Source: a virus
Strand: one strand, 5' to 3'
Virus record (IMG/VR): IMGVR_UViG_3300029812_000079
Coordinates: 1-28,893 of that record
DNA length: 28,893 nucleotides
Part shown: positions 1-28,893 of the stretch, one piece after another
Numbering within the stretch: the stretch's first letter is position 1
How the letters are laid out: each line of letters starts with the position of its first letter
Made by a program: the position numbers and the translations under genes
The notes under the pieces: generated by a model
The model's database searches: none
What the model saw: only the letters and a program-made list of their open reading frames with translations
Told to the model about the DNA's origin: nothing

Positions 1-33
1 GAAGAGTATGAATTTGAAAAGCTAAAAAAGTAA
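1..33 (+). CDS. C-terminal end of an upstream phage gene (partial)
   Basis: The window opens in an open frame that ends EEYEFEKLKK and then TAA, 16 nt before the tail tube start. Only the last ten codons are present, so the product cannot be named. In tail modules the gene before the tube is usually a head-tail connector or tail-completion protein; that is inference from gene order only. Confidence 0.35.
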   Translation, partial: EEYEFEKLKK

Positions 34-49
34 ATGTAGGAGAATAAAA

Positions 50-1213
50 ATGACAAGAACTTTTGCGTATGCAAATGAGGAAGCGACTTTCATTATCAAA
101 GAAGGCACGAAAGGAACATTGCAGAAGCTGACTGCTGCCAATAAGGTATACACTGTTGGACCGGTGGATTTTGGTCAGGAACTGGAATTTCTGGAAGATG
201 AGCAGATTAGGGAAACCGCATCTAGGTTTTCCCCAATCAAGGCTCGCAAGCTGGTTGGGGAACTCTCATTCACAACCTATGTGAAACCTTCTGGAACAAA
301 AGGAACTGCACCAGAGGCGGATGTGTTGTTTGAGTGCTTGATGGGTTCAAAAGATGTAAATACTGATGTTAGTGTTGTATACAGTTTAGCGAATCAATTA
401 GATTCGTTTTCACTTTGGTGCAAGAAGGGACATTCGGTCTTTGCTTTTAGGGGGGTTGGACTGGAAGGAGCTGATTTTGGAATTGCTGGTGAAGAGATTG
501 CAAACATTGCTTGGAGTGGCAAGTATTTTGAACAACTGTGGGCTGGTACAGCCACAGCTACCGGGACTTATGCGGCATCAGATACTGTAATTAATTTTGC
601 GGCTACTGAGGCAGAAAGGTTTTGCAAAGACATGTATGTCACGGTTGGAGATGACACCAACAACGATCAGGGCTATAAGATAACTGCTGTCAATCAGGCT
701 GCCAAGACAATCACTATAGAAGCATTGACAAGTAACCCAAGTGCAGCAGGGATTAATCCGACTGTTGCTCCATGGTGGCCAACAGCTTCATCCGAGGTTG
801 GAACGCCGGGGCATGGGAAAATGGGGTTTGTGACTATAGAATCATTGAATGCAATAGTTACTCGAAGCACATTGAATGTGGCAAACAACCTTAAATTCTA
901 TGAAGATGAGAAGAACGATAAATGGACTTGTGAATCATTTGTTAGACCTGGCAGAAGAGAGATTGGTGGTGAGTTGGAACTAAGATTCATTAAATCAGGG
1001 CCATCATATTTCTATAGATCAGAATACCAGGTATCAAACGCCTTGGTTATTCCTGTAGGAAATGCAGCTGGGTACATAATGGAGATTACTATTCCGTATG
1101 CCGAGTATGAGACCTCTCGGTTGGCTAGTGGAGAAGAGGTTATGCAGACAATTCCGTTCAAGGCGATTGCTTCGGCAACTATGAACGATGAGATGGCATT
1201 GACGTTCAAATAG
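50..1213 (+). CDS. Major tail tube protein (putative)
   Basis: A 387-residue protein placed directly before the tail chaperone pair and tape measure gene, the position of the major tail tube protein in siphoviruses. Tube proteins stack as hexameric rings to make the channel for DNA. The N-terminal part (about residues 1-150) has the look of phage tube proteins: an acidic helix, then beta-rich stretches such as ELSFTTYVKPSGTKG and SFSLWCKKGHSVFAFRG. Residues about 180-260 are Thr/Ala-rich and could be an inserted surface domain, which would explain a length above the usual tube protein. The ribosome site GTAGGAGAA lies 7-8 nt before the ATG. A strong hairpin follows the stop codon, as often seen after highly expressed structural genes. 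The assignment rests on gene order and general sequence character, not on a recognised signature. Confidence 0.65.
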   Translation: MTRTFAYANEEATFIIKEGTKGTLQKLTAANKVYTVGPVDFGQELEFLEDEQIRETASRFSPIKARKLVGELSFTTYVKPSGTKGTAPEADVLFECLMGSKDVNTDVSVVYSLANQLDSFSLWCKKGHSVFAFRGVGLEGADFGIAGEEIANIAWSGKYFEQLWAGTATATGTYAASDTVINFAATEAERFCKDMYVTVGDDTNNDQGYKITAVNQAAKTITIEALTSNPSAAGINPTVAPWWPTASSEVGTPGHGKMGFVTIESLNAIVTRSTLNVANNLKFYEDEKNDKWTCESFVRPGRREIGGELELRFIKSGPSYFYRSEYQVSNALVIPVGNAAGYIMEITIPYAEYETSRLASGEEVMQTIPFKAIASATMNDEMALTFK

Positions 1214-1226
1214 TTTTTGATTATAA

Positions 1227-1250
1227 AGGAGGGGGTATAAACCCCCTCCT
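1227..1250 (+). terminator. GC-rich 10-bp hairpin after the tail tube gene (partial terminator or RNA-stability element)
   Basis: AGGAGGGGGT (1227-1236) and ACCCCCTCCT (1241-1250) are perfect inverted repeats with the loop ATAA. The stem is very stable, but ATTCCTCAT follows rather than a run of T, so this is at best a leaky terminator. It may instead protect the 3' end of the tube mRNA. The left arm also looks like a ribosome site that would be hidden in the stem. Confidence 0.55.
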
Positions 1251-1284
1251 ATTCCTCATATAAAGGGGTTGGAGGAATTTTCAC

Positions 1285-1803
1285 TTGTTAGCTAAAAAGC
1301 TGACAAAATTTATACAAGGAGAGTGCGTGAAAATGGAAAACAAAGATTTAGCTGGCTGGATTCAAAAGGGCGGAAAAACCCAGAGAGTGGTAGAATCTGA
1401 ATGTCCTTATATTCCGGGATTTCATGTTAAACTTACATTTGTGAGCAAGTTCCTGCTTGGACAGATTCGAGACATATCCAGAGAATATTGGCAGAATCCA
1501 AGAACAGGGCTGAGAGAGGAGAATTTTAATGAGCAGAAGCTGAGAGAGGCTTATGCTGATTTTGTGATCTCAGATTGGAAAGGATTGACGATTGGAAAAC
1601 TGCGGAAGTTAGTTCCCGCTTTAGAAGTCAAGGGCGATGTAACCGAGGAGACCGATGTTCCTTTCAGTCGTGACGTTGTGCTTGCGTTGCTGGAACAGTC
1701 TCTTGAGTTCGAGAACTGGGTTGTCTCCATAGCGACAGACATTCGCAATTATTCCAAGATTGCCGAGCTGAAAGAGAAAGAGTACCAGAACCTAAAAAAA
1801 TAG
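1285..1803 (+). CDS. Tail assembly chaperone, short form (gpG-like)
   Basis: A protein of up to 172 residues, mostly helical and charged, lying between the tail tube and tape measure genes. This is the position of the gpG-type chaperone, which coats the tape measure during tail assembly. It ends in NLKK with the slippery run A AAA AAA just before TAG, so part of the ribosomes should shift -1 and make a longer gpGT-like product. The start is uncertain. TTG at 1285 has GGAGG nine nt upstream, while GTG 1327 and ATG 1333 have AAGGAG 5 and 11 nt upstream. No domain is recognised from sequence alone; gene order plus the frameshift site make the call. Confidence 0.72.
   Translation: MLAKKLTKFIQGECVKMENKDLAGWIQKGGKTQRVVESECPYIPGFHVKLTFVSKFLLGQIRDISREYWQNPRTGLREENFNEQKLREAYADFVISDWKGLTIGKLRKLVPALEVKGDVTEETDVPFSRDVVLALLEQSLEFENWVVSIATDIRNYSKIAELKEKEYQNLKK
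1794..1800 (+). promoter_or_regulatory. Programmed -1 ribosomal frameshift site (A AAA AAA)
   Basis: The zero-frame codons AAA AAA (1795-1800) are preceded by A1794, giving an X XXY YYZ heptamer in the right register, followed at once by TAG (1801-1803). A -1 shift makes the next codon ATA at 1800 and continues through GCT TGG GGA TTG into the frame ending at 2180 without a stop. Known dsDNA phage tail chaperone genes use this design to produce a fixed ratio of the short and fused forms. Confidence 0.8.
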
Positions 1804-1811
1804 CTTGGGGA

Positions 1812-2180
1812 TTGGTAAGGGGCGAGAAGCTAGATTGTGCAGAATGCCGTAAACTATTAAAACAGAGTGCCTTTCCGGCTGGGACTCAGGTAAGGATTGT
1901 ATTGGAGTGCGAGACGTGCCCATTGGCCCAAACAATCCCCATTCCGGAGAATGAGCAGATTTTGGATTTATACCAGGGATTGCCCCAGACGTTTGATGCA
2001 TTTGGTACTAGGATTGTTGATTTGGATGCATTGAAGCTAGTGTTTGAATTGAATGGAGTTTTTCCTGGATTGCAAGATGACTATGCTAGAAGAATTTTGT
2101 ATTTCAACAGTTGTCTTCTGGAAGAAAAGGCTTTGGTAGAAAAAGAGAAGGGAAAAAGGGAGAAGAGTAGGAAGAAATAA
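1812..2180 (+). CDS. Tail assembly chaperone, frameshifted extension (gpT-like)
   Basis: This frame is probably reached mainly by the -1 shift at 1794-1800, giving a fusion of roughly 294 residues. Independent starting would need TTG 1812, which has no good ribosome site. The 122-residue segment begins with Cys pairs (CAEC and CETC) that may bind metal. It ends with the very basic tail KEKGKREKSRKK. In lambda-like phages the T part recruits tape measure and tube subunits. The stop overlaps the ATG of the inserted nuclease gene (TAATG). Confidence 0.7.
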   Translation: MVRGEKLDCAECRKLLKQSAFPAGTQVRIVLECETCPLAQTIPIPENEQILDLYQGLPQTFDAFGTRIVDLDALKLVFELNGVFPGLQDDYARRILYFNSCLLEEKALVEKEKGKREKSRKK

Positions 2181-3085
2181 TGCCTAGTGGAGTATATACA
2201 AGAACAAAGCTGTCTCATCGCAAAGGGATGACTATGGAAGAGGAGTATGGGGTAGAACGAGCTAAAAAGTTAAAGGAAAGAACAAGAGATACAAGAATGG
2301 AAGGGATAAATGCAGGGCGAATAGTTTCTTGGAATAAAGGAAAGACTGGACTTCAAGTTGCATGGAATAAAGGTTTAACAAAAGAGATTGATGAACGTGT
2401 TGGAAAAATGAGTAAAAATGTGAGTAAGTCTGTGAAGGAATTATGGAAAGATGCTAAATATAGAGAAAAATGTGTTAAGGCAATAACAAAGAATTGGCAG
2501 AATCCTGAATATAGAAAAAGTCAAACTAAAGCAATAACTAAAGGAGCAAATCGTTCAGAAACAAAAGCAAAACAGAGGGAAGTAAACAATCGTCCAGAAG
2601 TGAAGAAGAAGCGAAGTGAGGCAAGAAAAAAGTTATGGAAAAATTCAGACTGGAGAAAGAGACAAATTAAGTTAATAAAAAGGACTATAAATCAACCAGA
2701 AGTAAGGGAGAAGAAGAGTAGAGCAAGAAAGAAACTTTGGCAAGACCCAGAATATGTTAGAAAACAGATGAAAGCTTATCATGTTACTCCAAATAAAGTG
2801 GAGATGGAACTAGACAAACTTCTTCAGCAAATATTATCTAATGAATACAAGTATGTAGGATCAGGGGAATTCATATTAGCAGGCAAATGTCCTGATTTTG
2901 TTAACGTAAATGGTCAGAAGAAGTTGATAGAGTTATATGGGGATTATTGGCATCAGGGAGAAACAGGGGAGGATAGAAAAGCCTTATTTAGGAAGTATGG
3001 CTATCAGACTCTCATTGTTTGGGAGCATGAGTTAGAAGATATAGTATCTTTAAAAAGCAAGCTTTTGGAGTTTAATGGTAGATAA
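2180..3085 (+). CDS. Freestanding homing endonuclease-like protein, Vsr-like (EDxHD-type) nuclease domain
   Basis: A 301-residue, very Lys/Arg-rich protein. Residues about 1-210 carry repeated helical modules of the type KxLWQDPEYRKxxxKA, resembling NUMOD-like DNA-binding repeats of homing endonucleases. Residues about 215-301 form a compact nuclease domain with PDF (D239), IELYGDYWH (E251, D255, H258) and WEHE. This fits the Vsr-related homing endonuclease family to which I-Bth0305I belongs. The same D/E/D/H pattern recurs in the protein at 20300-21112. The gene sits between the chaperone and tape measure genes, a spot that normally has none, overlapping the chaperone stop by one base. Its AT-rich, lysine-loaded composition differs from its neighbours and suggests transfer. 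No intron was seen. Cleavage target unknown. Confidence 0.75.
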   Translation: MPSGVYTRTKLSHRKGMTMEEEYGVERAKKLKERTRDTRMEGINAGRIVSWNKGKTGLQVAWNKGLTKEIDERVGKMSKNVSKSVKELWKDAKYREKCVKAITKNWQNPEYRKSQTKAITKGANRSETKAKQREVNNRPEVKKKRSEARKKLWKNSDWRKRQIKLIKRTINQPEVREKKSRARKKLWQDPEYVRKQMKAYHVTPNKVEMELDKLLQQILSNEYKYVGSGEFILAGKCPDFVNVNGQKKLIELYGDYWHQGETGEDRKALFRKYGYQTLIVWEHELEDIVSLKSKLLEFNGR

Positions 3086-3090
3086 TTAAC

Positions 3091-6000
3091 ATGGCGCAAA
3101 AAGATATTGCTCTAATTCTCACATTTGATGACCGCGGCAGTATCACTGTAAAAAAGGCCGTTGGAAATGTAAAAAAAGAACTTACCGGTCTGTCAAATAC
3201 CGCCAAGCAAACCGGAACTGGCTTCAAGACCATGTCGGCACAGACAAAAGAGACGACGACCGGCATGTCGAAAATGAAATCGATATTGAAATCTACCGCA
3301 GGACAAATGGCCATAGGTTTGGGCACGATGTTTGGAGTCCAGGCTGCCATACGGGGAATTAGAACTGCTGTTAAATCCACAATAGAAGCCGGAAGGGAGT
3401 TTGAGCGAGAATGGGCAAACACGACAACAATGCTGACCATATCTGCACAAGAGACGGAGAAGCTGAAATGGGAGCTGATGACCCTTTCTCCGACACTTGG
3501 TGATACTGCAGACCTGGCACGAGGCATGTATCAAGTCTTATCGGCATCGGTTGAGCCGGCAAAGGCAATTGAGTTTTTAGGGGTTGCAGCCATGTCAGCC
3601 AAGGCCGGTGTGACAGATACGACGACGGCAGTTGATGCTTTGACTACGGTAATAAATGCTTATGGAATGCAGGCTGAAGAGGTTACCAAAGTCTCTGACA
3701 TCATGTTTCAGGCAGTCAAGCGTGGAAAACTAACATATGGTGGATTGTCAGGTGCGCTTGGAACTGTTGTGCCAATGGCTGCAAAGGTAGGGTTGGGTTT
3801 TGAAGAGGTTGCTGCGGCTATGGCAACATTGACCCGGCAAGGTATTGACGTCAATACGACTTCAGTGCAGTTAAGACAGATTCTGGTTTCAGTACTGAAG
3901 CCAACAAGTCAGGCACAGGCAATGGCGAAGGAGCTGGGGTTAGAGTTTAACTCCACAGCATTGAGGGCAAAGGGATTGTCTGGATTTCTAGCAGATGTTA
4001 ATGAGAAGACAAAGGGCAATAGTGACTCTTTGACAATGTTGTTTGGAAATGTTCGTGCATTGACTGGTGTTATGGGCTTGGCTGGTGCAGGTGCAAAAGG
4101 GTTTGCAAAGGATTTGGAACTAATGAAAACCGCTTCCGGCTCAACTCGAATGGCTTTTGAGAAGCAGATGAAGTCGGCCGACTTTATGATGAAGACATTT
4201 AAGACATCCATTAAGAAGTTACAGATTGCCTTTTATCAAGGAATTACCACTAGCTTTGCAAAAGGGATAAAAAATGCAGACGATTTTGAGAAGAAAATTA
4301 CTGCACTTATATATAAGGCAAAACAATTTGGGGAGACAATGGCAATAGTTGGCTCTGTTCTAAAGGATTTTATTAGCTATTTATTAAAAGGTGGGGCGGT
4401 TGGTAGTGCCTCTGCCGATATACTTACCAAGCATACAATGCATATGCTTAAATTGAAGACAATGGATGAAGCAGTTATTGATAAAACAATAGAATTAACA
4501 AGAGAAATTGAAGGTTTTACAAAGAGTTTGAAGATTCTAACTGTAGATCAGGAGACTTTAGAAAAAACATTCAGTAAGGGTGGAAAACAGCTTGACGAAT
4601 GGAAAGACAAGATGCAGGCAGCAGACAAACAGATGGCAAAAGCAAAAGACCCCTATTTTGGTCTAATGGGCGTAATAAAGCAGCAGTCGGAAGCTGTAAG
4701 AGAGCATGTAGGTTGGATTCTTGAAGATGCAAAATCATCAGAAGAAGCGTCTAAAAGAATTGACACATATAAGAAAAGTTTAAAGGAAGCCACTAAGGCT
4801 ACAGAATGCAGCTCAATAGTAGAAAAGCTAGGACTGAAAACAAAGTTCCAATTAGGAGTCGAGCTGCAAGATTTGGTGAAAAATATAAACGAAGCAAGAG
4901 CATCGGGAAAGGTATATGACAGTCAATTGCAAGGCATGGCAAAGCAGGCTGCGGCATTGTCGAAAATTACAGGGGGGAAGCTATCTCCTACGATTGTAAA
5001 ACTGGCCGAAGATTTGGATAAAGTTAGCAAAAAGACAAAAGAGGTGAATGTTGCTGGCTCATTAGATGTTTTCACTATAGGAGCAGTAGCTGCCACTAAA
5101 GCCATAAAAGAGATGCAAGAAGCGACTTCGCTTCTTGGGGTGAATACCATACCACAGCTTGAAATGGAATTAGCAAATCTGGAGAAGGCATATAAAACTG
5201 TTGGACAACGCTTGACCCCAGAAGATCAGGTGACCGCTGTTGATAAGATTATTGGTGCGTATCAGCATCTTGGCAAAGAAGTGCCTTTACAGTATCAATT
5301 AATCTCCATTATGGGGCATCGAACAAACGCAAAGATTATAGCTGATACAGAGAAGACTACCAAAAAGGTAGCATTAGATTGGACAAAGAGTTTCTCAATT
5401 CTTAGTGGCATATTCAACACACTGTCTGATGATTATGATGGGGCTATGAAGCAATTGCTTTCTGCAACCGGCTCGGCTTTCGATGCTATTGGGAATTATT
5501 TTGGTAGCTTAAAGGAGGGGGCAAAGGCTAGTTTTGAGGGTATAGTAGTTGCAATTGGCCCAGTACTTGGGCAAATCGGTGGAGCAATAGGGAGTTTGAT
5601 AAGTGGTACGACAAAGAATTTTGCCGGTTTAGGAAGCTCTATTGGAAGCACTGTGGGAGAGATTGCCGGCTCTATTATCCCGGGATTAGGAAAGGTCGGG
5701 AAAGCTGTGGGCGGATTACTTGGAGGCATAATTGGGGGGCTCTTTAAGAAAGCAAAGACAGAGGCGGAGAAGTTCCAGGAGCAGGTTAATGGGTTGGTTA
5801 AGTCTGTCTCTAAATGGGGTGATATTTCAGAAGATACTGCAAAAAAAATAGCAGAAGACACAAAAGAAATGGAAGGCTGTGTTGCCGTCTCAAAAAACTA
5901 TGCTGATGTGCTGAGAGATGTGGGTATTACTCAAAAGAGCATTAATGACCAATGGAATAGGGCATCGGCTATTCTTCAACATTATAATTCTGGGCTTTTA

Positions 6001-7257
6001 GATGCATCAGATGCCTCGCAGGCTGCCGGAGAGAGTTTCACACAACTGCTTGATTCCGCAGTGAAGTTTGGGACTGAAGGTTCGGCAGCAATGGTGGGTT
6101 TCATTAATCAAGTCAAGGCTTCTGGACTGGAAGTGAAGGAAGTAACAGACTATATAAATGAGCAATTGGGGGTTGTGAAAGGTGGCACAATGAATGCCAT
6201 TCAGGGCTTGGAGGCCATGGCCGGATCTGTTGGGACAAATGTTGAGGCTCTTGGACGACTTGAGAATCAGACTCTAGCTGTTTATAATGCAATGATTGCC
6301 AATGGCGCTTCATACAGTGAGGTTATGGCTTCATTAGGGGGCGTATTGGATTCAATGCTTAAAAAATATGAAGAACTTGGCATTGAGGGATCCGCTGGGA
6401 TACAAGAGCTTCTGAAGATAAGAGAAGTGACAGAAGCAAATAAAGGGTTATTTGATGCTATGGAAGGAAATCTAGCTGTGCTGAATGCTCTAGCGAATAC
6501 CGGAAGCTTGACCCAGCAAACATTTACTGACGCGGCAGTATCTGCGACAAGCTATTATAATCAGATGATGGAAGCAGGGTTGACTTCGAACCAAGCCCTA
6601 ACCCAGATGGGTCCAACACTTGAGCGTTTGAGATATCTGGCAAAAGAACATGGATTGGAAATTGATGATACTACACAGGCATTGATTAAACAGGCAGAAG
6701 AACAAGGAATTCTGGGAGAACAGCAGATGTCTATGCAAGACACTCTGATGGCTGGATTTGGGGCTATTATTGAAGCAATAGGTGGAGAGATTCCAGACGC
6801 TTTTAAACGAGCTATGGGAAAAATGGATGAGTTTGCTTCATCTTCCGATACTGCTTTTGAGCGTGTGAGAGATGGAGTAAGGGGTATACAAGATGATTTG
6901 AGTGGCCTACATGCCCCAGATTTGACATTTGATGTTTCGGGTGATTTCAGTCAGTTAGAAGCAGGCATGAGAAATTATCAAATGCCCGCAGAACCTGGTG
7001 GTGGAGAAATTCATGCTCAAACAGGGTATCATGGGGTGGTCACAGAACCTGTTCAAAGGTTTGTAGCCCATCGTGGCGAACAAGTGGATATTTGGCGAAG
7101 AGATGAAACTGCAAGAGGAGTAAAAGAGGAAAACATCAATGTCACTATAGAGCCGGTTGTCATAGAGAAGAACAACGAATACGTTATTAACTTTATGACA
7201 AAAAAGATTGAACGAGCCGGTGTAAGAATTCCAATCCGTGCTGTGAGAGGAGAATAG
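3091..7257 (+). CDS. Tail tape measure protein (TP901 family)
   Basis: The longest gene in the window, 1388 residues. Residues about 110-350 match the TP901-type tape measure core: an N-terminal alpha-helical array including MYQVLSASVEP, AVDALTTVINAYG and ALGTVVPMAAKVG. A Gly/Ala/Ile-rich hydrophobic stretch at about residues 815-890 is typical of tape measure proteins and may insert into the host membrane during DNA entry. The rest is mainly long helices. The protein sets tail length; at about 1.5 angstrom per residue it predicts a tail near 200 nm, which is inference. The start ATG has no clear ribosome site, perhaps because the nuclease gene was inserted just upstream, so it may depend on translation running on from 3085. 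Confidence 0.92.
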   Translation: MAQKDIALILTFDDRGSITVKKAVGNVKKELTGLSNTAKQTGTGFKTMSAQTKETTTGMSKMKSILKSTAGQMAIGLGTMFGVQAAIRGIRTAVKSTIEAGREFEREWANTTTMLTISAQETEKLKWELMTLSPTLGDTADLARGMYQVLSASVEPAKAIEFLGVAAMSAKAGVTDTTTAVDALTTVINAYGMQAEEVTKVSDIMFQAVKRGKLTYGGLSGALGTVVPMAAKVGLGFEEVAAAMATLTRQGIDVNTTSVQLRQILVSVLKPTSQAQAMAKELGLEFNSTALRAKGLSGFLADVNEKTKGNSDSLTMLFGNVRALTGVMGLAGAGAKGFAKDLELMKTASGSTRMAFEKQMKSADFMMKTFKTSIKKLQIAFYQGITTSFAKGIKNADDFEKKITALIYKAKQFGETMAIVGSVLKDFISYLLKGGAVGSASADILTKHTMHMLKLKTMDEAVIDKTIELTREIEGFTKSLKILTVDQETLEKTFSKGGKQLDEWKDKMQAADKQMAKAKDPYFGLMGVIKQQSEAVREHVGWILEDAKSSEEASKRIDTYKKSLKEATKATECSSIVEKLGLKTKFQLGVELQDLVKNINEARASGKVYDSQLQGMAKQAAALSKITGGKLSPTIVKLAEDLDKVSKKTKEVNVAGSLDVFTIGAVAATKAIKEMQEATSLLGVNTIPQLEMELANLEKAYKTVGQRLTPEDQVTAVDKIIGAYQHLGKEVPLQYQLISIMGHRTNAKIIADTEKTTKKVALDWTKSFSILSGIFNTLSDDYDGAMKQLLSATGSAFDAIGNYFGSLKEGAKASFEGIVVAIGPVLGQIGGAIGSLISGTTKNFAGLGSSIGSTVGEIAGSIIPGLGKVGKAVGGLLGGIIGGLFKKAKTEAEKFQEQVNGLVKSVSKWGDISEDTAKKIAEDTKEMEGCVAVSKNYADVLRDVGITQKSINDQWNRASAILQHYNSGLLDASDASQAAGESFTQLLDSAVKFGTEGSAAMVGFINQVKASGLEVKEVTDYINEQLGVVKGGTMNAIQGLEAMAGSVGTNVEALGRLENQTLAVYNAMIANGASYSEVMASLGGVLDSMLKKYEELGIEGSAGIQELLKIREVTEANKGLFDAMEGNLAVLNALANTGSLTQQTFTDAAVSATSYYNQMMEAGLTSNQALTQMGPTLERLRYLAKEHGLEIDDTTQALIKQAEEQGILGEQQMSMQDTLMAGFGAIIEAIGGEIPDAFKRAMGKMDEFASSSDTAFERVRDGVRGIQDDLSGLHAPDLTFDVSGDFSQLEAGMRNYQMPAEPGGGEIHAQTGYHGVVTEPVQRFVAHRGEQVDIWRRDETARGVKEENINVTIEPVVIEKNNEYVINFMTKKIERAGVRIPIRAVRGE

Positions 7258-7258
7258 T

Positions 7259-8203
7259 GTGAAAAATATTCGGATTTCAGCGATAAAAGGTAAAACTTAT
7301 GAAGAATTTTATGGTAAAATAAGAGCAGAAGAACTAAAACACAAACTTAGTGAGTCTCATAAAGGTCAAAGAAAAGGTCAAACATACGAACAGTTATATG
7401 GAGCAGAAAGAGCTATTGAGATTAAGAAGAAAAAAAGAAAAGCGAAATTGGGTACAAAAATACCACTAGAGAAAAGATGGAACCTTACCGCTGAAAATAA
7501 AAAAAATCAATCATTAGCTAAAAAGGGAAAATCTACAATATTAAAAGGAAAAACATATGAACAAATATATGGTAGCAAAGAACAAGCTGAATTTGAAATA
7601 AAGAAAAGAATTACTTTAGAAAAGATAAAGAAAACAGCTGAAGCATTAATAGGGCATAAAGTTTCTGAAGAAACAAGAAAGAAGATAAGAGTAGCTATTA
7701 AGGGAGAGAAAAATTATATGTTTGGGAAACATCATTCCAAAAGAGTGAGAAGAAAAATAAGTAAGGGTAATAAGGGAAAAATAGTTTCTAAAAAAACAAG
7801 AGAGCAAATGAGTAAAACTAAAAGTCAATTAATTAAAGAAGGGAAGATTAATTTAGTTACCCATGGACTAAATGGGTATTTTTATTCCCAAAAAAACAGA
7901 AAGAGTATTTGGTATCGAAGCTCTTATGAACTACAAGCATATAAAATTCTAGAGCAGCTATCAAAAGTAATTAGGTATGAATCTGAGCCTTTTTATGTCC
8001 CTTATAGATTTCGGGAAATAGAAAAAAATTATGTGCCAGATATTTTAATAACTTATGAGGACAATACAAAAGAACTAATAGAGGTTATGCCAGCTTATCA
8101 ACTTGATGACTCTATAAGGAATGCAAAATTCCGATCGGCTAGAAAGTATTGTAAGAAAAATAATATGAAATTTTCTATTTGGACTGAAAAGGAGTTGTTT
8201 TAA
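7259..8203 (+). CDS. Freestanding homing endonuclease-like protein with NUMOD3-type repeats and PD-(D/E)XK domain
   Basis: A 314-residue basic protein beginning GTG one base after the tape measure stop, with GAGGAG upstream. Residues about 8-120 contain at least three copies of a motif like GKTYEQLYGAERA followed by KxK. Residues about 145-195 contain NUMOD3-like segments (VSEETRKKIRVAIKG, HHSKRVRRKISKGNKGK). Both are DNA-binding modules of phage homing endonucleases. The C-terminal 100 residues (SSYELQAYKILE, SEPFYVPYRF, YVPDILITYEDN, KELIEVMP) have the E...PD...E-x-V layout of a TnsA-like PD-(D/E)XK nuclease, a fold different from the Vsr-like domain of the gene at 2180. Strong A-richness marks it as a probable insertion between tape measure and tail-tip genes. 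Confidence 0.72.
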   Translation: MKNIRISAIKGKTYEEFYGKIRAEELKHKLSESHKGQRKGQTYEQLYGAERAIEIKKKKRKAKLGTKIPLEKRWNLTAENKKNQSLAKKGKSTILKGKTYEQIYGSKEQAEFEIKKRITLEKIKKTAEALIGHKVSEETRKKIRVAIKGEKNYMFGKHHSKRVRRKISKGNKGKIVSKKTREQMSKTKSQLIKEGKINLVTHGLNGYFYSQKNRKSIWYRSSYELQAYKILEQLSKVIRYESEPFYVPYRFREIEKNYVPDILITYEDNTKELIEVMPAYQLDDSIRNAKFRSARKYCKKNNMKFSIWTEKELF

Positions 8204-8964
8204 TGCGCAATATAAGATTACTTTGGGATAATCTCTATGACTCCAACACTTCTGTTAAAACTTCAAGTTCTGAAGCTTCTGGATTTCCTTTAGTCAACAT
8301 TAAGAACAGATGGCACTCCAGATGTTGGCGTTCGACTGGTGTGGCTGACGAATGGGTAAAAGTCGATCTGGGTTCAGTGCAGTCTGTACAAGCATTTGTT
8401 ATAAAAAATCACAATTTTACAAGTGGCTCTACAGTTCAAATTCAAGGAAATGCCACAGACGACTGGGGAGCTCCATCTGTTAATGTTACAATGGATCATC
8501 ATGCTAGTTTGATGTATTACTTTTGGGCTTCTGCTCAAAGTTATCGCTGGTGGAGAATTAGAATTCAAGATGCTGGAAATGGGGACGGATATTTGAAGAT
8601 AGGAAGATTGTTTCTTGGGACTTATTTCTCTCCCGCTCGTAATTTCTCATATGTGTCAAGAAAAAAGCTGATAGACCCTTCAGTGAAACGGTATTCTTCT
8701 GGCGGGCAGATTTCATCTAATCAAAAAGAGCATTACAGGGTATGGAGTTATGAGTTTGGATTGCTTACTTCGGCAGAAGCAGATACTATGGAAGATATAT
8801 TTGATGCAGTGGGGCAATCTAAACCTTATTTTATCTGTGAGGACGCAGACGATGCTTACAACACACTGTATTATGTTCAGAACATGAATGATTGGGAGAT
8901 GATTCCTGTGGATAAGATATGGGATTATTATTCTTTGACTGCCGAGGTAGAGGAGATGAGATAA
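8203..8964 (+). CDS. Tail-tip/adsorption protein with discoidin (F5/8 type C)-like domain, copy A
   Basis: A 253-residue protein. Residues about 40-145 resemble an F5/8 type C/discoidin carbohydrate-binding domain: WRSTGVADEWVKVDLGS, then an AFVIKNHNF strand, and YRWWRIRIQD near the end. Residues about 150-253 form a second, structural-looking domain (GRLFLGTYFSPARNF, YEFGLLTSAEADTMEDIFD). It is clearly homologous along its length to the protein at 10217-11188. Its position after the tape measure suggests a distal tail or host-binding role, which is inference. ATG overlaps the stop of the nuclease gene by one base, and an AAGGAGTTG ribosome site lies inside that gene's end. Confidence 0.68.
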   Translation: MRNIRLLWDNLYDSNTSVKTSSSEASGFPLVNIKNRWHSRCWRSTGVADEWVKVDLGSVQSVQAFVIKNHNFTSGSTVQIQGNATDDWGAPSVNVTMDHHASLMYYFWASAQSYRWWRIRIQDAGNGDGYLKIGRLFLGTYFSPARNFSYVSRKKLIDPSVKRYSSGGQISSNQKEHYRVWSYEFGLLTSAEADTMEDIFDAVGQSKPYFICEDADDAYNTLYYVQNMNDWEMIPVDKIWDYYSLTAEVEEMR

Positions 8965-8965
8965 G

Positions 8966-10216
8966 ATGGGAGCGATTAACGAGAGCATCTGGGTCGGATT
9001 GGCTAAAGAGACAAGAAGCGCAATCGATTACTGGCAGATATATAGATATGACATAGCGGATGGCGACTGGACTCTTGTAAAAGAGTATACAGGGCTTTCA
9101 ATAGAGCAGCATAAAATGGCAATGGCTTGGGATGGAGGTTTTCATGTTTGGTATATTCTGAGTGAGTCAGTTACCCCTCTTTATGAATATAAAAGAATAA
9201 CATTAAGTGACTTAAGTGTTTCTGACCAGCCAGACATTCCAGCAATTAAAGCAAATTACAATTCTCTATGTCAGGATTGGGGTGGAAAACTCTATAATGC
9301 TACTTATCCGACATCTGGTGCAGATGCAAGAGCGTATGGGTTTGATACAAAACTATGGGGTTCTTTGCCAAATCCTGAACAACCAATTCTTTATGGAGCT
9401 GGTTGTACTGTAGTTCCACCATGGGCAACATATCAAGCAGGAAACTTATTTGTCGTTCGTACAGATGCTGATAATGAATTCTATATGTATGATATTAGCG
9501 GAGGGACTTGGGCAACTAAAGCTTATTTGCCGCTCAATTCGGCCGGTGCGGGAGCTTTGGCTTGGGCTCCTGGATTCGGAGCAGAGTCAGCAAACGAGTA
9601 TGTTTATGGTATGATAAGCAATACTCGTTTTGACAGATACGACGTTGATTTGAATAGTTGGGCGGCAATAGCAGGAGGAACACCAGCTAATAAGCTTGAT
9701 AAATATCAGGGAAATACTTTAGTTTGGGATGGAGATCAGCTTCTTTATTATCTGTCTAACGACAGTCAGATTCGTAAGTTTGATTTGAATACTCAATCAT
9801 GGTCTGCTTTTATTGAAATGCCGTTTACTTGGGATAAAGCTGCTAGTCTTGCATATAGTCCAAGAATAAGATTTATAATTTGTGATTCGGATGGCACGGA
9901 ACTTTATGCTCCCGTCGCTTTAGGCTCTGTTCCCAAAGGTAGAACATCTACTCCTGTAAAATATTATTTGAAGGCTTTTGATGCAGAAGGAGGTGATCCT
10001 AAACTGGAAATAATTGCAGATGATAGAACAGACGCAGATGACGTGCTTCAGCTAGCTCCAGATAATGCGGGGGTTCCAGGAGCGTGGACAACTTTTGTAA
10101 CCTTTGCTGGTGGTTTTGCTGCTAATGAGTCAAAGCCTTTTTGGATGAGAACGAATACTTTAAGCACAACAGTGCAAGAGGCAAAAATAGCAAGATTGAA
10201 AATAACGGTAGCTTAA
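8966..10216 (+). CDS. Kelch-like beta-propeller tail protein
   Basis: A 416-residue protein. At least four repeats end in the Kelch-type pattern of a Tyr/Phe-Asp pair followed by a Trp: IYRYDIADGDWTLV, FYMYDISGGTWATK, RFDRYDVDLNSWAAI and IRKFDLNTQSWSAF, each after a hydrophobic strand. This suggests a beta-propeller over residues about 20-310. The last 100 residues (from GSVPKGRTSTPVKYYL) look like a beta-sandwich domain. It lies between two paralogous discoidin-like genes, with 1-nt and 0-nt spacing, so the three probably assemble in one adsorption complex. There is no signal peptide or membrane segment. Function in receptor binding is inferred from fold and context. Confidence 0.6.
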   Translation: MGAINESIWVGLAKETRSAIDYWQIYRYDIADGDWTLVKEYTGLSIEQHKMAMAWDGGFHVWYILSESVTPLYEYKRITLSDLSVSDQPDIPAIKANYNSLCQDWGGKLYNATYPTSGADARAYGFDTKLWGSLPNPEQPILYGAGCTVVPPWATYQAGNLFVVRTDADNEFYMYDISGGTWATKAYLPLNSAGAGALAWAPGFGAESANEYVYGMISNTRFDRYDVDLNSWAAIAGGTPANKLDKYQGNTLVWDGDQLLYYLSNDSQIRKFDLNTQSWSAFIEMPFTWDKAASLAYSPRIRFIICDSDGTELYAPVALGSVPKGRTSTPVKYYLKAFDAEGGDPKLEIIADDRTDADDVLQLAPDNAGVPGAWTTFVTFAGGFAANESKPFWMRTNTLSTTVQEAKIARLKITVA

Positions 10217-11188
10217 ATGGCAAATAAAGGAAGAAATCTCATGGTAAGAATGGTCGCTTTTAATGATGATCGTTCACATTTACCAATTAGATCTGTTATA
10301 TATTGTGACCCTTATGGGCTTTGGAGAAATTGGTTTGTGCTCAGGGATGGAAATGAGGCTGAACCTATTGAAAGAAGTTTCACTAATATACGATTTATGT
10401 GGAACAATCTCTGGGATTCAGGAGCAATAACGTCATCTACTGAACAGGTCGAATTTGAAGATGACAAGACACAACAAAGGTGGTTGGAGTGGCCATGGAG
10501 AAGCACGGCAGGAAATGAACAATGGCTGAAGAGAGATTTAGGTTCTCCTCAGAACATTAAAGCATTTATTTTGAACAATCATTGGTTTCTACCGTCAATG
10601 GGAGCAGTTAAGGTTCAAGCTCACGCTGACGATACACATTGGGCAAATCCTGATTTGAATGTAGATTTAGAAGTGACTTATCCTGAATTTCCATTAGTCA
10701 AGTTTTGGGACTCAAATCAAGGTTATCGTTGGTGGCGGTTCTATATGAAAGGTGACATGGATAATATAGTTAATCTTGGTGATAACGAAGATTGCCCATA
10801 TTGTACTACGAGATTTAAGGCAGGGCGAATATTTTTAGGTAGTTATTTTTCTCCGTCTGTGAATTTCAAAGCGAGAAGACCATTGAAAATGGTTGAGAGA
10901 ATAAGTAAGATAGTATCAGATGATGGGCAAATACAGACTAAGAAATGGATGCAGTATAAGGTAATTGAATACGACTTTGACTTTTTAACACAGTCTGATA
11001 TAGATAGTTTTGAGGATATATTCGATTCAAAAGGAAAAGCTACACGATTTTGGATTTGTGATAATGAGCAGTATTGGTGGAAAGAGACGAGATACGCTTG
11101 CATTTTGGAGAACCTTGATATTCAGAAGCCAGAGCATACTGATAATGCTACGTATTCTTTGAAGATTGTAGTGGAGACAGTAGAATGA
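10217..11188 (+). CDS. Tail-tip/adsorption protein with discoidin-like domain, copy B
   Basis: A 323-residue paralogue of the protein at 8203-8964. It carries an extra N-terminal segment of about 55 residues and then the matching pattern NIRFMWNNLWDSG, WPWRSTAGNEQWLKRDLGS, AFILNNHWF, YRWWRFYMK, GRIFLGSYFSPSVNF and YDFDFLTQSDIDSFEDIFD. A Cys pair (CPYC) sits in a loop absent from copy A. The start ATG directly follows the propeller gene's stop, and its end overlaps the next start (ATGA). Probable role: structural or sugar-binding protein of the tail tip; the domain similarity is visible, the role is inferred. Confidence 0.66.
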   Translation: MANKGRNLMVRMVAFNDDRSHLPIRSVIYCDPYGLWRNWFVLRDGNEAEPIERSFTNIRFMWNNLWDSGAITSSTEQVEFEDDKTQQRWLEWPWRSTAGNEQWLKRDLGSPQNIKAFILNNHWFLPSMGAVKVQAHADDTHWANPDLNVDLEVTYPEFPLVKFWDSNQGYRWWRFYMKGDMDNIVNLGDNEDCPYCTTRFKAGRIFLGSYFSPSVNFKARRPLKMVERISKIVSDDGQIQTKKWMQYKVIEYDFDFLTQSDIDSFEDIFDSKGKATRFWICDNEQYWWKETRYACILENLDIQKPEHTDNATYSLKIVVETVE

Positions 11189-11856
11189 GTTTTGAAGATA
11201 TTTTGGCGTTGACCGATTGGGAGAAAATCTATCTAACTGAAACTGAGTTGGGACACAGAATTGATGGGGATGTTTGGACACAGAGTGGTGCTGATCCTAG
11301 CTGGTATATTTCTCACACTGAAGGTAAGCCCTCACGAGTAGAGGAGAATGGAGTAGCATATACAGAAAGAGCTTCTTTGATTTTGTGCAATGAAAATGCT
11401 GGTAGCTGGTATTGGGATTCAGCTAATCAAAGACTGTATGTTCATACTACTGGCTCAGACGATCCTGGAACAGCGGACAAATATATTATCTTATCTCCTT
11501 TCTGGGAGTATATAACAAGTTCACAGGACGAAGAGCATCCGATAATTTTTAATGATCATTTCTATTTGCCATATTTGAATTCAGATGACATGCCAGATAT
11601 TTCACAGGAGGTTTCTGATTATTATGAAGGCGGCTCTAAACAGAGTTTTGGCTCTCTTCGATACATTAACTCAGATGGTTTTTTTGACACTAGACTTTCT
11701 GATTATGTGTATGAATTTGCTAAGACTATATTGAAAGTAGGAGCTAGAGGCTATGGATATTCCGATTATGCTACGATTTGGATTGGGTACATAGGAGATA
11801 TTCATTGGGGAGACGATGAGGTTGAATTTGAGATTGAGGATTATAGGAGCAAATAA
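11185..11856 (+). CDS. Tail-tip protein of unknown function
   Basis: A 223-residue acidic, aromatic-rich protein overlapping its upstream neighbour by 4 nt and its downstream neighbour by 1 nt. It contains a beta-rich stretch with WYWDSANQRLYVHTTGSDDP, a pattern seen in tail proteins that fill the region before the hub. The C-terminal third (FFDTRLSDYVYEFAKTILKVG and IWIGYIGDIHWGDDEVEFEI) looks like a compact beta domain. No named family is recognised. Translational coupling on both sides suggests a fixed stoichiometry with the discoidin-like and 508-residue proteins. Confidence 0.6.
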   Translation: MSFEDILALTDWEKIYLTETELGHRIDGDVWTQSGADPSWYISHTEGKPSRVEENGVAYTERASLILCNENAGSWYWDSANQRLYVHTTGSDDPGTADKYIILSPFWEYITSSQDEEHPIIFNDHFYLPYLNSDDMPDISQEVSDYYEGGSKQSFGSLRYINSDGFFDTRLSDYVYEFAKTILKVGARGYGYSDYATIWIGYIGDIHWGDDEVEFEIEDYRSK

Positions 11857-13382
11857 TGTTTGCTGAGATGATTCCAAAGTACAAGTTCTGGAAATCTAAT
11901 TATTCTAATTTAGAGGCAGCCGCAGAAGGCACTGTTATTCCAGAGCTTTATGGTGAGAAAGAGGATATCAGCCCTGTATGTATCGACACTACAATAATGA
12001 AGTATATGATTGCAAAGAGAGAGCTGTACTCCATTGAGTCTGTTAAATGTGATGGTAATACTCTCACAGTGATGGAAGATTACACAGCAGATTTAGCAAA
12101 TGCACAATTCACGATTTATGGGAGGCCTTATTTGAGCGCAGCAACTACTTATTTTATGGTGCTCAAAGGAACATTTGGAATAAGTGGAGCTAACTATGTG
12201 AAAGTAGGTGGAGACAGTGGTGCAGGATATGGAGACGGGCAGTTATTTTATATCGATGACGGAGACGTTTGGACTGGACAGGCAGCCGATTTATGCTTTA
12301 GAGTCTATGGAAGAAACTATATGGAAGCTGATGAGGAGTTGAAAGTGGAGTTTGCATTTTCAAACTATGACACAGATTATGCTCTTCGAGATGCAGGTTC
12401 GAGAACAAAGATAGCTCAGAGCTTTCTTACTGGAGCGGATGGATTTTATGTGACGAGAGTTGTACTGTGGTATGCTAAAGCAGGCGTTCCTGTGGATAAT
12501 ATTAGACTGTCTATTCATTCTAACCAGACTGGAACAAGAGTTGGGGGGAAAACACAGTCGATAGATGTTTCGGGGTTTATAACTTCTGTAGTAGAGACAC
12601 AAAATAGATTCAATAATTATACAAAAGACTCTGAAGTGTTGGTTCACGCTAAAGGATTCAAGAACGCAGATACCTCTCTCATGGATAACGTTTCAGATAT
12701 ATTTAAAGATGTTTTGATTAATATTTTAGGGAAGAGTTCGGGAGATTTGAACGCAGCTTCTTTCGCCGCATTAAAGGCCGCTAGAACAGAGAAAATCTGT
12801 GTTGATTTAGACAAAGAAATCTCGTTTAATACGTTTCTGGATAGATTAGAAGCGGGAAGTCTTTTCAAGTTTCAAGCTAATCTAGATGGAGAACTAGCTG
12901 TCTATTATTATGTAGCAGGAGAACCTGATGGTACTCCCCATTTCAAAGATGAGGACATGAGAAATTTTCACAGCTTTCGTGACAGTCATTCTGTGCGGTA
13001 TAAAGTTCAAGTGCAATATGATGAAGACCCTACTGGACAGAGGTATAAGGTGAAGGAAAAAACTTCTAATATCGCTAAATATGTTTATGGAAATAATGAT
13101 TCTCTGATTATAGAGACATATTTGAAGGAAGGAGATGTAGCTTCGACACGAGCAACTGCTTATGGTTCTTTAATTGAGTATCCACAGAATAAAATAATAT
13201 TCGATGTATCTGGCTACGGATTGAATCTCATCCCAACTCAGAAGGTTAAGATAACAAGGACTAGAGCCGACTATACCGGAGGAACATTGGATGGCGTTTT
13301 GTTCAGGATTTTGTCTTTGCAGAAAAGTCTGTCAGAAGGATCAACAAGAGTAACCGCAATACTCGACACGCAGTCTTATTAG
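11856..13382 (+). CDS. Tail hub/baseplate-like structural protein (putative)
   Basis: A 508-residue protein, the last gene before the DGR target. The first 60 residues and residues about 280-508 read like a tail hub: an N-terminal strand region (EGTVIPELYGEKEDISPV), then FLDRLEAGSLFKFQANLDGELAVYYY and a long series of strands ending QKVKITRTRADYTGG and GVLFRILSLQKS. Residues about 90-260 look like an inserted beta-sandwich (IAQSFLTGADGFYVTRVVLWY), possibly carbohydrate-binding. It starts by overlapping the previous stop (TAATG). It probably links the tail tube end to the variable fibre downstream; this is inference from order. Confidence 0.58.
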   Translation: MFAEMIPKYKFWKSNYSNLEAAAEGTVIPELYGEKEDISPVCIDTTIMKYMIAKRELYSIESVKCDGNTLTVMEDYTADLANAQFTIYGRPYLSAATTYFMVLKGTFGISGANYVKVGGDSGAGYGDGQLFYIDDGDVWTGQAADLCFRVYGRNYMEADEELKVEFAFSNYDTDYALRDAGSRTKIAQSFLTGADGFYVTRVVLWYAKAGVPVDNIRLSIHSNQTGTRVGGKTQSIDVSGFITSVVETQNRFNNYTKDSEVLVHAKGFKNADTSLMDNVSDIFKDVLINILGKSSGDLNAASFAALKAARTEKICVDLDKEISFNTFLDRLEAGSLFKFQANLDGELAVYYYVAGEPDGTPHFKDEDMRNFHSFRDSHSVRYKVQVQYDEDPTGQRYKVKEKTSNIAKYVYGNNDSLIIETYLKEGDVASTRATAYGSLIEYPQNKIIFDVSGYGLNLIPTQKVKITRTRADYTGGTLDGVLFRILSLQKSLSEGSTRVTAILDTQSY

Positions 13383-13393
13383 GAGAGAATATA

Positions 13394-16297
13394 GTGCCAA
13401 CAGGTGATAGAGTAATTTCAAAGAAGGAGTTGGAAGCCCTGTCCCGCAATTTTTCTAGACAAATTAAAGCCGTTCGTCAACATGCTGTAGGTGGCTATAC
13501 GGCATTTTTGGATTTGGAAGATACACCTGATTCCTTTTCCGGGCAATCTGGGAAATCTCTAATAGTTGACAGTAGCGAAAAGATTTTGGGATTCAAATCT
13601 TTCGCCTTTCTTGATCTTGGTGATACACCTGCTTCTTTCGCAGGAGAAGCCGACAAAGTTCTCAAAGTTAATGCTGGTGAAGATGCAGTAGAATTTGGCA
13701 CATTAGGTGATTTTCCTTTAGATATTCTTGGCACTCCAACATATAAAACACTTCAGGACTGGCTGAATCTCACGCAGTCAGCCGGGAAAACTATTGTTGG
13801 TGCTGTTCTAACAGCACATTCTCCAGCTAACGGAACGCTTGATATAGCGGCAGGCACAGGATTCATCAAGACAACGGATTCACCAGTAGGAGATACGAAG
13901 TTTTTCGATTGGAGTGCTGTTAGCGAGCAAGCACTTGATGATGGAACGACTAGCTATATCTATATAGATTACAACGCAGGCAGTCCCATTCCAAAGGTAA
14001 CAACTACTAGAGCTAATATCGAATGGAATCGCCATTTTACTCTGGGGAGAGCATATCGCTCTGGAAATACTGTTCATGTCATAAATAGTGGAGTTGATCT
14101 GACAAATACTAATAGAAGAAACTATGAAAGGCTTATTGGTGTAAGAGGATTTGAGAGAGATTCAGGTGGAGTGATTTCAGAGAGTGGAGAGCGATATTTG
14201 GAAAGCACAGCAGGGATATTTTGGCTTGGTGCAAACGAGATAGCAACAGCAGCACAGAATACAAATAACGGTGATAGATTCACGAAATGGTATCCTGTCG
14301 GAGGGGTTTGGAATTCCGCTACGGAACAGCAGCAAGTTGATAATACTCAATACAGTGATGGTACGGATTTGCAGAATTTAACACCAAATAAATACGGCTG
14401 TATGTGGTGTTATATTGATTATGGCAGCCATTTGCACGTGGTTTATGGATTGCAGAACGGGACATTAACAACCGCTCGTGCAGCAGACCCACCTGACGTG
14501 TCTGCTTTCATTAGAGATTTTGCTATACTTGCAGCAAGGATTATCGTCCAACAAGGAACAGCTAATATTATAGAATTTAAATCGGCTTATGTAACTTTCT
14601 TTCCTCACACAACGCCATCAGAGCATAACGATATGGGTAGTTTACAAGGAGGGACGGCTAATGAATATTATCATTTTACGAATGCTGAACATACAGAGCT
14701 TGCTGTAATAGTTGATCTTGGAAGAGGAATTGCTGATAATAATCTTTTGGCAGTTGATCAGGCAGCGGGACTTACAGATGGTGAAATAATAAGAGCGACA
14801 GCAAGTGGATTAGAAGGACGGAACTATTCAGAAATTATAGCAGATTTAGACCTTAACCCCGTTCTTGGAGTTGAGTGGAATCAAGGAACGGACACTTGGA
14901 GAAATATAGATAAAAATGGTAATACAATTGTTTTAACTTCATCAAATTTCGACAATCATCCTGTCTGGGGTAATATGGTACGAGTGAACATGGCGGTTGA
15001 TGGCACAATCAATGCTGTAAAAGGTGGTATGGGCACTTTCACGAATGACGGCACAAACGGCAGGGTTATGGTTCGTATTCCTAAATTTTGGGTAAAGTCT
15101 GCAAGCTCTTCTGCAAATGTATATCGATGGTGGATTAGTCCGACTCCTATGGCAGGTTTTACTTTATATCCTGCTTTTAAACAATCAGATGGTGGCGCTG
15201 GTGCAGAGCGTGATTTTATCTATATCGCTGCATACGAAGCCGATCCATATTATGATGATGTAAATCTTGTACTGCATTCACGCACAGGAAAACAGCCCTT
15301 CACTGGAGGGCAGATTTGGAAAGTTAATTTCGATGGTGGACAGAATGAGCCTGCGATAGGTGACGATGTTGGGACGGCTACTGATGATAATTTTTTCATC
15401 GTGGATTATATTGTTACAGGTGGCACATGGGCAGGCAATGATGCAAGCGGCAAGCTCTGGATTCGGAAACCTGGAGACGATACTTGCGGATGGACTGATA
15501 ATGAGCAAATAAACAATAACACACAGGCAAACGTCTTGGCTAACGGTGGTGCTGGACTCGGAGTGAATGGGGCAACGACAGCATTAGGATTTAACTTGTC
15601 TCAGGCAAGAGACTATGCACAGAATATCGGCGCTGACTGGCAAATTTGGAATGTGTGGGAAATGTTTGCAATTAGATTACTGTATTATATTGAATATATG
15701 GGAGCAAATTCTCAGACTGCAATTGGACAGGGAGTTGTGAGTAAGGCAGGCGGAACAGGATTCGCAGGCGAGCTTACTGGCGCTGATAATATTGATACAA
15801 ATGTCGGGGCAAACGGCACAGGAACAGGCGATGGGGTAGATGGCGTGACTCCTATTGCATATAGAGGAATTGAGAACTTATGGGGTAATGTCTGGAAATG
15901 GACTGAGGGCTGGAACGCTGTAAGTGGCGTGGATGCTGCGAATGATGTGAAATACAGGGTATTGAAAAAAGATGGGACAACTACTTTTGCCGATACGCTT
16001 GCGACTTATGATGAAAGTCCGAACTATGTGCATACAGCGCTACCAAATGGATACCAGAAGAATATCGAATGGAATGATGGGTTTGAATTATTGTTTTTGC
16101 CATCAGCTGTTACTGGGCTTTCAACCTCTCATCTCTACGATTATTTCTATGAACATGATAATGGAGAAACTAATGTCCTGTTCTTCGGCGGCGCTTGGGC
16201 TTCTGGCGTCAACGCTGGTGTCGGCTGTCTGTATTCTAGTGATGGTGCTGCGTATTCTTCTCGGGCTCTTGGCGGGCGGCTGAGTTTTATAAAATGA
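13394..16297 (+). CDS. DGR target: tail fibre/receptor-binding protein with variable C-type-lectin/FGE-sulfatase-like C-terminus
   Basis: A 967-residue protein read from GTG with AGGAGAG six nt upstream. Residues about 36-98 hold two copies of a known phage-fibre repeat (FLDLEDTPDSFSG and FLDLGDTPASFAG). The middle is beta-rich with a Gly/Thr-heavy composition. From about residue 490 the sequence resembles the FGE-sulfatase/C-type lectin fold used by DGR target proteins, including QIWNVWEMFAIRLL and ENLWGNVWKWTEG (about 825-837). Residues 928-964 are encoded by the variable repeat and hold most changeable positions; the protein ends three residues later (FIK), with the stop inside the downstream hairpin. 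It is very likely the receptor-binding tip whose ligand range the retroelement diversifies. Confidence 0.9.
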   Translation: MPTGDRVISKKELEALSRNFSRQIKAVRQHAVGGYTAFLDLEDTPDSFSGQSGKSLIVDSSEKILGFKSFAFLDLGDTPASFAGEADKVLKVNAGEDAVEFGTLGDFPLDILGTPTYKTLQDWLNLTQSAGKTIVGAVLTAHSPANGTLDIAAGTGFIKTTDSPVGDTKFFDWSAVSEQALDDGTTSYIYIDYNAGSPIPKVTTTRANIEWNRHFTLGRAYRSGNTVHVINSGVDLTNTNRRNYERLIGVRGFERDSGGVISESGERYLESTAGIFWLGANEIATAAQNTNNGDRFTKWYPVGGVWNSATEQQQVDNTQYSDGTDLQNLTPNKYGCMWCYIDYGSHLHVVYGLQNGTLTTARAADPPDVSAFIRDFAILAARIIVQQGTANIIEFKSAYVTFFPHTTPSEHNDMGSLQGGTANEYYHFTNAEHTELAVIVDLGRGIADNNLLAVDQAAGLTDGEIIRATASGLEGRNYSEIIADLDLNPVLGVEWNQGTDTWRNIDKNGNTIVLTSSNFDNHPVWGNMVRVNMAVDGTINAVKGGMGTFTNDGTNGRVMVRIPKFWVKSASSSANVYRWWISPTPMAGFTLYPAFKQSDGGAGAERDFIYIAAYEADPYYDDVNLVLHSRTGKQPFTGGQIWKVNFDGGQNEPAIGDDVGTATDDNFFIVDYIVTGGTWAGNDASGKLWIRKPGDDTCGWTDNEQINNNTQANVLANGGAGLGVNGATTALGFNLSQARDYAQNIGADWQIWNVWEMFAIRLLYYIEYMGANSQTAIGQGVVSKAGGTGFAGELTGADNIDTNVGANGTGTGDGVDGVTPIAYRGIENLWGNVWKWTEGWNAVSGVDAANDVKYRVLKKDGTTTFADTLATYDESPNYVHTALPNGYQKNIEWNDGFELLFLPSAVTGLSTSHLYDYFYEHDNGETNVLFFGGAWASGVNAGVGCLYSSDGAAYSSRALGGRLSFIK
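16175..16284 (+). repeat. DGR variable repeat (VR)
   Basis: A 110-bp segment aligning without gaps to 16353-16462 (offset 178). There are 27 mismatches: 26 fall at template adenines (33 adenines in all) and only one elsewhere (T16423 in the template, G16245 here). Both copies share the start GTCCTG and end GGCTGAG/GCAGCTGAG. The GC-rich unmutated 3' end (around 16271-16284) fits the initiation-of-mutagenic-homing region. Codons 928-964 of the target gene lie here in frame. Confidence 0.96.
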
Positions 16298-16307
16298 AAA
16301 TTTTATA
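16288..16307 (+). promoter_or_regulatory. Hairpin/cruciform just downstream of VR (homing-site structure)
   Basis: TATAAAAT (16288-16295) and ATTTTATA (16300-16307) form a perfect 8-bp stem around the loop GAAA, beginning 3 nt after the VR end. The Bordetella phage BPP-1 retroelement has an 8-bp stem with a 4-nt GAAA loop a few bases after its VR that promotes target recognition; the match in stem length, loop and position is close. The target gene's TGA stop (16295-16297) is part of the structure. Confidence 0.82.
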
Positions 16308-16352
16308 CATTTAGAAAATATTTTTGGTATAGGAGCGAAAACGATGTACGCA

Positions 16353-16462
16353 GTCCTGTTATTCAGCAGCAATTGGAATAATGGCGTCAAAACTGGTGTC
16401 AGCTATCTGAATTCTAATAATGTTGCTACGAATTCTAATCAGAATATTGGCAGGCAGCTGAG
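16353..16462 (+). repeat. DGR template repeat (TR)
   Basis: A 110-bp template, 68 bp downstream of the VR and about 150 bp before the reverse transcriptase. Nine of its codons, read in the VR frame, are AAT, the codon type favoured in DGR templates because changing its adenines gives many residues without making stop codons. Sequence diverges from the VR immediately outside both ends. AGGAG (16331-16335) and ATG 16344 precede it, opening an 87-codon frame to 16607 that I regard as incidental to the template RNA. Confidence 0.96.
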
Positions 16463-16610
16463 CTTAGGGCGAATAATGGCGAGGAGTTTGCCTCTAAACA
16501 GTTTCTATACCATGCCCATATTAAAGGCAAAACACAATACTCTTTTAAAAACAGTGTTAGTAATTTTTATGAAAACTCTGTTTTTCCTCGCCAACACAAT
16601 GGAATAAAAG
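16463..16610 (+). ncRNA. DGR template-RNA spacer between TR and reverse transcriptase
   Basis: In characterised DGRs the RNA downstream of the TR is needed to prime and bind the reverse transcriptase. Here the spacer can fold. GGCGAGGA (16478-16485) pairs with TCCTCGCC (16585-16592). An inner stem of 12 bp with one mismatch forms between 16547-16558 and 16574-16585. The two stems meet at base 16585, so they could stack. The boundaries of the RNA are inferred; no promoter of its own was seen. Confidence 0.65.
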
Positions 16611-17687
16611 ATGAAACGACACACCAATCTTTTTGAAAAAATAATAGATTATGGTAATCTTGTGCTTGCCCATTTAAATGCAAGAAAGGGGAAGGATTAT
16701 TACAGTGAAGTTAAAAAAGTTGATAAGAATATGGATTTTTATCTTAGAAAACTTCAAATTTCACTTCTTAATAGAAATTTTACAACTTCAGAATACGAAA
16801 TTTTTACTATAACTGAACCAAAAGAGCGAATTATTTATAAACTTCCTTATTTTCCTGATCGAATTGTTCATCATGCAATAATGCAAATACTCCAACCAAT
16901 ATGGGATAAAACCTTTATTTTTGATTCTTATGCTGCTGTTCCTAGAAAAGGAATTCACGCTGGCTATTATAGGCTTAAACAATTCTTGAGAGATAAAGAA
17001 AATACAAAGTATTGTCTGAAGATAGACATAAAAAAGTATTACCCGAGCATTGACCATAATATTCTATTCAATTTAATTAAAATGAAAATTAAATGTAAAG
17101 ATGTCCTGTGGTTATTGGAAGATATAATCAGAAGTGTTTCAGGAAACAAAGGGCTGCCGATTGGCAATTATCTGTCTCAATACCTTAGTAATATCTATCT
17201 AAATTATTTTGATCATTGGATTAAAGAAAAAGTAAGATGCAAATATTATATAAGATATTGTGATGATAGTGTTATTTTGTATAAAAATAAGGAATATTTA
17301 AATTGGTTGTTAGAAAAGATTAGATTGCATTTGTGGAATCACTTAAAACTAAAGCTGAATAAAAAATCCCAAATATTTCCTGTTGAATCAAGAGGAATAG
17401 ATTTTCTGGGCTACAAAACTTATCATCAATATTCTTTACTGAGGAAATCTTCACATAAAAAATTTAAGCAAAAAATTGATTATATCAAACAAAATTATAA
17501 TAAATTAAAATCCAAATACATCATAAGTTCAATAATGTCCTATGTGGGTTGGCTTGTGCATTGTGATAGTCATAATTTATTAAATAAATATATTTATAAA
17601 GATGAATTTATATTGAATATTATCGAGAATGCTTCTAAGGATTTAAATTTAAAAAGGAATCCAATAGATAAGTTTATGGAGAAATAG
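16611..17687 (+). CDS. Diversity-generating retroelement reverse transcriptase
   Basis: A 358-residue reverse transcriptase of the DGR group. It copies the template RNA with adenine-specific errors so the cDNA can replace the VR. Visible motifs: FDSYAAVPRKGIHAGYYRL near residue 105; KIDIKKYYPSID with catalytic D139; the DGR/group-II-like motif GLPIGNYLSQ (181-190); catalytic YCDD (216-219); and FLGYKTY in the thumb-proximal region. Length is usual for DGR reverse transcriptases, with no maturase or endonuclease domain. The start ATG has only a weak GGA upstream. Composition is clearly more AT-rich than the fibre gene. No gene resembling the accessory protein Avd lies beside it. Confidence 0.95.
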   Translation: MKRHTNLFEKIIDYGNLVLAHLNARKGKDYYSEVKKVDKNMDFYLRKLQISLLNRNFTTSEYEIFTITEPKERIIYKLPYFPDRIVHHAIMQILQPIWDKTFIFDSYAAVPRKGIHAGYYRLKQFLRDKENTKYCLKIDIKKYYPSIDHNILFNLIKMKIKCKDVLWLLEDIIRSVSGNKGLPIGNYLSQYLSNIYLNYFDHWIKEKVRCKYYIRYCDDSVILYKNKEYLNWLLEKIRLHLWNHLKLKLNKKSQIFPVESRGIDFLGYKTYHQYSLLRKSSHKKFKQKIDYIKQNYNKLKSKYIISSIMSYVGWLVHCDSHNLLNKYIYKDEFILNIIENASKDLNLKRNPIDKFMEK

Positions 17688-17740
17688 ATGAAAAAACAGT
17701 TATTAGAATCGCGGGATAAAAAATAATGGGAGGTAAGATA

Positions 17741-17998
17741 ATGTCTAAAAATGGTGAATTATTAAAACTTAAAGAGAGTCAAACTATTGCATTACAATTA
17801 CAGAGAGAAAAACTCATAGTGACGCAAAAGCTATTTGATGAGAAGATGTCTGATTTGAAGCAGGGATGGTCAAGGCTTTTAACTCTCATTGGCCAGGAGC
17901 TAGAGATACCTAAAGAGGAAGCAATCAACTGGCACATCACTGAGAAAATGGATGCGTTTGAGTATAAAGCGCCTCCAAAAGAGAAAGAGGAGAAATAG
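17741..17998 (+). CDS. Small helical phage protein, unknown function
   Basis: An 85-residue protein starting at ATG 17741 with GGGAGG seven nt upstream; ATG 17726 is in frame but has no ribosome site. Residues about 5-45 are a probable coiled coil (Leu/Gln/Lys-rich), followed by an acidic, Lys-rich tail ending PPKEKEEK. It follows the reverse transcriptase and could be mistaken for a DGR accessory protein, but it is shorter than Avd and lacks an obvious four-helix pattern. Proteins like this occur near phage tail-lysis boundaries. Function not recognised. Confidence 0.6.
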   Translation: MSKNGELLKLKESQTIALQLQREKLIVTQKLFDEKMSDLKQGWSRLLTLIGQELEIPKEEAINWHITEKMDAFEYKAPPKEKEEK

Positions 17999-18001
17999 AT
18001 C

Positions 18002-18283
18002 ATGACAGAAGATTTGAAGAACCTTCCTATCGAACAGATAGAGAATATAGTGCTGGAGCAGACAAAATTCATCAACTTTATTCTCAAAGAGCTTAAGGAT
18101 CGGAACAAGGCTTTAGAGGACACGCTTGGGGCAAGCTATGGGAAGTTCATCGGCTGCGGAACTGTCTATGATAAGGGGGTTTGCGTATTTCGTGAAATCA
18201 AGAAAGAGCTGGATCAGTATCTGCAGATAGTCAGAAGTGAGCTTTTGGAGAAGTACAAGCTGCAAGGCAGAAGAAGAAAATAA
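18002..18283 (+). CDS. Small phage protein, unknown function
   Basis: A 93-residue protein three nt after the previous stop. The first 45 residues are a probable coiled-coil helix (LPIEQIENIVLEQTKFINF). A Gly/Cys-containing turn follows (YGKFIGCGTVYDKGVCVF), then a helical, basic C-terminus ending QGRRRK. It is co-oriented with 17741-17998 and the pair probably forms one unit ending before the helicase promoter. No family recognised. Confidence 0.6.
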   Translation: MTEDLKNLPIEQIENIVLEQTKFINFILKELKDRNKALEDTLGASYGKFIGCGTVYDKGVCVFREIKKELDQYLQIVRSELLEKYKLQGRRRK

Positions 18284-18292
18284 TTTCATCTC

Positions 18293-18321
18293 TTGACATT
18301 TATTTAGAAATAATATACAAT
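18293..18321 (+). promoter_or_regulatory. Sigma70-type promoter for the helicase gene, predicted leaderless
   Basis: TTGACA (18293-18298), a 17-nt spacer and TACAAT (18316-18321). The start codon ATG 18329 lies 7 nt after the -10 box, where transcription should begin, and there is no Shine-Dalgarno sequence. The spacer holds a 6-bp inverted repeat (TTATTT-AG-AAATAA). Confidence 0.75.
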
Positions 18322-18328
18322 AAGAACG

Positions 18329-19717
18329 ATGATTAAAATCTTCGTTCGAAACACTTCCTCCCAGCTTTCAGATTACACTGAAGAGTTGGAAAAGCTACTC
18401 ACTTGTCCTTACCCCAATTATTGGTTCGCTCCAAAGTATCGTGGTGGACTTTGGGATGGCCAGTACCATTTCCTCAAAATCCCAAGTTTACGGTTTCCTT
18501 CTGGTCTGTTGTTCCTCGTTGAGAAATACTTCAGAGAGAATGATATCGAATATGAGATAAACGACTTGAGAACATGGCCAAAAACAGATATTATAAACTC
18601 TGTTGACAAGAACCTTTTGAAAGGCATTCAGCTTAGAGACTACCAACAAGAGGCGATTCTCGCGGGCATGAGACAGAAACGTGGAATTTTTGAGATAGCG
18701 ACAGGATTGGGAAAAACAGAAATTTCAATAGCGATTACCAAGCTGCTGAAGCTCCCTACTTTGTTTGTGGTGCATACGCAAGACCTGCTACACCAGACAA
18801 AAGAGCGGTTTGAGAAACGACTAGATATGAAAGATAAGATTGGCATATTAGGGGACAATGAATATCAGATAGAGTTCATAACGGTTGCCACAGTGCAGAC
18901 GCTTCATTCCCTTCTGAAGCGAGAGCAGGCAACGGCAAAGGAACTGCTGAATGTCTTTCAGGTAGTATTTTTTGACGAAGTCCATCACGCATCCAGCATG
19001 GAGTTTTGGAAAGTTGGGATGTTCATGCACAATGCAGTATATCGCTGGGGTTTATCTGGAACTCCGTTGAAGAGAAATATATTGAGTAACATGAAAGTGC
19101 TGGCATTGACCGGGGATATTATTTACAGCAAGTCGGCAAAGGCGGGGATTGATGACAAGTATTTGAGCAACATTAAGATGGAGATCATAGAGAATCCAGA
19201 GGAAGTAACAGGAAAGACATGGCAGCAGATATACAAGAGAGGCATTGTTGAGTCGGGAAGAAGAAATGGGAAAATAATTGATATAGTAGAAAGAGAGTTT
19301 AAAAACAATAAAAGAATTATGCTCTTGATCAGATATATTAAGCATGGCGAAATTCTGCAGCATCTATTGAAAAGCAAACATATCCCGGCAGTGTTTCTTA
19401 GTGGAAGGGATAAAACTTGTAAACGAGAGGAATTTAAAACTAAATTTAATATGCAAGATATGGGGGGTAGAAACTTTGTGCTAATTAGTTCAGTTATTTT
19501 TCAGGAGGGGGTTGATATTCCAAATATTCAAGTACTTATTATTGCCTCTGGTGGCAGCAGTGAGGTTCAAACAATTCAAAGAGTTGGACGTGGGTTAAGG
19601 ATAAAAGAAGGAGGTGGGGGTTTACTTGTTTATGATTTTAATGATAAAGAAACAGAATATTTGGATAAGCATTCTCGAAAGAGAATTAGAACATATAAAG
19701 CAGAAGGCTTTATGTGA
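18329..19717 (+). CDS. SF2 DNA/RNA helicase (UvsW/DEXH-like)
   Basis: A 462-residue superfamily 2 helicase. The N-terminal 95 residues resemble the phage helicase accessory domain (CPYPNYWFAPKYRGGLWDG). Motifs follow in order: RDYQQEAI (Q-like), Walker A ATGLGKTE (K129), VVHTQDLL (Ia), DEVH (216-219), LSGTP (III), SSVIFQEGVDIPN (V) and QRVGRGLR (417-424, VI). Such phage enzymes unwind branched DNA and R-loops in replication, recombination and repair. The next in-frame ATG is far downstream, so the leaderless ATG 18329 is the credible start. There is no nuclease domain, so it is not a restriction subunit. It heads a run with the zinc-binding gene at 19731. Confidence 0.93.
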   Translation: MIKIFVRNTSSQLSDYTEELEKLLTCPYPNYWFAPKYRGGLWDGQYHFLKIPSLRFPSGLLFLVEKYFRENDIEYEINDLRTWPKTDIINSVDKNLLKGIQLRDYQQEAILAGMRQKRGIFEIATGLGKTEISIAITKLLKLPTLFVVHTQDLLHQTKERFEKRLDMKDKIGILGDNEYQIEFITVATVQTLHSLLKREQATAKELLNVFQVVFFDEVHHASSMEFWKVGMFMHNAVYRWGLSGTPLKRNILSNMKVLALTGDIIYSKSAKAGIDDKYLSNIKMEIIENPEEVTGKTWQQIYKRGIVESGRRNGKIIDIVEREFKNNKRIMLLIRYIKHGEILQHLLKSKHIPAVFLSGRDKTCKREEFKTKFNMQDMGGRNFVLISSVIFQEGVDIPNIQVLIIASGGSSEVQTIQRVGRGLRIKEGGGGLLVYDFNDKETEYLDKHSRKRIRTYKAEGFM

Positions 19718-19730
19718 GGAGGTAAAAAGA

Positions 19731-20183
19731 ATGACAAAGGAAAGATGCAAGTATATTTATCCAGGCTCCTCTGGAAGGCAATGTGGAGTGACTTTCATGT
19801 TATTCTCTGATGGCCTATGCATTCATCATAGCCTGAGCAAAGAGGCAAAGTTGGCAAGAGCAAAGGGGAGGCAAGCAAGAAAGGATAAGCTGTCAATTAG
19901 GAAAGGCCTGAAGACAGCACATCAGAATGCGCTGGATCAGATTCGGTTGAAATGTCGGGACTGTTCTGATACTTATTCTGATCTGATGTTTTGCTCGGTT
20001 ACCGGTTGTCCGCTCTGGCAATTGCGATTTGGCATTCATGCTGAGATTTACATTAGGGGACATGGCAAGGGGTCAAGGATGCTGTTTGAGCCCAAGAACT
20101 TTGAAACAGATGCTATGTTTGGAAATAATAAAGAGGCGGAAGAATGTCTAGAAAACTATAAAAAGTTACAGGAGAAGGAATAG
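19731..20183 (+). CDS. Zinc-binding phage protein with two Cys/His clusters
   Basis: A 150-residue protein starting at ATG 19731 with GAGGAGG upstream; an upstream in-frame ATG at 19614 lies inside the helicase gene and is rejected. Residues 6-35 have the C...C...CxxH pattern (CKYIYPGSSGRQC, then LCIHH) seen in DUF5763-like small zinc motifs. Residues about 72-105 carry CRDC and FCSVTGCPLWQLRFG, a motif common in phage and Bacillota proteins where it is often the C-terminal metal site. Between them is a basic helix. It probably binds DNA or RNA through zinc; this is inference. Confidence 0.68.
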   Translation: MTKERCKYIYPGSSGRQCGVTFMLFSDGLCIHHSLSKEAKLARAKGRQARKDKLSIRKGLKTAHQNALDQIRLKCRDCSDTYSDLMFCSVTGCPLWQLRFGIHAEIYIRGHGKGSRMLFEPKNFETDAMFGNNKEAEECLENYKKLQEKE

Positions 20184-20234
20184 CAACGCAAAGCATGCTT
20201 AGAATGCCTATTTCTTGCTAGATTAGCTGGAGTA

Positions 20235-20263
20235 TTGACAATGGTTTTTAATAAAACTATTGT
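20235..20263 (+). promoter_or_regulatory. Promoter with an embedded palindromic operator, before the winged-helix gene
   Basis: TTGACA (20235-20240), a 17-nt spacer and TATTGT (20258-20263). A near-perfect inverted repeat (20238-20248 and 20253-20263, 10 of 11 pairs) runs from the -35 box to the end of the -10 box. A repressor bound there would block polymerase. The leader is about 30 nt, with AAGGGGG before ATG 20300. Confidence 0.6.
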
Positions 20264-20299
20264 TGTATATAGGTAACCACATATAGAAGGGGGACTTAA

Positions 20300-21112
20300 A
20301 TGGACAAAATACCAAAAGCATTCAATCGGGAGGAGGCACTTCATCTAATAAAGAAGACAAGGGATCACATGTCAAAAGAGACAGAAGCCATTAGAGTGAT
20401 ATATGAAAGCTCATATACTGATACAATAACACTGCCTAAAATATTCCTTCTTTTTAGTGGAGCATTGTCTGACGGGGCTTTGTTGCTGTTGATTCATCTG
20501 CTGAGTATTTCAGAAGAAAAAGAATGTAAAGAAGGTTTCTATGCTCCAATAGCAAGATTGGCAAAAGATTTGGGAGTATGTGAAGTCACTCTTTGGAGAA
20601 GGTTTAAAGAGTTGATAGAGAAAGAAATACTCAGCAAGCCCAAAAGACACCACAAAAAAGATCAGTTGGGGGTTTTCAATACTTACAAAATACGCAATTT
20701 AGATAGATGGTGGGAAAGATTTGGAAAGAGATATAAGAAACTTGTATTGGAAAAACGTAATTTACAGTGGATTAAAGGTCTTAAAGCTACAAAAATAAAA
20801 AAGCCAACTTATCCAGAAAGACTTTTTGATAGCATAACTTCAGATATTGTTCAATATGTAGGCAATGGTACATGGTGGAAGAAACTTAGTGATGGCAAAA
20901 ACCATAACCCGGACTTCAAGATCACAGGACAAAATAAAGTTATTGAGATTTTTGGAGATTGGTGGCATAGAAGAGAGAACCCACAAGAACTTATAGATTT
21001 GTATAAACAAGTAGGATTGGAGTGCTTGGTTTTTTGGGAACATGAGGTTTATAATAATCAGGAAGAAACTTTAGAAAAAGTAAATCAATTTATAAACAAA
21101 AAAGAGGAGTAG
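20300..21112 (+). CDS. Winged-helix (replication-initiator-like) protein fused to a Vsr-like nuclease domain
   Basis: A 270-residue protein with two parts. Residues about 45-130 look like the winged-helix domain of phage replication proteins: a hydrophobic helix (FSGALSDGALLLLIHLL), then ARLAKDLGVCEVTLWRRFKEL. Residues about 170-270 are a Vsr-like nuclease domain with PDF (D205), IEIFGDWWH (E216, D220, H223) and FWEHE. The same catalytic spacing appears at the C-terminus of the protein at 2180-3085. It may be a homing-endonuclease fusion or a replication protein with its own nickase/nuclease. An AAGGGGG ribosome site and an operator-like promoter lie upstream, suggesting separate control. Three palindromes follow in the next 300 nt, which is compatible with an origin nearby. 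Confidence 0.7.
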   Translation: MDKIPKAFNREEALHLIKKTRDHMSKETEAIRVIYESSYTDTITLPKIFLLFSGALSDGALLLLIHLLSISEEKECKEGFYAPIARLAKDLGVCEVTLWRRFKELIEKEILSKPKRHHKKDQLGVFNTYKIRNLDRWWERFGKRYKKLVLEKRNLQWIKGLKATKIKKPTYPERLFDSITSDIVQYVGNGTWWKKLSDGKNHNPDFKITGQNKVIEIFGDWWHRRENPQELIDLYKQVGLECLVFWEHEVYNNQEETLEKVNQFINKKEE

Positions 21113-21465
21113 GTTTTTGCAAAGAGAATAAGATAAAACTTTAAGAATTTGCAAGATTAGAAAAAACATAAAAACTATTTTTTGTAAATATCTAATAGAA
21201 AAATGCTTTTTTACATAGAACCTTAAAAATTTATAAGCCATTATATATAGCCTATATGATCTCATATGATATTTTATAAGAAATACTTTAAGGAGTAGTG
21301 TTAGTTTAATGAAATTAAACTAACATGTATCCCCCAAGCATTTTTCCCACTAAAGTGTGAAAAATAGACAGAACGAAATTCGTTCTATCTTCTGAAAAAA
21401 AAATATAAAAGAGCTTGCTTTTTATGTTTAAATATTTTATATTGTGCAGGAATAAGGATCGTAAG
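21113..21465. other. Non-coding region with three tandem palindromes (possible origin or control region)
   Basis: No credible gene lies here. An AT-rich stretch (21113-21290) has short repeats such as ATATGAT twice and TTTGCAA twice. Three inverted repeats follow in 100 bp. The first (21299-21310/21314-21325) is 12 of 12 with loop GAA. The second (21341-21350/21355-21364) has one mismatch. The third (21366-21377/21379-21390, around a single central A) has one mismatch, with the core AGAACGAA/TTCGTTCT perfect. None is followed by a T-run on either strand, so they are not terminators. They may bind proteins or form an origin. Confidence 0.5.
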
Positions 21466-21603
21466 ATGAAGAAAACAGATTGTTTAAAAAATTTGGTTTA
21501 TCTTATTGATAATAAAGCAGTTACAAAACGATCTATGAGAATGCTTAGAATATTGGTAAATGGGCAAAAAAAGTTTTACTTTTATTTGCTTTGTTTTCAA
21601 TAA
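21466..21603 (+). CDS. Small basic protein, doubtful
   Basis: A 45-codon frame starting at ATG 21466 with AAGGA seven nt upstream. It is Lys-rich with the C-terminal sequence FYFYLLCFQ. No promoter is seen just before it and no family is recognised. It may be a real small gene or chance in AT-rich DNA. Confidence 0.3.
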   Translation: MKKTDCLKNLVYLIDNKAVTKRSMRMLRILVNGQKKFYFYLLCFQ

Positions 21604-21639
21604 CTTACAAGATTTCTTAAAAATAATCAAAGAAAAAGC

Positions 21640-21667
21640 TTGCAATTTGATTTTTTAGGCATATAAT
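21640..21667 (+). promoter_or_regulatory. Sigma70-type promoter for the structured leader and small-gene cluster
   Basis: TTGCAA (21640-21645), a 16-nt spacer and TATAAT (21662-21667) in AT-rich DNA. Transcription should begin near 21674 and read into the structured leader and the small genes from 21886 on. Confidence 0.6.
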
Positions 21668-21674
21668 ATAAGTA

Positions 21675-21885
21675 TAAAGGATAAAGGAATGATCGACCAT
21701 CAAATCAAAAAAGAGATAAAAAGAGAAGTGCTTGTTTGCTACTATCCTCCTGTCTTTGGTCGGTCATTAGGAAGTAGCAACAAGCCTTTTCTTAGAATAT
21801 TTTCTAATATATGGAGAGTAGCATTGAAAGAAATATGCCATATGAATGGTTGTGAGCGGTCTGTCTACTCCCCATGGAGGAAAGG
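21675..21885 (+). ncRNA. Structured leader RNA with predicted pseudoknot, upstream of the zinc-finger gene
   Basis: Stem A pairs 21688-21699 with 21757-21768 (12 bp, one G-U). Stem B pairs 21731-21748 with 21769-21784 (16 bp, bulges at one U in 21735-21737 and at A21744). The two are interleaved, so together they form a pseudoknot, with B' starting on the base after A'. A 6-bp hairpin (21792-21797/21802-21807) and a 9-bp stem with one mismatch (21812-21821/21865-21874) follow. The last stem ends next to the ribosome site GGAGG (21876-21880) of the gene at 21886. The arrangement suggests a cis-acting regulatory RNA; the ligand and mechanism are unknown. A weak 66-codon frame (21689-21889) covers the same bases. 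Confidence 0.55.
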
Positions 21886-21889
21886 ATGA
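21689..21889 (+). CDS. Doubtful 66-residue ORF overlapping the structured leader
   Basis: The frame starts at ATG 21689 with AAAGGA seven nt upstream and ends in a TGA overlapping ATG 21886 (ATGA), which would allow coupled translation. Its sequence (Arg/Lys-rich, scattered Cys, no visible domain) does not look like a conserved protein, and most of its bases are in predicted RNA stems. It could be a leader peptide coupled to the downstream gene, or not translated. Confidence 0.3.
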   Translation: MIDHQIKKEIKREVLVCYYPPVFGRSLGSSNKPFLRIFSNIWRVALKEICHMNGCERSVYSPWRKG

Positions 21890-22095
21890 AATATGATCCA
21901 GAGCTAATCAATAAATATCCAGGAATCTGGAAGAACCGTAAAACACTGGGAAAATATCTCAATTTAGTTAAATTTAATCCAGACAAAAAAAGATACTATT
22001 GCACAATTTGTAATAAACAATATCTAACTGATACGGGTGCTTCTAATCATGTAGACGCAAACCATGAAAAGGAAATATTAAATATTATAAAATAA
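21886..22095 (+). CDS. Small C2H2-type zinc-finger protein
   Basis: A 69-residue protein from ATG 21886 with GGAGG five nt upstream. Residues about 38-62 fit a C2H2 finger: YYCTICNKQYLTDTGASNHV then H (CxxC, about 12 residues, HxxxxH). The N-terminal half (KYPGIWKNRKTLGKYLNLVKF) is a basic helix. Small finger proteins of this type in phages are probable DNA-binding or host-takeover factors. It is the first clear gene after the structured leader, so it may be what the leader controls. Confidence 0.65.
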   Translation: MKYDPELINKYPGIWKNRKTLGKYLNLVKFNPDKKRYYCTICNKQYLTDTGASNHVDANHEKEILNIIK

Positions 22096-22111
22096 ATAAA
22101 GGAGCGATAAA

Positions 22112-22303
22112 ATGAGAAACGAATTAAATGCAATCAAAAATAATTACAAATTTTATGTTGAGAAGAGCAAGTTTGGATGGGCTCTTTTTCTTCAGTGTAG
22201 CGATAGTTGCGGTAATAGTTATAGTGGTCAATTTGATTATCACTGGACTTATGCGAGCCGGGATGAAGCAATACAAGCAGGCTTTAACCTATCTTTGGAT
22301 TGA
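22112..22303 (+). CDS. Small phage protein, unknown function
   Basis: A 63-residue protein with AGGAG eight nt before the ATG. The pattern of short strands and one helix (NYKFYVEKSKFGWALFLQC, then SRDEAIQAGFNLSLD) recalls small alpha/beta phage proteins with a terminal DEAI-type helix. No catalytic motif is visible. Part of the co-directional small-gene cluster from 21886. Confidence 0.6.
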   Translation: MRNELNAIKNNYKFYVEKSKFGWALFLQCSDSCGNSYSGQFDYHWTYASRDEAIQAGFNLSLD

Positions 22304-22317
22304 ATAAAGGTGAAAAA

Positions 22318-22530
22318 ATGAAAAATTTAGACGAGAAAATTTCAAGATTCGGAGTCCTCTGTAAAAGAGGAGCGAGTCAAGGTTTAACTAGAGAGGAAAA
22401 CCAGGAATTCAAAAAACTCGAAAAATCAATCTCAAATGCTATGCTAAAAAACGAGTTGCTTTTCGATAGTCATATCGAATCGTTTAAAAAAGCAAGTAAA
22501 CCATTAATTGGATTTGGATTCAGTTTATAA
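22318..22530 (+). CDS. Small helical phage protein, unknown function
   Basis: A 70-residue protein starting at ATG 22318 with AAAGG seven nt upstream; a TTG six codons earlier overlaps the previous stop and is less likely. It contains SQGLTREENQEFKKLEKSI, a helix-turn-helix-like stretch also seen in short phage proteins where the TxEE(x)xE(F/L)xxLE motif starts a coiled coil. No function recognised. Confidence 0.55.
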   Translation: MKNLDEKISRFGVLCKRGASQGLTREENQEFKKLEKSISNAMLKNELLFDSHIESFKKASKPLIGFGFSL

Positions 22531-22552
22531 AAAAGGGATAAAGGAGGAAGGG

Positions 22553-22813
22553 ATGAGACAAAAAATAGATTGTTCTAATTATGTGGCAGAAGGTGGTTGG
22601 TCTCCGGAGGCTGTCAATAGGGCTGAAACGATTCATTTTTTTCTTTATGACATAAGAACAAAAAAAGTTGTACCAATAATAGGAATAGATGCTGTTGATG
22701 CAGTTCCCAGCCAAACACAAATAAAGTTTCAGGAAAACTTACAGACCGGAGAAATGACGATTCTTGACAGAGGGGACAAGGTGTTTTTTATGCCTTTGGA
22801 GTTGGCAAGATGA
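22553..22813 (+). CDS. Small phage protein, unknown function
   Basis: An 86-residue protein starting at ATG 22553 with AAGGAGG six nt upstream; an upstream in-frame ATG at 22508 overlaps the previous gene and lacks a ribosome site. It is mainly beta-rich (IHFFLYDIRTKKVVPIIG, GDKVFFMPLELAR). Its end overlaps the next start by 4 nt (ATGA). No family recognised. Confidence 0.58.
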   Translation: MRQKIDCSNYVAEGGWSPEAVNRAETIHFFLYDIRTKKVVPIIGIDAVDAVPSQTQIKFQENLQTGEMTILDRGDKVFFMPLELAR

Positions 22814-22992
22814 GAGAAAGGGCTTTAATTAGCGCATTGAAAGCGATTGTAGACAACCCGGGTTCTGAACTGCTAATTAGACAGAAAGTATTTCAAAAGC
22901 TAGAGCAGAGAAAGAACAATAAATTAATACAGATGAATCCAGACTATGAATCATACCGTGAAGGCGGCATAACAAAATATAGGAAGATATAA
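22810..22992 (+). CDS. Small helical phage protein, unknown function
   Basis: A 60-residue, basic, helical protein overlapping the previous stop by 4 nt, so it is probably translated by coupling. Residues 1-35 form one amphipathic helix region (ALISALKAIVDNPGSELLIR). It is followed by an AAGGAGG ribosome site for the next gene. No function recognised. Confidence 0.55.
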   Translation: MRERALISALKAIVDNPGSELLIRQKVFQKLEQRKNNKLIQMNPDYESYREGGITKYRKI

Positions 22993-23002
22993 GGAGGAAA
23001 TA

Positions 23003-23167
23003 ATGAGAAAGAAAATATATCGAGTACATATTACTTGTCCCGCTAAGCATACTACCTATACAGACTATAAGACAAAAAAATATGCAGAAAGATATTATTT
23101 ACGCAATCAGGACAAGACAACATGGTATGCATCACATATTGAGATAATAGAGAAACAGGATGAATGA
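23003..23167 (+). CDS. Small basic phage protein, unknown function
   Basis: A 54-residue protein from ATG 23003 with AAGGAGG seven nt upstream. It looks like a small beta-alpha-beta unit: MRKKIYRVHITCPAKHTTY, then a Lys/Tyr-rich helix (KKYAERYYLRN) and a final strand (WYASHIEIIEK). It overlaps the next gene by 8 nt. The strong ribosome site and chain position support it as real. Confidence 0.6.
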   Translation: MRKKIYRVHITCPAKHTTYTDYKTKKYAERYYLRNQDKTTWYASHIEIIEKQDE

Positions 23168-23321
23168 TTTTACAGAGGATTGTATTAGAACAATGGCAAG
23201 GGATGCTATATCATTACAAAAAGGCTTTGAGTATATGCTTTTTTGGATGAGAGAATCTTCTGGTTGGCAAGAGAAAGCAAAGAAGATATTTCAAGAAGAA
23301 CTAAAGAAAGTGGGGATATGA
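23160..23321 (+). CDS. Small phage protein, unknown function
   Basis: A 53-residue protein starting at ATG 23160, inside the end of the upstream gene, ending TGA 23319-23321. It is helical and mixed-charge (FTEDCIRTMARDAISLQKGF and WQEKAKKIFQEELKKVGI). There is no separate ribosome site of quality, so coupling is likely. A different frame here (23318-23425) gives a shorter, less convincing peptide. Confidence 0.45.
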   Translation: MNDFTEDCIRTMARDAISLQKGFEYMLFWMRESSGWQEKAKKIFQEELKKVGI

Positions 23322-23327
23322 AACATA

Positions 23328-23456
23328 ATGTTATATTTAGAGATTCTTTCGGGTTTAGGGATTCTACTCCTTGCAGCCGTATGCCTGCTGAAAGGCTATT
23401 ATATGATATGCGAGGGATGGAATAGAAGAGATATTAAAATAAAAAGGAGGAAATAA
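23328..23456 (+). CDS. Small single-pass membrane protein
   Basis: A 42-residue protein. Residues about 5-27 are a hydrophobic segment (LEILSGLGILLLAAVCLLKG), followed by a basic tail (RRDIKIKRRK), so the C-terminus should face the cytoplasm. GTGGGG lies about 11 nt before the ATG. The AAGGAGG ribosome site of the next gene lies within its last codons. This frame is more protein-like than the alternative at 23318-23425. Confidence 0.5.
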   Translation: MLYLEILSGLGILLLAAVCLLKGYYMICEGWNRRDIKIKRRK

Positions 23457-24122
23457 ATGTATGACGTAAAAGATTGGGGCTGCTTTAGAGAAGGCTTTGA
23501 GGCAAGCAAAAAGCATGACAGCAATTCTGGAGCCAAAGGCGCTCAAAATCCATATCCTAAAGGCTCGATCAAGTATTATTCTTGGAATCAGGGGTGGGGT
23601 TCTCATTATGATAAATCCTGGGATAAGCCAAAAAGAACGTCCCAAAGTATGGATAAAGAAGAATTACGGGAATATCGATATCAGAAGGCAAGAAAAAGGG
23701 CAGATCGACTGGAGGAGTGGGCCGATAAAAAGCTGAAAAAGGCCAAGCAAATTGAAGATTCCTGGCCTGACTGTATTCATGATATTGCTTTTTGCACTCA
23801 GCCTGGACATATACCCATGAGAGCAAGAATAAATCGGCAACAGGAAAAAGTCTTTCAACTGCGTGAAGAAGCTAAAAAGCTACAAGAACGAGCCGAGGGG
23901 GTCATGGAATATAAGACCAGGGTTGCTGGAGATGCAGAGGCAATGAGAGAGTTGCAGAGAAAAGAGCAGGATGCAATTATCGGAGTCGGCACTAAGATTT
24001 ATGCAATTCTTTATGGCAGAAAGGGGATTGTGGAGAAGGTTTTCAAAAAAAGCTATAGAATTAGATTTGCTGATATTAATCATCCTGTGACAATGGATAA
24101 GACATTTGTAAAGAAAATATAA
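23457..24122 (+). CDS. DUF3560-like coiled-coil phage protein
   Basis: A 221-residue protein from ATG 23457 after AAGGAGG. Residues about 65-145 are a long helical region with Arg/Ala/Glu heptads (KARKRADRLEEWADKKLKKA, then a Cys/His loop CTQPGHIPMRARINRQQEK and LREEAKKLQERAEG). It resembles DUF3560, whose loop usually reads IPFGQPILVGHHSE; here the loop is altered, so the match is distant. The last 50 residues (IIGVGTKIYAILYGRKGIVEKVFKKSYRIRF) are a small beta domain, perhaps for nucleic-acid binding. The N-terminus is rich in Trp/Tyr/Gly. Plausible but unproven. Confidence 0.6.
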   Translation: MYDVKDWGCFREGFEASKKHDSNSGAKGAQNPYPKGSIKYYSWNQGWGSHYDKSWDKPKRTSQSMDKEELREYRYQKARKRADRLEEWADKKLKKAKQIEDSWPDCIHDIAFCTQPGHIPMRARINRQQEKVFQLREEAKKLQERAEGVMEYKTRVAGDAEAMRELQRKEQDAIIGVGTKIYAILYGRKGIVEKVFKKSYRIRFADINHPVTMDKTFVKKI

Positions 24123-24133
24123 GGAGAACGAGA

Positions 24134-24327
24134 ATGATAGAAACGAAACCAAAATTAGAATTAACAGGACAGGATGGAATGCATTTTTCATTCTGGGAAA
24201 GGCCAAAGCAAAGGCACTGGAAGTTGGCTGAACAAAGGATCAGATTGATTGTTTTATGTTTGAAGCAACGGCTGGAAATTATGACCATTTGCTGGCAGTG
24301 TGTATGAAATATTTTGATGTAGACTAG
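24134..24327 (+). pseudogene. Broken small phage gene (frameshift plus premature stop)
   Basis: ATG 24134 has AAGGAG upstream and opens as KPKLELTGQDG, the start of a widespread small phage protein family that usually continues NAF-x-ILG and ends in YDHLLxxCMxYFDV. Here the first frame degrades after GQDG. The +2 frame instead gives FFILGKAKAKALEVG, then TGA where TGG (Trp) is expected, then DCFMFEATAGNYDHLLAV and MKYFDVD to TAG 24325-24327. One missing A near 24179-24182 and a TGG-to-TGA change account for both. It may be a real decayed gene or an assembly error. Confidence 0.65.
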
Positions 24328-24343
24328 ACAGAAAGAACAATGC

Positions 24344-24372
24344 TTGACAAAAAGATTAGAATATTTTATAAT
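24344..24372 (+). promoter_or_regulatory. Consensus sigma70 promoter, predicted near-leaderless
   Basis: TTGACA (24344-24349), 17-nt spacer, TATAAT (24367-24372). ATG 24385 lies about 5 nt after the expected transcription start and no Shine-Dalgarno sequence is present, as for the helicase promoter at 18293. Confidence 0.78.
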
Positions 24373-24384
24373 AAAAAGATATAA

Positions 24385-24696
24385 ATGAAAGCTATAAAAG
24401 AAATCGGAATTATGCACTTAAAAAAGCAGTGTGAACGTGATAAGCAAAGGCAAACTTGTAAAGTGTGTGACAAAAAAGATAAATTTGATTTCTATGTATC
24501 TGAGGAAATATGGGAAGCAGTAGTGCCGCCAGAATTTAGAAATCGAGTAGTCTGTTTGGCTTGTTTTGATAATTTTGCATTTGATAAAAATATTAATTAT
24601 GCAGACGCATTAATGGATTTATGTTTTGCTGGAGATCAGGCGTCTTTTTCATTTAGTATTAAAACAGCAGTAAATGTCCATTTGGATGGAGAATAG
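24385..24696 (+). CDS. Zinc-ribbon phage protein
   Basis: A 103-residue protein with two Cys pairs (CKVC at about residues 25-28 and CLAC about 30 residues later) typical of a treble-clef or ribbon finger. Between them lies FYVSEEIWEAVVPPEFRN, a pattern frequent in small phage proteins of unknown function. It is transcribed from its own strong promoter, apparently with almost no leader. It converges on the minus-strand gene whose stop is 7 nt away, with no terminator between. Confidence 0.68.
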   Translation: MKAIKEIGIMHLKKQCERDKQRQTCKVCDKKDKFDFYVSEEIWEAVVPPEFRNRVVCLACFDNFAFDKNINYADALMDLCFAGDQASFSFSIKTAVNVHLDGE

Positions 24697-24702
24697 ATGA
24701 AT

Positions 24703-24867
24703 TTATTTACAATTATTATTGTCTTTTTTGTCCCTACAATGATTACACAATTCACCAGTAGTTGGGTTTGTGTACTGTTCATCATAATTGCTTTCAGGCC
24801 AAAGATGGCAATTCGAGCAAAAATGCCATGTATCACTACCCTTTTTCCTTCTATAAGTACTTGCCAT
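24703..24867 (-). CDS. Small zinc-ribbon protein on the minus strand
   Basis: A 54-residue protein read right to left from 24867 with a near-perfect AAAAGGAGGTGAT ribosome site. It has CSNC (residues about 17-20) and CNHC (about 41-44), a compact zinc ribbon with the spacer sequence HLWPESNYDEQYTNPTTGEL. This is the pattern of small phage or HNH-companion ribbons. It is the second gene of a minus-strand pair. A 111-codon frame on the plus strand (24697-25032) overlaps it and the next gene and is judged a shadow. Confidence 0.75.
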   Translation of the reverse strand: MASTYRRKKGSDTWHFCSNCHLWPESNYDEQYTNPTTGELCNHCRDKKDNNNCK

Positions 24868-24916
24868 AATATCACCTCCTTTTATGATTTGTCTATATGC
24901 TACCGTAAGGATATGA

Positions 24917-25066
24917 TTAAGTCAATTTCCACAAAGGGTGTTCACAATCATCGTTTTCACGGGGCGGAAATTTGTCACCTTGACGACAGTATGCCGTGCC
25001 CTTATTACATGCAACACATTGGTATGTTCTAGTGGTGGGAACAATTTCGCCGGGTTTATAAGTCAT
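24917..25066 (-). CDS. Small Cys-containing protein on the minus strand (YjzC-like pattern)
   Basis: A 49-residue protein from ATG at 25066 with GGAGG about nine nt upstream. It has the sequence TYKPGEIVPTTRTYQC, then CVACNKG, and KFPPRENDDCEHPLWKLT. The K-PGE-x-VP start and FPP...C-x-H end resemble small YjzC-type proteins, which are of unknown function; CVAC and CEH may bind zinc. It is the first gene of the minus-strand pair, transcribed from the operator-containing promoter at 25110-25138. Confidence 0.65.
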   Translation of the reverse strand: MTYKPGEIVPTTRTYQCVACNKGTAYCRQGDKFPPRENDDCEHPLWKLT

Positions 25067-25103
25067 GATACAAACCTCCCAAATTGATTTTTTGTCACTG
25101 ATA

Positions 25104-25436
25104 ATGAATAGCATAACGATTCATGTTATGCTTGTCAATGCAGGCGTTAGGCCAGTTGCATCAGTAATGGTAAGAAACGAACATATTGAAGAGTGTAAAA
25201 AACTTATAAAAACCGATAATTTGTTTATGATGTTAAATCCAAGAGGAGAAAAACACACTACTATTTATATATTTAAACATCCTTGTGTAGAAAATGTTAT
25301 AAATTTTACTTTGGGCAAACCTTATGATATAAAAGCATTAATGCAGTGGATAGAGGGGAAGATGTTTGGTTATAGCGAATCTGAAATAAATCGATTTATT
25401 GTTTCGAAAAAAAACAGAAATGAATCGCATAAGTAA
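25104..25436 (+). CDS. Small phage protein, unknown function
   Basis: A protein of about 110 residues, divergent from the minus-strand pair. It shows a strand-rich start (MLVNAGVRPVASVMV), then LNPRGEKHTTIYIFKHPCVE and a C-terminal helix KMFGYSESEINRFIVSKK; the LFGYSxxxIxxFI ending is common in small phage proteins of unknown function. The start is uncertain. ATG 25104 is chosen for the whole first strand, but 25065 and 25128 are possible and none has a ribosome site. Its first codons overlap the minus-strand promoter, so the two transcripts may interfere. Confidence 0.58.
   Translation: MNSITIHVMLVNAGVRPVASVMVRNEHIEECKKLIKTDNLFMMLNPRGEKHTTIYIFKHPCVENVINFTLGKPYDIKALMQWIEGKMFGYSESEINRFIVSKKNRNESHK
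25110..25138 (-). promoter_or_regulatory. Minus-strand promoter with embedded palindromic operator
   Basis: On the minus strand TTGACA (25138-25133), a 17-nt spacer and TATGCT (25115-25110) face the gene at 25066. A perfect 8-bp inverted repeat, AGCATAAC (25110-25117) and GTTATGCT (25125-25132), fills the -10 box and spacer. This is a good repressor-site layout, like the promoter at 20235. Confidence 0.62.
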
Positions 25437-25471
25437 TTGATAATAAAAGAGAAAAAACTTTCATTATTTAC

Positions 25472-25500
25472 TTGACAAAGCAATAAAAACATGCTATTAT
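25472..25500 (+). promoter_or_regulatory. Sigma70-type promoter for the transposase-methyltransferase pair
   Basis: TTGACA (25472-25477), 17-nt spacer, TATTAT (25495-25500), with a GAGGAG ribosome site before ATG 25527. This gives the pair its own transcription inside the phage genome. Confidence 0.68.
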
Positions 25501-25526
25501 TTAGGTATAAGAATGAGGAGAGAAAA

Positions 25527-26468
25527 ATGAAATATATACCACCTAAATTTAATAGCTTGAATGAGATGGCTGCCATAGATGTAGGCCGATTGACGGAGGA
25601 TGAGGCAAGGAAAATACTTGAGGATTTACGTTGGCCGGATGGCATAAAGTGTCCTCATTGTAAAAGTGATAACGTGACTAGGATCAAAGCAAAGTCTGAC
25701 AAGATTAGGGATGGCTTAATTCAATGCAATGTTTGTCGTGGCCAGTTTACAGTAACAGTTGGGACGGTAATGCATCGCTCTCATATTACACTAAGGCAAT
25801 GGGTGCAAGCATTCTATTCAATATGTACTCATAAGAAAGGGATATCTGCTCTTCAGTTGCAAAGAAATCTCGGGCTTGTTTCTTATAGATCGGCATGGCA
25901 TTTAGCTCATAGGATTAGACTTGCTATGAGAATTGACCCATTGGCAAGTAAACTTAAAGGTATGGTGGAAGTAGATGAAACTTATATAGGTGGCAAACCT
26001 CGCAAGGGAAGCAATAAAAAACACAAAAGGGGGCGTGGTACAGAAAAGTTTCCAGTAATGGCCTTAGTTGAACGCAAAGGAAATGTAGTATCTAAACCCG
26101 TGGAGAAAGTAAATGCCAAGACATTAAAAACGGCTATTAGAGAAGTAGTTAATAAAAACTCAATGATTCTTACAGATGAATGGCCTGCTTATCGTGGCAT
26201 TGGGAAGGATTTTATTGGTGGACATAAGGTTGTTAATCATGGTAAAGGAGAATATGTTAAGGATAATGTTTCTACAAATACCGCAGAATCATATTTTGCA
26301 TTATTGAAGCGTGGCATTCATGGTTCATTTCATCATATTTCGAGGCAGCATTTATCAAGATATTGCGATGAGTTTTCTTTCAGGTGGAATTATAGAAAAG
26401 TGAATGACGGGACTAGGACAGAATTTGCCATTAAGGGAAGTGAAGGCAAAAGGCTTGTTTATAAATGA
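25527..26468 (+). CDS. IS1595-family (ISXO2-like) transposase
   Basis: A 313-residue DDE transposase starting at ATG 25527 (GAGGAG upstream; the ATG-like start at 25491 lies in the promoter). Residues 42-70 form a zinc ribbon (C42, C45, C67, C70) followed by a helix-turn-helix-like region. The catalytic residues are D150 (VEVDETYIGG), D217 (ILTDEWPAY) and E254 (NTAESYFALLKRG), the ISXO2-type core. Length and order are typical, and no frame break is seen, so it may be active. No terminal inverted repeats or target duplications could be found by eye. The methyltransferase start overlaps its stop (ATGA). Confidence 0.88.
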   Translation: MKYIPPKFNSLNEMAAIDVGRLTEDEARKILEDLRWPDGIKCPHCKSDNVTRIKAKSDKIRDGLIQCNVCRGQFTVTVGTVMHRSHITLRQWVQAFYSICTHKKGISALQLQRNLGLVSYRSAWHLAHRIRLAMRIDPLASKLKGMVEVDETYIGGKPRKGSNKKHKRGRGTEKFPVMALVERKGNVVSKPVEKVNAKTLKTAIREVVNKNSMILTDEWPAYRGIGKDFIGGHKVVNHGKGEYVKDNVSTNTAESYFALLKRGIHGSFHHISRQHLSRYCDEFSFRWNYRKVNDGTRTEFAIKGSEGKRLVYK

Positions 26469-27703
26469 AAAATAATCAGCTTACTAAAAATCTTTTAATC
26501 TGTGGAGACAACCTAAAGGCCCTTGATGACCTAATAAAGCAAGGAATTAAGGTTGACCTCATATATCTTGACCCTCCCTTTTTTAGCAATAGGCATTATG
26601 AGGTAGTCTGGGGAGATGAGGCAGAGGTTAGAAGCTTTAAGGATCGCTGGGCTGGTGGAATAAATGTATATATAGAGTGGATGAGGGAAAGAGTTGTTAA
26701 ATTGCATGAAATCTTAAAGGATACTGGCTCTTTTTATCTTCATTGCGATTGGCATGCAAGTCATTATTTAAAGGTTATGTTGGATGGGGTGTTTGGATGT
26801 CACAATTTTAGGAATGAAATAATATGGTGTTATAGAGGAGCTGGTTATCCGAAAAAAGATTTTGGGAAAAGGCATGATACTATTTTCCGATACTCAAAAA
26901 CAAAAGAATATGTATTCAATTTAGACGATGTAAGAGAAGAATATGCAGAAGCAACAATAGAAAGATTCAAACATTATATTGGAAACGTGAGAAAATCAGG
27001 AAATTTTGGAATTCAGAAACTAAACCCATTGGGGAAACAGCCTGATGATTGGTGGATGATTCAGCCAATTGCTCCCTCTGCCAAAGAGCGCCTTGGATAT
27101 CCCACTCAAAAACCGGAAGCACTTTTAGAAAAAATAATCAAAGCATCTTCAAATAAAGAAGATTTAGTTTTAGACCCATTCTGCGGCTGCGGAACTGCTA
27201 TGGCTGTAGCTCAACGATTAGGAAGAAAGTGGATAGGAATTGACATTTCTCCTACTGCAATAAGTTTAATTGAGAACAGATTAGAGAAAGTAGGAGCTAT
27301 AAGAAGCAAAGATTTCGATACTATCGGGATGCCTACAACAATATCAGAACTGGAGGCATTAGAGCCTTTTGAATTCCAGAACTGGGCTATAAACGAGATG
27401 CAGGCAAAACAAAGCAAGAGAGTAGTTGGAGACAAGGGAATTGATGGGCATATAGAAAAAAGCCTTTATTCTGAAGAGGCGGGAATTCAAGTGAAGCAGT
27501 CTGAAAAAGTGGGGAGAAATATTGTAGACAACTTTGAGACTGCTTTAGAAAGAAAAAAATATAAACGGGGTTATGTTATAGGATTTAGTTTCACCAGAGG
27601 ATCACATGAAGAGGTTGCCAGAGTTAAAGAGGAAAAAGGGCTATATATTAAACTTATCAAGGTAGAGGATTTATTGAAGAGAAAATCGGGGCTTTTGAAA
27701 TAA
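26465..27703 (+). CDS. Adenine-type DNA methyltransferase fused to Mrr-like nuclease domain
   Basis: A 412-residue protein overlapping the transposase stop by 4 nt. The N-terminal 285 residues are a beta-class methyltransferase: motif IV DPPF (36-39) comes before YPTQKPEALLEKII (motif X) and DPFCGCGT (237-244, motif I). DPPF suggests N6-adenine methylation. Residues about 300-412 resemble an Mrr-type PD-(D/E)XK domain: FEFQNWAINEM, D323-x3-D327 in GDKGIDG, and QVK (342-344), followed by a long helix and KRGYVIGFSFTRGS. The D...QVK core is intact, so it may cut as well as methylate. It could act as a stand-alone restriction-modification protein, or as a phage protective methyltransferase. Fusion and operon layout are visible; activity is inferred. 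Confidence 0.85.
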   Translation: MKNNQLTKNLLICGDNLKALDDLIKQGIKVDLIYLDPPFFSNRHYEVVWGDEAEVRSFKDRWAGGINVYIEWMRERVVKLHEILKDTGSFYLHCDWHASHYLKVMLDGVFGCHNFRNEIIWCYRGAGYPKKDFGKRHDTIFRYSKTKEYVFNLDDVREEYAEATIERFKHYIGNVRKSGNFGIQKLNPLGKQPDDWWMIQPIAPSAKERLGYPTQKPEALLEKIIKASSNKEDLVLDPFCGCGTAMAVAQRLGRKWIGIDISPTAISLIENRLEKVGAIRSKDFDTIGMPTTISELEALEPFEFQNWAINEMQAKQSKRVVGDKGIDGHIEKSLYSEEAGIQVKQSEKVGRNIVDNFETALERKKYKRGYVIGFSFTRGSHEEVARVKEEKGLYIKLIKVEDLLKRKSGLLK

Positions 27704-27713
27704 AAGGAGAGGC

Positions 27714-27863
27714 ATGAAAAGAAAGAAAAAACCATCAAAAAGAAGGATGCAGCCACTTTCTATGCATCCATTAAAACCAGAAGAGGCCTTGATAGCCTTT
27801 ATGAAGATAGACAAGAAGAAATTATTGAAGGCTGAAAAGGAAGAGAAAGAGGTGCTTTTTTAA
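27714..27863 (+). CDS. Small basic phage protein, unknown function
   Basis: A 49-residue protein from ATG 27714 with AAAGGAGAGG upstream, ending TAA 27861-27863. It has a very basic start (KRKKKPSKRRMQ) and a helix with LKPEEALIAFMKIDKKKLL. This KPEEALxAFMxxDxxK pattern is familiar from small phage proteins. It could bind nucleic acid or a partner; no evidence for a specific function. Confidence 0.55.
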   Translation: MKRKKKPSKRRMQPLSMHPLKPEEALIAFMKIDKKKLLKAEKEEKEVLF

Positions 27864-28058
27864 GTGCATAATTCCGAAAAAGAATATGCACCTAAAGAAT
27901 GTAAAGAATGCCCTATGGTATCTCATGAAGAAGGAGAATATTGTTATTTCTGTTTGCATTATAATGAGCCAGTGGAGTGGAATGAAGCATATTTAAAAAA
28001 AGGCAAGCCCGATTCTTGTAAAGTGACTAAGATAATTGTGGAAGAGAATAATAAGTAA
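27864..28058 (+). CDS. Small Cys-rich (zinc-ribbon-like) phage protein
   Basis: A 64-residue protein read from GTG 27864, directly after the previous stop, with AGAGGTG about a dozen nt upstream. Residues about 13-31 hold CKEC...CYFC, a likely metal-binding site, followed by an acidic segment and another Cys. Its short spacing indicates coupled translation with 27714-27863. No family recognised. Confidence 0.55.
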   Translation: MHNSEKEYAPKECKECPMVSHEEGEYCYFCLHYNEPVEWNEAYLKKGKPDSCKVTKIIVEENNK

Positions 28059-28064
28059 AGAGCA

Positions 28065-28337
28065 ATGGAAGAAGACAGACAGGAGAAGAAAAAAGAGATG
28101 GAGGAGAAATGGTACAAGGTAAAATCATACCTTTTGAAAGAAACATCATATGTAAAGGCTTTTTCAGAGAAAGATGCAATCGACAAAGCAGTGCGGGGGG
28201 AAGATATTGAATGTGAGAATGAATATGCTGTTCTTATTGTACCCTTAAAGGCGAATCTTGTGGACAATGAGAGAAAGGAAAAAGAATTAGATGAGAAATT
28301 AAAGAAAGAATTTTTTAGGAGGTTAAAAGATGATTAA
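28065..28337 (+). CDS. Small charged phage protein, unknown function
   Basis: A 90-residue protein in the + strand chain, with a Lys/Glu-rich first 15 residues and a compact middle (KWYKVKSYLLKETSYVKAFS, then VPLKAN). ATG 28098 (MEEKWYKV) is an alternative start. The end overlaps the next gene by 8 nt. No function recognised. Confidence 0.58.
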   Translation: MEEDRQEKKKEMEEKWYKVKSYLLKETSYVKAFSEKDAIDKAVRGEDIECENEYAVLIVPLKANLVDNERKEKELDEKLKKEFFRRLKDD

Positions 28338-28539
28338 TGGAGGGGAACTATCAGAACAGGCGGCAAAAAAATATTATAAAGAGGAAGGGATAAGAAATAG
28401 GCATACTAAAATTTGCCCAATATGTTGTGGAACAGGCTTGATTAGTGAGAAGGTATGTCTTGGAAAAGAAGCCTGTCAAGGATGTAAGGGGCGGGGGTGG
28501 ATTGTAATACTGGGGCTTAATAGGGAGGAAAATAAATGA
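28330..28539 (+). CDS. Small zinc-binding protein with DnaJ-type Cys repeats
   Basis: A 69-residue protein. Residues about 29-58 carry CPICCGTG and CQGCKGRGW, two CxxCxGxG repeats like half of the zinc domain of DnaJ. It lacks a J domain, so it is a stand-alone Cys-rich protein, probably structural or a nucleic-acid or chaperone partner. Its stop overlaps the next ATG by 4 nt (ATGA). Confidence 0.66.
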   Translation: MINGGELSEQAAKKYYKEEGIRNRHTKICPICCGTGLISEKVCLGKEACQGCKGRGWIVILGLNREENK

Positions 28540-28694
28540 AACTTTGGAAGAAGATTTTAATTGTAATCATTGGTGGGATTATTTTGCTTTTTTTACCAAT
28601 TTTGCCCCCTTGTGCATGGCTGCCATTTTTGATTCAATCTATTATTGTTGTATTGGGTTTTACTACGATTATTTGGATAGTTGTGAGACTTTAG
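28536..28694 (+). CDS. Small two-helix membrane protein
   Basis: A 52-residue protein. Two hydrophobic segments, about residues 7-24 (ILIVIIGGIILLFLPILP) and 30-50 (FLIQSIIVVLGFTTIIWIV), are linked by a short PCAW turn. TAGGGAGG lies upstream. A holin-like role could be considered from size and two segments, but there is no lysin beside it and no charge pattern that would support it. Confidence 0.6.
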   Translation: MKLWKKILIVIIGGIILLFLPILPPCAWLPFLIQSIIVVLGFTTIIWIVVRL

Positions 28695-28702
28695 GAGGGA
28701 AA

Positions 28703-28893
28703 ATGAATCTTGATAGGTTTTCATATGAGACTGAGGTTTTAAGAGTTTTGGATGATTTGGACAGCAAGAAGGATTGTTGTACAACAGAGGAGGCAAGAAA
28801 TAGGCTAGAAGAGTTGGAATATGAATTAGAGGATAAATTAAAAAGTATTCAATCATTTTCTGACTTCAGTGTAGAGAAAGATTATTTTTACCC
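28703..28893 (+). CDS. Acidic helical phage protein, 3' end missing (partial)
   Basis: An open frame from ATG 28703 (AGGAGGG eight nt upstream) that runs off the window after about 63 residues. It is acidic and helical (LDDLDSKKDCCTTEEARNRL and ELEDKLKSI), with a CC pair. It continues the + strand chain. No family recognised. Confidence 0.55.
   Translation, partial: MNLDRFSYETEVLRVLDDLDSKKDCCTTEEARNRLEELEYELEDKLKSIQSFSDFSVEKDYFY

Follow-up and report, generated by a model that had tools for sequence, protein, structure and literature searches.

A tailed-phage diversity-generating retroelement of the Avd-less lineage and its conserved spacer RNA

The window analyzed here is the whole of a single IMG/VR virus record (IMGVR_UViG_3300029812_000079) of 28,893 bases. 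It contains a diversity-generating retroelement (DGR) in which a target gene, a template repeat (TR) and a reverse transcriptase (RT) follow one another on one strand (Table 1). The copy of the template that varies (VR) lies within the target gene, and a structured spacer separates the TR from the RT.

Table 1. Features of the DGR cassette in window coordinates
Feature	Position	Strand	Description
Target gene	13394..16297	+	967-aa phage tail protein, GTG start, VR at its end; phrog_5302, 4e-60
VR	16175..16284	+	last part of the target gene; 110-bp gapless alignment to the TR
Inverted repeat	16288..16307	+	TATAAAAT-GAAA-ATTTTATA, 3 bp past the VR
TR	16353..16462	+	intergenic, between target and RT
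Spacer RNA	16463..16610	+	148 nt, TR to RT; covariance model R1 match at 16449-16608
Closing stem P1, 5' arm	16477..16484	+	TGGCGAGG; pairs with 16586-16593
Hairpin P2	16513..16529	+	TGCC (16513-16516) with GGCA (16526-16529), then conserved AAACACAA
Stem P3	16547..16585	+	AAAAACAGTGTT (16547-16558) with AACTCTGTTTTT (16574-16585); U-U mismatch; loop motifs AGUA and GAA
Closing stem P1, 3' arm	16586..16593	+	CCTCGCCA; pairs with 16477-16484
DGR reverse transcriptase	16611..17687	+	358 aa, intact; PF00078 7e-21, phrog_1423 1e-123, PDB 8ub7 4e-44

A preliminary description of this DNA had proposed that the VR and TR are gapless 110-bp copies. Realignment returned the same coordinates, with 83 identities and no gaps over 110 bp at an offset of 178, and an independent repeat search found the pair to be the sole long direct repeat of the region. 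The earlier count of substitutions was also reproduced: 26 of the 33 TR adenines are altered in the VR, against one of the 77 remaining TR bases (Fisher exact P = 9e-18). Seven adenines are kept, 14 are replaced by G, 8 by C and 4 by T. None of the 19 C and none of the 25 G differ, and the only one of the 33 T that does is a T to G change at 16245. The pair thus has the two repeat properties expected of a DGR, namely an intergenic TR near the RT with a near-identical VR at the 3' end of the target, and differences confined, with that one exception, to template adenines. Because the changes fall on 26 of 33 adenines and on only one of 77 other bases, past mutagenic homing, as first suggested, is the sole economical account of the pattern. 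The TR adenines occupy mostly first (18) and second (13) codon positions and only twice a third position; AAT makes up nine of the codons that hold them. The variable codons could in theory specify ~1e18 different proteins.

The target ORF stops 13 nt past the VR and so ends, as had been described, a few codons after it. We modeled the last 488 residues of the protein (480-967) with AlphaFold2, using an alignment of 27 sequences (pLDDT 82.7), and compared the model with solved structures. The best structural match, with a Z of 26.7 and an rmsd of 3.0 across 271 residues, was the Thermus aquaticus DGR variable protein TaqVP (5vf4), which, unlike the window target, is encoded in an Avd-containing DGR (PMC6328139). 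TvpA (Z 14.0), Mtd (Z 13.0) and formylglycine-generating enzymes (FGE) were found at Z 12-14. Because the model matches all of these, the initial guess of an FGE-sulfatase/C-type-lectin fold is right: the C-terminal half of the target, as modeled, has the C-type-lectin/FGE fold, and the variable domain thus has one of the two folds (C-type-lectin or Ig) expected of DGR targets. A 90-residue part of the model (model positions 160-252, protein residues ~639-731) shows a weak match to translation-factor beta-barrels (Z ~6); the same part is missing in several relatives.

The RT is encoded by an open ORF with motif A (YCLKIDIKKYYPSID), the DGR-type motif 4 GLPIGNYLSQ and YCDD, in agreement with the previous statement that all catalytic residues are present. 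It is a DGR-family RT by its phrog_1423 match, and its PF00078 match is to RVT_1. The best match among solved structures is the reverse transcriptase of 8ub7, part of a series on the BPP-1 DGR RT complex. In a maximum-likelihood tree, the window RT falls into a supported clade of 13 rows, together with the RT of a related locus (L010) and 11 more from uncultured viruses; in this unrooted tree, the clade is separate from both the crAss group and the clade of Avd-encoding phages. All eight Avd-encoding phages cluster in a single nearby clade, which adjoins two Avd-less RTs. As the tree is unrooted and its sampling is centered on the window, it does not tell gain of Avd from loss.

We searched for the Avd accessory protein with two models. 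PF05635 had no match in the contig and also missed the BPP-1 control, and was therefore replaced by NF033474, which found all three positive controls (BPP-1, VP58.5 and BalMu-1). With NF033474, no Avd was found in the window contig (a 28.9-kb fragment) or in the records of relatives that were searched, 36 from IMG/VR and 4 of phages. A single sub-cut-off match of 16 bits in cr6_1 holds stop codons. Within the contig, beyond which the phage might still carry an avd gene, the BPP-1-type avd-TR-brt arrangement with its Avd protein is not seen. What is seen is the target-TR-RT order on one strand with no avd in the cassette, a layout that was reported for crAssphage LMMB and named lineage 3 (PMC7290462). 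The DGR had been called complete, which holds by the standard of this Avd-less lineage; by the standard of Avd-bearing systems it does not, as far as the contig, a fragment, extends.

Using a profile of five RTs, we retrieved 80 related loci from viral contigs; RT patterns searched in genome contigs yielded no confirmed relative. About 70 of the ~80 RT loci combine the target-TR-RT order with change restricted to TR adenines. The distance from TR to RT in relatives is 90-210 nt, with one outlier at 240 nt, and some related loci have two or three VRs per TR. Across 92 distinct VR/TR pairs, 1619 template adenines are altered, as compared with 35 of 6274 non-adenine sites.

The preliminary description had suggested comparing the VR across related genomes, and this comparison came out as it anticipated, with the substitutions of near-identical relatives almost confined to sites of TR adenines. 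For instance, the loci L056 and L074, whose RTs are 99.9% identical and whose 250 nt upstream are identical, differ in the VR at 12 of 22 adenine sites and at none of 63 others. The same contrast was found between near-identical contigs, for which the differences at adenine sites and at other sites were 16/34 and 0/89 (L072/L073), 17/34 and 0/88 (L036/L048), 9/27 and 0/85 (L061/L075), 19/30 and 5/88 (L030/L031) and 14/30 and 8/83 (L035/L039). One further pair (L026/L027) is identical throughout and thus uninformative. These comparisons show that the Avd-less RT family is active in nature; the label "apparently active" that the DGR had been given is thus borne out for its relatives. For the window copy itself, an exact 26-mer of the RT catalytic region, used to look for a second sequence of the phage population, had no match in viral contigs. 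Because no such sequence was found, we can only infer that this copy is active.

Targets of BPP-1-type DGRs have a hairpin or cruciform downstream of the VR, with a GC-rich stem of 7-10 bp and a GRNA loop (PMC3240598). The inverted repeat past the window VR could form a hairpin with an 8-bp stem and a GAAA loop. In this it resembles the target hairpin of BPP-1, which has a stem of 8 bp and a GRNA loop; its stem, however, is AT-only instead of conserved and GC-rich. The chance expectation for such a hairpin at this place is ~2.5%. A comparable hairpin accompanies 5 of 96 VRs, relatives included, and three of the five come from one lineage. Because the relatives lack it, and with its stem made of AT pairs only, we do not regard the hairpin as a required part of the system.

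Short blocks of nucleotides (GGCAAAACACAA, GTGTTGGTAG and CGAARGCTC) recur in the spacers of the relatives, and the indels between them do not come in threes. RNAalifold, applied to 22 relatives without the window, predicted 10 base pairs, 9 of them with compensatory change. A covariance model (R1) built from 22 relatives, again leaving the window out, matched the window spacer with 46.3 bits (E 4e-7, filters off), while the runner-up site reached 11.9 bits. The window's 46 bits compare with 80-108 bits for most of the clade, and its nearest relatives score 17-25 bits (E > 0.05). In the 45 R1 matches, 98% of cells are paired. Their covariation score is 0.628, and no control in which the partners are slid by 1-3 columns exceeds 0.105; the alignment of these matches was fitted to R1, which favors the score, and RNAalifold alone recovers the same pairs.

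We also considered the helices separately. With an independent script, 50 of 82 spacers were found to have P3 next to the AGUA/GAA loop motifs, as compared with 2.1 expected from dinucleotide shuffles. P3 covaries in relatives, and in the window it consists of 11 pairs and the U-U mismatch, a helix reached by none of 1000 dinucleotide shuffles. The 8 bp of P1 in the window join the start of the spacer to the sequence before the RT; over all loci, which are related to one another, P1 arms of the same locus form a stronger stem than arms of different loci (P = 1e-5). P1 and P3 fold together in the full window spacer (z -1.5). On the window's own clade, RNAalifold gave no structure because MAFFT misaligned the P3 arms; in this clade the arms were compared by script instead of in the MAFFT alignment.

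R1 matched most of the Avd-less relatives. Of 10 Avd-less reference phages it detected 8 (E < 0.05), two of which, cr130_1 and Versailles, are weak at 24-28 bits. It was found in none of eight Avd-encoding DGR phages, and BPP-1, BalMu-1 and VP58.5 gave no match even with filters off. No Rfam family matched in the window. The spacer is a conserved, covarying structured RNA of Avd-less DGRs.

In BPP-1, the spacer folds, recruits the RT and Avd and supplies the priming adenosine (PMC12875486). By analogy, the simplest inference is that the spacer RNA described here would do the same job without Avd. A broader proposal can be put forward only tentatively: Avd-less phage DGRs may possess a spacer RNA of their own, so far uncatalogued, which consists of P1, P2 (TGCC/GGCA followed by AAACACAA) and P3 (conserved U-U mismatch, GGUAG and CGAA loop motifs), is absent by sequence from Avd-encoding DGRs, might recruit the RT and prime synthesis, tasks shared between Avd and its RNA in BPP-1, and might also occur as a second template module without an RT of its own.

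Taken together, the window almost certainly holds an Avd-less DGR of a tailed phage with lineage 3 architecture, in which the TR-spacer RNA would serve the RT in replacing the VR. The phage would transcribe the TR jointly with the structured 148-nt spacer RNA, and the RT would bind this RNA, probably be primed from the spacer, and copy the TR into cDNA in which the bases opposite adenines are random. By retrohoming, this cDNA would then take the place of the VR, with which the tail-protein gene ends, and as many as 21 codons would change on the face that binds the ligand in a putative receptor-binding domain of the C-type-lectin type. Such variation may serve the phage in switching host receptors.

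The cassette might instead have diversified its VR once, with the retroelement now dead in the window phage. A single VR/TR pair is known for the window population, and the AT-only stem of the hairpin past the VR, unlike the GC-rich stems of BPP-1-type targets, would also fit a dead element. We nevertheless consider this improbable, given that the RT ORF is intact with its catalytic motifs, the helices of the spacer RNA are intact and the relatives are active. Moreover, TR and VR are identical at 76 of 77 non-adenine positions, and therefore there has been almost no decay since the last homing. It is still harder to believe that the TR belongs to a translated leader ORF (16344-16607) that is coupled to RT translation, and not to a purely non-coding RNA. 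This ORF starts 9 nt before the TR and ends 4 nt before the RT start, and an AGGAG Shine-Dalgarno precedes its ATG by 8 nt. Of 70 loci, 26 have the TR frame open as far as the RT start, compared with 9 and 20 for the other frames, but this is a small excess among loci that are related to one another, and the spacer shows conservation at the nucleotide level, indels that are not in threes and covariation of base pairs. With a weak frame-openness test and RNA-like conservation of the spacer, we did not retain the ORF as a gene. Tail genes often have duplicated ends, but the adenine-restricted substitution pattern already refutes an ordinary duplication of the tail-gene end with A-biased substitution by chance or selection, against which the adjoining DGR-family RT and the dozens of relatives with the same layout speak as well.

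The Avd-less DGR of the window shares its target-TR-RT order without avd with those of crAss-like phages (crAssphage LMMB, cr6_1, cr60_1 and cr52_1; lineage 3, PMC7290462). The crAss-like systems likewise have a tail-protein target with a C-terminal VR and the same spacer RNA, and their RTs are 43-50% identical to that of the window. The window, however, uses the standard genetic code whereas crAss members recode TAG, its RT falls with 12 uncultured-virus relatives into a clade apart from crAss RTs, and the phages are unrelated by their other genes, as far as seen. The DGR of Psychrobacillus phage Perkons has the same layout, an RT ~50% identical to the window's, a target related over its C-terminal part and the spacer RNA (60 bits); this Firmicute phage differs in its longer repeat of 137 bp, with 32 of 42 adenines changed. 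The DGR of Bordetella phage BPP-1 (mtd-avd-TR-brt) has a homologous RT, the closest in solved structure (8ub7). Like the window, it combines adenine-specific VR change with a C-type-lectin receptor-binding target, and its TR is likewise followed by a spacer, of ~144 nt. It possesses an Avd, which was not found in the window contig, and its spacer, unlike the window's, is not recognized by R1.

As a DGR, the window element is ordinary: it belongs to the known Avd-less target-TR-RT lineage and is one more among tens of thousands known. The comparison of its relatives adds direct sequence evidence for activity of the Avd-less family in nature. Beyond the DGR itself, the conserved spacer RNA of Avd-less DGRs is worth following up, as a covarying RNA beside the template is an element that can be searched for and tested. 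The BPP-1 RT depends on Avd as well as on a structured spacer; how Avd-less systems work is a question that the conserved spacer RNA opens to testing.

Three free-standing endonuclease-like genes lie in the window (table), and two of the three flank the tape-measure gene. When compared by eye, the products of the first and the third have the same type of C-terminal end. Toward the far end of the window, the stop codon of a transposase gene overlaps the start of a methyltransferase-Mrr fusion gene. We looked for terminal repeats flanking this pair and found none.

Endonuclease-like and transposase-associated genes in the window
Feature	Position	Domains
Endonuclease-like gene, free-standing	2180-3085	VSR/DUF559-like C-terminal end, by eye
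Endonuclease-like gene, free-standing	7259-8203	NUMOD3 and TnsA-like nuclease domain
Endonuclease-like gene, free-standing	20300-21112	VSR/DUF559-like C-terminal end, by eye
Transposase and fusion gene	25491-27703	IS1595-family (ISXO2-like) transposase; N6/N4 DNA methyltransferase/Mrr-type nuclease fusion

The target protein (gene at 13394-16297) carries a beta-barrel-like insertion of 90 residues (residues ~639-731), which is shared with the related RT locus L010 and missing in several other relatives. Directly 3' of the VR, perfect hairpins with a stem of 9-12 bp and a 4-nt loop occur in L057 (after position 5711), L070, L072 and L073; these are few, and the majority of relatives have no such hairpin.

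The TR is itself covered by an ORF (16344-16607) with a good Shine-Dalgarno sequence, which ends 4 nt upstream of the RT start; in several relatives, the equivalent frame is closed by the ATGA at the RT start.

Two related loci, L061 (3490-3922) and L075 (2903-3348), contain an extra TR that is accompanied by a spacer RNA copy of its own; the corresponding VR is located in a separate small gene. No second RT gene adjoins either extra module, and a single RT may serve two template RNAs at these loci.
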